This document shows, in pieces, positions 1 through 64,000 of a stretch of DNA of 64,000 bases. The stretch is taken from NCBI GenBank assembly GCA_026394055.1, contig JAPKYZ010000048.1:1-64000 (forward strand), written 5' to 3'. The stretch's first letter is position 1. Every line of letters starts with the position of its first letter. The notes beneath the pieces are model-generated. The model saw nothing but the letters and a program-made list of their open reading frames with translations, made no database searches and was not told where the DNA came from. Both the position numbers and the translations under genes were made by a program. This DNA is from Acidobacteriota bacterium. GTDB taxonomy: Bacteria > Acidobacteriota > Terriglobia > Bryobacterales > Bryobacteraceae.

Positions 1-17
1 CGCGGCCGAGGGCGGGT

Positions 18-722
18 CTAATCCCAGGGCAGGGGACCGGCGAACAACTCCGGTCCCTGGTGCGTCATCAGCCCGGCGAGCTCAGGACACGACAGCAGAT
101 AGCCGTGGAAATTGCGCTGCGGGTTGCGGAGTTCGCGTTTGGCGCGCAGCTCGGCCCCGGCGCTGTAAGGGTCGGCCTGATAGAGCGCGAGCGTGCGCTC
201 TTCCGCCGCGATCGAAGCGGCTACCTGCGGCGGATCATTGGGGCCGCAGTAGGTATACCGCTCGCGAGGCCAACGGATCAAAGAGCGGAATAGGTGGAAC
301 CGCTTTTCCTTGAACGCCCAGCTGACCATCGTGAGATGGACTGGATAGCGCCCGGTGAACTCCTTGAAACGGGCGAGCGAAAACAGGAGGTTCTCGAAGC
401 TATCCCGCGCACGCTCTTCGGAAAGCGTTCGGGTGCGGACTTCCGGGTACCCGAACCAGTCCTGGTGTTCGGCCAGCAGGGCGTAACTCTGGGCCTCGCT
501 CAACGGGCCGGACTCGGTTCGCGATGGGCCGCCGGAGAATATCAGCGCGGCGCCCGGTTCGGCGGCCGCCAGTTCCACGCCGGCGCGGACGTGGGCCCGA
601 TAACTGGAGCCTTCGCCGTGTTGGTAGGGGAGCAGAAACCAGGAAGAGTCCAGGTGAGGAAGAGCCGGATTGCGCAAAACCGCATGTCCGGCCACAATCA
701 CCAATCGATCCAGAAGGGGCAT
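18..722 (-). CDS. DUF218 (YdcF/SanA/ElyC-like) protein
   Basis: A 234-residue protein with the DUF218 layout: a hydrophobic first strand (VIVAGHAV, residues 8-15), a Gly-rich turn after the second strand (LIFSGGPSR, about 60-68), and a helix with the A-x-DSFENLLF signature (about 105-113) followed by VSWAFKEKRF. Members of this family are poorly characterised; some act on envelope integrity, and a eukaryotic-like branch is soluble. No signal peptide or membrane segment is visible, so this one probably belongs to the soluble branch. It is the last gene on the minus strand after ssrA and hicBA. The function is unknown beyond the family. Confidence 0.75.
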   Translation of the reverse strand: MPLLDRLVIVAGHAVLRNPALPHLDSSWFLLPYQHGEGSSYRAHVRAGVELAAAEPGAALIFSGGPSRTESGPLSEAQSYALLAEHQDWFGYPEVRTRTLSEERARDSFENLLFSLARFKEFTGRYPVHLTMVSWAFKEKRFHLFRSLIRWPRERYTYCGPNDPPQVAASIAAEERTLALYQADPYSAGAELRAKRELRNPQRNFHGYLLSCPELAGLMTHQGPELFAGPLPWD

Positions 723-738
723 GGAGTTGAAGAAGTGA

Positions 739-944
739 TCAGTTCTGAGGTGAGATTCCAGCCAACTTCATGAGGTGCCGCAGCAGGCCCGATTTCAATA
801 CTTCATTCCCGTGGATGGGAATTGACAGACGCACCGGGCTTCCCGGCTTCGCATCGATGTGGTGACTGCCATTGATTCGCTTTGAAGTGCGCAACCACGT
901 GATTCGACAAGGCGGGCAAGTTCTTTGCCTGAAAGGGACTTCAC
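739..944 (-). pseudogene. hicA: HicA-type toxin, frameshifted
   Basis: Two reading frames together spell one HicA-like mRNA interferase. From a GTG at 944 one frame reads VKSLSGKELARLVESRGC, the usual HicA N-terminus. The other frame supplies the core and the end: RINGSHHI with the catalytic-type His, then LSIPIHGNE and LKSGLLRHLMKLAGIS, with its stop at 739. The frames meet at an AAA run near 880. One additional A would join them as LQKRINGSHHI. The gene follows hicB by about 10 bases. Either the toxin is inactivated by a 1-base deletion or the base was lost in sequencing. The family match of both halves is strong; what caused the break is unknown. Confidence 0.75.
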
Positions 945-953
945 CGTACCAAC

Positions 954-1157
954 TCACAACGCCAATTCGATCACTTCGTCATCAACCTGGGAGAGCGGTA
1001 CATCAACCGGGACGGACAAACAACCTTCAATCGCTTCGCGGAGATTGGAGCGCAATTCGTCCATCGTGTCGCCCTGCGTCGCGCAGCCGGGAATACTGGG
1101 GACTTCCGCCCAGTATCCGCCTTCTTCCGCCTTGTGGACAACGGCGTGAAATGTCAT
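954..1157 (-). CDS. hicB: HicB-family antitoxin
   Basis: A 67-residue protein starting at ATG 1157; a TTG at 1163 is also possible. It has the typical HicB partial RNase-H-like fold: FHAVVHKAEEGGYWAEVPSIPGCATQGDT, abbreviated here to the hallmark GGYWAEVPSIPGC, followed by a helix with ELRSNLREAIEGCL. HicB binds and neutralises HicA. No C-terminal DNA-binding domain is present, so this is the short form. The start lies 7 bases beyond the encoded CCA end of ssrA, so no separate leader fits between them. The adjacent hicA is frameshifted, which may leave this antitoxin without a working toxin. Confidence 0.85.
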   Translation of the reverse strand: MTFHAVVHKAEEGGYWAEVPSIPGCATQGDTMDELRSNLREAIEGCLSVPVDVPLSQVDDEVIELAL

Positions 1158-1163
1158 ATGCAA

Positions 1164-1514
1164 TGGTGGAGGCGGGGGGAGTCGAACCCCCGTCCGAAAA
1201 AGTTTGCCCTGAAGAGCCTACGTGTGTAGCAGAGTTCGGTATTTTCGGTGGAGGCCTAAGAACCTGCGAGAAAACTACCACCTAGTCCGATTGATTGTCG
1301 GCTTGGGGCTCCGGACCGAAACCTTACGCTTATCCCGAATTATGACGCCGTCCCCCAGCCATCGGGCTGACCGGGTTAGGCGGCTACTTAATAATTAAGC
1401 AGCGTATGCAAACTGCGTGTTGGCAGTTAATTGTTTTCCGATCGTTTAACGGGAGCTCGGAACCCGACACGCCTCTCCAAAACAGCACGATTCCGTCGAA
1501 ACCGTGGCGCCCCC
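1164..1514 (-). ncRNA. ssrA: tmRNA
   Basis: A one-piece transfer-messenger RNA of about 351 bases that rescues stalled ribosomes. The 5' end GGGGGCG (1514-1508) pairs with CGCCUCC next to the encoded ACCA 3' end, giving a 7-bp acceptor stem. The 3' part has the T-arm GGGGGTTCGACTCCCCC, and the 5' part has the conserved GGTTTCGACGG. The resume codon GCC lies at 1424-1422 and the tag reads ANTQFAYAA, then TAA (1395-1397) and further stops. The tag ends in the AA recognised by ClpXP-type proteases but is unusually short at 9 residues. HicBA follows directly on the same strand. Confidence 0.96.
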
Positions 1515-1525
1515 TTTCCTTCTCC

Positions 1526-1557
1526 ATTGTAGCGCGCCCATTCCGGACCGGCGTCAA
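1526..1557 (-). promoter_or_regulatory. Possible ssrA promoter
   Basis: On the minus strand TACAAT (1531-1526) lies 11 bases before the tmRNA 5' end, a good -10 position. TTGACG (1557-1552) lies upstream but with a 20-base gap, longer than the normal 16-18, so the -35 assignment is doubtful. Confidence 0.4.
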
Positions 1558-1612
1558 TCATTCGTCCTCCGGCCGGTACAGCGGAGCGAAGGCGTAATAT
1601 GATGATCCCGGA

Positions 1613-4165
1613 ATGATCCGTCCGTCCCCGCTCCGGCTTTTGGTGTCCGTCGCGATACGCGCATTCACCTTGCTGGCGGTGGTTTTGGCGGCCACACCAC
1701 CGGCGCTGGCAGCTCCGCGACCAGTGTTGCTGACCCAGGCCTGCACGCCGTGTCACAACACCAAATCCGCATCCGGCGGGTTGGACCTGGCCGGCCTGCC
1801 GTTTGAGCTCAAGGACCGCGCCACCCGCGAGCGCTGGACCCGGATCCACGACCGGATCGAGAAGCGCGAAATGCCGCCGCCCGGCACCACGCTCCTGGAC
1901 CCGCAGCGGGCGGCCTTGCTGAAGGAATTGAGCACCGCGATTCGTACGGCCGACCTGGCTGAGGTGGCAGCGCAAGGCCGGGGTCCGATGCGCCGGTTGA
2001 ACCGGGATGAGTTTGAGCAGAACCTCCGGGAAGTCCTGCAGTTGCCGTATCTCGACCTCCGGGAGATGATGCCGGAGGACCGGCTTTCCCACCACTTCCA
2101 CAAGACGGCCGAGACACTGGACATCTCGCGGGTCCAGCTGACGGCGTACCTGGATGCCACGGAGTTCGCACTGCGCGAGGCTTTGGCCAAACAGGCGCAG
2201 CCACCCACCGTGACGACGTTCCGCGCCATCGGCACGCGACTGTTTCCCGGGTCGCGCAGCACCGGCAATCGCGAATCGATGTTCTTTGTGAAGGACAACC
2301 GGGGCTTGAATGTCGAGAAGGAGAATCCGCGTCCGATGCCGAAGGAGTGGGAGCAGGATCCATCCATCGAGATGGCGATCTTCCGCTCACCCGGTTGGCC
2401 GTATGCCGCCCATCCGCGCGGCTTCGCGGCAGCTTATTCGGGCGAGTACCGGGTGCGCTTCTCCGCCCGCGCCGTGCTACAGAAAGAGGGCTACGTCATT
2501 GAGCCCGCCCGGCAGCCGGTGCCCATGATGCTGCGGGCCCGCAAGCCCAGCAATCACGATATTGCCGAACCCGTCCGTGCCACCGGCGGCATGTTCGACG
2601 TCCAGCCACAGCCTGGGGTCTACACGACCACGGTGCGTCTCGATCAAGGCCAGAACATCGAATATGGCCTGCTGGGCCTGCCCGCGCCACAGATTGACGC
2701 CATCCGCGGCATGCCCGGCACCTACCGCTTCCCTCCATTCCCGCCCGGCGGGCAACCGGGGGTGGCGTTCCAGTGGGTGGAGATCGAAGGGCCCATCCTG
2801 CCTACGACGTGGCCGCCACCGGCGCACCGGGTCCTGCTGGATGAGCTGGGCATTGCACCCGCACCGAAGAACGCATCCGCTGAGGCAAGCCGCTTAATGC
2901 GCCGCTTCATTCTGGCGGCGGCTCGCGGACCGGTACCGGAAGAGGCCACCGCCAAGTTCGACCGTCTGGTACAGGCGCGGTTAGCCAAGGGCGAACCGTT
3001 TCTCGACGCACTGCTGGCCGGATACCAGGCCTTTCTCTGTTCCGATCTGTTTCTGTATCTGCCGGAGCCGCGTGGCAGCCAGCAGCAGTTCGCCATCGCC
3101 TCCCGGCTCTCGCACCTGTTCGCAAACTCCCGGCCCGATGCTGAGCTGCTCGATGCCGCCCGCCGGCAGCGGCTCACTGATTCCGCAACGGTGCGCCGGC
3201 ATGCGCTCCGCTTGATGGCTGGCGAAAGCTTTGAGCGATTCGTCAACAGTTTCACCGACGACTGGCTGAATCTCCGCTTCCTCCGCCGCGACGACCCGGA
3301 CAACCGGCTCTACCCGGAGTACCGCCTCGACGAGTATCTGACTGAATCGATGGAGCGTGAGACGCGCCTGTTCTTCGCCGCGCTGTTCCGCGAGAATCTC
3401 CCGGTCCGCACCCTGATGGAGGCGGACTTCATCTTCGCCAACGAACGGTTGGCGAAGCATTACCAATTGCCGCCGATCACCGGCACCGCCCTGCGCAAAG
3501 TGGCGCTGCCTGCTGGGAGTCCGCTGGGTGGGTTGCTCACACAAGCGGCCATCATGAAGGTGACCGCCAACGGCACCTCTACTTCTCCCGTCATCCGCGG
3601 TGCCTGGATCATGGATCGTCTGTTGGGTGAGCCGCCTCCGCCCCCGCCGCCGGGCGTGCCCGCCGTGGAGCCCGATATTCGCGGTGCCAAAACCATTCGC
3701 GATCTGCTCGCGCTGCACACCAAGTCCAGCACCTGCGCCGCCTGTCACGCCAAGTTTGACCCGGTGGGCCTGGCGCTAGAAAGTTTTGACGTCATGGGCG
3801 GTTGGCGGGACCGCTATCGCGGCCTGGAACAAGGTGAGAAAGTCAGCGGCATTGACCGCGCCGGGCACGATTATGACTACACTCTGGCCAACCCGGTCGA
3901 CCCCAGCGGTAAGCTGGCCGATGGGCGGACCTTCAAGGATATTCGCGAGTTGAAGTCTCTGTTCGCCGCTCAGCCGCGGCAGTTGGCGCGGAATTTGCTG
4001 CGCCAGTGGGTGGTCTATTCCACCGGCACCCCGGTGCGGTTTGCGGACCGGGAGGAGCTGGAATCGATGCTCGATGCCTGTGCGCCGGGTGGCTATCGGG
4101 TGCGGGATCTGATGCTGGAGTTAGTGTCGAGTAAATTGTTCTTAGGATCGGCGGGAGGCCGATAG
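1613..4165 (+). CDS. DUF1592/DUF1588-type cytochrome c domain protein
   Basis: An 850-residue exported protein with a signal peptide (residues 1-34). A first haem motif, CTPCH, sits at 44-48 in a Planctomycete-type cytochrome segment. It is followed by the DUF1587, DUF1595, DUF1592, DUF1588 and DUF1585 regions typical of this architecture. A second haem motif, CAACH, sits near 708 and is preceded by a Pro run (GEPPPPPPPGVP). Family members are periplasmic, abundant in Planctomycetes and Acidobacteria, and biochemically uncharacterised; electron transfer linked to polymer degradation is only a guess. The DUF1552 gene starts 5 bases downstream, the usual partner, so they form an operon. Confidence 0.9.
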   Translation: MIRPSPLRLLVSVAIRAFTLLAVVLAATPPALAAPRPVLLTQACTPCHNTKSASGGLDLAGLPFELKDRATRERWTRIHDRIEKREMPPPGTTLLDPQRAALLKELSTAIRTADLAEVAAQGRGPMRRLNRDEFEQNLREVLQLPYLDLREMMPEDRLSHHFHKTAETLDISRVQLTAYLDATEFALREALAKQAQPPTVTTFRAIGTRLFPGSRSTGNRESMFFVKDNRGLNVEKENPRPMPKEWEQDPSIEMAIFRSPGWPYAAHPRGFAAAYSGEYRVRFSARAVLQKEGYVIEPARQPVPMMLRARKPSNHDIAEPVRATGGMFDVQPQPGVYTTTVRLDQGQNIEYGLLGLPAPQIDAIRGMPGTYRFPPFPPGGQPGVAFQWVEIEGPILPTTWPPPAHRVLLDELGIAPAPKNASAEASRLMRRFILAAARGPVPEEATAKFDRLVQARLAKGEPFLDALLAGYQAFLCSDLFLYLPEPRGSQQQFAIASRLSHLFANSRPDAELLDAARRQRLTDSATVRRHALRLMAGESFERFVNSFTDDWLNLRFLRRDDPDNRLYPEYRLDEYLTESMERETRLFFAALFRENLPVRTLMEADFIFANERLAKHYQLPPITGTALRKVALPAGSPLGGLLTQAAIMKVTANGTSTSPVIRGAWIMDRLLGEPPPPPPPGVPAVEPDIRGAKTIRDLLALHTKSSTCAACHAKFDPVGLALESFDVMGGWRDRYRGLEQGEKVSGIDRAGHDYDYTLANPVDPSGKLADGRTFKDIRELKSLFAAQPRQLARNLLRQWVVYSTGTPVRFADREELESMLDACAPGGYRVRDLMLELVSSKLFLGSAGGR

Positions 4166-4170
4166 TCACG

Positions 4171-5481
4171 ATGCGTATGCCCCAGGTTTCCACCGGCCGC
4201 GCTCATATCTCGCGGCGCACGTTGCTCCGCGGCGCGGGTGTGGGCTTAGCGCTTCCGGCGCTCGAATGCATGACGCCGGCCTTCACCCGCGCGGCTGCTC
4301 CACCGCCGCACCGCATGCTGATCATCGCCAACAACCTGGGTGTGCTGCCGAAGCTCTTCTTCCCGCAGGGCACCGGGCGTGATTATCAGGCGTCGCCCTA
4401 TCTGAGCATGCTCGCGCCGTTTCGCAATGACTTTACGGTCTTCAGCGGCCTCTCGCACCCGGGCGTCAACGGCGGCCACAGTGCCGACAACTGCTTCCTC
4501 ACGGCCGCCCGCGGAGCGTTCAAGAGCGGCTTCCGCAACCAGATCTCGCTCGACCAATTCGCCGCCGAAAAGCTGGGCCAAGTCACCCGCTTCCCGACGC
4601 TGAACCTGGGCGTCAACATCGACAAAGGCAACCGGAGCCTCTCCTGGACCCGTGATGGCGTCCTGTTACCGGCCGAAGATAGCCCGGCCAAGCTCTATCA
4701 GCGGATGTTTGTTCAAGGCGACCAGGAATCGGTCGCGCGCCAGTTACGCAAGTTAGAAGAGCGGGGCAGCATCCTGGACACGCTGGTGGACGAAACCCGC
4801 CGCTTCAGCCGCAACCTGGCCAGCGGCGACAAGGCCCGCCTTGATCAATACCTGACGTCGGTTCGCGAAGTGGAGGGGCGCCTGCAGACCGCTCGGGAAT
4901 GGGAGCAACGCCCCAAACCCACGCCCAGCAAACCAGCCCCGGCGGACATCGAAGATCGGAAGCTGTTCTTTGAAAAGTGCGACCTAATGCTCGCCATGGC
5001 GCAACTGGCCTTTGAATCCGATTCGACGCGCGTCGTCACCGTCATGGCCGACGCCTTCTTCACTCCGGTCTTCCGGTTGGGCGACGGGCAACCGTCCAGT
5101 GAGGTCTACCATAACCTCACCCACCACGGCCAATCCGCCGACAAGCTCCGCCAGTTAGAATCCGCCGACCGCCGTCAAATGACCCTACTCGCGACACTGT
5201 TGGGTAACTTGTCTGCGACGAAAGAAGAAGGCCAGCGTTTACTGGACCGGACCATGGTCCTCTACGGCAGCAGCCTGGGCGACGCCAACGTCCACGACAA
5301 TACCAATCTGCCCATCATCCTCGCCGGCGGCGGCTTCCGCCACGGCCAGCATGTTGCCTTCAAACGCGACAACAACGCCCCCCTATGCAACCTCTTTGTC
5401 AGCATGCTGCAGCGCATGGGCATAGAGAGCGACACCTTCGCCAGCAGCACCGGCCGAGTAACTGGGCTGGAACTCGCGTAG
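4171..5481 (+). CDS. DUF1552 family protein
   Basis: A 436-residue protein with a Tat-type leader (SRRTLLRGAGVGLALPALE, about residues 14-32). The body matches DUF1552, with the phrases FFPQGTG, FSGLSHPGV and GGHSADNCF near the N-terminus and VLYGSSLGDANVHDNTNLP near the C-terminus. It resembles the sulfatase/alkaline-phosphatase-like DUF1501 group, but no enzymatic role is established. It lies directly behind the DUF1592 gene and the two are probably co-translated. Its last bases precede an inverted-repeat element (5502-5631). Family assignment is confident; function is unknown. Confidence 0.9.
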   Translation: MRMPQVSTGRAHISRRTLLRGAGVGLALPALECMTPAFTRAAAPPPHRMLIIANNLGVLPKLFFPQGTGRDYQASPYLSMLAPFRNDFTVFSGLSHPGVNGGHSADNCFLTAARGAFKSGFRNQISLDQFAAEKLGQVTRFPTLNLGVNIDKGNRSLSWTRDGVLLPAEDSPAKLYQRMFVQGDQESVARQLRKLEERGSILDTLVDETRRFSRNLASGDKARLDQYLTSVREVEGRLQTAREWEQRPKPTPSKPAPADIEDRKLFFEKCDLMLAMAQLAFESDSTRVVTVMADAFFTPVFRLGDGQPSSEVYHNLTHHGQSADKLRQLESADRRQMTLLATLLGNLSATKEEGQRLLDRTMVLYGSSLGDANVHDNTNLPIILAGGGFRHGQHVAFKRDNNAPLCNLFVSMLQRMGIESDTFASSTGRVTGLELA

Positions 5482-5501
5482 GGTTTTCGGGGGCCTCTCA
5501 T

Positions 5502-5631
5502 AGGTGGCGCAGGCTGTCAGCCTGCAGCCGGTCTTTTAGTCCTGCCTTTCCCAAAACGCGACAGCTGCCTCAACCGTCGTGGCCTCGGGGCGGAATGAAT
5601 TCCGCCTGCAGGCTGACAGCCTGCGCCACCT
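5502..5631. repeat. REP-like inverted repeat, family A
   Basis: Two identical 25-base arms in inverted orientation (5502-5526 and 5607-5631) flank 80 bases. Each arm holds an 8-bp palindrome around one base (GCAGGCTG-T-CAGCCTGC). The spacer carries a further 7-bp palindrome, GCGGAAT-GA-ATTCCGC. The layout fits a REPIN or small non-autonomous element lying between two convergent genes. It could also act as a bidirectional terminator. Confidence 0.85.
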
Positions 5632-5661
5632 GGGCTCCAGTGACATGGTGGATTAGTCGAC

Positions 5662-6447
5662 CTATTTCTTCACCAACTCAATCAAGATCTGGTCCGGCCC
5701 CTCGACATACACGCCTGAGTCACCCTGGCGCTTCGGCAACTCCAGCACCTTTACCCCATCAGCCTTCATCCGAGCGAGCGTGCCATCGAGATCCGCCACC
5801 GCAAACGCGAGATGGTCCACCACGCGACCAGCAGAAGGCACGGGCTTGCTGACACCCTTCCAATCCTCCTTGTACTCCGTCCGCGCCCAGGAGACCGGGA
5901 AGATGCCCAGGTAGACCGGCACGCCTTGCACGGAAGGCACGGTAAGGTTGGCGGTGACGCCGATGTCGGTGTTCAGCAGGCGTACCAGTTTGCGCGACAA
6001 GGGCCGCCCGCCAGAGGTTTTCAGGCCGAGGTACTTGATGTACCACTCGGCGGCGGCGATCGGGTCGTCCGAGAGCAGATGCACGTGCCGGAACTTGTTG
6101 TCGGGCGCATTGTTGATCTCGACCAGCGCCTTCTCCGGCGTCTCCACGTAGCTGAAAAAGAAGTCCGGGCCCACCTCGGGCAGATTGGTCGGCATGGTGG
6201 CGTACTTGGTGCCGAGCGCGACCTGATACTGGTATTCCCCCTTGGGGTCCGGCGAGCCCCAGCCAATGTGCCAGATCGCCGATGTCAGCGCTGACGGCGC
6301 CATCTGCTTCACTTCGTTGTACCGCAGCGGGCCCGGCTCAAAGCGCTTGGCGAAGTACTCCTCGGCCGACTTCTGGTTGATGGTGTTTAGGTGGACGTGG
6401 TGCAGCGTGGTCTCCTGGGCCACCAGGAGCAGGGCAAGGGCAAGCAT
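5662..6447 (-). CDS. VOC (glyoxalase/dioxygenase superfamily) protein, probably secreted
   Basis: A 261-residue protein. A short hydrophobic N-terminus (MLALALLLVAQ) suggests export, although it lacks a clear positively charged start. ATG 6447 is preceded by AGGAG. Two VOC-type modules can be seen: HHVHLNT near residue 16 with FRHVHLLSDDP near 120, and VDHLAFAVADLDGT near 210 with VYVEGPDQILIELV at the end. The spread His/Glu residues fit a metal-binding VOC core. The substrate cannot be read from sequence. It stands alone between the family A repeat and the ArsR operon. Confidence 0.8.
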   Translation of the reverse strand: MLALALLLVAQETTLHHVHLNTINQKSAEEYFAKRFEPGPLRYNEVKQMAPSALTSAIWHIGWGSPDPKGEYQYQVALGTKYATMPTNLPEVGPDFFFSYVETPEKALVEINNAPDNKFRHVHLLSDDPIAAAEWYIKYLGLKTSGGRPLSRKLVRLLNTDIGVTANLTVPSVQGVPVYLGIFPVSWARTEYKEDWKGVSKPVPSAGRVVDHLAFAVADLDGTLARMKADGVKVLELPKRQGDSGVYVEGPDQILIELVKK

Positions 6448-6489
6448 GCTCCTAGCATAGGCTGGACAGGATAGCGAATACTGCTCCCG

Positions 6490-6960
6490 CTAGGGCTGGC
6501 TGACCAGAGGGCGGGTCAGTTCGGTCCGCCATTGCGACGAGTCCAAGCCAGACTCCGGCCCCACCAGGTAGCACTCATAGAGGTCCGGCGCCGTCACTTG
6601 TCCCTGGGTGGAAATCCAGTTGCCAAACTCGCCCCAGGCGCTTCCCAAACCTTCGTAGGGCCCTTGATAAGTGGTGCGGACGGCCGAAAGGGCGGGGAAC
6701 TCGCGGCACACGACGCGGCCCGTGCCCGTGATAGTGGCGGCGACGGGCACGCAGACCTCGAAGTCAAACACCTGCGGGTCCATCTGAAGGTGGTGCGTAA
6801 ACCACGGGCCGGCGGGCCCGCCAGCTTGCGACTGGGCGACGGCCATCACCTCCTTCAACGTGGGTCCCATCACCGCCTGAATCTCGTTCCTGGGAATCGT
6901 GACGTGAATGGCGGCCGCCAGGCGCGACGGCACGGTAAGAATCACCGGGGTCTCGATCAT
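6490..6960 (-). CDS. GyrI-like effector-binding domain protein
   Basis: A 156-residue protein starting at ATG 6960, which overlaps the TGA of the DUF1801 gene (ATGA), so translation is coupled. It resembles the GyrI/SOUL-like small-molecule-binding domain found at the C-terminus of AraC and MerR regulators: paired beta strands with HVTIPRNEI near the start, FEVCVPVAA mid-protein, TTYQGPYEGLGSAWGEFGNW and then YECYLVGPES. No DNA-binding part is present, so it is a stand-alone binding domain. It is the last gene of the ArsR operon. Ligand unknown. Confidence 0.75.
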   Translation of the reverse strand: MIETPVILTVPSRLAAAIHVTIPRNEIQAVMGPTLKEVMAVAQSQAGGPAGPWFTHHLQMDPQVFDFEVCVPVAATITGTGRVVCREFPALSAVRTTYQGPYEGLGSAWGEFGNWISTQGQVTAPDLYECYLVGPESGLDSSQWRTELTRPLVSQP

Positions 6961-7370
6961 TTCTGTTTCCTCCGCTCGGCCAGCATGCCGGCGTAATCCC
7001 AAACGATGGTCCCGCTCTTGCCTAGCCACCGCCGCAGAGCGTCGACGTCAATCTCGGCTACGCTTCGGTAGAGAACTCGAGCGGCTTTGTCACTGCCCAT
7101 GGGTTTCAGTGCGGGCTCGCTAAATAGTTGGCCGCTCCAGAACAGTAACTTGATCCCGGCGCTAGTGGCGTCGTAGCCCACCACCGGGTTCGGTCCCATA
7201 AACCAGACCGGGCCGCCATGCCAGATCTTTGACGTTGCCTCCGGTAGCGCGGCGTCGATCTCCGCCCTCAGTTGGTTGCAGACCGCTGCCAGCTCCGGCG
7301 TCTGTTGGGTGGCGTAGTGAGCGATGCCTTCGGGGCCGCTCTGCGTAGGGGTAACAGCTTTCTTGGGCAT
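6957..7370 (-). CDS. DUF1801 domain protein
   Basis: A 137-residue cytosolic protein of the DUF1801 (YdhG-like) fold. The N-terminal helix with LAAVCNQLRAEIDAALPEA is followed by the family hallmark KIWHGGPVWF (about 47-56) and strands with GIKLLFWSGQLF. The family is uncharacterised; the fold is related to frataxin-like and small-ligand proteins. It begins 6 bases after the AHSA1 gene stop and overlaps the GyrI-like gene by 4 bases. It therefore belongs to one transcript led by an ArsR regulator. Confidence 0.8.
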   Translation of the reverse strand: MPKKAVTPTQSGPEGIAHYATQQTPELAAVCNQLRAEIDAALPEATSKIWHGGPVWFMGPNPVVGYDATSAGIKLLFWSGQLFSEPALKPMGSDKAARVLYRSVAEIDVDALRRWLGKSGTIVWDYAGMLAERRKQK

Positions 7371-7376
7371 GGTGGT

Positions 7377-7871
7377 CTATACTCCCGCGGCCAGCGACGC
7401 CAATAGCGATTCCAGCTTGTCGTAGCCTGCTTTCATCCCATACTCCATCCCGGAACGGCGGGCCGTGTCCCGAGCTTCCATGGATTCGTAGAGCACGGTG
7501 ATGGTGATCTTGGTGACCTCTCCGCTTTCCACGAACACCGTGGTGTCCAACGCTTCGCCGGGATACCAGGCTTCGTCAAACTGTTCTGTGGCCACCAACT
7601 TCTCCGGCATCACAACTTCGCGGAACACTCCCCCCATGCCCATGTCCTTGACGCCCTCTTTGCGCCAGACATAGCGATAACTGCCCCCTACCTTCAGATC
7701 GATGTCGCAAACCGGCATCGTCCAACCTTCTGGTCCGAGCAGCCAGCACCGGACTAGTTCGGGCTTCGTAAACGCATCAAAGACGAGCTGACGCGGTGCA
7801 TGGAAGTCGCGCCTGATCTCGATGGTGCGCTCCGATGGAGTGGTGACTTGAAAGCTCTCGGGGTAAATCAT
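7377..7871 (-). CDS. SRPBCC/AHSA1-type protein
   Basis: A 164-residue protein. ATG 7871 is chosen because AGGAGACCT precedes it and homology begins there. The START-like AHSA1 fold is clear: TIEIRRDFHAPRQLVFDAFTKPE, shortened to its core APRQLVFDAFT, then VRCWLLGPEGWTMPVCDIDL, GGSYRYVWR and the C-terminal helix with GMKAGYDKLESLLA. Such proteins bind hydrophobic ligands and very often lie next to an ArsR regulator, as here (30-base gap). Ligand unknown. Confidence 0.85.
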   Translation of the reverse strand: MIYPESFQVTTPSERTIEIRRDFHAPRQLVFDAFTKPELVRCWLLGPEGWTMPVCDIDLKVGGSYRYVWRKEGVKDMGMGGVFREVVMPEKLVATEQFDEAWYPGEALDTTVFVESGEVTKITITVLYESMEARDTARRSGMEYGMKAGYDKLESLLASLAAGV

Positions 7872-7900
7872 AGGTCTCCTTGTGGATGTTATGGTGTTGA

Positions 7901-8263
7901 TTAGTCGCGCTTGGGTGGCGTGGTCAGGGCGCTCAGCAATGTGTCCAGTCGCGCGAAGGAAGTATCCCAGAACTGCCGGTACTCTTCCAGCCACTTAGTG
8001 GCTTCCGCCAAAGGCTGAGGCTCCAGGCGGCGGGGCCGCCGTTGGGCGTCGCGGTTGCCCGAGATCAATCCCGCCCGCTCCAGGACCTTAAGGTGCTTAG
8101 AAATGGCGGGCTGCGTCATCGCAAAGGGCTCAGCGATCTCCGTCACGGTGGCTTCACCCTGGGCCAGCCGTGCCAGAATGGCCCGCCGCGTGGGATCGGC
8201 CAAGGCGGCAAAGATTCCATCAAGAGGGCTCGCTCCGGCTGATCCATAGCCAACTGGTTGCAT
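7901..8263 (-). CDS. ArsR-family transcriptional regulator
   Basis: A 120-residue winged-helix repressor starting at ATG 8263, with residues PLDGIFAALADPTRRAIL opening the DNA-binding domain. The helix-turn-helix reads VTEIAEPFAMTQPAISKHLKVLE, shown here as its recognition part TQPAISKHLKVLE, followed by the wing. No metal-binding Cys pair is seen, so this is the branch that partners AHSA1 proteins rather than a metal sensor. It heads a four-gene minus-strand operon and likely autoregulates from the 149-base divergent gap to the GMC cluster. Confidence 0.9.
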   Translation of the reverse strand: MQPVGYGSAGASPLDGIFAALADPTRRAILARLAQGEATVTEIAEPFAMTQPAISKHLKVLERAGLISGNRDAQRRPRRLEPQPLAEATKWLEEYRQFWDTSFARLDTLLSALTTPPKRD

Positions 8264-8412
8264 AACCGTAGGGTAATGTACGCCGTGAAATCTGTCAAGC
8301 CCCACTTCAAGCACCCGTGACGGTGCGCTACGTCCCTCATTCCAAACCACCTAGCCAGAGCCATCGGTGACCCGGCACCTCTCCCCGGCCGCCCGTGATA
8401 ACTTGAGACTTC

Positions 8413-8865
8413 ATGCTGAGACGCCATGCCTTAAGCGCGCTACTGGCGACCCCATCGTTGTGGTCCCAAGACATCGCCACCGTGCACCCGGAAACGGTGG
8501 CCGAGACGACCCTGAAGTTCTTCTCACCGGCGGAGCTCGCTGTGCTGGAGAAGCTGGCCGCCCAGATCATCCCCAGCGTCGGCGGTCGGGCTGGCGCGGT
8601 GGAGGCGGGTGCGCCCCGGTTTCTCGATTTTCTGTTGTCGAAGTCGCTCCCCAAGGATCAGCAGGCCTACCGTGCGGGTCTCGCCAAACCGGGCAATCTC
8701 TCCCTGCTTGAAAAGCCCTGGACCTACGCCGAACCGGCTGACCCGCAGGAGCGCTTCTTGAAGCGCCTGAAAGATGATCTCTTCCGGGCGACTGCCAACT
8801 CTCGCGAATGGGCCGCCGGGCGTCGCGGCGCGGGCGTGGTCAGCTACTTCAAGGCGGCGGAATAG
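8413..8865 (+). CDS. Gluconate 2-dehydrogenase subunit 3 family protein
   Basis: A 150-residue small subunit. The N-terminus has an RRHALSALLA leader of Tat type. The body matches the subunit 3 family: TLKFFSPAELAVLEKLAAQ, of which FFSPAELAVLEKLA is the hallmark, IIPSVGG, then APRFLDFLLS. In characterised dehydrogenases this subunit carries the Tat signal and exports the folded flavoprotein partner with it. The GMC flavoprotein starts 12 bases downstream and has no leader of its own, which fits that model. Confidence 0.85.
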   Translation: MLRRHALSALLATPSLWSQDIATVHPETVAETTLKFFSPAELAVLEKLAAQIIPSVGGRAGAVEAGAPRFLDFLLSKSLPKDQQAYRAGLAKPGNLSLLEKPWTYAEPADPQERFLKRLKDDLFRATANSREWAAGRRGAGVVSYFKAAE

Positions 8866-8877
8866 GAATCGACGAAC

Positions 8878-10467
8878 ATGGCCAAAATATATCCTGTCGT
8901 GATCGTCGGCTCCGGTGCTTCTGGCGGCATGGCCGCGTGGGCGTTGACCAAGGCCGGCATTGAATGCGTGATGCTGGAAGCCGGGCCCATGCTCGACCTG
9001 GAAAAGCAGAGCGAGCTGCGCCCCATCTACGACCTCCCGTTCCGCGGCTTCGGCACGCCGGGCCGCTTCCCGCACGTCACCCAGGCGTCGGAGGCGAACG
9101 AGAACGCCTGGCTCGACGAGAAGCAGAACCCCTATTCGCACCCGGAAAAGGACCCCTACTATTGGGTCCGCATCCGGATGGGTGGCGGCAAGATGAACCG
9201 CTGGGGCCGCGCCTCCTGGCGGCTGAGCGACCTTGAGTTCAAGGCCAAGGATCACGACGGCTTTGGCGAAAACTGGCCCGTCAGCTACGCCGATCTGGCG
9301 CCGTTCTATGATCGCGTCGAGCCGATCTTCAAAGTCCAAGGCCGCAATGAGGGCCTGCCGCAGTTGCCCGATGGCAAGCTGCTGCTGGATGGGTCGCCCG
9401 AATCGCCCGCCAATCAGCGGTTTATCGATGCGGCCAAGAAGCGCGGCATCCCCATCACCAAGCCCCGCCGAGCGACCGGAACCCTGGCGTCCAGCTTGAA
9501 TCTGCTGCTGCCGGAAGCGCTGGCCACTGGCAAGCTGACCATCGTGCCCAACGCGATTGCCCGCGAGGTCTCGTTTGATGCGAAGACCGGCCTGGTGGAC
9601 GGCGTCCACTTTGTCGACCGCCGGTCGAAGCGCGACTATTTCGTTGGCGGCAAGACGGTGATCCTGGGCGCGGCGACGCTCGAAACTACGCGGCTGCTGT
9701 TGAACTCCAAATCAACGCGCTGGCCCAACGGCTTGGGCAACGCAAGCGGCACGCTGGGCCACTATCTGTTCGACCAGATCTATGTGAAGAACGTCGTCCA
9801 GGCGCTGGTGCCCGAAGCCCGGATCAGCCGCACGGCCCGCGGCGTCACTGGTGGGGCAGGGTACATCGTCCGGTTCCGCAACCTGAAGCCCGGACAGAAA
9901 GAGAACGGCTTCCTGCGCGGCTACACCTACGATTTCGGCTCCGGCGGCGGCATCAACCCCAAGTACATCCCCAAATACGGCGAACCGCTGCTGAAGGAAG
10001 TGGCCGACTTAGCCAACGCCAGCTTCTCACTCACCACCATGGGCGAAGTGCTGCCGCGCTTCGAGAATCATGTCCGCATCCACCCCACGTTGAAAGACGC
10101 TTGGGGCATCCCGTCGCTCCACATTGAGCATCGCTACACGCCCAATGAGCACGCGATGGCGAAGGACTCCATGGAGGTCGCCTCCGAGCTTTGCCGCGCG
10201 GCTGGCTTTGAGGTGCTGGAAGCGCACTCGCAGATGGTGCCGCCGGGCGAATCGATCCATGAGCTCGGGACGTGCCGCATGGGTGCGGACCCCAAGAAGT
10301 CGATGCTGAACCAGTGGAACCAATCGCACGAGATCAAGAATTTGTTTGTCTATGACGGCTCGGCCTTTGTCACCGGCGGCGCGCAGAACCCGACGCTCAC
10401 CATTCTGTCGCTGGCGCTGCGGTCGAGCGAATACATCGTCGAGAGGATGAAACGTGGCGAGCTTTAG
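8878..10467 (+). CDS. GMC-family FAD-dependent oxidoreductase
   Basis: A 529-residue flavoenzyme. The ADP-binding beta-alpha-beta motif is GSGASGGMAAWAL (about residues 11-23) with LEAGP at the end of the second strand. The GMC C-terminal signature contains HELGTCRMG and, near the end, DGSAFVTGGAQNPTLTI. It is of the gluconate/alcohol dehydrogenase large-subunit type, oxidising a sugar or alcohol and passing electrons to a cytochrome. It probably reaches the periplasm with the preceding subunit 3. The pentaheme cytochrome gene overlaps its end, giving a three-gene dehydrogenase operon. Substrate unknown. Confidence 0.92.
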   Translation: MAKIYPVVIVGSGASGGMAAWALTKAGIECVMLEAGPMLDLEKQSELRPIYDLPFRGFGTPGRFPHVTQASEANENAWLDEKQNPYSHPEKDPYYWVRIRMGGGKMNRWGRASWRLSDLEFKAKDHDGFGENWPVSYADLAPFYDRVEPIFKVQGRNEGLPQLPDGKLLLDGSPESPANQRFIDAAKKRGIPITKPRRATGTLASSLNLLLPEALATGKLTIVPNAIAREVSFDAKTGLVDGVHFVDRRSKRDYFVGGKTVILGAATLETTRLLLNSKSTRWPNGLGNASGTLGHYLFDQIYVKNVVQALVPEARISRTARGVTGGAGYIVRFRNLKPGQKENGFLRGYTYDFGSGGGINPKYIPKYGEPLLKEVADLANASFSLTTMGEVLPRFENHVRIHPTLKDAWGIPSLHIEHRYTPNEHAMAKDSMEVASELCRAAGFEVLEAHSQMVPPGESIHELGTCRMGADPKKSMLNQWNQSHEIKNLFVYDGSAFVTGGAQNPTLTILSLALRSSEYIVERMKRGEL

Positions 10468-10915
10468 TCTGCTCCTGTTGCTCGTGCTGGCGGCGGACCC
10501 CATTACGCAGCCGCTGCCGTATTCGCACAAGCTTCACTTGTCGAAGGGCCTCGATTGCAAGACCTGCCACACCAACGCCGACCCCGGCGAATCGATGGGC
10601 ATCCCCAAGGTCTCAACGTGCCTGGCCTGTCACCGGGCCATCAAAACGGATTCGCCCCACATCCAGGAACTGGCCAAGGCCGGGGCGGAGAAGCGCGAGA
10701 TCAAGTGGAAACGCGTCTACCAGATCCCCAGCTACGTCTTCTTCTCGCACCGCATTCACACCGAGGCGGGGGCGAGCTGCCAAAACTGCCACGGCGACGT
10801 TCCGCAGCGCGAGGTCTTGGCGAAAGAAGGCGACATCTCGATGGGCGGCTGCATGACGTGTCACCAGCAGAAGAGGGCGCCGAACGACTGCAATACCTGC
10901 CACGAGCCGCGGTAG
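10454..10915 (+). CDS. Pentaheme cytochrome c (c3/c7-like)
   Basis: A 153-residue exported protein starting at GTG 10454, inside the last 14 bases of the GMC gene. After a signal peptide (residues 1-14) there are five CxxCH haem motifs: CKTCH, CLACH, CQNCH, CMTCH and CNTCH. Extra His residues (YSHKLHL, FFSHRIH) can serve as distal ligands, as in class III cytochromes. It probably accepts electrons from the GMC dehydrogenase in the periplasm. Confidence 0.92.
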   Translation: MASFSLLLLLVLAADPITQPLPYSHKLHLSKGLDCKTCHTNADPGESMGIPKVSTCLACHRAIKTDSPHIQELAKAGAEKREIKWKRVYQIPSYVFFSHRIHTEAGASCQNCHGDVPQREVLAKEGDISMGGCMTCHQQKRAPNDCNTCHEPR

Positions 10916-10929
10916 GCGGGTCGTCACTT

Positions 10930-11301
10930 CTAGTCACGCCGGAGCGGAAGGTATCGCACGCGAGCCCGTTCCGCATCGATGGTGACTAAGGCGCCTGCCC
11001 GCAATTCGGATTCGAAATCATTCAAGGTACGGACCACGACCTCACCGATGACCGCGGGTGTGACCTCTTGTCCCCGAAGCTGAACGACGCTTGGCCCCGC
11101 GAGCTGTCCCAATGCAAGAAGCGTTCCGAAATCCAGGTCATGTGTGAACACAATGCATCCGGCCTCTGTAGCCCACTGCAAGATCACCGAATCGTCTGCG
11201 TTTCCGGGGCCAAGATCGCGCCAGTGAGTGGCGGTGTGTCCAGCATCAGTAAATACTCGGGCCCAATCGGGCGAGAGATTCATGTCGATCAGAACATGCA
11301 T
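10930..11301 (-). CDS. DUF5615 PIN-like toxin
   Basis: A 123-residue PIN-like protein with the DUF5615 pattern: VLIDMNLSP at the start (first acidic residue Asp6), then HWRDLG, and FTHDLDFG with the paired Asp residues. The family is regarded as the toxin half of a pair with DUF433 proteins. The DUF433 gene ends 12 bases upstream on the same strand. The acidic residues are intact, so a nuclease activity remains possible. Confidence 0.88.
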   Translation of the reverse strand: MHVLIDMNLSPDWARVFTDAGHTATHWRDLGPGNADDSVILQWATEAGCIVFTHDLDFGTLLALGQLAGPSVVQLRGQEVTPAVIGEVVVRTLNDFESELRAGALVTIDAERARVRYLPLRRD

Positions 11302-11313
11302 CTGCCGTCGGGC

Positions 11314-11541
11314 CTAGGCGGATTGCAGTTCCACTTCCTGCTCACCCGCGCGCCAAGCAGCATAGGAAAGCGCCGCGGCTATGTCTTCGGCTTCTAAATA
11401 TGGGTAGAGCTCAAGAATCTCCCTCGACGTGTGACCCTGTGCGACTAACCCAACGATCATGCTGACGGTGACGCGTAGACCACGGATGCAGGGCTTACCG
11501 CCCATCACGTTCGGGTTGACGGTGATGCGTTGGAATGACAT
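11314..11541 (-). CDS. DUF433 antitoxin
   Basis: A 75-residue protein starting at ATG 11541 (MSFQRITVNP). The DUF433 hallmark NPNVMGGKPCIRGLRVTV is followed by a helix-turn-helix-like region with ILELYPYLEAEDIAAALSYAAW. It is the presumed antitoxin and regulator of the DUF5615 gene immediately downstream. A second DUF433 gene at 14610-14843 has no partner. Confidence 0.88.
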   Translation of the reverse strand: MSFQRITVNPNVMGGKPCIRGLRVTVSMIVGLVAQGHTSREILELYPYLEAEDIAAALSYAAWRAGEQEVELQSA

Positions 11542-11578
11542 CAATACCTTTACTTTACGCGAAGGCCCAGACGCTAGT

Positions 11579-12388
11579 CTAAAACTTGCCCGCCGCAATC
11601 TGCGCCACTTCCTTTTCTGTCAGCTCCCGGTTGAACACCGCGATGTCGTCCATCAGCCCGGTGTAGTTCAACCCCAGCCGAATGGCACCTAGCGCGCGAT
11701 CCCAGGCAAACCCCTCCGCGATCGCGGGCGTCGTGCCTTGCAGCTTGCCGTTGAGATACAGCTTTGCCAAGCCCTTGCCGCCGCCGAGCCCGGTGTGCGT
11801 GATGGCGACATGGGTCCACTGGCCGCGGGCGAAAGGCGGCTTCTTCACCCACACTAGGCGGCCGTTGAAGGCGGGGTTCGTGTCGGGTTCCGCATTCTTG
11901 GGGTTCCACGTCTTCAGCTCACCAAACACGCCCAGGCGGAAATTGCGGGGCTTGTCGTCTTTGGTAAAGTCCACCCAAATCGCCGAGTCGTTGTAAGCCT
12001 TGTCGGTCACCTGCAGCGGGTCGCAGTAGCCGGGGGCCAGGTCCTCGTCGGGGTTCAGGTTCAGCCAGAACGAGATCGTGCCGGTCCAGCCTTTGCCGTC
12101 GAAGGCCACATTGCCATCCGCCTTGTAGAAGACAGCGGCGGTGTTCTTGGCGGTAAAGCGCAACGCGTCGCCCTTGCGCCCTTGGCCTTTGGCCAGCTCC
12201 ACGGGAGCCGTTCCCAGCCCCTTCACCGCCGTCGCCTGAACCTTGTAGTCCGGCGCAAAGTAGATTGATTTATCGCCCTTCGCCACCTGGGCGTCGGTGC
12301 CGCCATCAAAGCTAGCGCGGAAGGTCAAGGACTGCTTCAAGTCAGCAGCGAGCAACGTGAGTGGGAGAAACAGGATAAGCAAGCGCAC
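11579..12388 (-). CDS. LamG/concanavalin-like lectin-fold secreted protein
   Basis: A 269-residue protein from GTG 12388, which gives a clean signal peptide (RLLILFLPLTLLAAD). Longer starts to 12442 are possible. The body is one LamG-like jelly-roll: FRASFDGGTDA near the start, WTGTISFWLNLNPDE, WTHVAITHTGL with LYLNGKLQG, and the closing MDDIAVFNRELTEKEV. Such domains bind carbohydrate or occur in secreted enzymes; no catalytic domain is attached. It is a single gene whose end lies 38 bases from the DUF433 start. Confidence 0.85.
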   Translation of the reverse strand: MRLLILFLPLTLLAADLKQSLTFRASFDGGTDAQVAKGDKSIYFAPDYKVQATAVKGLGTAPVELAKGQGRKGDALRFTAKNTAAVFYKADGNVAFDGKGWTGTISFWLNLNPDEDLAPGYCDPLQVTDKAYNDSAIWVDFTKDDKPRNFRLGVFGELKTWNPKNAEPDTNPAFNGRLVWVKKPPFARGQWTHVAITHTGLGGGKGLAKLYLNGKLQGTTPAIAEGFAWDRALGAIRLGLNYTGLMDDIAVFNRELTEKEVAQIAAGKF

Positions 12389-12496
12389 GAGGTCAGTATA
12401 CGGCCCCCGGTGCGCCGAGCGCGATGCTGTCATCAGACTCACCCGCCACCCCGTGCCGCCGCGAAGAAGACCTGATGGCGCATACTAGATAAAATC

Positions 12497-14554
12497 ATGC
12501 GCCGCGCCCTTCTGCTGTTGCTTTCCTTTGCTCTGGCCGCCTCGGCCGCTCCCAAGCGGGGCGTCGAGATTTTGTGGGACACCTGGGGTGTCGCGCATGT
12601 GTTCGCCAAGGACAAGGCCGGCCTCTTCTTCGGCTATGGCTACGCCCAGATGCAGAGCCACGGCAACCTGATCCTGAAGCTGTATGGCGAATCTCGCGGC
12701 CGGTCCAGCGAATACTGGGGTCCCGGTGCCAACAACGCCAACCTGGCGATGGACCGCTGGGTGCTCACCAACGACATCGCCGAACGTGGCCTCGAGTGGT
12801 ACCAACGGCAGACCCCCGAGTTCAAGAAGTATCTCGCCGCCTTCGCCGATGGCATGAATGAGTACGCCAAGCAGCATCCGGACAAGCTGGATGAGGCCGC
12901 CAAGCGTGCCCTGCCGATCACGGGAGCTGACGCTGTGATCCACACGCAGCGCATCATGCACTTCAGCTACGTCTCGTCGTCAGCGCGGGTGAATGTCGCG
13001 GCCACCGGCCGTGGCGCCGCGCCAGGAGGCATCGGCTCCAATGCCTGGGCGATCGCGCCCGCCAAATCGGCCAGCGGCAAACCCATGATCTTGATGAATC
13101 CGCACCTGCCGTGGATGGACTGGTACACCTACTACGAGATCCATCTCACCGCGCCCGGCATCAACCTCTACGGCGCCAGCCAAGTGGGCTTTCCGGTGCT
13201 GCGCTTCGCACTGAGCGATCATCTGGCCTTTACGCAGACCGTCAATTCGATCGATGGCAGTGACCTCTACCGCATCACGCCCGATGGCGATGGCTACCGC
13301 TACGACGGCGCCAAGCGCGATTTTACGCTGAAGGAAAAGACGCTGGCCGTCCGGCAGGCCGATGGCAGCGTCAAGAAGGAACCGCTGCGGGTGAAGCACA
13401 CCGTGCATGGTCCGGTGGTGTGGGATTCGGACAAGTTGGTGTTGGCGCAACGCACCACGGGCCTCGATCGTCCGTTCGCGCTGGAGCAGTACTGGAAGAT
13501 GGCCATCGCCACCAACTTTGCCGAATATCAGGCGCAGTTGAAGCGACTCGAAGTGCCCAGCTTCAACATCACCTATGCCGACAAGGCGGGCCACGTGATG
13601 TACATGTTCAACGGCCTGCTGCCGAAGCGCTCTGAGGGCGATGCCGCGTTCTGGGGTGGCGTAATCCCGGGCGATCAATCGAAGCATGTCTGGACCGGCT
13701 ACCACAGCTACGATGAACTGCCCAAGGTGATCGATCCGCCGTCGGGCTTTGTCCAGAACACAAATGACCCGCCGTGGTCCTCCACGTGGCCGCAGGTGCT
13801 GGATGCGACGAAGTTCCCCGGCTACACGCACTCCGGCCGCCCGGAGATGTGGCGCACGACGCGTTCGCTGCGCATGCTCACTGAACAGCCCAAGATCAGC
13901 TTCGATGAGCTGGTCGCCAAGAAGCATTCGACGCGGCTCGAATTTGCTGACCGGGTGATCGACGAGTTGGTGGCCGCAGTCGGCAAGTCCAGCAACTTGA
14001 AGGCGCAGGAAGCAGCGAAGATTCTCGCGGCGTGGGACCGCCAGACGGAAGCCGAAAGCCGCGGTGCGCTGCTGTTTGAGTTGATCGCGCCCAAGCTGCA
14101 GTTTGCGGTTCCGCTCGATTTGAAGCAGCCCTTCGAGACGCCGCGCGGCTTAAAGCAATCGCCCGAAGTGCTAGCCAAGATCGTCGAAGACGCCGCCGCC
14201 GAGGCTGCCAAGAACTACGGCAGCGCCGACGCTCCGTGGGGCAACTACCGCCGCCTGAAGCGGGGCGCCACCGATCTCCCGGCTAGCGGTGGACCAGGTG
14301 CACTGGGCGCGTTCCGCGTCCTTAATTTTGGCGGCACCCAGCCCAGCCGCAACGCCACGATGGGCGACACCTTCGTGCTGATGGCCGAATTCGGCGGACG
14401 CGCCGTGGCCGTCTTGAGCTACGGCAACTCCTCGCAACCAGGCTCCAAGCACAGTGAAGATCAGCTGCCCCTAGTCCGCGACAAGAAGACGCGTCCGGTG
14501 CTGCGGTTGCGCAAAGAGGTGGAAGCGAATTTGGAATCGAAGGACGTCTTCTAG
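12497..14554 (+). CDS. Penicillin-acylase family Ntn hydrolase
   Basis: A 685-residue exported precursor. A signal peptide (1-17) is followed by the alpha-chain motif EILWDTWGVAHVFA and GYGYAQMQ. The autocatalytic processing site is GIG-SNAWAIAP, making Ser181 the predicted N-terminal nucleophile of the beta chain. The beta chain carries NPHLPW, the conserved HTVHGPVV and FNITYADKAGHVMYMFNG. Family members cleave amide bonds of penicillins, acyl-homoserine lactones or lipopeptides in the periplasm. The exact substrate cannot be told. It is a single gene. Confidence 0.92.
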   Translation: MRRALLLLLSFALAASAAPKRGVEILWDTWGVAHVFAKDKAGLFFGYGYAQMQSHGNLILKLYGESRGRSSEYWGPGANNANLAMDRWVLTNDIAERGLEWYQRQTPEFKKYLAAFADGMNEYAKQHPDKLDEAAKRALPITGADAVIHTQRIMHFSYVSSSARVNVAATGRGAAPGGIGSNAWAIAPAKSASGKPMILMNPHLPWMDWYTYYEIHLTAPGINLYGASQVGFPVLRFALSDHLAFTQTVNSIDGSDLYRITPDGDGYRYDGAKRDFTLKEKTLAVRQADGSVKKEPLRVKHTVHGPVVWDSDKLVLAQRTTGLDRPFALEQYWKMAIATNFAEYQAQLKRLEVPSFNITYADKAGHVMYMFNGLLPKRSEGDAAFWGGVIPGDQSKHVWTGYHSYDELPKVIDPPSGFVQNTNDPPWSSTWPQVLDATKFPGYTHSGRPEMWRTTRSLRMLTEQPKISFDELVAKKHSTRLEFADRVIDELVAAVGKSSNLKAQEAAKILAAWDRQTEAESRGALLFELIAPKLQFAVPLDLKQPFETPRGLKQSPEVLAKIVEDAAAEAAKNYGSADAPWGNYRRLKRGATDLPASGGPGALGAFRVLNFGGTQPSRNATMGDTFVLMAEFGGRAVAVLSYGNSSQPGSKHSEDQLPLVRDKKTRPVLRLRKEVEANLESKDVF

Positions 14555-14609
14555 CGCCAATGGATCGATGGTTGACCCGCGCCTTGAGCGGGGGGCCTCA
14601 CTGGCCAGG

Positions 14610-14843
14610 CTACTGCCTTCGCTGGGCGTAGGCGAACTCGATCAGTCGCCTGATCTGGTCAATCGACAAGGATGGAAAACCTTCGCGCAACTCCTCAATG
14701 GTCTCCCCCAAGTCGTAGCTGTCCACGATGGCGTCCGGAAGAATGCGCGTGCCACGCACAATGGGGCGGCCCGACACCTTACCCGGAACTTGCTCGATCA
14801 TCTCGCAGGCAAGCCACTCGATCTCAGTATCGGAGTGCGGCAT
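14610..14843 (-). CDS. Orphan DUF433 protein
   Basis: A 77-residue DUF433 protein. The hallmark reads VSGRPIVRGTRILPDAIVD, followed by a helix pair with LREGFPSLSIDQIRRLIEFA. Unlike the copy at 11314-11541 there is no DUF5615 toxin downstream; the 55 bases to the acylase stop show no coding remnant. It may be a stand-alone antitoxin or have lost its partner. Confidence 0.82.
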   Translation of the reverse strand: MPHSDTEIEWLACEMIEQVPGKVSGRPIVRGTRILPDAIVDSYDLGETIEELREGFPSLSIDQIRRLIEFAYAQRRQ

Positions 14844-14930
14844 CGTCGTTACCCTCTTCCATCGTAAGCGTTTTGGTACGGAACGGCAGGCTAGCGCCGC
14901 CCTTGCCCGGCATGATGTAATCGAGGACGC

Positions 14931-15686
14931 ATGTCAAAGAAGCTTGCAGGACGAGTTGCTGTCATCACGGGCGGCAGACGGGGATTGGGCCGGGCGATGG
15001 CCGTGGCCTTGGCGGAACAAGGGGCGCAGATTGCGCTAGTGGGGCGCGATCAGGCGGCGCTCGATGAGAGCGTGCGGCTGGTGGAGGCGGCCGGATCAAC
15101 CGCTTCGGTCCACACCGCCGATGTCTCGAACGAAACCGATGTGGCGCGCCTGGGCGAAGAGATCGCCGCCAAGTACGGCAAGGTTCAACTGCTGATCAAC
15201 AATGCAGGCGTCAACCTGCGCAAGAACCTGGACGAGTTCACGCTGGCCGAATGGAAGTACGTGCAGGAAGCCAACGTCAACAGCGTCTTCCTGGTCTCCC
15301 GTGCCATGATTCCGCTGATGCGGGGCCAGGGCTACGGCCGCATTCTGATGATGACCTCCATCATGAGCCACGTTTCACTGGCTGGACGCACGGCGTACTC
15401 CACTTCGAAGACCGCGCTTCTCGGCATGATCCGCGCCCTGGCACTGGAACTAGCACCAGAAGGCATCACCGTCAACGGCATCTCGCCCGGACCCTTTGCC
15501 ACCGAGATGAACACTCCGCTGATGAACGACCCCGAAAAGAATGCGCAGTTCCTGGCCAAGCTGCCCGTGGGCCGTTGGGGCGACCCGGCGGAAGTGGGCG
15601 CTCTGGCGGCCTTCTTATGCGGACCCGATGCAGGCTTCATTACTGGAACGGATATCTTGATCGATGGTGGCTGGACTGCTTCGTAA
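14931..15686 (+). CDS. SDR-family oxidoreductase
   Basis: A 251-residue classical short-chain dehydrogenase. The nucleotide-binding turn is TGGRRGLGRAMA (about 14-25). NNAG follows the fourth strand. The catalytic set is Ser in MTSIMSH with YSTSK (Tyr156, Lys160), then PG near 185. It resembles gluconate 5-dehydrogenase or 3-oxoacyl reductases. It overlaps the lipoprotein gene by 23 bases and leads a three-gene operon with an Ldh-type dehydrogenase, so sugar-acid oxidation is the likely setting. Confidence 0.9.
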   Translation: MSKKLAGRVAVITGGRRGLGRAMAVALAEQGAQIALVGRDQAALDESVRLVEAAGSTASVHTADVSNETDVARLGEEIAAKYGKVQLLINNAGVNLRKNLDEFTLAEWKYVQEANVNSVFLVSRAMIPLMRGQGYGRILMMTSIMSHVSLAGRTAYSTSKTALLGMIRALALELAPEGITVNGISPGPFATEMNTPLMNDPEKNAQFLAKLPVGRWGDPAEVGALAAFLCGPDAGFITGTDILIDGGWTAS

Positions 15687-16581
15687 TCGGCCCTTCGCGG
15701 CCCTCCTCATCCTCGGCGCGCTCCTGCTTCCGGCTTGCAACCGCGAGCAAAAGCGCATCATCGGCGTCGTTCCCAAAGCCACTTCGCACCTGTTCTGGAT
15801 CAAGGTGGAAGAAGGCGTTCGCGCGGCGGGCAAGGACTTGAAGGTCGAGATCCTATGGAACGGCGCGCCATCCGAAACCGACTACGCGCGTCAGGTGCAG
15901 ATTGTCGATTCGATGATCAACCAGCGCGTCTCCGGCATTGCCGTGGCCGCGACCGAGCGGAAGATCTTGAACAGCTCCCTGCATCGCGCCATGGCGGCGG
16001 GCATCCCCGTGGTGGTGTTTGATTCGGGCGTTGATTCGGAAGAGTACGTCAGCTTCATCGCCACCAACAACTACGAAGGCGGAGCACTGGGCGCCCGCGC
16101 GCTGGCCAAAGCTATCGGCGGCAAAGGCAAAGTGGGCCTGATGATGGGCTCCCCTGGGTCCAGCTCCACCATGGAACGCGAGAAGGGCTTTGAAGAGACC
16201 ATCGCCAAAGAGTTTCCGGCCATCACGATTGCGGCCCGGCAGTTCTCGATGTCCGATCGCGCCAAAGCGTTGGCGGCGGCGGAGAACATGCTCACCGGCA
16301 ACGCCGACCTAGCGGGCTTCTTCGCCTCGGCGGATCCCGGCTCCGTGGGCGCGATCAAGGCCATCCAGGCACGCGGTCTCGCGGGCAAGGTGCACCTGGT
16401 GACCTTTGATGGCGGTGACCAGCAGGATGAAGCTTGCAAGAACCACGTGGCCGACGCCATGGTGGTGCAGGACCCGTTCCAGATCGGCTACCAGTCCGTG
16501 CAGTCCGTCGTGAAAAAGTTGGACGGCCAGACGCTGCCCAAGCGCGTCGATCTAGCACCGCGAGTGCAGGAATGCCGGTAG
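15664..16581 (+). CDS. Sugar-binding (Peripla_BP_4) lipoprotein
   Basis: A 305-residue lipoprotein. A signal segment ends in the lipobox LLPAC (Cys25). The mature part is the ribose/LacI-type periplasmic binding fold: GVVPKATSHLFW at the start, IAVAATERKILNSSLHRAM, GIPVVVFDSGVD, GKGKVGLMMGSPGSSS and HLVTFDGGD. It presumably binds a sugar outside the cytoplasmic membrane. No ABC permease or ATPase gene is adjacent. It may serve a transporter encoded elsewhere or deliver substrate to the neighbouring dehydrogenases. Confidence 0.9.
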   Translation: MVAGLLRNRPFAALLILGALLLPACNREQKRIIGVVPKATSHLFWIKVEEGVRAAGKDLKVEILWNGAPSETDYARQVQIVDSMINQRVSGIAVAATERKILNSSLHRAMAAGIPVVVFDSGVDSEEYVSFIATNNYEGGALGARALAKAIGGKGKVGLMMGSPGSSSTMEREKGFEETIAKEFPAITIAARQFSMSDRAKALAAAENMLTGNADLAGFFASADPGSVGAIKAIQARGLAGKVHLVTFDGGDQQDEACKNHVADAMVVQDPFQIGYQSVQSVVKKLDGQTLPKRVDLAPRVQECR

Positions 16582-17627
16582 TCTCACACGCACAGCTCCA
16601 GGCGTTCTCGCAGGAGTTGCTGTTGGCCGCGGGCGTGCCGCCCGAGATCGCCGAACTCACCGCCCGCATGCTGCTCGCAGCCAATCTGCGCGGCATCGAT
16701 TCGCATGGTGTCCACCTGCTCTCCTACTACCTGAAGCAGATTGAAGCGGGCACCGTTCACCCCACGCGCGAAGGCCGCATCGTCAGCGAATCCGGCGCCT
16801 GCTTGAGCTACGACGGCGAGAATGCGCTGGGCCAAGTGATTGCGCGCAACTGTTGTGACCATGCAGTGCGGCTCGCAAAAGAGCATGGCATCGCGATCGT
16901 CACCGCGCGCGAAGCCAACCACTTCGGCGCCTGCTTCTGGTGGGCCCGCGAGATCGCCCGGCACGGCATGCTGGGCTTCGTCTTCTGCAACGCCTCAACG
17001 CTCGTCTCCCCGTGGCAGGGCAAGCAGCCCAAGTACGGCACCAACCCGATTTGCCTGGCCGTCCCCCCGTGCGGGGACGATGGGCAGGAGCCGTTTCTGC
17101 TGGACATGGCCACCACCACGGTGGCGGCGAACAAGATCTTTAAGGCCTTCATCAACAAGCAGCCCGAGATCCCGCTCGGTTGGGCGATGGACAAGGAAGG
17201 CGTGCCGACCACCGATACCGTGGCCGCCTATAACGGCCTGGTCTCGCCGCTGGGCGGGTACAAAGGCTACGGCTTGGCGATGATGGTGGAGATCCTGTGC
17301 TCCGTGCTGGGCGGTGGTGCATTGCCGAATGACCTGGGCGGTATCCGCTTCGTGACCAAGCCCGTCCGCGTCAGCCACTGTTACATCGCGGTGGACATCG
17401 CGCGCTTCATGCCTGTCGAAGAGTTCAACACGCGCATGCTGGCGTTGACGGCCATTATGAAGGCTACTGCTCCGGCGTTCGGCTTTACGGAGGTGCTGAT
17501 GGCCGGTGACCCCGAGAAGCGCCTGGAAGCTCAGCGGCTAGCTTCCGGCATCGACATCCCGGAAGGCAACTGGAAAGACTTGACCGACGGCGCCGCCCGG
17601 TTGGGCGTCCGCGTGCCGGCTGTTTAG
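16572..17627 (+). CDS. Ldh-family malate/L-lactate-type dehydrogenase
   Basis: A 351-residue protein from ATG 16572, which overlaps the end of the lipoprotein gene by 10 bases. The Ldh_2 fold is clear: LRGIDSHGVHLLSYYL near 30-45, REANHFGACFWWAREIA, FVFCNASTLVSPWQG, KYGTNPICLAVP and LGGYKGYGLAMMVEIL. These NAD(P)H enzymes oxidise 2-hydroxy acids or related sugar acids (malate, ureidoglycolate, diketogulonate types). The context with an SDR and a sugar-binding lipoprotein favours a sugar-acid substrate. Confidence 0.92.
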   Translation: MPVVSHAQLQAFSQELLLAAGVPPEIAELTARMLLAANLRGIDSHGVHLLSYYLKQIEAGTVHPTREGRIVSESGACLSYDGENALGQVIARNCCDHAVRLAKEHGIAIVTAREANHFGACFWWAREIARHGMLGFVFCNASTLVSPWQGKQPKYGTNPICLAVPPCGDDGQEPFLLDMATTTVAANKIFKAFINKQPEIPLGWAMDKEGVPTTDTVAAYNGLVSPLGGYKGYGLAMMVEILCSVLGGGALPNDLGGIRFVTKPVRVSHCYIAVDIARFMPVEEFNTRMLALTAIMKATAPAFGFTEVLMAGDPEKRLEAQRLASGIDIPEGNWKDLTDGAARLGVRVPAV

Positions 17628-17637
17628 AGCTCCACCG

Positions 17638-18663
17638 TTACTTAGCGCCCCACTGTGCGAGCACGTAGTCCTCAATCGCCCGCGGCTCAATCGGGTCCAT
17701 CACCTTCACGCGCCGCGCCCCCGGCTCCGGCTTGGTGCGGCCCGCGCTGGCACCGTCCGCGATCAACGCCACTTCGTCGTCCTTCACGCGGAACAGCTCG
17801 GGAGCGCCGACATACGCGGCGGTCAGCAGATCCCAAAAGTAGAACTCTTCGCCATTGGCATAAGAGAACGAATTCAACTGCCCCGCCAGATCGCCCAGGG
17901 CGTTGTGGCGCACCGTGGCCAGCCGTTGCTGAAACTCGCGCCGCACGGGCACCTTGTTGGTGGCATCGAGCGGACACAGCACCAGTGGCACCTTCGACTT
18001 CCAGACCCGAGCCGCGGCCGGTGGGTCAAAGTAGACGTTCCATTCAGCGGAGCCATCATGCGACGGCTCATCATTGCGCGAAACATTCCCCGCCACCCGC
18101 AACGCGCCGCCCATCCAGACCACTTCCCGGATCTTCGATTCAATCGCTGGCTGCCGGTCCAGCGCCAACGCCAACGTGCAGCAGCTTCCTGTGAGCAACA
18201 TGGTCACCGGCGCGGAAGCGGTCGTCAGCTGATTCACCAGCCACTCCACCGCGTCCGGCGTCACAGCGGCAGGCAACGCCCGCGAGTTCAAGATGGGCAG
18301 CGCATCGGCCACCCAGACACTGCGCCGCCAGGGCGTGGGATAGGCATTCAAGCTGCGCGCCGGGCTGCGGAGCACAGGCACTTGGTCACGCCCCGCCAAC
18401 GCCAATATCTTGCGGCTGACGCTGAGCGATGCATCAAGGTACGTGACGCCCGGCGAGCAGACCACGCCGCGCAGGTCCACATCCTTCAACGTCAGCAGCA
18501 GCGCGAGCGCCAGAAAATCGTCCGGCGTCCCGCCGTCATGGTCGAAGATCAGCGGACGCGCCGCGCTGGTTTGCTGGGCGAAGGTGGGCAAGGCTGAAGC
18601 AATCATGGGGGCTGATAGGACGGCCGCTTGATAAAAGAACTGCCGCCGTGTCCGCTGCATCAT
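17638..18663 (-). CDS. Inosine-uridine-type nucleoside hydrolase, Tat-exported
   Basis: A 341-residue enzyme from ATG 18663. A twin-Arg leader (RTRRQFFYQAAVLSAP) precedes the mature part. The calcium-binding signature is DHDGGTPDDFLALAL, the family DxDxxxDD motif with one substitution. Other family parts are LLTGSCCTLALAL, VVWMGGAL and SAEWNVYFDPPAA. Nucleoside hydrolases split ribonucleosides into base and ribose; an exported form suggests nucleoside scavenging outside the cytoplasm. It is convergent with the Ldh gene (10-base gap). Confidence 0.88.
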   Translation of the reverse strand: MMQRTRRQFFYQAAVLSAPMIASALPTFAQQTSAARPLIFDHDGGTPDDFLALALLLTLKDVDLRGVVCSPGVTYLDASLSVSRKILALAGRDQVPVLRSPARSLNAYPTPWRRSVWVADALPILNSRALPAAVTPDAVEWLVNQLTTASAPVTMLLTGSCCTLALALDRQPAIESKIREVVWMGGALRVAGNVSRNDEPSHDGSAEWNVYFDPPAAARVWKSKVPLVLCPLDATNKVPVRREFQQRLATVRHNALGDLAGQLNSFSYANGEEFYFWDLLTAAYVGAPELFRVKDDEVALIADGASAGRTKPEPGARRVKVMDPIEPRAIEDYVLAQWGAK

Positions 18664-18754
18664 GAACCTCCATCTTAATCGCGCCGGGACCGCCATATAA
18701 TAGCGGAAGCCCAAATGTGGCTCTTAGCAGTCAGTAGCAAGAAGGAGAGCGCCC

Positions 18755-20194
18755 ATGTTGTCTATCCCTGGCCAACCCGTCCGGACCTGTGACGGAACCT
18801 CGCGCCGCGAGCTGATGCGCGTGGGCGGCCTGAGTTTATTGGGCCTCGGCCTGCAGGACCTGTTTGCTCTACAGGCCAAAGGCGCCACGCCCGCATCGAC
18901 GCTCGCCATCAAGCCGCGCGCCAAATCCGTCATCCTGCTCTTCCTCCAAGGCGGGCCCAGCCACATCGACATCTGGGACCCCAAGCCCGAAGCGCCTTCG
19001 AACGTCCGTGGCGAGTTCAAGCCCATCAAGACCAAGGTGCCCGGCATCGAGGTCAGCGAGACCATGCCGCTGCTCGCACAGCAGATGGACAAGATCACGC
19101 TGATCCGTTCGATGAGCTACACGCCCAGCGGCCTGTTCAACCACACCGCGGCGATGTACCAGATGATGACCGGTTGGGCGCCGGACAAAGTCTCTCCGTC
19201 CGGCCAGCTGGAGCCACCGTCACCGCGCGACTTCCCGCACATGGGCTGCCAGATCGCCAAGATGCGGCCGCCGGAAGGCGCGATGCTGCCCTTCGTCGAA
19301 ATGCCGCGCCCGCTCCAGGAATCAAACGTCGTCGGCAAGGGCGGAGCAGCAGGCTTCTTGGGCAAAGCCTTCGATCCCTACCGCCTCTACCAGGACCCCG
19401 CCAAAGACGTTCGGCTGGATGACCTCACCCTGCGCCCGGAAGTGAACCAGGCCCGCTTGAAGGACCGTTTTGAGCTGCTCAAAGGCATCAACGGCTCCAT
19501 GAAGGATCTCGAAAAAGCCGTCTCCAGCTACGCCCTCACCGACTATTACGAGAAGGCCTACGACCTGGTGCTCTCCGGCAAAGCGCGCGATGCCTTCGAC
19601 CTCGCGCAGGAATCCGACAAGACGCGCGACCGCTACGGTCGCCACACCTTCGGCCAGTCAGCTTTGATGGCCCGCCGCTTGATCGAAGCCGGCACGCGGT
19701 TTGTGCAGGTGAACTGGCCGTCGGTGGCCAATGGTGATCCAGAAACCTCCAGCTGGGATACGCACTTTGCCAACTTCGGACCACTCAAGAATCTGCACTG
19801 CCCCAAGCTCGACTCGGCGCTCAGCGCTCTGATCGAAGACATGGACCAGCGCGGCATGTTGGCCGACACGCTGGTGCTGGCCATCGGCGAATTTGGCCGC
19901 AGCCCGCGCCTGGGCGTCTCCACCTCGGGCAACACCAACTCGCCCGACGGCCGTGACCACTGGCCGTATTGCTACACCGCCGCCATCTTCGGCGCGGGCG
20001 TCAAGCGCGGCGCGCTCTATGGCAAGAGCGATGCCCAAGCTTCGGCACCAGTGGACAACCCCGTGCACCCGGTGGATCTGGTCGCCACCATTTATCACTC
20101 TCTGGGGATTGACCCCAACATGGAGATCCTGAACGATCTCAAACAACCCCGCATGCTGGTGGAAGGAAAGCCGGGTGCCGGCCTTTTTGGATGA
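18755..20194 (+). CDS. DUF1501 family protein
   Basis: A 479-residue protein with a Tat-type leader ([19 protein letters not shown], about 15-33). The DUF1501 core has [21 protein letters not shown], cited here as [13 protein letters not shown], then [37 protein letters not shown] and [12 protein letters not shown]. The fold is related to alkaline phosphatases and sulfatases; no activity is proven. It overlaps the diheme cytochrome start by 4 bases, so the two are co-translated, followed by the PQQ dehydrogenase. Confidence 0.92.
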
Positions 20195-20973
20195 AGCTAC
20201 TCACCCTGTTGTTCTCCTGCGCCTTGTTTGCGCAACAGCCCCAGATGGGCAAGCCGGACCCGGAGGGAGACGCGCTTTACCGGTCCAACTGTGCGTTCTG
20301 CCACGGCCTGTCCGGCAAAGGTGGCCGCGGACCAGACCTCACCGCACGCCGCGTCCATGGCAGCACGGACGCGGACGTTTCGCGCGTCATCAAGCAAGGC
20401 ATCCCTGGCACCACGATGCCCGCCTTCGCCAATTTTGAGAATGACGAAGTGGCGAAGCTGGTCGGTTATCTCAAGAGCTTTTCGCAGCAGGGCGGCGGAA
20501 CCAACGCCGCCAAATTGACCGGCGATATCGCCGCGGGCAAGCTGGTCTATCAGCGCTCCGGTTGCACCGGCTGCCACAAGGTCGACGGCGTCGGTTCCAT
20601 CTATGGGCCGGACCTGTCGCGCATCGGCGTGGCGCGTTCGCAAGCCTACATCGCGGAGTCGTTGGCCAAGCCGTCGGCGGACATCCCGCTCGAATGGGAA
20701 GGCGTCTCCGCCGTGATGAAGGATGGCCGCAAGGTCACCGGCGTCAAAGTGAACGAAGATTCGTTCACGCTGCAAATGCGGGACCCGGCGGGCAAGTTCC
20801 GGTTCTTTGACAAGAGCGAACTCAAGACCGTCACCATCGAGACCAGATCCCTGATGCCGGCCTACGACCGCCTGCCCAAGGCCGATCTCGACAATCTGCT
20901 GGCGTATCTCGATTCACTGCGGGGCAACATCAACGCCTCCGGTCCGGCCACCAAGGCGAAGGGGATTCAATAA
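20191..20973 (+). CDS. Diheme cytochrome c
   Basis: A 260-residue periplasmic protein with a short signal peptide ending near FAQQ. The first c-type domain has CAFCH (about 30-34), with Met in GTTMPAF as the likely sixth ligand. The second has CTGCH (about 125-129). The C-terminal part contains [22 protein letters not shown], shortened to [17 protein letters not shown], which occurs in cytochromes linked to PQQ dehydrogenases and Planctomycete-type oxidases. Its stop overlaps the ATG of the PQQ dehydrogenase (TAATG), so it is probably the electron acceptor of that enzyme. Confidence 0.93.
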
Positions 20974-22553
20974 TGCGCTGGACCATGGCACTTATCGCCA
21001 CCGCCGCTTTGGCGCAGGATGTCACCTTTGACCGCCTGAAGAATGCGCTCAAAGAGCAGCAAAACTGGATGACCTACCACGGCGACTATTCCGGCCAACG
21101 GCACCGGACGCTGAAGCAGATCAACTCCACCAACGTCAAAGATCTCCGCGTCGATTGGATCTTCCAGACCGGACAACCAGGCGAGTTCCAAGGCACGCCG
21201 CTGGTGGTCGATGGCGTGATGTATCTTACTGCCGCCAACGGTGTCGCCTTCGCGCTCGATGCCCGCAGCGGCCGCCAACTGTGGCGCTATTCTTATCCGC
21301 TGCCCAAGAACGAACTGCTGGCCAACGGCACCGTGAACCGTGGCTTTGCGGTGCTGGGCAATCAGCTATTCATGGTGACGCCCGATTGCCATCTGTTGTC
21401 GCTCGACGCCCGCACGGGCGAGCTGCTGTGGAACGTCACCATGGAAGACAACAAGAAGGGCTACGGCGCGACGCTGGCCCCCTTGGTGGTGGGCGATAAA
21501 GTGATCGCGGGCGTCGGCGGTGGCGAATACGGCATTCGCGGCTTCATCGCGGCCTACGACGCGCGCACGGGCAAGCAGGCCTGGCAGTTTTACACCATCC
21601 CGGCCAAGGGCGAAAAGGGCGGGGAAACGTGGCTCGACGATAGCTGGCAGCGCGGCGGCGGCCCGGCGTGGATGACCGGCACGTATGACCCGCAGCTGAA
21701 CACGCTCTACTGGTCCGTCGGCAATCCGGGGCCGGATCTGTTTGGCGATGTGCGCCAGGGCGACAATCTCTACACCTGTTCGGTCCTCGCGCTCGACCCC
21801 AACACCGGCAAGCTGAAGTGGCACTTCCAGTTCACCCCGCACGACACGCATGACTGGGACGCCAACCAGACCAACATGCTGGTGGACATGAACTACAAAG
21901 GCCAGCCGCGTAAGCTGCTGCTGCAGGCCAACCGGAACGGCTTCCACTACGTCCTCGACCGCGTGACCGGCGAGTTCTTGAGCGGCAAAGCCTTTGCCCC
22001 GCAGACCTGGGCCGTCGGCCTGGATGAAAAAGGCCGCCCCATCGAGAAGCCCGGTACGCGTCCTTCGAAGGAAGGCACTCCGGTGTGCCCCGGCTTGGCA
22101 GGAGCCACCAATTGGATGGCCCCGGCGCTCAACCCGGAGACCGGCTTCTTCTACTTCGCCGTCCGCAACCAGTGCGATGTCTTCTATGAAGCGCCGCCGG
22201 TCTACGTGGCGGGCAAAGCCTATTGGGGCAGCGTCTTCCGCGGCTGGAGCGAGAAGCGCGAATCGGGCTCCGTGAAGGCGATGGACCCCATCTCCACTGA
22301 CACCAAGTGGGAATTCCCGCTGGCCAAAGCCCCCTGGTCCGGCGTTCTTTCCACCGGCGGCCAAGTGATCTTCGCTACTGACCTGGATGGCTACATCATG
22401 GCGCTGGAATCCAAGACCGGCGCACTGCTGTGGAAGTTCAACCTGGGCTACTCGCTGAAGAGCTCGCCGATCACCTGGGAGGTAGGTGGCCGCCAGTACA
22501 TCACCATGGGCGCGGGCTCTTCGGTGGTGTCGTTTGCGTTGCCGAAGCCGTAG
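20973..22553 (+). CDS. PQQ-dependent alcohol dehydrogenase-type protein
   Basis: A 526-residue beta-propeller quinoprotein with a short signal peptide (residues 1-12). The N-terminus WMTYHGDYSGQRHRTLKQIN and W-motif repeats such as LYWSVGNPGPDLFGD and WHFQFTPHDTHDWD match methanol/ethanol dehydrogenases. The family CxxxC region appears as CPGLAGATNWM. A covalent haem domain is absent, and the neighbouring diheme cytochrome can supply this role. The alcohol or sugar substrate is unknown. Confidence 0.92.
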   Translation: MRWTMALIATAALAQDVTFDRLKNALKEQQNWMTYHGDYSGQRHRTLKQINSTNVKDLRVDWIFQTGQPGEFQGTPLVVDGVMYLTAANGVAFALDARSGRQLWRYSYPLPKNELLANGTVNRGFAVLGNQLFMVTPDCHLLSLDARTGELLWNVTMEDNKKGYGATLAPLVVGDKVIAGVGGGEYGIRGFIAAYDARTGKQAWQFYTIPAKGEKGGETWLDDSWQRGGGPAWMTGTYDPQLNTLYWSVGNPGPDLFGDVRQGDNLYTCSVLALDPNTGKLKWHFQFTPHDTHDWDANQTNMLVDMNYKGQPRKLLLQANRNGFHYVLDRVTGEFLSGKAFAPQTWAVGLDEKGRPIEKPGTRPSKEGTPVCPGLAGATNWMAPALNPETGFFYFAVRNQCDVFYEAPPVYVAGKAYWGSVFRGWSEKRESGSVKAMDPISTDTKWEFPLAKAPWSGVLSTGGQVIFATDLDGYIMALESKTGALLWKFNLGYSLKSSPITWEVGGRQYITMGAGSSVVSFALPKP

Positions 22554-22632
22554 CCGCCCGGTGGCAGTTCCGGGCCACTCACTTCCGGTTGAACTTTGAT
22601 AGCATCAGGGCATGGCGTTGGCTGATGACGGC

Positions 22633-22815
22633 ATGGATCGAACCGTCCTCACGGTTGTGACTACCCGCACGCCTTCCGATTCGAAAGAATACTGGAAGAC
22701 CCGCACGATGGTGGAGCGGCTGGCGGCTCTGGAACTCACCCGCCAGATCATGAACGCCTACGACCCAGATACCACGCGATTTCAAAGAGTTCTTGAAGTT
22801 GCTCGATGCCCATAG
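22633..22815 (+). CDS. Small antitoxin-like protein of a broken two-gene module
   Basis: A 60-residue protein from ATG 22633 (an upstream ATG at 22612 is possible). It matches small conserved proteins that start MDRTVLSV and contain a Y-W-x-S/T-R-(S/T) stretch followed by ERLAALELTRQIMNAYDP. In other genomes such genes usually precede a nucleotidyltransferase-like gene. Here the end TTRFQRVLEVARCP overlaps, in another frame, a remnant that looks like that partner. Recognition is from memory of the family pattern, not from a search. Confidence 0.5.
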   Translation: MDRTVLTVVTTRTPSDSKEYWKTRTMVERLAALELTRQIMNAYDPDTTRFQRVLEVARCP

Positions 22816-22834
22816 TGCCCGGTACCTCCTAATC
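22778..22834 (+). pseudogene. Truncated remnant of a nucleotidyltransferase-like partner gene
   Basis: In the frame beginning at 22778 the DNA reads DFKEFLKLLDAHSARYLLI, the typical N-terminus of the nucleotidyltransferase-like partner of the small gene above; homologues continue with GGYAV. After this the similarity stops and the reading runs into the antisense end of the CorA-like gene. There is no start codon. This suggests a deletion fused the small gene and its partner. Confidence 0.5.
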
Positions 22835-24517
22835 CACGTGCTTCAGCGAGTCCCCATTGCGCCGCCGCCGGGAGGCGCTGGGCAGTAGGACGTCGCGGTA
22901 GTCTACCCAGTTGACGGCCACGACGAATAGCCCAAACCCGACCGCGCCCAAAGCAAACAGGGTCACGCCGATGATGGCGGCCCAGTGGGGCCATGTCCAT
23001 TCGCCGCCCGGTTCAAAGAAGACTTTGGCAAAGCCGCCGGCGAAGTTCATCCCGAAGAAGCCGGTCAGCACCGCGCCCGCGCCCAGAATCATACTGATCA
23101 TGGCCAGCCGGTTGACGGCCTGGGTGTTACGGGACTGGTAATACTCGCTGAGCGAAGTGTGCAGGCGGTTCACTTCGCGCTCCGTATCTTCAATCATCGG
23201 GCGGATGCGGTAGGCGTCGCACATCATGTTGAAGTGCTCGGACTCTTCGTCTTTGTTGGCTAGTTCGTCAAAGTGCCAGTAGTTCGTAAAGTTAAAGAAC
23301 TCCGCGCGTAGCATGTTGACGAAGCGGATGGTCTCGGGCGTCAGCCGGTCGTCTTCCGAGTCCCGGTTGAGCCGTTTCGACACCAAGGCCACCCGCTCCG
23401 CAAAGTCGAGCAGCGTGGCCCGGTAAAACACCGCCACCAGCATCATCAGGTAGTAGCGCGACCGGAACATCCGGTGGATCAAGAAACCTTCGCGCAACTG
23501 GTGGTCGTCGCAATCAAACTCGCCAAACGCTACGGTCACGGTGGAGTAACTGGAAAAGCCGTAGTAAGTCCCCTGATGGGCCCAACGCCGGTAGACCTGG
23601 CGGCGCATCAGCTCCCGCGTAAACTCCGGCTCATACCGGTAACCGTCATTTAGCTGATCGACATAGATGGCGCGGCTGACAAACTGCTCATACGCTTCGG
23701 AGTTACGCCACTCAGGCGTGGCGGACTTCGGGTCCAGGGCGATGTAGGAGTAGATGATCATCCGGTCGTCCAAGACCGGTTCATACTCCTGTGCGGGGTA
23801 GTCCGCAAAGTAGAGCAGGGAAGAGACCAGCGCGGACAGCGGCGGCTGAAAGGCCTTGATCTCGCAGACCTCAAAGGTCTCTTCCGCCAGCGTGATGCGC
23901 TCCCCGTCCCGCACCAGGGTGATGGCCAGATGGCTGGGTACGCGGCCCTCACGGCGCTGCCGGCCGCTTGATGGATACAGCTTCCGCATCATCTCGTTCA
24001 CCCACAAGGCGCGCCGGGCGGGAATGTTGACGGCGTCGATGCCGATGGAGAGCACTCCGATGCCATTGGCGAACAGGAACAAGGTCAAGCCGTCGATCAC
24101 CACTTCCACGGAACGGCCGGTGACCGTCTCCGCCCGCATCAGCAGCTGGCTGCCGTCCGGGATGGGCATCTTGTAGCGGCGGACCAGGTTTTCTTGTTCA
24201 GCTTGCCCATTCGATTGACTGCCCGCGTCAAAGAAGATGCGGCGCACAAACGGGTGGAAGAACACCATGTCCTGATAGGCGCTGGATTCGACATCAAACT
24301 GCGTGTGCGAGGCCCGCTGCCAGACGCCGAGATGGGGCATGCCCTGGTGCCGCGCGATCCATTCATCCAGTCCTTCCAGCCACCGCCGCCCGCCCCCCTC
24401 GCCCGTACCCCAGATGCCCGGGTGATGGGCCTGGACCAGCTCTCGCTCAATCGAGAACGGAAACATGAAATTTGTGCGCAGGTGAGCGACCTGCAGGTTT
24501 TCGAGCGCGGCATCCAT
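22829..24517 (-). CDS. CorA-like membrane protein with unusual long N-terminus
   Basis: A 562-residue protein. The C-terminus has two membrane segments (about 470-495 and 510-540). The first ends in FFGMNF (about 487-492), the GMN selectivity motif of CorA-type divalent cation channels. A long helical stretch before it (EDTEREVNRLHTSLSEYYQ and following) resembles the CorA stalk helix. The N-terminal 330 residues do not look like the standard CorA funnel domain, and the protein is 1.6-1.8 times the usual 315-350 length. Mg2+ or Co2+ transport is plausible; a different role is possible. It is divergent from the DUF1080 gene, 25 bases away. Confidence 0.7.
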   Translation of the reverse strand: MDAALENLQVAHLRTNFMFPFSIERELVQAHHPGIWGTGEGGGRRWLEGLDEWIARHQGMPHLGVWQRASHTQFDVESSAYQDMVFFHPFVRRIFFDAGSQSNGQAEQENLVRRYKMPIPDGSQLLMRAETVTGRSVEVVIDGLTLFLFANGIGVLSIGIDAVNIPARRALWVNEMMRKLYPSSGRQRREGRVPSHLAITLVRDGERITLAEETFEVCEIKAFQPPLSALVSSLLYFADYPAQEYEPVLDDRMIIYSYIALDPKSATPEWRNSEAYEQFVSRAIYVDQLNDGYRYEPEFTRELMRRQVYRRWAHQGTYYGFSSYSTVTVAFGEFDCDDHQLREGFLIHRMFRSRYYLMMLVAVFYRATLLDFAERVALVSKRLNRDSEDDRLTPETIRFVNMLRAEFFNFTNYWHFDELANKDEESEHFNMMCDAYRIRPMIEDTEREVNRLHTSLSEYYQSRNTQAVNRLAMISMILGAGAVLTGFFGMNFAGGFAKVFFEPGGEWTWPHWAAIIGVTLFALGAVGFGLFVVAVNWVDYRDVLLPSASRRRRNGDSLKHVD

Positions 24518-24542
24518 CCGATCCCGATTATAGTGGGGATGG

Positions 24543-25661
24543 ATGACACGGCGTTCTCTGATTGGTTCCCTCGCCGCCCCTTTGGCGGCCCCGGCGTTGC
24601 AAGCACAGGCCTTTGAGCCTCTTTTTGACGGCCAGACCCTGCGCGGCTGGACGGTGGTAGACGGCCCGGCTTCGGCCTTTTATGTAAACGACGGGGCGAT
24701 CGTCGTGCACGAAGGGTCGGGTGACCCCACCTGGCTGCGGACCGACAAGGCCTACGAGAACTTCGAGTTCCGCTGCGAAGTCTTCATCAAGGGGTGGGCC
24801 AATGGCGGGCTTTTCTTCCATGCGCCGCTGCACGGCCGGCCCACCGAATGTGGGGTGAAGCTGAACTTGTTCCAGAAGAAGGATTCGACCCCGCTGGCCG
24901 AATCGATCGGCGCCGTCTTTCCCGTGATCGCTCCGCGCAAGGTGAATGTCCGCAATCAGGGCGAATGGAACGCAATCCGCGTGTTGGCCGACGGCCCCGC
25001 CTTCCGCGTCTGGATCAATGATGAGCTGGTGCAGGACCTGAATCGTGACCTGCACCCGGCGCTGCGTCACCGCTTGCGTTCGGGCTACATCGGCATCCAA
25101 TCGCTCAGCTACCCGCTGCGCTTCCGCAAGCTGGAGATCCGCGAGCTGACACCCAAGGAGCAGTGGACCACGCTCTATTCCGAACCCGCGGACCTGGCCA
25201 AGTGGACGGTGATCCAGTCACCCAAGATCGAGGCGCTGGGCGACGTGCTGCGGACGGACAACCTGGGGTATCTGGCGACTAAGCAAACCTACAAGGACTT
25301 CGAGTTCCAGTGCTACATCCGGGCGTCCCGGCATTCCAACGGCGGCATCATCTTCCGCTCGGTCAGTGAGAAGTCAGACGAACACTACGAGATTCAATTG
25401 CACGACGTCGAAGGCGCCGTCTATCCCACCGGTTCGCTCTACGGCTTCGCCCGCTGCCGCCCGTACCCGCGCATCGAACCCGAGGTCTGGTACCCGTTCC
25501 AGTTGATCGTCAAAGGCCAGCAGTGCGTCGTCCGCGTGAACGGCGACACTGTAGTGGACTACGCCAACCTGCTCAAAATGGACCGCGGCCCCATCATGCT
25601 GCAGGCGCACCAGATGGGCAAATGGGTGGAGTACAAGCAGATCCGCGTGCGCGAGATCTAA
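24543..25661 (+). CDS. Double DUF1080 (3-keto-disaccharide hydrolase-type) protein
   Basis: A 372-residue secreted protein with a Tat-like leader (TRRSLIGSLAAPLAAPAL). Two DUF1080 domains follow. The first (about 25-200) has LFDGQTLRGWTVVDG, FEFRCEVFIKGWANGGLFFH and WNAIRVLADG. The second (about 205-370) has FEFQCYIRASRHSNGGIIFR and WYPFQLIVKGQQCVVRVNGD. Members occur widely in Acidobacteria and Planctomycetes; some are 3-keto-glycoside hydrolases. It precedes a REP element and a Gfo/Idh/MocA gene on the other strand. Confidence 0.9.
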   Translation: MTRRSLIGSLAAPLAAPALQAQAFEPLFDGQTLRGWTVVDGPASAFYVNDGAIVVHEGSGDPTWLRTDKAYENFEFRCEVFIKGWANGGLFFHAPLHGRPTECGVKLNLFQKKDSTPLAESIGAVFPVIAPRKVNVRNQGEWNAIRVLADGPAFRVWINDELVQDLNRDLHPALRHRLRSGYIGIQSLSYPLRFRKLEIRELTPKEQWTTLYSEPADLAKWTVIQSPKIEALGDVLRTDNLGYLATKQTYKDFEFQCYIRASRHSNGGIIFRSVSEKSDEHYEIQLHDVEGAVYPTGSLYGFARCRPYPRIEPEVWYPFQLIVKGQQCVVRVNGDTVVDYANLLKMDRGPIMLQAHQMGKWVEYKQIRVREI

Positions 25662-25666
25662 ATTAC

Positions 25667-25775
25667 AGCCCCATGCGTCAGCTTGGGACTTTCTACCGCG
25701 ACCCAGCACAAGCCCTTGCGTAAGGTTGGGCCTGCTTCATTGACCCGCACAAGCCCCAGCTTACGCATGGGGCTG
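25667..25775. repeat. REP-like element, family B, copy 1
   Basis: Three arms of the family. The left arm (25667-25690) reads CAGCCCCATGCGTCAGCTTGG in its first part. A degenerate middle arm (about 25708-25733) and a right arm in inverse orientation (25749-25775) end in CGCATGGGGCTGA. Each arm can form a small hairpin AGCCCCA/TGGGGCT. The right arm overlaps the end of the Uma2 gene. Confidence 0.82.
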
Positions 25776-26285
25776 AGGTTTCACTTCCGGCCAGGGTAGG
25801 TCGGCCAGCGTGATGCGGAGGTTGTGCTCGGGGATTTCGAGCGCGTCTACTTCCAGGAACCGCCCGTCGCGATAGATCAGCAGGGCCGGGTCTTCGGTGT
25901 CGATCAGCCAGATGTGAGCGACACCCCACTGCTCATACTCGGCGCTTTTGCTCATGATGCGGCGCACGCGCTCACCCGGTGAGAGGATCTCGACGGTGGC
26001 GAGCGGCGGGGTGGAGGGATACTCCTCGCTCGGCACTTGGGCCCAGATGGAGACATCCGGCAACCGGACGTTGCGGCCGATGCGGCAATGCACTTCAGTC
26101 GTGCCGACTAGCCCAGCGGCATCCGCCAATGAACCGACCCTGTTTTGAAGCCGCCCATGGGTGAAATTCGGCATAGCCCTCTCGACAATCTCGCCATCCA
26201 CCAATTCCGGGTGCGGGCGCATCTCCGCCGTCGCTTCCATGAACTTCTCGAAAGTGAGGGTGGGCGGGGCTACCGTGGTGGCCAT
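25761..26285 (-). CDS. Uma2-family (DUF820) restriction-endonuclease-fold protein
   Basis: A 174-residue protein of the PD-(D/E)xK fold. Motifs are HPELVDGEIVERAMPNFTHG, then RLPDVSIWA, VEILSPGERVRRIMSKSAEY and WLIDTEDPALLIYRDG. The likely active-site residues (Asp in PDVSI, Glu in VEILSP, Lys in MSKSAEY) are present. The family is widespread and functionally undefined. The last residues (KPQPHA) and the stop codon lie within a REP arm, so the C-terminus was reshaped by the repeat or the repeat landed at its end. Confidence 0.88.
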   Translation of the reverse strand: MATTVAPPTLTFEKFMEATAEMRPHPELVDGEIVERAMPNFTHGRLQNRVGSLADAAGLVGTTEVHCRIGRNVRLPDVSIWAQVPSEEYPSTPPLATVEILSPGERVRRIMSKSAEYEQWGVAHIWLIDTEDPALLIYRDGRFLEVDALEIPEHNLRITLADLPWPEVKPQPHA

Positions 26286-26294
26286 AACTTCAAT

Positions 26295-27626
26295 TTACAG
26301 CGTCTTCAGCTTGGCCGGGTCCCACTTCACGGCCCGGTTCTCGAAGTAGCTGACGTTCGACAGCACCGCTGGACCGGCGGCGCGGAAGCCGAATTCGGCG
26401 TCTTCGACGACGGGCTTGCGGCTGCGGACGGCGTCGAAGAAGTTGCGGTGGTGGTCTTCGTGGTCGCTATAGCCACGCGGTGCCGAGAAGCGGTCTTCCT
26501 TCTGGGGGCGCATGCCGTCGGCAGAGGCTTTCAATTCGGGGTACTTGGCGCGGTACTGCTTCAGATACTCTTCCTGCTGAGACTTGGGGAAGGTGTCGAT
26601 GGTGAAGCCGGGTTCGCTCTCGCGCGGCACCCGGCTGACCGTGACGCCGCGGCCAATGGTCATGATGCCTTCGCTGCCGACGAAGCGGAAGCCGCTGGTT
26701 TCGCCAGCGCCATTGACGAAATTCACGCGCAGCGCGAGCGTGAAGGCGGGGTGCTTGTCGGTCTTGGGGTAGTCGTACAGGCCGAGCATGACGTCCGGCA
26801 CGTCGCGGCCATCCTTCCAGTAGCGCAGGCCGCCGGTGGCGAAGACACGCTCCGGACCCACCGCTCCGGTGACGAAGTGCATGCCGCTGAACAGGTGCAC
26901 GAACAGGTCGCCCGCGACACCCGTGCCGTAGTCCCGATAGTTGCGCCAGCGGAACAGACGGGTGGGCTCAAAGGGGCGCTTGGGTGCCTTGCCCAAAAAC
27001 GTATCCCAGCTGATGTTGGCGGGCGACGCGTCGGTGGGGATAGAGTACTGCCAAGCTCCGATGGCGGAGTTGCGGTCCCACCAGGCTTCCACCATGTTCA
27101 GTTCGCCGATGGCTCCAGCGCGGAACAGTTCCTGCGCCTTCATGTACTCAATGGAGCTCACGCGCTGGCTGCCCACCTGGATGATGCGGCCGGTCTTCTT
27201 CTGCGCGTCGACGATCGCTTGACCTTCGCCGATCTGCTGGATCATCGGCTTTTCGCAGTAGACGTCCTTGCCCTTGGTCATCGCTTCAATGGCGATGGTC
27301 TGATGCCAGTGGTCCGGTGTCGCGACGATGACGGCGTCGATGTCTTTGCGGTCCAGGATCTCGCGATAGTCGCGCGTAGTGGCCACTTGGTTGCCCCAAC
27401 GCTCCTTGGCGCGGGCTAGCCGGCCTTCGTAGATGTCGGCCACCGCCACCAGTTCGGTGCCGCCCACGGCGAGCGCGGAATTGGCGTCGCCCGAGCCCAT
27501 GCCGCCGGCGCCGATCAGGGCAAAGCGGATCTTGTCGTTGGCCGACTTGCCGCCCTGCGCGGCAGCCGCGGAGGCAGCCAAACTGGTAACGGCGGAGGTC
27601 TGAAGGAAGTGACGGCGCGAGGTCAT
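26295..27626 (-). CDS. Gfo/Idh/MocA-family oxidoreductase, Tat-exported
   Basis: A 443-residue protein. The leader [20 protein letters not shown] is Tat type. The Rossmann motif is [12 protein letters not shown] (about 36-47), and the family catalytic motif is YCEKPM (Lys in EKP). Further hallmarks are [16 protein letters not shown] and [11 protein letters not shown]. These enzymes oxidise sugars and derivatives with NAD(P); the exported type is common in Acidobacteria and Planctomycetes, with glycosidase activity shown for some. DUF1080 enzymes act on keto-sugars, so its neighbour at 24543 could be functionally linked. Substrate unknown. Confidence 0.93.
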
Positions 27627-27707
27627 GTATCGATTGTAGAACTCCGGTGACCCGCTGGAAACCCACTGTCCCGCTCCGCGCTAGAATGGCAAACGAGGAT
27701 GCCGACG

Positions 27708-28208
27708 ATGACACTGCAAGCAATGTTTTTGGCTGAGTTTGATAGCGAAATGGCGGGTACGCGCAAGACGCTGGAACGCATTCCCACGGACAAGCTCAGC
27801 TGGAAACCGCACGAGAAATCTTTCACCATGGCTTCTCTCGCCGGGCACTTGGCGGAGTTGCCCCATTGGGCCACCAGCACCCTCGCAGCCGATGAGCTGA
27901 ACCTAAAGGGCCCGTTCGAACGCAAACCGCCGGAGTCCACGGAGCAGATTCTTGCCACCTTCGACCGCAACGTTACCGCGGCTCGCGAGCTACTAGCTGC
28001 CACCAACGACGCCACGCTGCTCGAAAACTGGACGCTGAAGGTGGAAGACAAGCCGATGTTCACCATGCCGCGCACCCAGGTGCTGCGTGCCTTTGTGCTT
28101 AGCCATGCGATCCACCATCGCGCTCAGTTGACCGTCTACCTGCGTCTGCTCGACGTGGCGGTCCCCGGCCTCTACGGCCCCTCGGCCGACGAGAAGAACT
28201 TCTTCTAG
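27708..28208 (+). CDS. DinB-family protein
   Basis: A 166-residue four-helix-bundle protein of the DinB/MST family. ATG 27708 is preferred over 27699 because GAGG lies 9 bases ahead. The metal-binding His residues fall in LAGHLAELPHW (about 47-57) and HAIHHRAQLTVYLRLLDV near 130. The family includes thiol-transferases using bacillithiol, glutathione or mycothiol. Single gene between divergent neighbours; specific substrate unknown. Confidence 0.88.
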   Translation: MTLQAMFLAEFDSEMAGTRKTLERIPTDKLSWKPHEKSFTMASLAGHLAELPHWATSTLAADELNLKGPFERKPPESTEQILATFDRNVTAARELLAATNDATLLENWTLKVEDKPMFTMPRTQVLRAFVLSHAIHHRAQLTVYLRLLDVAVPGLYGPSADEKNFF

Positions 28209-28219
28209 GCGCGCGGCGA

Positions 28220-29425
28220 TCAATACCGCAGGATCGCCACCACCGTCGCACTGCCGGTAAGGCCAGCTTCCGGCAGCAGCATCACCTTACCCCGATGCCG
28301 CAGCGTATCGGCCATCGCGGCGTTGACCAGGTCGACATCGCGGGCAACAAACTCACCGCCCAGCATGCGGCGTTCGGTCAGGCTGTCATAGTTGCCGTTG
28401 GCTTGCGTACCCGCGCTAAAGGCCAAGTACTCCACCAGGCCCAGCGCGGCCGCGCGCACAATGGCGTGCAACTCTTCAACCGCCTTCGAGCTACCGGACA
28501 GCTCCCGGTAGAGTTGCAGGACGTGCTGCAGCTCGGGACTGATCCATTGCCCCACCAGCTGGCGGCCTTCGCGCACCATCTCCGCGAGGGAGTTGCCGCC
28601 CTCGGGGCTACCGCCCACACTGCCTTCCACCAGGCGCGGATAGCCACTGGCGGCCCGGTAGGCGGCCACTTCCGTCTTCGTGCCCGCGATCACCAAGGGC
28701 AGCGGATGCTTGGCCAGCAGGCCGTGCATGCCCCGGTCAATGGAGCGGCAGAAATCGTGGAAGTGTCCCGATTCGGACTCTTTCTCTGAGCCTGTCCCAA
28801 ACGACACCGGCGACTGCGACCCGTGCCCGCCACTGGCGCCGGACCGTGCCCGCAGCAGATGGTCCGGCTGATCAAAGTTCTTGAACTTCTCGTAGTCGCT
28901 GACAATCTCCGGCGGCAGCACCATCTCTGTATGGCCCTCCGGGTCCACTTTCGACAGCTGGACCCGCTTGCGGCTGAGCTGCAGCAGATAGAAGTCCGGC
29001 GTGGCCATCAGCTGCGCCAGCACCGGGGCGATATGGAAGTGACGGCTGACGAAATGTTGGTCCAGCTCCAAGCCCGGTTCCCGGAACAGCTGCGTCGTCT
29101 CGATCGAGCGGAAGACCACCAGCGCGTCCCGATGCCCTTCAAGCAGCTCCGGGTCATGCTCCAGCTGGTGGAGCGGTGACAGCAGAGCGTCGATATCGGT
29201 GGGCAGCATCCCGCCCGCCGCCAGTTCCACTTCAGTGGCCGCCAACTGTGTCCGGAGCCGGCCGACACTGTTGGCCGAATGGGTTCCGGGCCGGTGGCCG
29301 GGCAGGTAGAGGCTCAGGCACGGCCCGTCAAAGGAGCACAGGGTGGTGAGGTCGCCCAGCGTGGGCCGCGGCCAGCCAGCCACAGCGCCCCGCGGCGTGA
29401 TTTCAAGCGAACGATGAGGTTTCAT
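28220..29425 (-). CDS. Bacterial archaeo-eukaryotic release factor-like protein (baeRF family)
   Basis: A 401-residue protein from ATG 29425, preceded by AAGGAT. It fits the baeRF family 3/7 pattern: CSFDGPCLSLYLPGHRPG near the N-terminus, a middle FHIAPVLAQLMATPDFYLLQLSRKRV (core FYLLQLSRKRVQL), and the C-terminal LPEAGLTGSATVVAILRY. An eRF1-like fold is expected, but no GGQ motif is seen. Such proteins are predicted to act on the bacterial ribosome, for example in stalled-complex rescue or hibernation, without experimental proof. A Ser/Gly-rich insert near 210-230 is unusual. Confidence 0.75.
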   Translation of the reverse strand: MKPHRSLEITPRGAVAGWPRPTLGDLTTLCSFDGPCLSLYLPGHRPGTHSANSVGRLRTQLAATEVELAAGGMLPTDIDALLSPLHQLEHDPELLEGHRDALVVFRSIETTQLFREPGLELDQHFVSRHFHIAPVLAQLMATPDFYLLQLSRKRVQLSKVDPEGHTEMVLPPEIVSDYEKFKNFDQPDHLLRARSGASGGHGSQSPVSFGTGSEKESESGHFHDFCRSIDRGMHGLLAKHPLPLVIAGTKTEVAAYRAASGYPRLVEGSVGGSPEGGNSLAEMVREGRQLVGQWISPELQHVLQLYRELSGSSKAVEELHAIVRAAALGLVEYLAFSAGTQANGNYDSLTERRMLGGEFVARDVDLVNAAMADTLRHRGKVMLLPEAGLTGSATVVAILRY

Positions 29426-29754
29426 GGACAATCCTTGCGGATGGTTCTCCACCCGCTTTTCCTTCGCCGGCATCTACGCCAGCTACCGGAAGGCGCTGCA
29501 CTTGGCGGGCCAATGGGAGAGCTGGGTGCGACGCTGCAAAATCAGCTCCGGCGCGTCCGCCGCCGGTCGCGCCCGCGCAGACCGTGCGCCATCTCGCCCA
29601 CCAGCGCGGGGCAAATGAGCCAGACGCCGGAGGGCTATCCTACAATTGTCTGACCGGCTGGCTCCGCGGCCGGTTTCCACGCTCGAACGTTTGAAGCCCG
29701 GGCGTAACTTTTTCTCAACGCACAACGAACCAGATCAAGGGAGGAAAGCTCGAT
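29426..29754. other. Divergent intergenic region
   Basis: 329 bases between the baeRF gene and the amylase. On the plus strand a TACAAT hexamer lies near 29640 and GGGAGGAAAG just before the amylase ATG is a strong ribosome-binding site. No matching -35, no RNA gene and no coding frame with family resemblance were recognised. Confidence 0.5.
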
Positions 29755-31095
29755 ATGGGCGTATTGATGCAGGCGTTCTACTGGAACTGCCCGGAGCGCG
29801 AGAAGCGCGATGGCCAATGGTGGAACTATGTCGCCACCAAAGTTCCTGAAATGCAGGCGGCAGGCTTTACCGCGCTCTGGCTGCCGCCCGCCTCCAAGTC
29901 CGCCAACCTGGGCGGCCCGTCGATGGGCTACGATCCGTACGACTATTACGACCTGGGCGACTTTAATCAAAAGGGCCGCGTCAAAACCTGGTTTGGCAAT
30001 CAGGCCGAACTGACCGCCTTGATCGCCGCCGCCCATGCGGCTGGCATGCAGGTCTACGCGGATTTTGTGTCCAACCACAACTCCGGCGCCGATGCCGAAG
30101 AGGTGAACCCGCTCACCAAACAGTCCCGCTGGACCAAGTACAGCCCCTTAAGCGGAAGGTTTCCGCGCGACTGGAAGAGCTTCCATCCCTCGCCCTACGA
30201 GACCTTTGACGGCATGACCTTTGGCGACATGCCGGACCTGTGCCACCGCAATCCCCGCGTCTACACCGGCATGATCGAGCACGCCCAGTGGCTGGTGGAA
30301 GAGATTGGCTTTGATGGCTTCCGGTTCGACTTCGTGAAAGGCTACGGCCCCTGGATGGTGAAGGCGATCGCCGAGGTGCGCTATCTGGGTAAGTCCGGCC
30401 CCGGGTTGAAGCCGTTCTGTGTCGGGGAGTGCTGGGACAACGTCCGCACCATCGAGGATTGGCTCACTTCGGTGAACACCTTCATGGACAACCCTATTTC
30501 AGCGTTCGATTTCCCGCTGCGCTATCGCTTGAAGGATCTCTGCGATACGTTCGGCTTCAGCTTGAAGACGCTCGCCCAACCGGGCACCTTGCTCGCGGAG
30601 CGGCCGGAGCAGGCGGTGACCTTTGTCGACAATCACGACACCACGCAGGAAGAGTCGAACGGCGTGATTCACGACAAGCTGCTGGCTTACTCTTACATCC
30701 TGACGCACGAAGGCTACCCGAGCGTGTTCTGGCTGGACTACTTCAATCATGGCCTGGCCCGTAGTGGCACGGCTCACGGAATCGAAGCTCTCGTAGCCGC
30801 ACATGAGAAATACGCTGGCGGCTCAACCAATATCTTGTTCCTGAGTGATGATCTCTACATCATGCAGCGCCCGGGACATGACGCCCAGCCCGGTCTTATC
30901 TATGTGCTCAATAATCGGGGGGACGCGTGGGGTGGGGCGGACGTCCAGACAAAGTGGGCGAACACGCGGTTTGTCCCGGTCGCCTGGGATGGAGGCAGCC
31001 AGGCCGAGCCGCATGTTAAGTGGACGAATCAGCAAGGCCGGGGTGACTTCTGGGCCCCGCCGCGTGGTTATGCGGTGTACCGGCCGGATCATTAG
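29755..31095 (+). CDS. GH13 alpha-amylase, cytoplasmic type
   Basis: A 446-residue (beta/alpha)8-barrel glycosidase without signal peptide. The start is well supported by GGGAGGAAAG ahead of ATG. Conserved GH13 regions: ADFVSNHNSG (region I), GFRFDFVKGY with nucleophile Asp192 (II), FCVGECWDN with acid/base Glu225 (III), and FVDNHDT with Asp295 (IV). The C-terminal beta domain follows (LIYVLNNRGD). It lies closest to bacterial and plant alpha-amylases of GH13 subfamily 5/6 type. It likely acts on intracellular glycogen or maltodextrins. Confidence 0.93.
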   Translation: MGVLMQAFYWNCPEREKRDGQWWNYVATKVPEMQAAGFTALWLPPASKSANLGGPSMGYDPYDYYDLGDFNQKGRVKTWFGNQAELTALIAAAHAAGMQVYADFVSNHNSGADAEEVNPLTKQSRWTKYSPLSGRFPRDWKSFHPSPYETFDGMTFGDMPDLCHRNPRVYTGMIEHAQWLVEEIGFDGFRFDFVKGYGPWMVKAIAEVRYLGKSGPGLKPFCVGECWDNVRTIEDWLTSVNTFMDNPISAFDFPLRYRLKDLCDTFGFSLKTLAQPGTLLAERPEQAVTFVDNHDTTQEESNGVIHDKLLAYSYILTHEGYPSVFWLDYFNHGLARSGTAHGIEALVAAHEKYAGGSTNILFLSDDLYIMQRPGHDAQPGLIYVLNNRGDAWGGADVQTKWANTRFVPVAWDGGSQAEPHVKWTNQQGRGDFWAPPRGYAVYRPDH

Positions 31096-31124
31096 CCACT
31101 AACATGGACACTTGAACTGTAAAT

Positions 31125-31155
31125 GGCGGCCGGCAGTCGCTGCAGGCCGGCCGCC
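31125..31155. terminator. Perfect hairpin between convergent genes
   Basis: GGCGGCCGGC (31125-31134) pairs perfectly with GCCGGCCGCC (31146-31155) over 11 loop bases. It follows the amylase stop by 30 bases. No clear U-tract follows on either strand, so an intrinsic terminator is likely but not certain. Confidence 0.4.
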
Positions 31156-31196
31156 CACTAATCATACGGGCAGGCTAGTTGGATGCCAACTTGACC

Positions 31197-31373
31197 CTAG
31201 ACGGTGGCTTCTTCAACCTCGTCCTCGCCCTCTTCCTCATCGCCCTCTTCCTCTCCCTCGCCCAGGCCGCTCTCGCCAGCGGCTTCTTCTTCGGCGCCTT
31301 CGCTGGCCACTTCCTCAACCTCTTCGCTGAAGGCGTAGGCGTACACTTGCTCGATCGGATCGTTCATCAACAT
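31197..31373 (-). CDS. Putative acidic microprotein
   Basis: A 58-residue frame from ATG 31373, preceded by GAGGGTGG at a suitable distance. The N-terminus MLMNDPIEQVYAYAFSEEV is ordinary, while the rest is almost only Glu, Gly, Ala and Asp, giving a very high negative charge. No domain is recognised. It is opposite to a hydrophobic frame on the plus strand that also looks codon-like but has no good ribosome-binding site. It may be a charged tail peptide, a precursor peptide or a chance frame. Nothing else occupies the gap. Confidence 0.45.
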   Translation of the reverse strand: MLMNDPIEQVYAYAFSEEVEEVASEGAEEEAAGESGLGEGEEEGDEEEGEDEVEEATV

Positions 31374-31561
31374 AACAGGCCACCCTCTTTCACAGTGTTT
31401 CAAGGCTGCCTCGCAGCCGCTACTTACCCCGATGAGTCTAACTGAGGGTCAGGCGGTGTAAGGTGACGGTTGAAAGAATATCGAGTCTATTTATGATTGC
31501 AGGAGGCCGTGGGATGGGCGGCGGGCCTTGATCCCGCGCGACGCTGCACTACAATCGGACT

Positions 31562-32857
31562 ATGCTGAACACGACCCGAATTGGCATCGCACTGGCCCTT
31601 GCCCTACCGTTGGCCGCTGGTGTGACGGAAGCGCAGCGGGCCAAGATTGACGAGGTCACCGGCGCCAAGGGCACCTACACCGCCGCCGAGGATGTCTACC
31701 GGGTGACGTTTCCGCGCACCGATGTGAAGGTGGCGATTGAGGGCCGGGCCATGCATCCGTTTCTCGGGCTTACCTCGTGGGCGGCCTTCACCGCAAACGG
31801 ACAAGGCGGCGTGATGGTGACGGGTGATCTGGTGCTGTTTGAGGACGAGGTGAACCCGGTGATGTCCGCCGCGCTCGAGCAAGGTCTAGAGGTCACCGCG
31901 CTTCACAACCACTTCTTTTATGAAACGCCGCGCGTGATGTTCATGCATATTGGCGGCACTGGACCGGCGGAGCAGCTGGCGGCGGCCGTGCGCAAGGCGC
32001 TCAACCAGGTGAAGGCCGTGCGCTCCTCTCGCCCCAGCCCGGCGCCGGGATTTGGCGGCTCCCCGGTTCCTGAGGCGAGCTCCATCACCGCCTCGGTGAT
32101 CGATGGCATCTTGGGGGTCAAGGGGCAGGCAAACGCGGGGATGTACAAGGCTCAGCTGGGCCGCCAGGCCACCATGCACGGTCAAGCGGTGGGCAATCAG
32201 ATGGGTGTTAATACGTGGGCGGCATTTGCTGGAACGGACGAGGTGGCGTTTGTCGATGGCGACTTCGCCATGCTGATCTCCGAGGTCCAACCCGTGCTGA
32301 AGGCGTTGCGCCAGGCGGGCGTGAACATTGTGGCCCTCCACAACCACATGACGCATGAGCAGCCGCAGTATGTCTTTCTGCACTACTGGGGCAAAGGGCC
32401 GGCTCCGAAATTGGCGCAGGCGGTCAAGGCAGGCCTGGACGCGCAGCAACCCAAGCAGGCCGGGCGCATTGTGTTCGTCTGTGAGCACGGCGCCGCCCGC
32501 AGCGTGATCGCCGCGGCGTACTTCAACAAGCTGGCCGCCGAACGCGGTCTCCCGCACCGCGCCATCACGCGGGGCACGGTGCCCGATGCCGAATTTGGAG
32601 CTGTGACAGTAGCGGGTCTTCGCGCCGACGGCATCCCCCTCCCGCCCGGCAAGCCGCAGTTAGTGGGCGTCAGTGATCTTACTGGCGCGGAGGAAGTGGT
32701 GACGTTCGCGGTCAACCTGCCGGACGGTCTGCCTGCCGTGAAGCGCGTCGATTGGGCCAACATTCCCGGCCCGACCGCGGACTACACCGGGGCACGCAAT
32801 GCCATTGAAGCTCGTGTGCGAGCCCTGATTGACGAGCTAGCCGCGGCTCACCACTAG
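31562..32857 (+). CDS. DUF1259-DUF1259-LMW phosphatase fusion
   Basis: A 431-residue secreted protein with a signal peptide (1-24). Two DUF1259 repeats follow. Repeat one (about 25-150) has WAAFTANGQGGVMVTGDLVL and ALHNHFFYETPRVMFMHIGG (core LHNHFFYETPR). Repeat two (about 175-295) has WAAFAGTDEVAFVDGDFAML and ALHNHMTHEQPQYVFLHYWG. The C-terminal part (about 300-430) is a low-molecular-weight phosphatase/arsenate-reductase-like domain with the CX5R loop CEHGAARS (Cys307, Arg313). The two His-rich DUF1259 parts may bind metal. A function linking all three parts is not known. Confidence 0.85.
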   Translation: MLNTTRIGIALALALPLAAGVTEAQRAKIDEVTGAKGTYTAAEDVYRVTFPRTDVKVAIEGRAMHPFLGLTSWAAFTANGQGGVMVTGDLVLFEDEVNPVMSAALEQGLEVTALHNHFFYETPRVMFMHIGGTGPAEQLAAAVRKALNQVKAVRSSRPSPAPGFGGSPVPEASSITASVIDGILGVKGQANAGMYKAQLGRQATMHGQAVGNQMGVNTWAAFAGTDEVAFVDGDFAMLISEVQPVLKALRQAGVNIVALHNHMTHEQPQYVFLHYWGKGPAPKLAQAVKAGLDAQQPKQAGRIVFVCEHGAARSVIAAAYFNKLAAERGLPHRAITRGTVPDAEFGAVTVAGLRADGIPLPPGKPQLVGVSDLTGAEEVVTFAVNLPDGLPAVKRVDWANIPGPTADYTGARNAIEARVRALIDELAAAHH

Positions 32858-32980
32858 ATCACTAACCGGACTGGATGGCACCAGCGAGGCTGTTGGGCAA
32901 GAGGGCAGACCACTGCTGCTGGTCGCGGCTCGGTACGGCGGCAACCTTTGTTTGAGGCGCTGGCGGGATTTGTGGACGTT

Positions 32981-34468
32981 CTACAGCGCCACGTCCGGCC
33001 ATTGTTTGATCGCCGGGCGGGCCTGCTCAAAGGCGTGGGCCAGTTGCAGCACGCCGAAGTCATCCTGGTGGCGGCCGACGATTTGTAGACCGACGGGCAA
33101 ACCGTCAGTCGTGAAGCCGCCGGGGATCGACAGCGCCGGCAGACTAGTGACGGTGATGTAGTAGCAGGACTGCATCCAGTCGATGTAGTTGGCCATCTTC
33201 TTGCCGTCGATTTCGGAGACATACTCCTGCGTGACGTCAAACGGTGGCACCTGGACCACGGGCAGAATCATGAACTCGTAGGTCTCCATGAACTTCGCCA
33301 CGCGCCCAAACAGCTGCGCCCGCTGCGTTTCGGCGGTGGCGATCTGGGGGCCGGTCAGCTTCTGGCCGCGCTCCACTTCTTCAATCACGGTAGCCTTCAT
33401 CAGGTTCTTGTGGCGGAGATACTTTTCGCCGTGGTTCTCGACGTAGCCCAGCGCGCGGAACACCTTGAACATGGCATCGGCGTTCGACATGTCGGGCTCG
33501 GCTTCCTCGACGCGGCAGCCCAGCGCTTCAAACGTCTTGCGCTGACTGGCAAAAACCTCGCGCACGCGCCGGTCAAACGGCAGTTGCGCGAAGTTGGGGC
33601 ACCACGCGATCCGCACGCCCTTCATCGACCGGCCCAGCGGTTGGGCGAAGCGCGAGCCCGGCTCGTGAATCGCGAGCGGCGCCAGCGGGTTGGGGCCCGC
33701 CAGCACGGAGAGAAACAGCGCCAGGTCGCCCACATTGCGCGCCATGGGTCCGGAGACGCTCAAGGGGCTGAAGGTGGTGTTGATCGGCACGCGGCCGGGT
33801 GATACCCGGAAGCCCACCACGGAGCAGAAGCTGGCGGGGTTGCGCAAGGAGCCGCCCATGTCGCTGCCGTCGGCAATCGGCACCATGCCGCAGGCCAGCG
33901 CCACGGCCGCGCCGCCGCTGGACCCGCCGCAGGTTTTCGTGAGATCCCAGGGGTTCTTGGTGGCGCCAAACACCGGGTTGAAGGTCTGCGAGCCCGCGCC
34001 AAACTCGGGCGTATTGGTCTTGCCGACGGTCACCGCGCCCGCTTGCTGGATGCGGTCGACGATCAGGGCGTTGGCCGTGGGAACGTTGTCCTTGAAGATA
34101 GGCGAGCCGAAGGTTGTCCGGATGCCTTTGGTCTCGACCAAATCTTTGTGAGCCACGGGGAGGCCATGCAGCGGGCCCAGGAATTTGCCCTTGGCGGCGG
34201 CTTCATCGGCCTTCTTCGCCGCAGCCTCCGCAATCTCCGGTGACAGCGTGACGATGGCGTTCACCTTCGGGTTCACGCGAGCGATCTGGTCCAGGTGCGC
34301 CCTCAAGACTTCCCGCGCCGAGACTTGCTTCTTCTTGAGGCGCCCGGCCAGCTCGGTGGCCGTCATCCGGCAAAGCTCCGGCGCAGCGGCGCTGGCGGCA
34401 GAGGGCAGGGCAGCGGCGGTGGCCAATTGAACGGCTTGGCGGCGAGTGAGGCGGGCGGAATCAGACAA
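32981..34468 (-). CDS. Amidase signature family enzyme, probably exported
   Basis: A 495-residue enzyme. TTG 34468 is proposed as the start because AGGAG lies 7 bases before it; an ATG at 34501 is weaker. A Tat-type leader (LTRRQAVQLATAAALPSA) precedes the amidase core. The Ser-cisSer-Lys triad is visible: Lys in PVAHKDLV, cis-Ser in GGSSGGAAVALACG, and the nucleophile Ser in GSDMGGSLRNPA. It hydrolyses amides, as aryl- or alkylamidases do. The exact substrate is unknown. No partner genes. Confidence 0.92.
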   Translation of the reverse strand: MSDSARLTRRQAVQLATAAALPSAASAAAPELCRMTATELAGRLKKKQVSAREVLRAHLDQIARVNPKVNAIVTLSPEIAEAAAKKADEAAAKGKFLGPLHGLPVAHKDLVETKGIRTTFGSPIFKDNVPTANALIVDRIQQAGAVTVGKTNTPEFGAGSQTFNPVFGATKNPWDLTKTCGGSSGGAAVALACGMVPIADGSDMGGSLRNPASFCSVVGFRVSPGRVPINTTFSPLSVSGPMARNVGDLALFLSVLAGPNPLAPLAIHEPGSRFAQPLGRSMKGVRIAWCPNFAQLPFDRRVREVFASQRKTFEALGCRVEEAEPDMSNADAMFKVFRALGYVENHGEKYLRHKNLMKATVIEEVERGQKLTGPQIATAETQRAQLFGRVAKFMETYEFMILPVVQVPPFDVTQEYVSEIDGKKMANYIDWMQSCYYITVTSLPALSIPGGFTTDGLPVGLQIVGRHQDDFGVLQLAHAFEQARPAIKQWPDVAL

Positions 34469-34545
34469 TCGGACGCTCCTTGAGTGCGAGCCGCGAAGCA
34501 CGGCTCGATTTCCGGAGTTTACCAGGGTGGTGGATTGGGCGGGGT

Positions 34546-35403
34546 CTACTTGGTGGCCGCGAGATTCGGTTCCATGAACTCGACACGCGTGCCGTCGGGG
34601 TCAAACAGGTTCGAGAGCCAACGCTTGTTGCGCCCAATGCGCGGGCGATGCCGGTCATTGTCAGCTACGCCCCGGATCTTCAGGCGGCGCCAGGTCTCCT
34701 GAATGTCGGGGGTTTCCAGGCAGATGTGCTGCATGCTGCCCAGTTGATCCGGCGTAGGCGCTTGGCCGCGGGTCAACATTAGCTCAATGTAGTCGCCCCG
34801 TGTGCCGGGCATGCGGAGGTTGATCCAGCTGATGGTCGAATCGTTGGGTCCGCCGCGCCAGAATTCCGTGAAGCCCAGCTTGTCGCGATAAAAGGCCAGT
34901 GATTTGGCTTCGTCGGCCACGGTGATGCCGGTGTGCGACAGGCGGCTCGACAGACGGCTTTTGGAGACGGCCCAGGTCCGCCGGCCGGCGATGGTCGACG
35001 TGCGGACCACCTCGACAAAGTCGATGCGGTGGCCATCGGGGTCCGTCACGGAGGTGTACCAGGTGCCGTCGGGGGCGGTGCGGGTTTCGGTGGATTGAAG
35101 GCCGCGTTCGGTGAGCGCTTTGCGAGTCTCGGCGACGCTTCCCACTTCGATGGCCAAATGCGAAAACCGGTCCGGCTGCCCCTTTTTTCCGCCATCCAGC
35201 GTCACCGCGTACTGGTCGTCGTTCACCTTGTAGTAGGTGGCGCCTTGCGCGTTGAACGCCTCGGAGAAGCCCAAAATGCCCGTATAGAACTCCCGCGCCC
35301 GGTTGGTCTCGGTGACGCGGAAGGCCGAATACAGGATGCCTTGAATGGGAAGCTCAGCCGCCGAAGTGGCGGTGAGCGCCAACAGCACGGCGGCGATTCT
35401 CAT
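34546..35403 (-). CDS. Secreted double-domain VOC protein
   Basis: A 285-residue protein with a signal peptide (MRIAAVLLALTATSAAEL). Two glyoxalase/VOC domains are present. The first (about 22-135) has FRVTETNRAREFYTGILGF and SVTDPDGHRIDFVEV. The second (about 150-280) has HTGITVADEAKSLAFYRDKL and LFDPDGTRVEFMEP. Paired His/Glu ligands (HTG, EFME) suggest a metal centre. The ATG overlaps the FmdB stop (ATGA), so it is the last gene of the S41-FmdB-VOC operon. Secreted VOC proteins are uncommon and no substrate is known. Confidence 0.85.
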   Translation of the reverse strand: MRIAAVLLALTATSAAELPIQGILYSAFRVTETNRAREFYTGILGFSEAFNAQGATYYKVNDDQYAVTLDGGKKGQPDRFSHLAIEVGSVAETRKALTERGLQSTETRTAPDGTWYTSVTDPDGHRIDFVEVVRTSTIAGRRTWAVSKSRLSSRLSHTGITVADEAKSLAFYRDKLGFTEFWRGGPNDSTISWINLRMPGTRGDYIELMLTRGQAPTPDQLGSMQHICLETPDIQETWRRLKIRGVADNDRHRPRIGRNKRWLSNLFDPDGTRVEFMEPNLAATK

Positions 35404-35738
35404 TTGGCGGGGGCGGCTGCCGGGGCGGCCGGTTTAGATTCGGAGGTGGACGGAGCGCTGGCGGGCTTGCTGTCCGCCGAACCTGAACTGGAGGAGCCGG
35501 AATCACCACTGCTCGACTTGGATTCACTGGAACTGGAGCCGCCACTCTTGCTGGCGCCCGAGTACCCATCCTTGTACCAGCCGCTGCCCTTCAAATGGAA
35601 CGCAGGCGTCGAAATCAGCCGGTCCACCGCGTTGGGCTGGCCACATAATTCACAGGTGGTCAACGGCTCATCGGAGAACTTCTGCAACTTGTCAAAATGC
35701 TGACCACACAACCGGCACTTGTATTCGTAAAGAGGCAT
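35400..35738 (-). CDS. FmdB-type zinc-ribbon protein
   Basis: A 112-residue protein with an FmdB zinc ribbon at the N-terminus: MPLYEYKCRLCGQHF (Cys8, Cys11) and a second CxxC in TTCELCGQP. The family motif FHLKGSGWYKDGY follows. The last 50 residues are a low-complexity Ser/Ala/Pro/Lys tail. FmdB proteins are proposed regulators or zinc-binding factors of unknown action. It lies between the S41 homologue and the VOC gene. Confidence 0.92.
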   Translation of the reverse strand: MPLYEYKCRLCGQHFDKLQKFSDEPLTTCELCGQPNAVDRLISTPAFHLKGSGWYKDGYSGASKSGGSSSSESKSSSGDSGSSSSGSADSKPASAPSTSESKPAAPAAAPAK

Positions 35739-35762
35739 AGCTAAACAGACTTATCCAAATCC

Positions 35763-37013
35763 CTATTTCTTCGGTGCGGGCGCGCCCGCGGCCACTTTGG
35801 CCGTTGTCTTGGGTACGCCATTGATCAGGACATCAATCGCCTTCTTCAACAACGGGTCCTCGCCCGTACGCGGCTTCACTTCAGCCGGTTCCGGGGCGGC
35901 CGTGTCATCGTCGCTATCGGCCGGTTCCGGCGCATCCGACATCGGCACGCTAGGCATCACGGCCTTGTCCTGGATGGAGATGCCAGAGGGCGAATAATAC
36001 TTCGCCACCGCCAAAATCAACGCGCTGCCATCGTCGAGCGTGATCGCCTTGCGCAACGCGGCGTCGCCATAGGTGCGTTCACCCACCACTTCGGCCCGCT
36101 TCAAATCGAGCAGTGCCGCGGCGGCCACTTCGGCGGCGGCGGCGGTACCGCGATTGGTGAGCACCACCAGCGGCAGTTTCGTCACCTGCTTTGCGGCCAC
36201 CGCCTCAAAGGTCTGCTTGGTCACTCGCTGGCCCTGCAGATACCCGATCAGGCCTTTGTCCAGAAACAGGTTGGCCAGCGGCATGCCATCTTCGGCGGCA
36301 CCGTAGGCGCAGTTGCGGAGGTCCAGCACCAACCGCTTGGCCCCCTGCTTTTCCAGGTTCTCAATCGCCGACGCGACTTCCTTCACTTTGGCGGGTTCAA
36401 GCGTCTGCAGCGCGATATGGCCCGTCTGATCCGGCAACAACTTCGACTGGACGGCCGGGAACTTGACGTTCGCCCGGGTCAGCGTCACCTTCTGCGATTC
36501 CGGCTTCCGCGTGCGCAGCACCGTAAGGTCGACGGACGAACCGGCATCACCCTTCAACAGAAGTTCAGCGTAAGCCAGCGGCATATCGCGAGTAGCGACG
36601 CCCTTGATCGATTCCAGCATGTCGCCCGTGTTCAACCCGGCCTTGGCGGCGGGCGAGCCGGGGATGGCATCCACCACACCGATGTAGCCGAAGCGCTTCG
36701 ACAGAATCAGGCCGGTGTCGGCGCGCTTCTGGTCCTTCTGCTTTTGGTACTGCTTGAACTGATCGGCGCTCAAGTAGCTAGCATAAGGATCGACGGCTTC
36801 CAGCAGGCCGTTGACGGCGCCCATGGTGACGCCCTTCAGGTCCGGCTCCTCGACGTAGTCGCTCTTGATGCGCTGCAAAACTTCCGTGAAGACCGCGATG
36901 TGCTTATAGGGGTCCTCTGAGGTGGCTCCACGGCCCATGACGGCCCCGGCCAGCAATGCGCCCACCACGACAGTGGAAAATGAAACGAGTGCGATGTTGA
37001 AACGGCGATTCAA
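35763..37013 (-). CDS. S41 (CtpA-like) peptidase homologue, catalytic residues absent
   Basis: A 416-residue exported protein. The N-terminus has one membrane segment (about 6-27). Next come the CtpA N-terminal cap (VDPYASYLSADQF), a PDZ domain with VDAIPGSPAAKAGLNTGDML (core GSPAAKAGLNTGDML), and the S41 domain (about 190-350). In active members the nucleophile motif is G-(S/T)-A-S-A-S-E; here it is GTAAAAE, so the nucleophile position Ala292 is not Ser. The catalytic Lys in TFGKG is replaced by Asp317 (TYGDAAL). It is therefore very likely a pseudo-peptidase. It is the first gene of an operon with FmdB and VOC. Confidence 0.9.
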   Translation of the reverse strand: MNRRFNIALVSFSTVVVGALLAGAVMGRGATSEDPYKHIAVFTEVLQRIKSDYVEEPDLKGVTMGAVNGLLEAVDPYASYLSADQFKQYQKQKDQKRADTGLILSKRFGYIGVVDAIPGSPAAKAGLNTGDMLESIKGVATRDMPLAYAELLLKGDAGSSVDLTVLRTRKPESQKVTLTRANVKFPAVQSKLLPDQTGHIALQTLEPAKVKEVASAIENLEKQGAKRLVLDLRNCAYGAAEDGMPLANLFLDKGLIGYLQGQRVTKQTFEAVAAKQVTKLPLVVLTNRGTAAAAEVAAAALLDLKRAEVVGERTYGDAALRKAITLDDGSALILAVAKYYSPSGISIQDKAVMPSVPMSDAPEPADSDDDTAAPEPAEVKPRTGEDPLLKKAIDVLINGVPKTTAKVAAGAPAPKK

Positions 37014-37058
37014 TGGGTAAACTCCCGCCGCCTAAAGTATAACAGGGTGATTTTGAAC

Positions 37059-39128
37059 ATGATGCGAGCTCTTGTCCTCATCGTCTGCGCGTTGGCCGGC
37101 ACCACCATAGACGCGCAGTGCACGTATTCGGTAACACAATCCAGTTTTTCTGCTCCGGCAGCGGGCACCACCGTCGTGGCGCCGCTGAGTTTAACCGTCA
37201 CCACGCAGTCCGGCTGCACCACCGCCGCCACCTCGCAGGCGGACTGGATCAGCATTGTCAACGCCGCCGGCACCGGCAGCCGCAGCATATCCTTTAGCGT
37301 CACCGGCAACCCCGGCGTCGTCGGGCGTACCGGGCAATGGACGGTGGGCGATAAAACCATCACCGTCACGCAAGCGGCGGACTGCTCCTTTATCTTGACC
37401 CCGGCCTCCGCTTCACTTCCGGCCGCCCGAACGCCCAGCTCGTTCTCGATCAACGCCAGCTCCAACCGCTGCGCCTGGACGGCGGTGCCGCAAGATAGCT
37501 GGCTTTCGATCTCGCTCGGCGGCGCCGGCACCGGCGACGGCACCTCCGGCTACACAGCGGAGCAGAACCTCACCCCCGTGCCCCGAGCCTCGGCCATTGT
37601 GGTGGTGAACAAATCGCATACGGTCAATCAGGCGGCGGGCAATTGCAGCTACACCTACGGCCTCGGGATCCCCGGAATCGTCCCAGCAGACGGCGGCACC
37701 TACAAGCTGCCGATCTCCACCAGTTGCGTCTGGCAAGTCCGGTCCACCGTGGACTGGATCAGCTTCACCTCACCCACCACCGGCACCGGCACGGGCACGG
37801 TGGATGTCGTGATCGCCAAGAACGCCGGGTTCGGGCAGCGGTCCTCCCGGATTGAGAACTGGAACTCGCCCTACACCATCACCCAGTCGGGCCAACCCTG
37901 CGCCATCAGCTTGACGCCCTCTCCGGTCAACTTCACCGCCACCGGGGGGACCACCAGCATCGGCGTCACCGCGCCCTGTCCCTGGACCGCCACTACGACG
38001 ACGCCCTGGATCACGATCGGCACGCCGGCCGCGAATAGTTTTCCGGTGAACGTCGTTCCCAACTCCACCACCGACCGCCGATCCGGCCTGGTCCGCGTCA
38101 ATGACGTGAATCTGGTGGTCACGCAGGACGCTGCCACCTGCGGCTTCAAGCTGACCCCCACCTCCGCCACGCTTTCCTCCGCCGCCACGGCCGAGACCGT
38201 TCAAGTGGAAACACAATGCGCCTGGTCCGCCACCAGCAGCGTTCCCTGGATGCGGGTGACCGAAGCAACGCCGGCGCTGCTGCGCTATGCGGTGGATGCG
38301 AATGTCCTCACCACCTCGCGCACCGGCACGCTGAACCTCACCGGGCGCGTGGGCCAAACCAACGTCCCGGGTCCCGCGTTGACCGTACGCCAAGCTGGCC
38401 AGGGCCCGGCGTTCACCACGGCCGATCTGCGCAACGGGGCCAGCTTCATTGCGGGCTCCGTGTCACCGGGTGAGATCATGACCATCTTCGGCACGGGCTA
38501 CGGTCCGGCACAGTTGGCGGTGCCGGAGATTACACCGGTGACCACCTTCTACCCCACGTCGCTCGCGGGCGTGCGGGTGCTGGTGGACAACATCGCCACG
38601 CCCATCACCGCCACCATTGGCGGGGACCGGCCGCAGGTGAACTTCGTCGTGCCCCAAAGCGTCGCCGGAAAGCGGCAGGTGGAGATTCGCCTGGAACAAA
38701 ACGGCGTCCTGTCTGAGCCCGTCACCGCGGGCGTCACCGCCGCCAACCCGGAGATCTTCGCGCTGACGGTGGAAGGGCAAGGCGCGGTGTTCAACCAGGA
38801 CTACACCGTCAACAGCGTCAGCCAGCCAGCCAAGCAAGAGAGCGTCGTCGCGATATTTGCCACCGGCGGCGGCGTCACCAGCCCGCCCAGTGTCGACGGC
38901 TACATCGTCCAAGGCGAACCACTTCCAAAAACGGTGGCCAAAGTCCAGGTGCTGGCCAACAGCCAGCAGTGCGAAGTCTCCTATGCTGGGGCCGCGCCGC
39001 TTTTGATTTCAGGGGCGTTGCAGGTGAATGCCAAGTTGCCGCCGGGTTTGCCCTCGGGCACCGTGGAGCTCACCTTGATTGTGGGCGAGGTGCGCAGCCA
39101 GCGCCGGATCACCATCCAAGTAGAGTAA
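37059..39128 (+). CDS. BACON-repeat protein with Solibacter-type C-terminal domain
   Basis: A 689-residue secreted protein with a signal peptide ([19 protein letters not shown]). Five BACON-like repeats of about 80 residues follow, each with a leading Cys, a CxWxA-type strand and a Wi-x-I/V motif (for example [42 protein letters not shown]). They end in the recurring V/T-Q-A/S-G step. The C-terminal 215 residues carry the TIGR03437 pattern ([20 protein letters not shown] and later [12 protein letters not shown]). It is probably a surface adhesin or glycan-binding protein. Start ATG 37059 is favoured over GTG 37047. Confidence 0.92.
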
Positions 39129-39162
39129 TGGTCACAAGTACGCTACACTTTCTAGTTTCCTC

Positions 39163-40617
39163 ATGAGCCCGGCGGAACTTCCAGCTCCATTCCGAAACTA
39201 TCAATTGGATGTCGCATGGGACGAGATGTTTTCGCCCGACGGCACGCCACGTCCCCATTACCAGGCGTTGTTTGAGTTGATGCAGCAGTTGCCCGCCGAC
39301 GAAATCCGGCGGCGCAAACAGGCGGCGGACTTGAGCTTCCTCCACCAGGGCATCACGTTCACCGTCTATGGCCGCGATGAAGGCACCGAGCGGATCTTCC
39401 CCCACGACCTGCTGCCGCGCATCATCACCAACTCCGAGTGGAGCAAGATCGAACGCGGTCTCGAACAGCGGATCGTTGCGCTGAACCTGTTCCTCAAAGA
39501 CATCTACAACGAAGGCCGCATTCTCGATGCCGGGATTGTGCCGCGCGAGATGGTCTATTCGTGCAAGCATTTCCGGCGGCAGATGAAGGGCCTGCGGCTG
39601 CCCAAGGATCTCTATATCACCGTCACCGGCACGGACCTGATCCGTCACCCCGATGGCCGGTTTCTGGTGCTCGAAGATAACTTGCGCGTGCCCTCGGGCG
39701 TCAGCTACATGCTCACCTCGCGGCAGGTGATGAAGAAGATCTTCCCGCAGTTGTTCCAGCAGTGCGGCGTCAAGCCCATCGAGGATTACCCGTCGGCGCT
39801 GCTGGCGACCCTCCGCACGCTGGCGCCCTACGGCAAGCATGACCCGACGATCGTGCTGCTGACGCCCGGGGTCTACAACTCGGCCTACTTTGAGCACACC
39901 TATCTCGCCCGCCAGATGGGCATTGAGCTGGTGGAGGGCCGCGACCTGGTGGTGCACGACAACAACGTCTGGATGCGCACCACGGCCGGGTTGAAGCAAG
40001 TGGACGTGATCTACCGGCGCATCGACGACGACTTTATCGATCCGCTGGCGTTCCGCAAGGACACGATCCTGGGCGTCCCAGGCTTGTTCAACGCCTATCG
40101 CGCCGGCAACGTCACGTTGTGCAATGCGCTGGGCACTGGGGTGGCGGACGACAAGGCGCTCTACGCCTACGTGCCGCGGATCATCAAGTACTATCTGGGC
40201 GAAGATCCCATCCTGGACAACGTCGAGACCTACATCTTGACCGACGACGCCGCGCGCCAGCATGTGCTGGCCAATCTCGACAAGCTGGTGGTGAAGGCAG
40301 TGGGCGAATCCGGCGGCTACGGCATGCTGATCGGCCCGCATTCCACCGAGAAGGAGCGCGAGGAGTTCGCCCGCCGCATCACGGCCGACCCGCGCAACTA
40401 CATCGCGCAGCCGACGCTGATGCTCTCGCGCGGCCCCTGCTTTATTGACGGCCAAGTGGAGGCGCGCCACGTCGATCTGCGCCCCTACATTCTGTATGGC
40501 GACAAGGTAACGATTGTGCCCGGGGGCTTGACCCGTGTGGCTTTGCGGAAGGGTTCGCTGGTGGTGAACTCCTCGCAGGGCGGCGGCAGCAAGGACACCT
40601 GGGTGCTGTACGAGTAA
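39163..40617 (+). CDS. Circularly permuted ATP-grasp ligase (DUF404/DUF407 type)
   Basis: A 484-residue protein of the circularly permuted ATP-grasp group (CP-ATPgrasp_1). Hallmarks are [63 protein letters not shown] (core [13 protein letters not shown]) and [17 protein letters not shown]. It is predicted to join an amino group to a carboxylate using ATP. It is followed by alpha-E and transglutaminase genes, the conserved operon proposed to make or modify a peptide. The product is unknown. Confidence 0.93.
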
Positions 40618-40710
40618 CAATGTTGTACAACTAGGCGTGGGCCCGGCCCGCCTGTTCGCCCCGTCCGCGAACCACTTGAAGGATTCGCATACTGATCGAA
40701 CATAACGCCC

Positions 40711-41673
40711 ATGCTCTCTCGCGTCGCAGATAGTCTTTACTGGATGGCCCGCTACCTGGAGCGGGCCGAGCACACCGCCCGTCTGGTGGATGTGCACCTG
40801 AATCTGATGCTGGATCAGTCGCCCATCTCGGCCGAACGGCGCTGGGGAAGGGTGCTGGCCAGCCTCGGCAGTCCGCTGCCGGTGGGTGACGCGGCGGGCG
40901 CTTACTCGCACGTCCAGGCGATGGTGTTTGACGCCGCCACGCGCTCTTCCATCGTCTCCTGCATCATGCACGCCCGTGAAAATCTGCGGCAGGTGCGCGA
41001 GCAGATCTCAAGCGAAATGTGGGAACAGCTCAACCGCATGTTCCACGCCGTCCGGCGGGTGCAGTACGAAGAAATGCACGACGCGCACCCGGTGGAGTTT
41101 CTGGCCGCCATTCGGGAAGGGACCCACCTGTTCCAGGGCGTCACCGATTCCACCATGACGCATGGCGAAGGCTGGCAGTTTATCCAGATCGGACGGGCAC
41201 TCGAACGGGCCCGCTGCGTGGCCACGTTGCTCGACGTGCACTTCAACGAATTCTACGTGCCCAGCGACCATCACCAGGAAGCGGTGGACCATCTGGAATG
41301 GATCGGCCTCTTGCGCTCCTGCACCGCCTTTGAGGCCTACTGCAAGGCCTACACGGCCGACCTGTCACCGGAGCGCATTGTCGAGTTTCTGCTGCTGAAC
41401 AGCGAGTTTCCCCATTCGGTCCGTTTCTCGGTGGACATGCTGCAAGCGGCGCTGAATGCCTTGCCGGAAGCGACGGCGTCCAAGAAGGCCGGCCGCGTCT
41501 CCCGCCTGGCTGGGCGGTTGCGGGCCTCACTCAGCTTTACGCCCGTCGATGAGATCATGCTGGGCGGCATTCACGGGTACCTGGATGGCATCCAGCGCCA
41601 GTGCGGCCAGATCCACGCTTCTGCCTACCAGGGCTACATCGACTATCCCATCGACACCGCGGTGCTCGCCTAA
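40711..41673 (+). CDS. Alpha-E domain protein (DUF403)
   Basis: A 320-residue all-helical protein. The N-terminus MLSRVADSLYWMARYLERAEHTARL, cited as LYWMARYLERAEH, is the family hallmark. Further conserved parts are ARENLRQVREQISSEMWEQL and RALERARCVATLLDV, with its E/D-rich helices. It always co-occurs with a permuted ATP-grasp and often a transglutaminase. It lies 93 bases after the ATP-grasp gene and 4 bases before the transglutaminase gene. Its role in the ligase complex is unproven. Confidence 0.92.
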   Translation: MLSRVADSLYWMARYLERAEHTARLVDVHLNLMLDQSPISAERRWGRVLASLGSPLPVGDAAGAYSHVQAMVFDAATRSSIVSCIMHARENLRQVREQISSEMWEQLNRMFHAVRRVQYEEMHDAHPVEFLAAIREGTHLFQGVTDSTMTHGEGWQFIQIGRALERARCVATLLDVHFNEFYVPSDHHQEAVDHLEWIGLLRSCTAFEAYCKAYTADLSPERIVEFLLLNSEFPHSVRFSVDMLQAALNALPEATASKKAGRVSRLAGRLRASLSFTPVDEIMLGGIHGYLDGIQRQCGQIHASAYQGYIDYPIDTAVLA

Positions 41674-41677
41674 CGCC

Positions 41678-42640
41678 ATGTACTACTCCATCCGCCACCT
41701 CACCCGCTTCAAGTACGACTCTCCGGTGCAGGAAAGCATCATGGAGGTTCGCAAGCAACCGCGCTCGGAAGGCTTGCAGCTGTGCTTGTCGTTCGATTTG
41801 ACCGTCAGCCCCAAGGCGCGCGTGCTGCAGTATCGCGACTATCTGGGCAACACCATCCACCACTTCAACGTGCCCGGCAAACACACGCAGCTCCAGGTGC
41901 TGGCGGAGGCTCGCGTTGAAACCGGCGCCGCTCCCATGCTGCCGCCGCGCTTGGGTTATGACGCCTGGGGCGAGCTTGACCACATCGTCCACAACGGCGA
42001 CTACTCCGAGTTCCTGATGCCCAGCGATTTCGCCAAGCCGACGCCCTGGTTGAATGAACTGGCTGAGGAGCTGAATGTGGTCCGCCGCGATGATCCGCTC
42101 ACTGTGCTGGCGGAGGTGAACAGCGGCATCTTCAGCGCCTTCGACTACGTCCCCAAATCGACCAAGGTCGACTCTCCCATTGATGACGCGCTCAAGGCTC
42201 GCAAGGGCGTCTGCCAGGACTTCACGCACATCATGACCTCGCTGGTCCGGCAATACCTGCGGGTCCCTTGCCGCTATGTCAGCGGCTACCTCTACCACGG
42301 CCGCTTTGACCACGACCGCTCCGCCGACGGCGCCACGCACGCCTGGGTGGAGGCTCTGCTGCCGGGCCTGGGCTGGATTGGCCTGGACCCCACCAACAAC
42401 CTGCTCGCCGGCGAACGCCACATCCGCACCGCCATCGGCCGCGACTACAACGACGTGCCCCCCACACACGGCGTCTTCAAAGGCAACGCCCGCAGCGAGC
42501 TCTCCGTCTCCGTGCACGTCACGCCCACGGATACACCGCTCCCGCTCGATGTCGAGATGCTTTCTCCGATGGCCTTCATCGTGCCGCCCGAGGAAGAAGA
42601 AGCGCAACTGGCTCAGCAGCAACAGCAGCAACAGCAGTAA
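41678..42640 (+). CDS. Transglutaminase-like protein with poly-Gln tail
   Basis: A 320-residue protein from ATG 41678. After the N-terminal domain (YYSIRHLTRFKYDSPVQES) comes the papain-like transglutaminase core: KGVCQDFTHIM with the active Cys, THAWVEALLPGLGWIGLDPTN with His and Asp. The last 30 residues are Glu- and Gln-rich and end in eight consecutive Gln codons (CAG/CAA). It completes the ATP-grasp/alpha-E operon and likely acts as a peptidase or amidotransferase on the ligase product. The tail and its coding repeat are unusual for the family. Confidence 0.92.
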   Translation: MYYSIRHLTRFKYDSPVQESIMEVRKQPRSEGLQLCLSFDLTVSPKARVLQYRDYLGNTIHHFNVPGKHTQLQVLAEARVETGAAPMLPPRLGYDAWGELDHIVHNGDYSEFLMPSDFAKPTPWLNELAEELNVVRRDDPLTVLAEVNSGIFSAFDYVPKSTKVDSPIDDALKARKGVCQDFTHIMTSLVRQYLRVPCRYVSGYLYHGRFDHDRSADGATHAWVEALLPGLGWIGLDPTNNLLAGERHIRTAIGRDYNDVPPTHGVFKGNARSELSVSVHVTPTDTPLPLDVEMLSPMAFIVPPEEEEAQLAQQQQQQQQ

Positions 42641-42644
42641 CGGA

Positions 42645-42714
42645 TCAGCCCCATGCGTGAGCTTGGGGCTTTTTCCGGAGCACGAAGAAGCCCCAAGCTC
42701 ACGCACGGGGCTGG
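42645..42714. repeat. REP-like element, family B, copy 2
   Basis: Left arm 42645-42673 (starts TCAGCCCCATGCGTGAGCTT) and right arm 42686-42714 in inverse orientation (GAAGCCCCAAGCTCACGCAC first part) flank 12 bases. The arms are almost perfect inverted repeats. It sits 4 bases after the transglutaminase stop, between convergent genes, and may act as a terminator. Confidence 0.85.
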
Positions 42715-42744
42715 ACGGTTGAGCTGGTGCCGGGCTGCCGCGCT

Positions 42745-43485
42745 CTACTTGAGCCCCGCGGCTGCTTCCTGGCCCACCAGGAACCGCCGGGCTTTGCCGA
42801 ACGGGGCCGCCGTCTCTTTCACCTCCAGCTTCACCTCGCGACCCGCGACGTCGGCCACGATGTGGGAGTAGAACCAGCCATCAGCAAAATGGTCCGCCGG
42901 ATGGTGGCCTCGCAGACTACCGCCACTTGAACCGACCAGCACATATTGCACGTCATCCCGCTTGAGCCGCGCGTAGCGGTGGACGTGGCCGCTGAACACC
43001 GTATGGACCCCGTACTTCTGGGCGATCACGTGCAGCCCCGTGAACCAGACCGGCCTATGCAGCAGCACAAACTTCAACGGAGCTGACTGGTGCTTCTCCA
43101 GGTCCGCCTTCAAGAAGGCCGCCTGCTCTTCGCTGAATACGTCGTTCGGCGAATCGCCCAGCAAGACAAAGTGCGCGCCCTGAAAATCGAAGCTGAAGAG
43201 CGCTGGTTGCGGAATGTGGAGCTTGAAATCCCGGTCGTGATTGCCTTGGACGTAGTACTTCTTCAGCGCCGGGCCCATCAGCGAGAACGCCTCGCGCCAC
43301 TCCGCGGCGGCTGTGGCGGCGGAGTCGCCTTGGATCATGTCGCCGATGGCGATGGCGAACGCGGGCTTGGCCACCGCCGCTTCGCGCCACACCTGGGCGT
43401 AGACCCCCGGTGTCTCCGTGCCGGTCCGGTCGCCAATGAGGACGAAGCGGAAATCGGCCGCCAGCAGCAGGACAAGCGCGAACAT
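42745..43485 (-). CDS. Metallophosphoesterase
   Basis: A 246-residue protein from ATG 43485. An N-terminal hydrophobic stretch (MFALVLLLAADFRF) suggests a signal peptide. The calcineurin-like metal-binding motifs are present: LIGDRTG (D-x-T/H type), AIGDMIQGD, YVQGNHDRDF, LLHRPVW and GHVHRYARL. A typical first His is not seen in LIGDRTG, so the metal site may be modified. Substrate unknown. It is divergent from the glycosyltransferase gene. Confidence 0.88.
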   Translation of the reverse strand: MFALVLLLAADFRFVLIGDRTGTETPGVYAQVWREAAVAKPAFAIAIGDMIQGDSAATAAAEWREAFSLMGPALKKYYVQGNHDRDFKLHIPQPALFSFDFQGAHFVLLGDSPNDVFSEEQAAFLKADLEKHQSAPLKFVLLHRPVWFTGLHVIAQKYGVHTVFSGHVHRYARLKRDDVQYVLVGSSGGSLRGHHPADHFADGWFYSHIVADVAGREVKLEVKETAAPFGKARRFLVGQEAAAGLK

Positions 43486-43567
43486 GGCCCGATTGTCGCA
43501 TTTCGCCCCGCGGGGAGGTGTTTTCGACTGAGAAAAGCGGCCCAGTGCGGGAACTACCCTTTGTATC

Positions 43568-45067
43568 GTGCTCATTGCATCCGCCAGCCTGACCGCACAA
43601 GCTTTGACCACGCAGGCGTTTGGAAGCTCGTGGGACGTGGTGCGGGCGCTGGATGGGCTGTTTCTGGCCATCTTGCCGGCGCTGGCCTTCTGGCTGCTCG
43701 TCAGCGGCGTCGACGATCTGGTGGTGGACGCGCTCGCCCTCTGGTACCGCTGGCAACCCCTGCCGCCGCCGCCGCCGTCTCCCAAAACCGAGCAGCGGCT
43801 CGCGATCTTCATCCCCTGCTGGCAGGAGAGCGCCGTGATCGCCGAGATGCTCCAGCACAACACGGGCGTGATCCGGTATCGCAACTATGTGATCTTCGCC
43901 GGGGCCTACCCCAACGATCCTGCGACCATGGAAGCCATCCAGTCCGCCGCCCGGCGCGACCCGCGGATTCGCCTTTGCCTGGTGCCCCACGAAGGCCCCA
44001 CGTCCAAGGCCGATTGCTTGAACTGGGTGTTCCAGCATCTGCTGCTCGAAGAAGAGAGCAGCGGGCAGCGCTTCCGGGCGGTGTTGACACATGACGCGGA
44101 GGACCTGATCGACCCAGCGTCGCTCAGCATCGTCAATCGCTATTTGGGCGACTACGACATGGTGCAGATCCCGGTGCTGCCGCTGGCCACCTCGTCACGG
44201 GAGCTGACCCATGGCGTCTACTGCGACGAATTCGCCGAGTCTCAGGAAAAGGACCTCGCCGCTCGCATCGCCGCCGGAGGATTTCTGCCCTCCTGCGGCG
44301 TGGGGACGGCCTTCTCGCGACGGGCCCTGGAGCTGTTGGCGCGCGAGCATTCCAACTGCGTCTTCAACCCCTCCTGCCTCACCGAGGACTACGAGATTGG
44401 CTACCGCATCCACCGCCTGGGGCTACCGCAAATCTTCATTCCCGCCGGGCCGAGTTTGTTGGCCACGCGCGAGTTCTTCCCCCGGTCACTCCACGCCGCC
44501 ATCCGCCAGCGGACCCGCTGGATCTCGGGCATCGCTCTCCAGGGTTGGCAGCGCAACGGCTGGGGCCAAAGCTGGCGGGAAGGCTACTGGTTCTGGCGGG
44601 ACCGCAAAGGGCTGCTGGGCAACCCGCTCAGCCTGGTCTCGAACCTGATCTTTGTCTACGGCGCCGTCACGCTGCTGGCGGCCCGATGGTGCGGGCACGT
44701 GTGGGGATTGGGGCAGGGGATTCCGGTGCTCGTCTGGCCGGGTGCAGTCTTCCAGATCGTCCGGCTCGCCAGCCGGGCGCGATTCTCGGCCGCCGTCTAC
44801 GGGTGGCGCTTCGCGCTGTTGTCGCCCATCCGGGCGGTGTGGGCCAACGTGATCAATTCGGTGGCGACGATGGCCGCGCTCTATCAGTTCAGCCGATCGG
44901 TGGTGACCGGGGTGCCGCTGAAGTGGCTGAAGACCGACCACAGCTTCCCGTCGCCGGCCACCTTGCGCTCGGTGCTGGGCGTATCGCACGCCGCCGTGGC
45001 CAAAACGCGGGTTAAGGCGTCAACAGCGAACGCGGCGTCAGGCTCTTCAAGCGCAACTTCTTTTTGA
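43568..45067 (+). CDS. NfrB-like membrane glycosyltransferase (GT2)
   Basis: A 499-residue membrane protein. An N-terminal membrane segment (LDGLFLAILPALAFWLLVS) is followed by the GT2 domain: LAIFIPCWQES, THDAEDLIDP (DxD-type), LTEDYEIGYRIHRLG and QRTRWISGI (QxxRW). These are the motifs of processive bacterial polysaccharide synthases. Several C-terminal membrane helices follow. It matches the first half of the phage N4 adsorption protein NfrB but lacks the second domain. It likely makes or exports an exopolysaccharide. Overlaps the next minus-strand gene by 56 bases. Confidence 0.9.
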   Translation: MLIASASLTAQALTTQAFGSSWDVVRALDGLFLAILPALAFWLLVSGVDDLVVDALALWYRWQPLPPPPPSPKTEQRLAIFIPCWQESAVIAEMLQHNTGVIRYRNYVIFAGAYPNDPATMEAIQSAARRDPRIRLCLVPHEGPTSKADCLNWVFQHLLLEEESSGQRFRAVLTHDAEDLIDPASLSIVNRYLGDYDMVQIPVLPLATSSRELTHGVYCDEFAESQEKDLAARIAAGGFLPSCGVGTAFSRRALELLAREHSNCVFNPSCLTEDYEIGYRIHRLGLPQIFIPAGPSLLATREFFPRSLHAAIRQRTRWISGIALQGWQRNGWGQSWREGYWFWRDRKGLLGNPLSLVSNLIFVYGAVTLLAARWCGHVWGLGQGIPVLVWPGAVFQIVRLASRARFSAAVYGWRFALLSPIRAVWANVINSVATMAALYQFSRSVVTGVPLKWLKTDHSFPSPATLRSVLGVSHAAVAKTRVKASTANAASGSSSATSF

Positions 45068-45422
45068 TCTCAACAAACTCGAGGGTCACCCGCTCCCGCC
45101 GCCGGATCAGGCCCAGCGTGCCATCGCGCTGCTTCAGCTCAAGGTAAAAGTCGGCCTCAATCTTCAACTGCTCTTCGGTCAGCACTTCGATCGAGGAGGT
45201 GATGTCATAGCGGGCACAGAGGCCCTCGATCTCGGCCCGCAACTCCGCAGCCAGGGCGCCATCGCAGAGGCGCAAAAACCCAGCGGCATCGTCGATCGAT
45301 AGCGTGCGCACCAACTCCGCCAGCAATTCACGTGGTGAAGCGGCCCGGGCGATCGTGGGGACCAGCGCCACCCAAGCCGTCAACCAATGCCGGCGCGAAA
45401 GGTCAGGTGCGATAGCTGGCAT
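45012..45422 (-). CDS. Small exported protein of unknown function
   Basis: A 136-residue protein from ATG 45422, overlapping the argJ stop by 20 bases. The N-terminus SRRHWLTAWVALVPTIARA is a Tat-like signal, with cleavage near ARAAS. The mature part is mostly helical and then beta (VTLEFVEIKKKLRLKSLT). It resembles a domain of small NTF2-like proteins only weakly. The 3' end overlaps the glycosyltransferase end on the other strand. It is the last gene of the aroC-def-fmt-argJ transcript. Confidence 0.7.
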   Translation of the reverse strand: MPAIAPDLSRRHWLTAWVALVPTIARAASPRELLAELVRTLSIDDAAGFLRLCDGALAAELRAEIEGLCARYDITSSIEVLTEEQLKIEADFYLELKQRDGTLGLIRRRERVTLEFVEIKKKLRLKSLTPRSLLTP

Positions 45423-46581
45423 TGATGCGGATGTAGCCTTCGGTGAAGTCACACGTCCAGAACTGGGTCTCGACCTTGCCGGGCCCGCCGACATTGAAGC
45501 GGATGGCGACGTCGGGTTTGTTCAACAGGCGCTTCATTTCCGTCTCATCAAAGTCCACCGCCAGCCCGTTGCGGCAAACCGTCACACCTTGCAGCTTGAT
45601 CTCCACCTTGTTGGGATCAAAGTAGCCACCCGAATAACCAGCCGCGCACAGGATGCGGCCCCAGTTGGGATCATTGCCCGCCACCGCCGTCTTCACCAGC
45701 GGCGAGTTCGCAATCGCGCGCCCGATCTTGTCGGCATCTTCAGCGGAGCGGGCTCCCGAGACGTGAATGGTGATGCACTTGGTGGCGCCTTCGCCATCGC
45801 GGGCGATCTTTTCCGCCAAGTCCTCCAGCACCCAGCTGAGCACTTCCGTGATCACCTGCCGCTCTTTCTCATTGGGCGTCACGCCGCTGGCCCCGTTGGC
45901 GAGCACCAGCACGGTGTCGTTGGTGGAGGTGTCACCGTCCACCGTCAAGCGGTTGAAGCTACGGTTGATCGCGGAGGCCAGCATCGGCTTCAAGTGCACC
46001 GGAGCGATCTTGGCGTCCATCATCACAAAGCCGAGCGTCGTCGCCATGTTCGGGTGGATCATGCCGGAGCCCTTGGCCATGCCGGCAATGTGCACCGTGC
46101 CATCCCGGAGCGGCACTTCGCCGCTGGCGGCTTTGGGCACCAGGTCGGTGGTCATGATGGCGCGGGCGACGTCGGCAAAGCGGTCCGGCGACAGGCCGGT
46201 AAAGAGATCGGGCAGCGCGGAGACGATCAGCTTCGGGTTCAGCTCCACGCCGATGACGCCGGTGGAGGACGGGATCACTTGATTCACCGGAAAGTGTCCG
46301 TACTTCGACACGGCCTGGCAGGTGGTGAGGGCCACCTTGTCGCCGGTGCGCGTGGCACAGTTGGCGTTGCCGGCGTTGATCAGCACGGCTCGAGCCTTGC
46401 CGCGGGAAGCGCTTAAATGCGCGCGGCCCAGGCGAACCGGCGCGGCCTGCACCACATTGCGCGTAAAGACCGCCGCGCAGGAGGCCGGGGTGTCCGAGAC
46501 AATCAAGGCGAGATCATCTTTGTCCGTCTTGCGAATGCCCGCATAGACAGTGGAGTAGCGATATCCGAGAGGAAAGTTCAT
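45403..46581 (-). CDS. argJ: Bifunctional glutamate N-acetyltransferase/amino-acid acetyltransferase
   Basis: A 392-residue arginine-biosynthesis enzyme that recycles or forms N-acetylglutamate by acetyl transfer from N-acetylornithine. The autocatalytic cleavage site is PNMA-TTLGFVMMDA, making Thr181 the N-terminal nucleophile. Other hallmarks are LINAGNANCATRTG near 67 and GDTSTNDTV. The beta chain ends in RINASYRT. ATG overlaps the fmt stop (ATGA). No other arginine gene is in the window. This gene sits among translation and shikimate genes. Confidence 0.95.
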   Translation of the reverse strand: MNFPLGYRYSTVYAGIRKTDKDDLALIVSDTPASCAAVFTRNVVQAAPVRLGRAHLSASRGKARAVLINAGNANCATRTGDKVALTTCQAVSKYGHFPVNQVIPSSTGVIGVELNPKLIVSALPDLFTGLSPDRFADVARAIMTTDLVPKAASGEVPLRDGTVHIAGMAKGSGMIHPNMATTLGFVMMDAKIAPVHLKPMLASAINRSFNRLTVDGDTSTNDTVLVLANGASGVTPNEKERQVITEVLSWVLEDLAEKIARDGEGATKCITIHVSGARSAEDADKIGRAIANSPLVKTAVAGNDPNWGRILCAAGYSGGYFDPNKVEIKLQGVTVCRNGLAVDFDETEMKRLLNKPDVAIRFNVGGPGKVETQFWTCDFTEGYIRINASYRT

Positions 46582-47531
46582 CGTGGGGCTGACGGCAAGG
46601 TCACTCCGAGTCTTTCATTGTCACTAATTCTTTGGCCGTTCAGGAAATCAGCCGCCGTGGCCCGGCGCCGGCCTTCGATCTGGACCTCGAGCAGTTCCAG
46701 CGTGGTCAAGTGTCCGCACGCCACAAACAGGCGTTTCCGGCGCGCCACCACGCTGCCGGGGTCGCCCACCAACGGCTCATCCGACGGCTGGCAACGCGTG
46801 ATCTGCATGGTGCGATCACGGAAGCGCGTGTAGCAGCCCGGCCAGGGTTGAAAGCCGCGCGCCCGGTTGAAGATCACCTCGGCCGGTTGTGACCAATCCA
46901 CTTCGCCCAGTTCCTTGTTGAGAATCGGCGCCAGCGTCGCCTGCGCCGGATCTTGCGGCTCGGCCACCAGCGTGCCCGCCTCCAATCCAGCTAGCGCCTG
47001 CACCAACAGCTCCGCCCCCATCGGCGCCAACCGAGCGCCCAGCTCCACCGCAGTCTCCTCGCGCGAGATGGGCGTCTCGGCCTTCAACAACATGTCGCCG
47101 GTGTCGAGCCCCGCGTCGATGCGCATAATGGTGACCCCTGTCGAGGCTTCCCCATTGGCCACCGCCCACTGAATCGGAGCAGCGCCGCGGTATTTGGGGA
47201 GCAGGGAAGCGTGGACGTTCAGGATGCCGTAGCGTGGCAGGTCGATGATCGATTGCGGGATGATCTGCCCGTAGCCCACCACCACCATCGCATCGGCTTC
47301 TAGCGCCCGCAGCGGCTCCAGTTGGTCGGCCGCGCGGATGCGCACCGGCTGCCGGATCTCCAGTTGATGGGCCAGCGCCGCTTCTTTCACCGGCGAAGCC
47401 GCCAGCGCCTGTCCGCGCCCTTTCGGCCGGTCCGGCTGTGTGTAGACCGCCAGCAGCTGATGCCCCGCCGCCAGGCAGGCTTCCAGTGTCGGCACCGCGA
47501 ATTGTGGCGTACCCAGAAAGACCAGCTTCAC
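46578..47531 (-). CDS. fmt: Methionyl-tRNA formyltransferase
   Basis: A 317-residue enzyme that formylates initiator methionyl-tRNA. The N-terminus MKLVFLGTPQFAVPTLEA, the loop YTQPDRPKGRGQ and the catalytic region HASLLPKYRGAAPIQWA (Asn/His/Asp set, with the Asn in ILNVHASLL) are all typical. The C-terminal OB-like domain follows about residue 205. It lies 33 bases after def and overlaps argJ by 4. Def and fmt together handle N-formyl-Met addition and removal. Confidence 0.96.
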   Translation of the reverse strand: MKLVFLGTPQFAVPTLEACLAAGHQLLAVYTQPDRPKGRGQALAASPVKEAALAHQLEIRQPVRIRAADQLEPLRALEADAMVVVGYGQIIPQSIIDLPRYGILNVHASLLPKYRGAAPIQWAVANGEASTGVTIMRIDAGLDTGDMLLKAETPISREETAVELGARLAPMGAELLVQALAGLEAGTLVAEPQDPAQATLAPILNKELGEVDWSQPAEVIFNRARGFQPWPGCYTRFRDRTMQITRCQPSDEPLVGDPGSVVARRKRLFVACGHLTTLELLEVQIEGRRRATAADFLNGQRISDNERLGVTLPSAPR

Positions 47532-47564
47532 GGCGTGTTTAGCGGAGGAAGGCTTAGCGGCGCC

Positions 47565-48077
47565 TTACTCCCACTCCCCTGACTTGATCAGCTTCTTGAT
47601 CTTGCGCTTGATCAGCTCACGCTTCAGCGGGCTGAGGTATTGCAGGAACAGGATGCCGTCCAGGTGGTCCCGCTCATGCAGGATCGCTCGGGCGATCAGC
47701 TCCGTCCCTTCCATCTCAAACCACTCGCCTTTGAGATTCTGGGCCTTGATGCGCACGTGGGCCGCGCGGGTCACTTCCTCGCGGAAACCCGGAATCGACA
47801 GGCAACCTTCTTCGCCCCGCTGCGAACCCGCCTTGTGCAGGATCTCCGGGTTGATCATCACAAAAGGCTTTTCCGGATCTTCCCCGGCCGAGACATCGAC
47901 AATCGCCACCCGCTTCGAGACGCCCACTTGCGGCGCGGCCAGGCCGACACCTTTGTTGGCATACATGGACTCGAACATGTCCGCCACCAGGGCCTCCAGT
48001 TCGGGACCAAACTCCTTTACCGGTTGCGCGGGGGTCTCGAGCACCGGGTCCCCATACTTCACAATGCGCCGAATCAT
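47565..48077 (-). CDS. def: Peptide deformylase
   Basis: A 170-residue metalloenzyme that removes the formyl group from nascent peptides. The three family motifs are complete: GVGLAAPQVG (about 43-52), EEGCLSIPG (about 88-96, metal ligand Cys) and HERDHLDG (about 133-140, two His ligands and the catalytic Glu). It starts 6 bases downstream of aroC, within one minus-strand transcript. Confidence 0.96.
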   Translation of the reverse strand: MIRRIVKYGDPVLETPAQPVKEFGPELEALVADMFESMYANKGVGLAAPQVGVSKRVAIVDVSAGEDPEKPFVMINPEILHKAGSQRGEEGCLSIPGFREEVTRAAHVRIKAQNLKGEWFEMEGTELIARAILHERDHLDGILFLQYLSPLKRELIKRKIKKLIKSGEWE

Positions 48078-48083
48078 GACTGC

Positions 48084-49253
48084 CTAAAAATCCCTCACCT
48101 GCTGCAGATAGTTCTCGTAGTTCCGCTTGGTCTCGCGCAGTGAGTCGCCGCCAAATTTTTCTAGCATCGCTTGCGCAATCACAAACGCCACCATCGCCTC
48201 GCCAATCACGCCCGCCGCGGGCACGACACAAACGTCGCTGCGTTCGTAGGCGGCTGCCACCGATTCGCGCGTGTCGAGGTCGACACTTTCGAGCGGCCGC
48301 CGCAGCGTCGAAATCGGCTTCAGCAATCCCCGGACCAGGATATCCTCACCATTCGACATGCCGCCTTCGAGACCGCCCGCGCGGTTGGCGCCCCGGTAGA
48401 ACCGCCGCTCGTCACCGGAATAGTGAATCGTATCCTGCACCTTACTGCCGAACGCTTCCGTGCCTTCGGTAGCAAAGCCAATCTCAACGCCCTTTACCGC
48501 TTGCATCGAGACAATCGCCTGAGCCAACCGGCCATCAAGGCGCGAATCATAGGTGATGTGCGAACCCAGGCCCGGCGGCACGCCGCGCACCACCACTTCA
48601 AAGATGCCGCCCACCGTGTCACCGGTCCGGTAGATCTGGTCGACAACGGCCTTCATGCGTTGTTCCGCTTCCGCGTCCACACAGCCCAGCAGCACTTCGT
48701 CGCGCTCGCTCAAGGCCACTAGTTCTTCCCAGGTGGCACTGCGGCCCAGCCGCTCCGGACCCACCGAGATCACATGGCTCAGCACGCCAATGCCGAACTC
48801 GCTCAAGAACTGCTTGGCGATCGCTCCAATGGCCACGCGACCGGTGGTCTCACGGGCGCTGGCGCGCTCCAGGATGTAGCGGGCGTCGTGATAGTCGTAC
48901 TTGATCGCGCCCGCCAAGTCGGCATGGCCGGGGCGGGGGCGGGTGACAGGCTTCTTGTTGTCTTCCTCGCCGCCTTCCACCGGCAGCACTTCGGTCCAGT
49001 TCTTCCAATCCTTGTTTTCAAGAATGATGGCGATGGGCGAGCCGATGGTGGCCCCGTGCCGCACCCCGGAGACGATGTGCGCCCGGTCGGTCTCAATCTT
49101 CATGCGTCCGCCCCGGCCATAGCCTTGCTGGCGGCGCCACAGCTCGCGATCGATTTTGGCCAACGAAATCGGGACCTGCGCGGGCAGGCCGGTCAGGGTG
49201 GCGACAAGGCTTTCGCCGTGACTTTCACCGGCGGTCTCATAACGAAGAATCAT
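48084..49253 (-). CDS. aroC: Chorismate synthase
   Basis: A 389-residue enzyme of the shikimate pathway that converts EPSP to chorismate, needing reduced FMN. Signatures are RYETAGESHGES at the N-terminus, RQQGYGRGGRMKIETD, RPRPGHADLAGAIKYD, ERASARETTGRVAIGA and, near the C-terminus, RANRAGGLEGGMSNGED, all typical. It heads the aroC-def-fmt-argJ cluster. The length is normal for the family. Confidence 0.96.
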   Translation of the reverse strand: MILRYETAGESHGESLVATLTGLPAQVPISLAKIDRELWRRQQGYGRGGRMKIETDRAHIVSGVRHGATIGSPIAIILENKDWKNWTEVLPVEGGEEDNKKPVTRPRPGHADLAGAIKYDYHDARYILERASARETTGRVAIGAIAKQFLSEFGIGVLSHVISVGPERLGRSATWEELVALSERDEVLLGCVDAEAEQRMKAVVDQIYRTGDTVGGIFEVVVRGVPPGLGSHITYDSRLDGRLAQAIVSMQAVKGVEIGFATEGTEAFGSKVQDTIHYSGDERRFYRGANRAGGLEGGMSNGEDILVRGLLKPISTLRRPLESVDLDTRESVAAAYERSDVCVVPAAGVIGEAMVAFVIAQAMLEKFGGDSLRETKRNYENYLQQVRDF

Positions 49254-49447
49254 GGAAAAAGGGCTAGCGGGTTGAACTACAACGCGTTTTCTTCATGGTA
49301 ACGAATTGTGCAGCCGGGATGCTGCCCGGCTCATCGGCTTTGGCTGACACTGAAGCCAGCGCCACACCGGGCCGCGCCGAGCATGCTCTCTATCCCAGCG
49401 GCCCTCCCACCATCGTCACTCGTTGTGACGCACTGGCATTGCAGTAG
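49254..49447. other. Intergenic region between sdaA and aroC
   Basis: 194 bases between two minus-strand genes, containing the presumed aroC promoter. A perfect 7-bp hairpin (AGCCGGG 49312-49318 with CCCGGCT 49325-49331) could end the sdaA transcript, but no U-tract follows. No RNA gene or riboswitch was recognised. Confidence 0.4.
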
Positions 49448-50755
49448 CTAGCATTCGACGCGACTCACCGCCAGCACGGCCAACCCGGCCAGCGACGTCT
49501 CTTTGTACTTTGACTGCATGTCGAGCCCGGTCTGGTACATCGTCCGGATCACTTGGTCGAGCGAGACCTTGTGGCCGCCGGTTTCCTGCATCGACATGCG
49601 CGCCGCGTTGATCGCTTTGACGGCGCCGATGGCGTTGCGTTCGATGCACGGGATCTGGACCAGGCCGCCGATGGGGTCGCAGGTCATGCCCAGGTTGTGC
49701 TCCATGCCAATCTCGGCCGCATGTTCCACCTGTTCCGCTGTGCCGTCGAGCGCGCCCACTAGCCCCGCCGCCGCCATGGAGCAGGCCACGCCCACTTCGC
49801 CTTGACAGCCCACCTCCGCGCCTGAAATCGAAGCGTTCTCTTTGTAGAGCACCCCGATCGCCGCCGCGGTCAGGAAGTAGCGCAGGATTCCCTCGGAGTC
49901 GCCCGACATGTACTCCAGGTAGTAGTGCGCCACGGCTGGAATCACGCCCGCCGCGCCATTGGTGGGCGCAGTCACCACACGCCCGCCCGCCGCATTCTCT
50001 TCATTGACGGCCATGGCGTAGACGTTCACCCAATCCATCACCGCCAACGGATCCTTGGACCCGCCGTGCACCAGCTTCTCGTAGAGTCGGGGCGCGCGGC
50101 GCCGCACATTCAGGCCACCCGGAAGAATGCCCTCCGTGTGCAGCCCCCGCCACGTGCACTCCTTCATCGCCGTCCAGAAGCGCAACACTCCGGCCCGCAC
50201 TTCGGCCTCACTGCGCCACGTCATCTCATTGCGGAGCATCAGCTGCCAGATCGGCAACCCCGCGGATTGCGCACGGTCGAGCAGTTCCGCGCCACTCGAA
50301 AAAGGATGCGGCACGGCACCGGCGGTGGTCTGTGCCACCTCCTCGCCCTCTTCCCGGATAAAGCCGCCGCCGATCGAATAGTAGACCTTCGCACCCAGCG
50401 TCGCGCCCGCCGCGTCAAGCGCGGTGAAGCGCATGCCATTGGGGTGGGCGGGCAATGTCTGGTCCCGGTGAAACACCACCGAGAAGCGGCCCTCCTGCTC
50501 AATCCCGTGGAGCAGTGCCTCCATCGCCCCCGGGTCCACCGTATCCGGCATCTCGCCTGAGAGCCCCAGCAACACCGCCCGATCGGTGGCGTGGCCAACG
50601 CCGGTGAGCGCCAGCGACCCATAGAGCTCCCCCACCATCCGGTGAGCCTCCGGATAGAGCCCCGCAAACCGCGCCGCCGCCCGCATCGGCCCCACGGTGT
50701 GGCTGCTGGAGGGGCCTACGCCGATCTTGAACAGGTCAAAGGTGCTGGTGCGCAT
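49448..50755 (-). CDS. sdaA: L-serine ammonia-lyase, single-chain iron-sulfur type
   Basis: A 435-residue enzyme that deaminates serine to pyruvate and ammonia using a [4Fe-4S] cluster. The N-terminal beta part has [16 protein letters not shown]. The alpha part has [17 protein letters not shown] and [18 protein letters not shown], whose Cys residues are the cluster ligands. This is the fused arrangement of the E. coli SdaA type. It is a single gene followed by the mntA-hepT pair upstream on the same strand (83-base gap). Confidence 0.95.
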
Positions 50756-50838
50756 GAAAGAGGTCGCCCGAGAGTGTGGGCTGCCCGTAGTCTAGCAACT
50801 GGCTGGAAACACCTTTTGCTAGCCTCGAGAGGAGGGGG

Positions 50839-51177
50839 CTAGTCCGACAGTTCGGCCTTAATCCGGCGGAGCTGTCTCTCCAGATCGGGCAGGTCTTGCT
50901 TTGTGGTCTCAAAAACCTGGCGCAGGTTCAGCCCGAAGTACTCATGGACGAGAATGTTTCTGAGTGCGATGATCTGGCCCCACGGAACCTCGGGATACCT
51001 TTCGCGCAGTGGGGCAGAGACGGCTCGGGCCGCTTCGCCGATCAACTGTAGGTGATGGATGACCCAAACCTGCAGCATCTCGTCGGCGAGGAATACTTCG
51101 ATCCCCACGTTGGTGGCGGAACTAATCTTGCCTGCCGCACCCAGCATGTCGGCGAAGCGATCCGCGTCGCTTCTCAC
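50839..51177 (-). CDS. hepT: HepT-type HEPN toxin
   Basis: A 112-residue all-helical HEPN (DUF86) protein. The RNase-type motif RX4HXY is intact as RNILVHEY (about residues 73-80). HepT toxins cleave RNA, while the MntA partner neutralises them by attaching AMP near this Tyr. Its ATG overlaps the mntA stop (ATGA). The middle helix region contains ATNVGIEVFLADEM, which is a little longer than usual. Confidence 0.9.
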   Translation of the reverse strand: MRSDADRFADMLGAAGKISSATNVGIEVFLADEMLQVWVIHHLQLIGEAARAVSAPLRERYPEVPWGQIIALRNILVHEYFGLNLRQVFETTKQDLPDLERQLRRIKAELSD

Positions 51178-51473
51178 AGCGCAATAGCGTCCCGATAGAC
51201 GGACTCGCGAATTGCGGGTTTCATCCAGCCGTCGCTGGCGATATCCACCTTTCGCCCCAGGAGTTTTTCGAGCTCCAGTATCAACGCAGCTTGGTCCAGC
51301 AGCGTACTGTCCGTGCTCCAGGTAACCAGGAAATCGACGTCGCTATCCGGCCGCGCCTCATTGCGGGCCACGGAGCCAATCAGTCGGACTTGGGTTGCCC
51401 CATGCTTGGCGGCCGAGAGCAGAATACTCTCCCGGCATTGCTCAATCGCATCTCGACTGGGTGTGCCTACCAT
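51174..51473 (-). CDS. mntA: MntA-type nucleotidyltransferase antitoxin
   Basis: A 99-residue minimal nucleotidyltransferase. The GSX10DXD motif is perfect (GSVARNEARPDSDVD, about 33-47), with the third acidic residue in KVDIASD. Family members transfer AMP to the HepT toxin. The gene precedes hepT with a 4-base overlap. This is a complete and apparently active type VII module. Confidence 0.9.
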   Translation of the reverse strand: MVGTPSRDAIEQCRESILLSAAKHGATQVRLIGSVARNEARPDSDVDFLVTWSTDSTLLDQAALILELEKLLGRKVDIASDGWMKPAIRESVYRDAIAL

Positions 51474-51560
51474 CTGTCCGCAGTATAACGTGGCTTACGT
51501 GGACCGAAGCCGGATTAGCTAGCATTGTGAACCGCGAAGGTCTTGCCCAACGACCGGCAG

Positions 51561-52367
51561 CTACTGCGACCCGCCCACCGCCGACAGCCGCTCCAATTCT
51601 TCCTTTACGGCCAGATTCTCCGGGTACTCGCGCGCCAGGGCGCTCAAGTGGCGGCGCGAATCAGTGGGGCGCTTTTCGCGGGTGTAGAACATGGCCAGCA
51701 TCATCTGGGCGAACGGCTTCAAGTACTTGCCATCGCGGGCGGCGATTTCTAGTTTGTCGAGACCGACTTGCTTGTTGCCGGCTACCTGGTCGATCTTGAC
51801 GAACGGGCGCAGGAAGAAGGGCACGGAGCCGACCAGGTACTCGTTGAACCCAAACGTGAAGTAGGCGTCTTTGGCGGACGGGTCGGCGGCGATTAGGCGC
51901 TGGGCGTAGCCTTGGGATTCGCGGGCCAGCTCGATGCTGGCGCGGAAACGCTTCTCGACCAAAGCGGCATAGTCGCGCTCAAGACCCGTGACGATCGTCA
52001 TGGTCAGCAATGACCGGACATCGCTGCGTCCGGCGGCCAGTTGACGAGCCTCGGCCACCGAATGCAAGAACTCCTGCCGGGCCTGCTCTTTCGGCATTCC
52101 CCGAGGTTTGTTCTTGACGCTGTCGTCGTTGGTCATGAACTCCTTGCCGAGCAGCTTCAAGCGGTGCAACTCGCTGAAAAGGCAGGCGGCGCCGCGGGTG
52201 GCGGGGCCCATCGGGTCCTGCGGGTTGGCTTCCGAATACCGGGTGGCCAGCTCGCGGCTTCCGGTGAAGTCGAAGTTGTAGAGGCGCCGGTAGGCATCGT
52301 CGATGGAGAGGGCAAAGGTGGTGGGGGTCAGCGACAGGGCTGCAGCCAGAAGTATCGTCAGTCTCAT
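51561..52367 (-). CDS. Secreted TPR-like helical protein
   Basis: A 268-residue protein with a signal peptide (MRLTILLAAALSLTPTTFAL). The rest is helical with tetratricopeptide character: YRRLYNFDFTGSRELATRYS at the start, a repeat with DAYFTFGFNEYLVGSVPFFL, and a final LSALAREYPENLAVKEELERL. It is a paralogue of the adjacent gene; both share the step NEYLVGSVPFF/TEYLLGSVPFF. A scaffold or binding role is likely. It is co-directional with glnE, 10 bases after its paralogue. Confidence 0.78.
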   Translation of the reverse strand: MRLTILLAAALSLTPTTFALSIDDAYRRLYNFDFTGSRELATRYSEANPQDPMGPATRGAACLFSELHRLKLLGKEFMTNDDSVKNKPRGMPKEQARQEFLHSVAEARQLAAGRSDVRSLLTMTIVTGLERDYAALVEKRFRASIELARESQGYAQRLIAADPSAKDAYFTFGFNEYLVGSVPFFLRPFVKIDQVAGNKQVGLDKLEIAARDGKYLKPFAQMMLAMFYTREKRPTDSRRHLSALAREYPENLAVKEELERLSAVGGSQ

Positions 52368-52377
52368 CAGTAGTGTG

Positions 52378-53229
52378 TTAGTTCCGGAGTGCGGAAACTT
52401 TGGTCAATTCCTTTCGCAACAACGGGTTGTCCGGAAAGTCTCGGACCAACTCTCTCAGCAGACGTTCGCACTGAGCGTTGCGTTTCTCCCGCAGGTGGAT
52501 GATGCAAAGGAGTATTTTCGCAAATGGACCCAGGTAACGCCCACTCGTCGCCGCCAGCTCCAAGTTGTGCACCGCTCGATTCTTGTCGCCATCGGCGCCG
52601 TCGAACTTCAGGAACCAGCGCACGAAGAACGGCACGCTGCCCAGCAGATACTCGGTCAGGCCGGTGGTCATGTAGGCGTCGGTGAAGGTGGGGTCCAGCT
52701 TTAACAGACGCACGGCGTAGGCGTGGGATTCTTTGGCGTACTGCAGGCTGCCCAGCTGTTTGCGGTCGATCAGGCCGACGTAGTCGGTCACCAGCCCGGC
52801 GGTAATGCTGAGACCGAAGAGGCTGTCCAGGTCGTCTGGCTTGGCCGCCAACCGCGTCTGTGCCCGCCGGCGGCCCATTTCGACAAACTCGAAAAACCGG
52901 CGCCGCGCTTCGGGGTCGGCTTGGAGCTTCTTCTTTTCGATGATCCGCTTGTCGTCAGAGAAGAACTCGCCCTCTAAAATCATCAGCCGGTCCAGTTCGC
53001 TAAACAGAATGGAGGCGGCCCGGAAGCAGTAGCCCAGCGGATCTTCGGGCTGATTCTGGATCTGTTGGTCGAGAATACGGTCCGCCGTGGCGAAATCGCA
53101 ATTGTACATCCGCGCTAAGGCCTTCTGGATCAATGGATTAATGGCCACGGAGGCGGGTGCGGCCCAGGCCACACGTCCGCCGGCCCACAGCGAGCAGACA
53201 AATCTCCTTCTATTCAAAAACACGGTCAA
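52378..53229 (-). CDS. Secreted TPR-like helical protein, paralogue
   Basis: A 283-residue protein with a Tat-like leader (NRRRFVCSLWAGGRVAWA). The body parallels the next gene: ARMYNCDFATADRILDQQI at the start, DAYMTTGLTEYLLGSVPFFV in the middle and VRDFPDNPLLRKELTKVSAL at the end. The start overlaps the glnE stop by 20 bases, so it may be translated with glnE, though exported proteins are unlikely to act on the cytoplasmic GlnE. Function unknown. Confidence 0.78.
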   Translation of the reverse strand: MTVFLNRRRFVCSLWAGGRVAWAAPASVAINPLIQKALARMYNCDFATADRILDQQIQNQPEDPLGYCFRAASILFSELDRLMILEGEFFSDDKRIIEKKKLQADPEARRRFFEFVEMGRRRAQTRLAAKPDDLDSLFGLSITAGLVTDYVGLIDRKQLGSLQYAKESHAYAVRLLKLDPTFTDAYMTTGLTEYLLGSVPFFVRWFLKFDGADGDKNRAVHNLELAATSGRYLGPFAKILLCIIHLREKRNAQCERLLRELVRDFPDNPLLRKELTKVSALRN

Positions 53230-56047
53230 AGTATTCCCGAGTCTGCCCTTGAATCTCCTTCAATTCTAACGCGAGCGATAGGTTGGGCCGCGGCGCGGGA
53301 GCCCACCGCCGTACGATTTCTGTCAGCGGAACCAGGTGCGCGGGCGCCGTCGGCAAGGACCCGCCAGAATGGCCGGTCAGCAGGCGCAGGCCGTGGTCCA
53401 CCGCCCGGTAGAACGTCGCCGCCCGGTGCAGAAACGCGGCATCGGCCGCCGACATCAGCCCCATCTGTTGCACCACCCGGATGCGCGCCGGGGTGTTGAG
53501 CGCTGGATAAAAGTGGACCGCGCCCTTCAGGCGGAGGAACATCAGAGCAAAATCGATGTCGTAATAGCCTCCGGCGCCGGCCTTCAGGGCGTTGTTGGCG
53601 CCTTGCTCGCGCTCAATCCGGCGCCGCATTTCGCCCAACTCTTCCTGAGACCGGCCGCTCTGCCCGTAGCGCCGCCAGTCGATCTGCTGCAGATCATGGA
53701 GAAAGCGCGTCGCCTGCAACCGGTCGCCACCCGCCGCCCGGGCTTTCATGTAGGCGATGCCTTCCCAGGCTTCGGCGCGCTCCTCAAAATACTGCTTCAC
53801 CGTCTGCTCCGTCTGGACCAGCGCGCCATCGCGGCCGCCGGGGCGCAGCCGGGTGTCGACGGCGAACATGCTGCCGTCCCCCGTATAGGCGGTCAGCAGG
53901 TCGATGATCTTTTCCGCGGCCTTGGTCCACTGCTCCAGGCGCGGGGCTTCGGCATCGGGCACGACAAAGATCAAATCCGCATCGGAGGCCAGGTCGAATT
54001 CGAGCATCCCCAGCCGCCCCAGCGCGATCACCATCATGCCGCTGTGGCCGGGCAACACCTCGGCGATCGCCATCTGGTAGGCCGCGTCGATCACGCCATC
54101 CGCCAGCAGCGACGCCGATTGCAAGCTCTCAAAGATCGGCGCGTGCAGGCACAGGCTGGCCGCCAGCAGCCGGAACATCTCTTGCGAGAACTTCTGCCGC
54201 ACCGCCCGCATCCCGGCTTCGGCCGTGCGATCCGGAATCAGCGGCGGTTGGCGGAGGTTGCGCAGGCAGTCGAGATACTCGGCGGAGCGGTTCAGCTGCT
54301 CAGCTAGCCACGGGCTGTAGTTGAACGCCTCGATCAGATGGGCGCACAGCATCGGGCTCTCATCCAGCGCAACCAGCCGTTGCGGCTCCTGGTGCAGGCC
54401 ATCGAGAAACCGCTCAAACGAAGTGCGATTACGGGCCAGTGGCCGGCGGGCCAGCGCCGAGGCCAACTGCGGAGCCGCCCAATCAAGCAGCCGCCGCAGG
54501 TTGGGTGCGATCAGCTGCGTCTCCTCACCACCCGGCGGAGGCCACAGCGGGGGCGCTTCGCCAGAGCTGGCTGTCTTGTTGCTGCTGTCGTCGGCTGGCG
54601 ATTGCGCGTGGATCACGCGTTCGTAGAGATGCTCCACGCGTCGGCGGTGCTGGTCGAGTTGGCGCATCAGTCCGTCGCCTTCCACCGCAATGCCCAGCGT
54701 CCGCGCGGTCACGCGACGGGCGAGCAGCTCAAGATCCGCGGGGTCGGTGGGGAGCGAGTGCGTCTGCCGGTCGTCGACCACTTGCAGCCGGTGCTCCACT
54801 TGACGGAAGAAGGTGTAGGCGCTCGCCAAGTCAGAGTACTCGATGTCCGACAGCAGCGATTTGTCGTGCAAGCGCGTCAACGCCAGCAGCGTGCCGCCAT
54901 GGCGCACCCACGGCTCACGGCCGCCATGCAGGCGCTGCAGGCACTGCACCAGAAACTCGATGTCGCGGATGCCGCCGCGCATCAGCTTCACATCCGGAGC
55001 CGTGGCCGCCTTCTTCCGCGCGTGCATCTTCTCGCTGATCCGCAGCCGGCTTTCGCTCACCGCCTCAATCGCGGAAAAGTCGAGCGAAGTGGAGTAGGTC
55101 AGCGGCTCCACCATGGCGATCAACTGCCGCCCCGCTGCCGCGTCGCCTGCGGCCACCCGAGCCTTGATCAGCATCTGCAGCTCCCAATCGCGCGCCCGCT
55201 TCCGGTAGTACGTCTGCGCGGCTTCCAGCGACAACGCCGCTTCGCCTAGCCGCCCTTCCGGCCGCAGCCGCAGGTCCACGCGATAACCCTGGCCACCGGC
55301 GGATGAAGCGCCCAGCAGCGCCGTGTAGCGGACCGCGGCCTTGTGAAAGAACTCCTTGTTCGACAACCCGCGACCGTCTGCCGCCGCCGTTTGGCCATTG
55401 CGGCCGTAGATGTACATCAGGTCGATGTCGGACGAGTAGTTCAACTCCTCGCCGCCCAGCTTGCCCATCGCGATCACCGAGAAGCCGCCACCTTCGGGCG
55501 CGCCCCACTGCGCCGACATCTCCGCCATCACTTGCTGATAGACAAACTCGAGCGCCGCATCGGCCAGGTGGGAAAGCTCGGAGGTAGTTTCGGCGAGCGT
55601 CGCAATGCCCAGCACATCCCGCAGCAGAATCCGCAGCAGCGCCTGCCGCCGGAAGCTGGGTACGGTGCTGGCGTCGCCGCCGGAGCGCTGCATCTGCTCC
55701 AGGTAGTCGAGCGTCGTGAACGGCCGGTACAAATGGCCGGATGAGAACAACGCATCGAGCGGGCGCAGATCGGCCAGCAGATCGCCGGTCAAGAAGGCAC
55801 TGTGGCTAAAGACGCTCACCGCCGCTTTCAGCCGTGGCGGCGTGCGGCAGAGATGATGGAAGGCCGGTGGTTGGCTGTGCCGCAGTTGCGACAACGCGCG
55901 GAGGGCGCCATCAGGATCCGCGCAGGTGGCCAGAGCGCGCTGCAGGTGGTCGAGCACGCCACGCGGCAACAGGTCACGGAAGGCTTCCCATTCTCGTGAG
56001 GCTCGCGGGCGGTCTCGAAAAGCAATCTCGGCGTGGAGATTCGGCAT
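53210..56047 (-). CDS. glnE: Glutamine synthetase adenylyltransferase/deadenylase
   Basis: A 945-residue two-domain enzyme that adds and removes AMP on glutamine synthetase. The N-terminal nucleotidyltransferase has GKLGGEELNYSSDIDLMYIY (about 208-227). The C-terminal one has GRLGMLEFDLASDADLIFVV (about 680-699), with both Asp pairs kept. Between them lie the helical regulatory regions. The length matches the family. It stands between a MOSC gene and the TPR pair, without glnA or glnB nearby. Confidence 0.95.
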   Translation of the reverse strand: MPNLHAEIAFRDRPRASREWEAFRDLLPRGVLDHLQRALATCADPDGALRALSQLRHSQPPAFHHLCRTPPRLKAAVSVFSHSAFLTGDLLADLRPLDALFSSGHLYRPFTTLDYLEQMQRSGGDASTVPSFRRQALLRILLRDVLGIATLAETTSELSHLADAALEFVYQQVMAEMSAQWGAPEGGGFSVIAMGKLGGEELNYSSDIDLMYIYGRNGQTAAADGRGLSNKEFFHKAAVRYTALLGASSAGGQGYRVDLRLRPEGRLGEAALSLEAAQTYYRKRARDWELQMLIKARVAAGDAAAGRQLIAMVEPLTYSTSLDFSAIEAVSESRLRISEKMHARKKAATAPDVKLMRGGIRDIEFLVQCLQRLHGGREPWVRHGGTLLALTRLHDKSLLSDIEYSDLASAYTFFRQVEHRLQVVDDRQTHSLPTDPADLELLARRVTARTLGIAVEGDGLMRQLDQHRRRVEHLYERVIHAQSPADDSSNKTASSGEAPPLWPPPGGEETQLIAPNLRRLLDWAAPQLASALARRPLARNRTSFERFLDGLHQEPQRLVALDESPMLCAHLIEAFNYSPWLAEQLNRSAEYLDCLRNLRQPPLIPDRTAEAGMRAVRQKFSQEMFRLLAASLCLHAPIFESLQSASLLADGVIDAAYQMAIAEVLPGHSGMMVIALGRLGMLEFDLASDADLIFVVPDAEAPRLEQWTKAAEKIIDLLTAYTGDGSMFAVDTRLRPGGRDGALVQTEQTVKQYFEERAEAWEGIAYMKARAAGGDRLQATRFLHDLQQIDWRRYGQSGRSQEELGEMRRRIEREQGANNALKAGAGGYYDIDFALMFLRLKGAVHFYPALNTPARIRVVQQMGLMSAADAAFLHRAATFYRAVDHGLRLLTGHSGGSLPTAPAHLVPLTEIVRRWAPAPRPNLSLALELKEIQGQTREYFDRVFE

Positions 56048-56057
56048 TGCGTGACGG

Positions 56058-56552
56058 CTAGGCTACCTGATCCAGCAACTGGATCGGGTCACCCGTGCGC
56101 AGCGTGCCGGTCTGGATGACGCGCGCATAGAAGCCCGACAGCCCCCATAGCGGTGAGGTGTGGTCATTCGCCTTGCAGCGTTCATCGAAGATCGCTTTCT
56201 GGATGCCTTGGCCGTAGGGGCTCAACGTCTGGCACGGCTGCCGGACCTTGCTGATTTCGATGATCGCTTCGCCCACCCGGTAGCGCTGGCCCATGCGGAC
56301 CTGCCGGAAGTCGATGCCTTGGGTAGTCAAGTTCTCGCCCAGCGCGCCGGGATAGAGCGGCCAGCGGTCCTCACGAAGCTGTTCTAAGAGTTCGCTCGAC
56401 ACCAGCAGCAGCGCCTGCTTCGGCCCGCCGTGGAACTCAGGGTGCAAGTGGTGGTCACCGTCGAGGCCCAACGGAGAGCAGAACGCTTCATCCACCGGAT
56501 AGTTGGGAACCCCACCTGGTCCCAGGCTGACTTGCGTGACATGGCCCATCAT
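56058..56552 (-). CDS. MOSC-domain protein
   Basis: A 164-residue MOSC protein of the YiiM-like type. Features are [22 protein letters not shown] (metal or molybdenum-cofactor region), [16 protein letters not shown], and the conserved Cys in [18 protein letters not shown], seen in MOCO-sulfurase-type domains. It may carry sulfur to molybdenum cofactor or bind it. No molybdoenzyme is nearby. It ends 10 bases before the glnE start. Confidence 0.9.
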
Positions 56553-56621
56553 CCTTCAATCTTATCGTCGCGTTGCTGTTTCGGCACCATTGCGTTGCCT
56601 ACCTCCGTGACACAATGGGGC

Positions 56622-57527
56622 GTGCACAGAATTCTGCTGAGCGCCATCCTCCTTGCCATGACCACCTTCGCCGCGGACCTGGAATCTCGCGTCTCGCACG
56701 GCTACGCCGAGTCAAAGAACGCTGATGGTTCACCCGCCAAGATTCACTTCGCCGCCCTCGGACCCGAAACCGGGCAACTGGTCGTCTTCGTCCACGGCTT
56801 CCCGGACTTCTGGTATTCCTGGCGCCACCAGATGGAAGCGCTGGCCGGGGCAGGGTACCGCGCCGTCGCGTTGGACCTGCGCGGCTACAACCTGTCTGAC
56901 AAACCCAAGGGCATCGAGAACTACGACATGCGCCTGCTGGTGGCCGATGTGGCTGCCGTCATCGCCGCCAACAAGCGCCCCAAGGCGATCGTGGTGGCGC
57001 ATGACTGGGGCGGCATGGTGGCCTGGAACCTGGCCTTCTACGTGCCGCAGGTGGTGGAAAAGCTGGTCATCATCAATCTGCCGCACCCCAAGGGCCTCTC
57101 GCGCGAGCTGGCCAATAACCCGGCGCAGCAGAAGAACAGCCAGTACGCCCGCAACTTCCAGCAGCCCGATTCGCACACCAAGTTGACCGCCGCCGGTCTG
57201 GCGCAGTGGGTGACCGACGCCGACGCCAAGAAGAAGTACATCGAGGCGTTTGAGCGCTCCGATTTTGACGCCATGATGAACTACTACCGGCGCAACTATC
57301 CCAAGGAGCCGTACGTCGAATCGACAAGCCCGGTGATCAAGCCGCAATGCCCCGTGCTGCAGATCCATGGTTTGAAGGATTGGGCGCTGCTGCCCGGTGC
57401 GCTGAACGGCACCTGGGAGTGGGTGGATGACTGGACGCTGGTGACGATTCCCGAAAGCGGCCACTTTGCCCAAGCCGAGGCGCCGGAGAAGGTCTCGAAG
57501 TCGATTTTGATGTGGTTGAGGAGGTAA
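56622..57527 (+). CDS. Alpha/beta hydrolase of the epoxide hydrolase/dehalogenase type
   Basis: A 301-residue protein from GTG 56622, which gives a good signal peptide ([18 protein letters not shown]). The oxyanion motif is [10 protein letters not shown] and the nucleophile elbow is AHDWGG with Asp128. The Asp nucleophile points to epoxide hydrolases or haloalkane dehalogenases rather than esterases. The catalytic His lies in ESGHFAQAE near the end. It is followed 4 bases later by the GGPM-repeat protein. Substrate unknown. Confidence 0.88.
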
Positions 57528-57531
57528 GCCG

Positions 57532-58200
57532 ATGCGGACTGCCGCGATTTTGTTGATCACTGCCTGCCTGGCGTGGGCGGATAAGAAGCTGGCGACGCCC
57601 GGCCGATCCGCCAATGACAACCTGCAGGTGGAAGCCTCCGCGCTGATCACCAAGGAAGAAGTGTCAAAGGCCGTCAGCCCGGACCTTCCCGCCAACATTG
57701 TGGTGGTGGAAGTGACGCTATCGCCCCGTAACGGGCAGACCGTCAAGATCGACCGCGACGACTTTCTACTGACCTCCTTCAGCAGCGGCCAACGGGCCCA
57801 GCCCTTCTCCCCGGCGCAGATTGCGGGTTCTTCGACGATGGTGGTCTCTTCGCAGTCCTCCCGGAGCGTCATGGGCGGGCAGCGCCAACGCCCCTGGGGC
57901 GGCTTGGGCGGCGGCATGGGTGGTCCGATGGGCGGACCCATGGGTGGCCCCATGAGCGGCGGCGGCATCGGCAACGGCACCGCGCAAGTGGAGCAGGCCC
58001 GCGCTCAGACGGTCGACGGCGATGGCAAGGAAACACCGCTGCTGAAGACGCTGAAAGAGAAGATCCTGCCGGAGAAGGAGGTCGCCGAGCCGATCAAGGG
58101 CCAGCTCTACTTTCTGATTGAAGGCAAGCAGAAGCTGAAAGACCTGGAGCTGTTCTATCGCGGCCCCGGTGGCAAGCTCAGCCTGAAGTTCGTTCAGTAG
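57532..58200 (+). CDS. Secreted protein with GGPM repeats
   Basis: A 222-residue protein with a signal peptide (MRTAAILLITACLAWAD). The N-terminal half has a beta-rich part (ANIVVVEVTLSPRNGQTVKID), then a linker with GGGMGGPMGGPMGGPMSGGG (about 125-143). The C-terminal part has GQLYFLIEGKQKLKDLELFY. The Gly/Met/Pro run is encoded by a GGN-CCC-ATG type repeat. Function unknown; it may bind metal or act as a flexible linker. It is close to an epoxide-hydrolase-like gene, probably in one operon. Confidence 0.72.
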   Translation: MRTAAILLITACLAWADKKLATPGRSANDNLQVEASALITKEEVSKAVSPDLPANIVVVEVTLSPRNGQTVKIDRDDFLLTSFSSGQRAQPFSPAQIAGSSTMVVSSQSSRSVMGGQRQRPWGGLGGGMGGPMGGPMGGPMSGGGIGNGTAQVEQARAQTVDGDGKETPLLKTLKEKILPEKEVAEPIKGQLYFLIEGKQKLKDLELFYRGPGGKLSLKFVQ

Positions 58201-58204
58201 CACT

Positions 58205-58317
58205 TGAGCCCCACGCGTAAGCTTGGGGCTTGTACGAGAACCCGAAAATAGCCCCAAGCTGACGCATGGGGCTGATACGGAGCACGAAAATAGCCCCAAG
58301 CTCACGCATGGGGCTGA
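58205..58317. repeat. REP-like element, family B, copy 3
   Basis: One plus-oriented arm (58205-58231, TGAGCCCCACGCGTAAGCTT first part) and two inverse arms (58248-58275 and 58290-58317), which are direct repeats of each other spaced 42 bases apart. It fills the gap between the GGPM gene and the aldolase-family gene, ending 14 bases before the latter's ATG. It could affect its expression. Confidence 0.85.
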
Positions 58318-58331
58318 TACTGAAAATTCGC

Positions 58332-59426
58332 ATGACCATTCACGACCTCGACACTCCCGCCATTGTGGTGGACCTCGACATCATGGAACGCAATCTGCGC
58401 CAGATGTCTGACTACGCGGCGGCCCATGAGTTGCGCCTCCGGCCGCATACCAAGACCCATAAGATCCCCGCTCTCGGCCGCCGCCAGATCGCCCTGGGCG
58501 CCGCGGGACTCTCGGTGGCCAAGCCCGGTGAGGCGGAAGTGATGATGGCGGCGGAGCCGGCCGAGATTCTGGTGGCTTACCCCACCATCGGCGCCCGCAA
58601 GCTGGCGCGGCTGGCGAAGCTGGCCCACGCGACCCGCATCTCCATTGCGATCGATTCGCTCGAAAGCGCGCACCAGATCTCGGCGGCTGCGCAGAGTGAA
58701 GGGGTGACGCTGGGCGTCCTGGTTGAATTCGATGCGGGCCTCCACCGCGTCGGCGTGCGCCCGGGTGCGGAACTGCAGGCCCTGGTGCAAGCGGTCGACC
58801 AGCTCCCCGGCCTCGACTGGGAGGGCATTTCGTTTTACCCCGGCCACATCAAGAGCCTGGATGAGACAGGTCTCGATGCCATCCGCGCCGCGGGTACGTT
58901 GCTCGAAGAAGTGGTGTCGGACTTGCAGTCGCACGGCTTAGTCCCCCGGATCGTTAGTGGCGGTTCGACGCCCACTTGGTCGCACTCCCACACGCTCACC
59001 GCGATGAACGAGATCCGTCCGGGCACTTACATTTTCAACGACAAGAACTCCGTAGGCATCGGCAGCTGCGCCTGGTCCGACTGCGCGGCCTCGATTCTCA
59101 CGACGGTGGTCTCCACGGCCGTCAGCGGGCAGGCGATCATCGACGGGGGCTCGAAAACCTTCTCGTCGGACCGCCTCGTATGGTCCAGCGAAGTCAGCTT
59201 CGGCGAAGTGGTGGGCTATCCCACCGCCGTCTTCCACAAGATGATGGAAGAACACGGCTTCCTCGACATCACCCGCACCGGCCACACCTTCCACCTAGGC
59301 GACCGCGTCCGCATCATCCCCAACCACATCTGCGTCGCCGTGAATCTGCACGAGCGGCTCTATGGCGTGCGTGGGGAGCAGGTGGAGGAGATCTGGGAAG
59401 TGGCGGGGCGGGGCAAGCTGCAGTAG
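58332..59426 (+). CDS. D-threonine aldolase/D-serine dehydratase-type PLP enzyme
   Basis: A 364-residue protein from ATG 58332. The fold-type III PLP domain starts DLDTPAIVVDLDIMERNLRQM, cited as DTPAIVVDLDIMERNL, with PLP Lys in RPHTKTHK (about 39-46). The C-terminal D-Ser dehydratase-like domain has VSTAVSGQAIIDGGSKTFSSD and the metal-binding region IIPNHICVAVNLHERLY (His-x-Cys). These enzymes cleave D-threonine or D-3-hydroxy amino acids. REP elements lie directly on both sides. Confidence 0.92.
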   Translation: MTIHDLDTPAIVVDLDIMERNLRQMSDYAAAHELRLRPHTKTHKIPALGRRQIALGAAGLSVAKPGEAEVMMAAEPAEILVAYPTIGARKLARLAKLAHATRISIAIDSLESAHQISAAAQSEGVTLGVLVEFDAGLHRVGVRPGAELQALVQAVDQLPGLDWEGISFYPGHIKSLDETGLDAIRAAGTLLEEVVSDLQSHGLVPRIVSGGSTPTWSHSHTLTAMNEIRPGTYIFNDKNSVGIGSCAWSDCAASILTTVVSTAVSGQAIIDGGSKTFSSDRLVWSSEVSFGEVVGYPTAVFHKMMEEHGFLDITRTGHTFHLGDRVRIIPNHICVAVNLHERLYGVRGEQVEEIWEVAGRGKLQ

Positions 59427-59455
59427 GGCGCCCTTTCTCCGGAATGCCCTCCGCC

Positions 59456-59525
59456 CAGCCCCATGCGTCAGCTTGGGGCTTTTCTGCGGGGCTCGGGAAA
59501 GCCCCAAGCTGACGCATGGGGCTGA
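59456..59525. repeat. REP-like element, family B, copy 4
   Basis: Left arm 59456-59484 (CAGCCCCATGCGTCAGCTTG first part) and right arm 59497-59525 (its inverse) flank 12 bases. They are perfect inverted repeats. It lies 30 bases after the aldolase-family stop and may act as its terminator. Confidence 0.88.
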
Positions 59526-59606
59526 ACGGCGCGGCCTGACCGCTTTCGCGGAATACTCTTGTCGGGCGCCGCAATATCGGCTCAAGTCCGGGCGGCCCCA
59601 TAACGC

Positions 59607-59640
59607 AAAAAGGGCGAGCCCTTGAAGGCCCGCCCTTTCT
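59607..59640 (-). terminator. Rho-independent terminator
   Basis: A stem of 8 bp (AAAGGGCG with CGCCCTTT), one mismatch and 3 further pairs, loop CTTGAA. Read on the minus strand it is followed by TTTTTGCG, so it terminates the small secreted-protein gene at 59674-59976. On the plus strand the tail is weaker. Confidence 0.75.
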
Positions 59641-59673
59641 TGCAAGACCCGGGCAATTCCGGATCCAGGAAAA

Positions 59674-59976
59674 CTACATCTTCACGGATTCAACGGTCAC
59701 GGTGTCGCCTTCCAGCTTGCCCGTGATCGAAACCTTGTGGCCCAGGTGGTCCATCACCTTGTCGGCGTTCTTGATCTTCAGAACCTTGTCGCCGACGACG
59801 AACACGGGGGCCTGGCCGCCCTTGACACAGCCCTTCACGCAGCCCATCGACTTCTCGGAGGCATCGGCGTGGGCCATACCGCACTTGGCGTCGGAAATCG
59901 TGCCCGACCAGGTCTCAGCGAAGGCGCCGAGGGAAAACAGGGTGGCAGAGGCCAACAAGCTCATTGCAATTTTCAT
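59674..59976 (-). CDS. Small secreted protein with conserved Cys, Acidobacteria type
   Basis: A 100-residue protein from ATG 59976, preceded by AGAAGGAG. The signal peptide is MKIAMSLLASATLFSLGAFA. The mature part is ETWSGTISDAKCG, then CVKGCVKGGQAPVFVVGDKVL and HKVSITGKLEGDTVTVESV. It shares the beginning ETWxGT and the C-x-x-x-C-x-K-G-G pattern with the divergent gene at 60147. The fold is probably a small OB-like barrel with Cys-bound metal or a disulfide. Function unknown. Confidence 0.85.
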   Translation of the reverse strand: MKIAMSLLASATLFSLGAFAETWSGTISDAKCGMAHADASEKSMGCVKGCVKGGQAPVFVVGDKVLKIKNADKVMDHLGHKVSITGKLEGDTVTVESVKM

Positions 59977-60146
59977 AACATTCTCCTTCTCACTGTGAAG
60001 GGTAGGGGCGACCCGTTTGGACCCACCCGCCCATAGACAATCTACATCAAGAGATACGCGAAGGCAACCGCGGATGGATTTCTTTTGCGCACACAAATTT
60101 CCAGGCCGCAGACCGCGGCCCCTCGCCGCTGCCATATAATCGCCCC

Positions 60147-60461
60147 ATGAACAAGTTCTTCGTGATCCTGACGGCCACCGCCGCGCTGGCAGCGGCGGAA
60201 ACCTGGAATGGCACCGTTGTCGATGTGATGTGCAAGGGCCGTGACCTGGCCAGCCACACCCGCGACTGCGCCGTCCGCTGCGCCAAGGGCGGCTATGGCC
60301 TGGTGCTGCCGGATGGCAAGTTCGTCAAGTTTGACGAGATGGGCAACGCCAAGACGCTGGCCGCGCTGAAGGCCTCCACCAAGGAAAAGGACCTGAAAGC
60401 CAAAGTCACCGGCACGCTGAATGGCGAACTGGTGAAAGTGGAAGCGATCGAACTGCAATAG
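60147..60461 (+). CDS. Small secreted protein, paralogue
   Basis: A 104-residue protein with a signal peptide (MNKFFVILTATAALAAA). The mature part starts ETWNGTVVDVMC, then CAVRCAKGGYGLVLPDGKFV and KVTGTLNGELVKVEAIEL at the end. It is a diverged paralogue of the neighbouring minus-strand gene, which starts 171 bases away in the opposite direction. Shared spacing of Cys and the KGG step support a common fold. Function unknown. Confidence 0.85.
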   Translation: MNKFFVILTATAALAAAETWNGTVVDVMCKGRDLASHTRDCAVRCAKGGYGLVLPDGKFVKFDEMGNAKTLAALKASTKEKDLKAKVTGTLNGELVKVEAIELQ

Positions 60462-60481
60462 GCCTGCGCTGAGGGCTCTTC

Positions 60482-60511
60482 TTGACGATGGTCCGTCTTG
60501 CGACGTAATGC
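60482..60511 (+). promoter_or_regulatory. Possible promoter of the cold-shock/cyclase-like gene
   Basis: TTGACG (60482-60487) and TAATGC (60506-60511) are spaced by 18 bases, about 98 bases before the ATG. GAGGGAG lies 8 bases before the start as a ribosome-binding site. Confidence 0.35.
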
Positions 60512-60608
60512 CGAAGTGTTTGTGGCGGTTAGGCCGTTGTGTGGTGAAATCGCCCCGTGACCATGATAGTCTCGATTCTTCAGATTACATCTTGAGGGAG
60601 CCAGAGCT

Positions 60609-61625
60609 ATGGAAGGGAGAGTTAAGTTTATCGATGCCAAATCCGGGCAGTGGGGTTATGTTGTGCCCTCTGACGGATCGGGGGACGTCTACTTCAAACT
60701 GTTGGAGGTCGAAGAATCCACCCGATCGAAATTGGATGTTGGCGCGTTGGTTGAGTTTGACCTTGCCGAGGAAGGGGAACGTCGCCGAGCTGCGGGCATG
60801 CGCTTCCTGGCCGGAGCGTCCGGCCCTGACACAGCGGGCCTGTCTCGTCCGCTGGACGCAAGGCGACCCAATCCGCGCGGCATCTTCTTCGATTCGGCGT
60901 TGCTCCCAGATCCTAACTACGACTACGTATGTTGGCTAGACGTGATGGGTACGGGCAACCAGATGCTGAGATCGCTTCCGATCGCTGCCAACTTTATTTT
61001 CAAGCTACAGTGTGCTGTACTCGAGGCCGCCGAAGAAGTTGAGGTCGACCGGGCTGGTTTGCGCCTATACCCAGTAATGGACGGGGTTTACATCACCTCG
61101 CCGCGCCGCTTCCTTCTGCAGAAATTGTTGAATCAAGCGATGTGCAGATTGGCGATTACATTTCTGAACGAGCCCAAACCCTTTCACCAGTTCCTAGTGC
61201 GCGGTGCGATTGCGTTTGGCCCCGTGTATCACGGCTATGCTCTCGATCCTCGTTCATCGATTGTAATGTCAAGGCACGAGTTGATTCGCGATAGCATGCT
61301 GATGGGCTTGCCGATGGCGCAGGCGTACCGCGATGAGCGGGAAGCTCCTCCATTCGGAATAGCGGTCCATTCCTCAGCACGCGCCTTTTCTCCGGAAGAG
61401 GACAAGCCGTTTCGGTTCATCTGGCTTGACTGGTTCAACTACGCCGAACCTAGGATTGATCCGAAAGAATTGATGATCCAACTTCAGAAGTATTTCGATT
61501 GGCAGCTGGCGCACTCGACTGTGACCGGTTACGCCGAGGATCGAATTCGACACCACCTAAAATTGGCACGAGAGTTCTTTACACTGGCGGATAGCGCTAC
61601 TGCCGCTACTGTTGGCGGCAGGTAA
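60609..61625 (+). CDS. Cold-shock domain fused to nucleotide-cyclase-like domain
   Basis: A 338-residue protein. Residues 1-67 resemble a cold-shock domain: GRVKFIDAKSGQWGYVVPSD in place of the usual KGFGFI motif, then DVYFKL and VGALVEFDLAEEG. After a linker (68-103) comes a class III nucleotide-cyclase-like part: DYVCWLDVMGTGNQM with Asp111, LYPVMDGVYITS with Asp158, FLVRGAIAFGPVYHG (197-209) and GLPMAQAYRDE. The two Asp fall at metal-ligand positions. Codon third positions hold far more A and T than in neighbours, suggesting transfer. No effector gene is adjacent. The cyclase assignment is by pattern and needs structural confirmation. Confidence 0.65.
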   Translation: MEGRVKFIDAKSGQWGYVVPSDGSGDVYFKLLEVEESTRSKLDVGALVEFDLAEEGERRRAAGMRFLAGASGPDTAGLSRPLDARRPNPRGIFFDSALLPDPNYDYVCWLDVMGTGNQMLRSLPIAANFIFKLQCAVLEAAEEVEVDRAGLRLYPVMDGVYITSPRRFLLQKLLNQAMCRLAITFLNEPKPFHQFLVRGAIAFGPVYHGYALDPRSSIVMSRHELIRDSMLMGLPMAQAYRDEREAPPFGIAVHSSARAFSPEEDKPFRFIWLDWFNYAEPRIDPKELMIQLQKYFDWQLAHSTVTGYAEDRIRHHLKLAREFFTLADSATAATVGGR

Positions 61626-61637
61626 TGCCGGGTCGAC

Positions 61638-62075
61638 CTAAGCAAGCTCGACAAACCATGCACCGCTATTGGCCTGCAGCTTCGCCCGCCGCAGCCGCAG
61701 CCAATCGCGGAACAGCGGCCGGTTCTCGAGCCACACCGTCATCCACAGCAGCTTCTCCTCGCGCTCTGGCGTAGGGGCCCGGCGCTGCGCCATGCGGGCG
61801 TGATCCTTGGCCTCAATCACCAGCCGCCGCGCTTCGGGTTCATCGAGCAGTGCCAGCAGCGTGCGCTCCAACTGGTCGAGCGTATCCTGCCGCACGCCTT
61901 CCACCAGTGGCGCCAGCGGCACACCGCTCTCCCGCAGCAGCCTTCGGAAATGCGGGCCGGAGACCGGTTGCAGTGCTGATAGCAGCTCCGCCGCCTCCGT
62001 CACGCTAATCGGCGTTGTTGCGCTTGCCGGACGGGCTTGGAGGAGTTGAGCGAGTTGTTGGCGTTTGTTGGCCAC
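61638..62075 (-). CDS. Conserved tail protein of the ruvX-mltG operon
   Basis: A 145-residue protein from GTG 62075, overlapping the mltG end by 71 bases in another frame. It is mostly helical: an N-terminal ANKRQQLAQLLQ, a middle DTLDQLERTLLALLDEPEAR, then the recognisable VIEAKDHARMAQRR and the end WMTVWLENRPLFRDWLRLRR. I recall similar proteins behind mltG in Solibacter-type genomes, but no function. The large overlap makes the start uncertain; the C-terminal half is surely coding. Confidence 0.65.
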   Translation of the reverse strand: MANKRQQLAQLLQARPASATTPISVTEAAELLSALQPVSGPHFRRLLRESGVPLAPLVEGVRQDTLDQLERTLLALLDEPEARRLVIEAKDHARMAQRRAPTPEREEKLLWMTVWLENRPLFRDWLRLRRAKLQANSGAWFVELA

Positions 62076-63003
62076 GGCGGTAGTCGGCGACGGCGCGGTT
62101 GTGCTCGGCGATGGTTTTCGAAAAGATGTGCCGCCCGGAGCCATCCGGCCGGGCCACAAAGAAAAGATACTCCGTCGCAGCCGGCTTCAGCGCCGCCCGC
62201 AGAGAATCGACCCCCGGATTCGCAATCGGCCCCGGCGGCAGACCCTTCAGGCGATAGGTGTTGTAGGGGTGCTCGCGATCGAGGTCGGAGCGGTAGATGG
62301 TCCCGCGATACTTGCCTTCAAGCAACGCCGCATAGATCACCGTGGGGTCGCAGTCGAGCTTGATGCCCTTGGCCAACCGGTTGGCGTAGACGCTGGCGAT
62401 CACCGGGCGTTCTTCGGCTACGCGAGCTTCTTTCTCGACCAGCGACGCCAGCGTCACCACATCGGGCTTCACTTGCTCTGTGCCCGCGGCCTGGCGCCAC
62501 GCCTGCTTAAAGCGAGTCTCCATTTGAGTCAACAATTGCGCGGTGGTGGTGCCTTTCGCGTAGCGATAGGTCGCCGGAAACAAGTAGCCCTCCGGCGCCT
62601 TCAAGAGCACCGGCTCCGGATCACGAAAGCCCGCCGCCGACAGGATGCGGACCAGGTCGAACCGGTTGGAGCCTTCCGGGATTACCACCTCCCGCAAGTA
62701 GACATCGCCCCGCGCCAGCCGCCGGACCACGTCGAGCGGCGTGGCGGGCTGGCGGAACTGATACTCGCCCGCTTGAATCCGCGCCGCATGCGTGCGGCCC
62801 ACCAGCACGGATGCCACCACAAACCACTCTGGCCGAGAGACGACGCCAGCCGAAGCCAGCTGCTGCGCCACGCTCCACGTAGAGCTGCCGCGTTCGATCT
62901 CAATCAGCAGCGGTTCCGCAAATTGGCCATGCGGGCTGGAGGTCTGGTAGATCACCAAGCCTCCAGCGGCGGCCAGCAATAACAGCACCAGGACGCGCAT
63001 CAT
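62005..63003 (-). CDS. mltG: Endolytic murein transglycosylase
   Basis: A 332-residue inner-membrane protein with one N-terminal membrane segment (MMRVLVLLLLAAAGGLVIYQ). A LysM-like part precedes the YceG domain. The catalytic Glu is in LASLVEKEA (Glu190), and further motifs are LDCDPTVIYA and YNTYRLKGLPPGPIANPG. It cuts glycan strands and helps terminate their elongation. The C-terminal 25 residues are a polar tail shared with the overlapping next gene. It overlaps ruvX by 4 bases. Confidence 0.94.
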   Translation of the reverse strand: MMRVLVLLLLAAAGGLVIYQTSSPHGQFAEPLLIEIERGSSTWSVAQQLASAGVVSRPEWFVVASVLVGRTHAARIQAGEYQFRQPATPLDVVRRLARGDVYLREVVIPEGSNRFDLVRILSAAGFRDPEPVLLKAPEGYLFPATYRYAKGTTTAQLLTQMETRFKQAWRQAAGTEQVKPDVVTLASLVEKEARVAEERPVIASVYANRLAKGIKLDCDPTVIYAALLEGKYRGTIYRSDLDREHPYNTYRLKGLPPGPIANPGVDSLRAALKPAATEYLFFVARPDGSGRHIFSKTIAEHNRAVADYRRGQQTPTTRSTPPSPSGKRNNAD

Positions 63004-63482
63004 GCCGCTGGTACCTCGTCGTTCAAGTGAGGAGCGTCTTCCAACTCCTGCTGCTCGCGATAGGCCCGGTCATCGAGCGCATCCAGGTAGCTGCGCAACA
63101 GGACGGCGGCCGCAATTCGATCGACGGCACCCTTGCGATCCTGCCCGCGGACACCGGCTTGATTCAGCACTTCGTGGGCGGCCACACTGGTCAGCCGTTC
63201 GTCCCAGTAGGTGACCGGAATGCCCGTGGCTTCTTCCAACCGTGCGCCGAACGCCCGCACCTTTTCGCTACCTCGTCCGGCGTCGCCGTTTAAGTGGCGC
63301 GGATCACCCATTAAAAACATCGCCACTTCGCGCTCTTGCGCGAGCTTGGCCAGATGGGCCAAATCATCACGGACACGCTGTCTTTCCAGGGTCGGCAAGC
63401 CCTGCGCGGTTAAGCCGAGGCCATCGGTGACCGCCAGGCCGATCCGTTTCTTGCCGAAGTCCAACGCCAAAATGGTTCCCAC
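63000..63482 (-). CDS. ruvX: RuvX/YqgF-type Holliday junction resolvase-like protein
   Basis: A 160-residue RNase-H-fold protein. The first acidic motif is LALDFGKKRIGLAV (Asp7), the second TYWDERLTSV and the third in KGAVDRIAAAVLL, the normal catalytic Asp/Glu set. It processes rRNA or junction DNA. It heads a three-gene operon with mltG and the tail gene. Length is typical. Confidence 0.94.
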   Translation of the reverse strand: MGTILALDFGKKRIGLAVTDGLGLTAQGLPTLERQRVRDDLAHLAKLAQEREVAMFLMGDPRHLNGDAGRGSEKVRAFGARLEEATGIPVTYWDERLTSVAAHEVLNQAGVRGQDRKGAVDRIAAAVLLRSYLDALDDRAYREQQELEDAPHLNDEVPAA

Positions 63483-63531
63483 TCTGATTCAATTGTAGGT
63501 AACCGTTTTCGCTTGCGGGGAACTTCACCGG

Positions 63532-64000
63532 ATGGCTACACTTTTGCCCAATCTGCCGCCCACCATAGGGACCAACCGTCCCGTGGCCCGCATCATCTCG
63601 CTCGGGGTGCTGATTGCGCTGCTCCACTACGGCCAGTTGTTCTTCGTCACGATGTCCACCGCCATTGTGCTCGCCTTGATCCTGGAGCCATTCGTCGCGC
63701 TGTTTATGCGCTTCAGAGTGCCGCGGGGATTGGCTAGTTTTCTGGTCTGCTCCATTGCCTTAGGCGCGATGTATTTTGTGACTTTGGGCATCTACACGCA
63801 GGCCCTGGGGTTGTGGGATGACATGCCCACTTACACCAACCGCGCGCTCGAGATTGGCGAATCGATTAACGCTCGCCTGGAAGGGTTTGAGAAGACCGTC
63901 AATGGCCTGATTCCGAAGCGCATGAAGGAGCGGGCCGTCCTGCCGGATGTGGCTAACCAGAAGAGCGTCCCTCGCAAACGCAAAGCAGGCGATCCCGCAC
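63532..64000 (+). CDS. AI-2E family (PerM-type) permease, partial
   Basis: An open frame from ATG 63532 that runs off the window, with 156 residues visible. The N-terminus has two closely spaced membrane segments (RIISLGVLIALLHYGQLFFV and STAIVLALILEPFVALFM), the step VPRGLASFLVCSIALGAMYF and then a soluble helix, as in AI-2E/UPF0118 transporters. A basic stretch (RKRKAG) near the end is unusual. The divergent start lies 49 bases from ruvX. Confidence 0.82.
   Translation, partial: MATLLPNLPPTIGTNRPVARIISLGVLIALLHYGQLFFVTMSTAIVLALILEPFVALFMRFRVPRGLASFLVCSIALGAMYFVTLGIYTQALGLWDDMPTYTNRALEIGESINARLEGFEKTVNGLIPKRMKERAVLPDVANQKSVPRKRKAGDPA

Follow-up and report, generated by a model that had tools for sequence, protein, structure and literature searches.

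CtpA-type proteases control cell-wall enzymes by destroying them, and the gene described here raises the question of what such a protein might do once the residues needed for cutting have been replaced. The gene lies in a window of 64,000 nucleotides (the whole stretch of DNA analyzed, positions 1 to 64,000 of contig JAPKYZ010000048.1) from an Acidobacteriota bacterium of the family Bryobacteraceae. Its product consists, in order, of an N-terminal hydrophobic helix, an N-terminal domain, a PDZ domain, the S41 core and a C-terminal helix, placed in the window as follows:

35763..37013, minus strand: pseudo-CtpA gene for an S41/PDZ protein of 416 amino acids, TTG start (open reading frame, Pfam, AlphaFold)
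36936..37007, minus strand: hydrophobic N-terminal helix, residues 3-26, probable inner-membrane anchor (helix from AlphaFold and sequence, membrane role inferred)
36480..36689, minus strand: PDZ domain, residues 109-178 (Pfam)
35946..36425, minus strand: S41 core, residues 197-356 (Pfam)
35820..35855, minus strand: C-terminal helix, residues 387-398, with conserved EDxxLKKAIxVL (AlphaFold, alignment, structure match)

With this layout the protein would be anchored in the membrane, its PDZ and S41 domains facing the periplasm, and the C-terminal helix presumably corresponds to the region that holds the C-terminal dimerization helix of CtpA. The initial annotation had noted that the PDZ and S41 architecture is kept, and this is borne out by Pfam, where S41 (PF03572) scores 114.2 bits against a gathering cut-off of 24 and PDZ_6 scores 41 bits, also above its cut-off; the C-terminal processing peptidase model TIGR00225 (prc) is narrowly missed (217.4 bits against a curated cut-off of 218.6). 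The AlphaFold model, built with 64 relatives alongside the window protein, reaches a mean pLDDT of 84.9, and its best structural match family is Helicobacter pylori CtpA (VIA-align Z 35.5, rmsd 3.4, 336 residues), which includes the S300A/K325A/Q329A structure 9ku3; judging from the title of that mutant structure, wild-type H. pylori CtpA has the catalytic residues. CtpA of Pseudomonas aeruginosa, which we take to be PA5134, shares the fold, the PDZ domain and the N- and C-terminal regions with the window protein (structures 7rpq and 8sxe-8sxh), and in its complex with LbcA it matches the model at Z 34.9 (rmsd 3.9, 341 residues). CtpB scores Z 33.1 when it is resting (4c2e) but Z 23.2 when it is active (4c2c), a difference that suggests, and does no more than suggest, that the model has a resting shape. 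IRBP (retinol-binding protein 3; 4lur, 9frx), an animal ligand-binding protein with the S41 fold but without protease function, is a far weaker match (Z 17.0 versus 35.5).

Whereas the fold is shared with P. aeruginosa CtpA, the active site is not. Residues were paired by profile alignment to 7rpq, with a chain offset of 33 worked out in this analysis, and the loop was placed by alignment:

36783..36785, minus strand: Tyr77, where P. aeruginosa CtpA has His84
36300..36314, minus strand: NCAYG, residues 234-238, where active members have the NPGG loop
36138..36140, minus strand: Ala292, where P. aeruginosa CtpA has the nucleophile Ser302
36063..36065, minus strand: Asp317, where P. aeruginosa CtpA has the general base Lys327
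36051..36053, minus strand: Arg321, where P. aeruginosa CtpA has Gln331

Neither the serine nucleophile nor the lysine general base that characterizes a functional CtpA is thus present, as had been proposed from the motifs GTAAAAE and TYGDA, which we find at residues 289-295 and 314-318. In P. aeruginosa, according to PMC11021448, S302A and likewise K327A abolish CtpA activity in vivo, while H84A lowers it and Q331A has a minor effect. Because the window protein carries Ala and Asp at the two residues whose substitution abolishes activity, it is predicted from its sequence to be catalytically dead at both essential positions, and since the NPGG loop and the histidine are replaced as well, more than two active-site features are gone. 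The further claim that four alanines stand where two serines are expected holds only in part: the nucleophile, which is the fourth residue of the motif alone, did change from Ser to Ala, but the second Ser is not a strict expectation, given that P. aeruginosa CtpA itself reads GSASAAE, and the alanine run is local to the window protein, two relatives of the same genus having GTAAGAE. The engineered S302A mutant of P. aeruginosa CtpA (7rqh) also has Ala at the nucleophile, and its GSAAAAE is one residue away from GTAAAAE; unlike this laboratory mutant, in which Lys and Gln are intact, the window protein represents a natural, ancient and more extensive loss.

The loss is not confined to one gene. 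With the window protein as query, and counting the window's own genome, an orthologue scoring well above the paralogues was found in 96 of 101 near genomes (95 at no less than 237 bits, and one whose gene is divided between two contigs) but not in the other five (G007, G047, G075, G082 and G093). We then have 216 distinct Acidobacteriota relatives, comprising 117 from the window's family, 34 from family f11, 17 from f3, 2 from f9, 16 from other families of the class and 30 from other classes; the 30 loci L218-L247 were picked for family diversity and not for catalytic state. Ser is kept in 20 of the 216 and Lys in 3, and only 2 keep both, leaving 18 with Ser but no Lys and one with Lys but no Ser. 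An isolated mutation is therefore ruled out, as Lys is missing from 213 relatives and Ser from 196, and the suggestion that the loss is common to a clade of related S41 members is upheld. The replacement residues differ from lineage to lineage, with Asp at the Lys position in 104/117 members of the window's family, Glu in 24/34 of f11 and Leu in 15/17 of f3. No Ser-Lys pair was found in 19 further deep-branching loci (L288-L306), where one has Ser alone and one Lys alone. The nearest named relatives, among the best 80 of 530 and all near the window, are filed under the lineage Bryobacteraceae, Terriglobia, Acidobacteriota. In the open-access literature (subscription journals are mostly not covered), we found no description of a dead S41/CtpA family from this phylum.

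Active CtpA-type proteins exist in the same organisms. Ten S41 regions are present in the window genome, and two paralogues, L001 on a different contig and L002 on the window's own contig at a distance of about 40 kb, have the S41 and PDZ domains of the window protein but retain the full set of His, Ser, Lys and Gln. A further S41 protein of another subfamily (L004, contig C69) has Ala instead of Lys at the aligned base position, in an uncertain alignment. The long active paralogues, of about 480-530 amino acids, form a separate clade, and all 22 used as the active outgroup keep both Ser and Lys. Dead rows were split from the active paralogues at SH-aLRT 99 in one tree and 100/100 in a second, both built without the active-site columns. 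Outside the window's class, a second S41 copy of roughly 400 amino acids occurs in 19 of 23 genomes, and none of comparable score was found in the other four (G101, G104, G132 and G227). Pairwise dN/dS among the dead genes ranges from 0.024 to 0.132 in 19 pairs, which points to purifying selection and together with the intact fold argues for a maintained pseudoprotease family and not for decay; we hold this conclusion with high confidence, and it agrees with the original view that the loss was selected, all the more as the loss is shared by a clade.

One family of the window's class, f9, departs from this pattern. In all 12 of its genomes, from four genera, the orthologues (L308-L319, L096 and L099) carry the Ser-Lys-Gln set, together with a Tyr retained where His would stand and, for the most part, NC-type loops in place of NPGG. 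Away from the active site, f9 resembles the dead proteins: over 36 signature columns, six f9 rows match the active consensus at 9-13 positions, compared to 4-10 for dead rows of the class, 3-15 for dead rows of other classes and 21-36 for active rows; the f9 mean of 10.7 is somewhat above the means of 6.7 and 7.4 for dead rows. A careful tree with these six rows from four genera nests f9 in the dead clade (97/90), but AU tests on it reject neither f9 outside the dead clade (p-AU 0.18) nor f9 joined with the rest of its class (p 0.415), and an earlier test on a quick tree with two f9 rows had preferred the outside placement (by 14 in log-likelihood, p 0.70). As a tree with f9 outside is not rejected, f9 may be a late survivor that retained its active site from ancient times or a re-evolved protease, the trees deciding for neither. 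A tentative scenario, which we consider rather doubtful, has the cell-wall pseudoprotease originate a single time in the ancestor of the phylum and f9 then regain its Ser-Lys-Gln active site, a natural resurrection. In any case, f9 offers a rare comparison of dead with apparently revived or surviving members.

If the protein does not cut, its neighbors may indicate what it binds. Two genes follow it in the window:

35400..35738, minus strand: FmdB zinc-ribbon gene, directly downstream, a conserved neighbor only in the window's family (Pfam)
34546..35403, minus strand: VOC/glyoxalase-fold gene with a 4-base overlap at the FmdB stop, a nearly genus-specific neighbor (Pfam)

Counting only loci with at least 400 bp of downstream sequence, 86 of the 109 in the window's family have FmdB as the next gene downstream and none of the 97 elsewhere does; the VOC gene is found beside the dead gene only in the window's genus and at L063. 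The alignment of related S41 members that the initial annotation had proposed as a check hence yields the expected shared loss, but the FmdB linkage expected along with it is restricted to one family. FmdB starts with MPLYEYKC and, as it has no visible signal peptide, is probably cytosolic, while the pseudo-CtpA protein would be periplasmic. After its zinc ribbon, FmdB has a long tail rich in Ser, Gly, Ala and Pro.

Across the phylum, the conserved neighbors are peptidoglycan genes. (The names EnvC, SddA, PBP1A, MltG and RuvX are backed in each case by Pfam tests of one to three members and by BLAST clustering; KdsB, ThrS, IF3, HU and others are presumptive names given from the sequence.) Of the 19 deep loci, 14 have an EnvC-like M23 gene immediately before the dead gene and 13 a PF04748 gene immediately after it; 10 have both and 2 neither. 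The P. aeruginosa operon order is envC-ctpA-PA5135 (PMC12569750), and SddA, the Escherichia coli member of PF04748, is a peptidoglycan deacetylase working at the septum (PMC12440217). The dead gene in these lineages thus occupies the operon position of active P. aeruginosa ctpA, between envC and sddA, and the envC-ctpA-PF04748 order of that organism is matched in deep relatives of the window gene. Of the 101 near genomes, eight contain PF04748, and its coordinates place it beside the dead gene in every one of them. At the window locus itself the envC and PF04748 flanks of this operon are absent; the window gene would nevertheless descend, according to the tree, from an envC-flanked lineage. 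The window's own family yielded no PF04748 gene, and the FtsX ectodomain gave no match above cut-off in the 31 genomes searched (one match was below threshold), so the ancestral partners are probably gone in this family.

Other lineages have other cell-wall genes at this place. Of the 34 loci in f11, which comprises Acidobacteriaceae-type genomes, 27 have a gene for penicillin-binding protein 1A (Transgly and Transpeptidase domains) downstream within 300 bp, and three more have it about 1.07 kb away, counted by hand. In f11 genomes (L200, L202-L204, L206-L212, L217 and L253), what is presumably a KdsB-like gene lies divergently upstream. MltG, usually with RuvX, is found within 2 kb upstream in 18 of 30 loci from other classes, again counted by hand, and this RuvX-MltG neighborhood could be incidental. 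Some members of the window's family have a lytic transglycosylase gene (SLT) upstream (cluster c14, 10 loci).

The occurrence of a dead copy in nearly all Acidobacteriota examined, near cell-wall genes in many lineages, suggests a binding scaffold and not an enzyme. We propose that a CtpA-type S41 protein ceased to be a protease early in the history of Acidobacteriota and that binding is what has preserved it since. The pseudo-CtpA would retain the oligomer of CtpA and the tunnel formed with the PDZ domain for substrates, and could capture C-termini or partners without cutting them, by which peptidoglycan hydrolases and synthases may be positioned or regulated. Cell-wall enzymes are the best guess for its clients because peptidoglycan genes recur beside the dead gene: the ancestral ones may have been the EnvC-amidase-SddA septum-splitting module, and penicillin-binding protein 1A is probably the client in Acidobacteriaceae-type genomes. 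Taken as a whole, an anchored periplasmic pseudoprotease kept for binding is an explanation that we find reasonably probable; for the narrower claim that its work is to scaffold peptidoglycan enzymes as a non-proteolytic PDZ scaffold, we would put the chances at about even.

Several other explanations have to be weighed against this proposal. The most serious is that the dead protein is a regulatory subunit, forming mixed dimers or hexamers with an active paralogue (L001 or L002) and thereby tuning or limiting it. It is serious since only one CtpA of each P. aeruginosa dimer is activated, as described in PMC11021448, which makes a dead partner mechanically plausible; in addition, paralogues with His, Ser, Lys and Gln are at hand in the same genome, and the N- and C-terminal regions of the dead protein are conserved. 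Yet the dead and active proteins are only about 31% identical and fall into separate ancient clades, and their genes are not adjacent in the window genome, so that we regard such pairing as unlikely. The partnership first suggested, a peptide-binding adaptor or inhibitor that acts with FmdB and the VOC protein, fares worse. A binding role is plausible, and the three genes are tightly spaced on one strand, with FmdB conserved as neighbor within the family, but its absence from all 97 loci outside that family, the nearly genus-specific occurrence of the VOC gene and the apparent lack of a signal peptide on FmdB lead us to reject this partnership as the core function; as a general reading it is not supported, and we think it highly improbable.

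It may also be asked whether the protein is still an enzyme with a rearranged active site, as Thr290 and Glu295 are near-invariant in the dead set and Ser is kept in some members (20/216). Active members, however, share Glu295 and likewise carry Ser or Thr at position 290, and among 79 dead rows no newly conserved Lys or Ser appears in the S41 core; the alternative Ser-Lys pair that would have spoken against a dead protein is thus missing from the newly conserved residues, conservation being the sole means by which it was sought. We therefore consider a rearranged enzyme very unlikely. Random decay of an unneeded gene would fit the variation of replacement residues among lineages, but phylum-wide retention, open frames, a confidently predicted fold and dN/dS values far below 1 leave it a negligible chance, and a pseudogene is ruled out by the range of 0.024-0.132 in the 19 pairs.

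The original observation at this locus is upheld, and it now covers a pseudoprotease family found throughout the phylum. That a dead version is kept throughout the phylum, in deep lineages at the envC-ctpA-sddA position, indicates that a non-cutting job, such as binding, holding or assembling, can suffice, and the family offers a natural experiment on the functions of CtpA other than cutting. Annotations are likely to list the dead proteins wrongly as active proteases, since sequence scores still assign them to the S41 peptidases.

The surroundings of the gene contain three further features on the plus strand. Divergently transcribed and adjoining the pseudo-CtpA gene is that of a secreted-looking protein with BACON domains (37047-39128), which is followed at 39163-42640 by three consecutive genes for a circularly permuted ATP-grasp, an Alpha-E and a transglutaminase-like protein, the third ending in a run of Gln. 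At 31562-32857, two DUF1259 stretches precede a C-terminal part that, as we presume, resembles a low-molecular-weight phosphatase motif.
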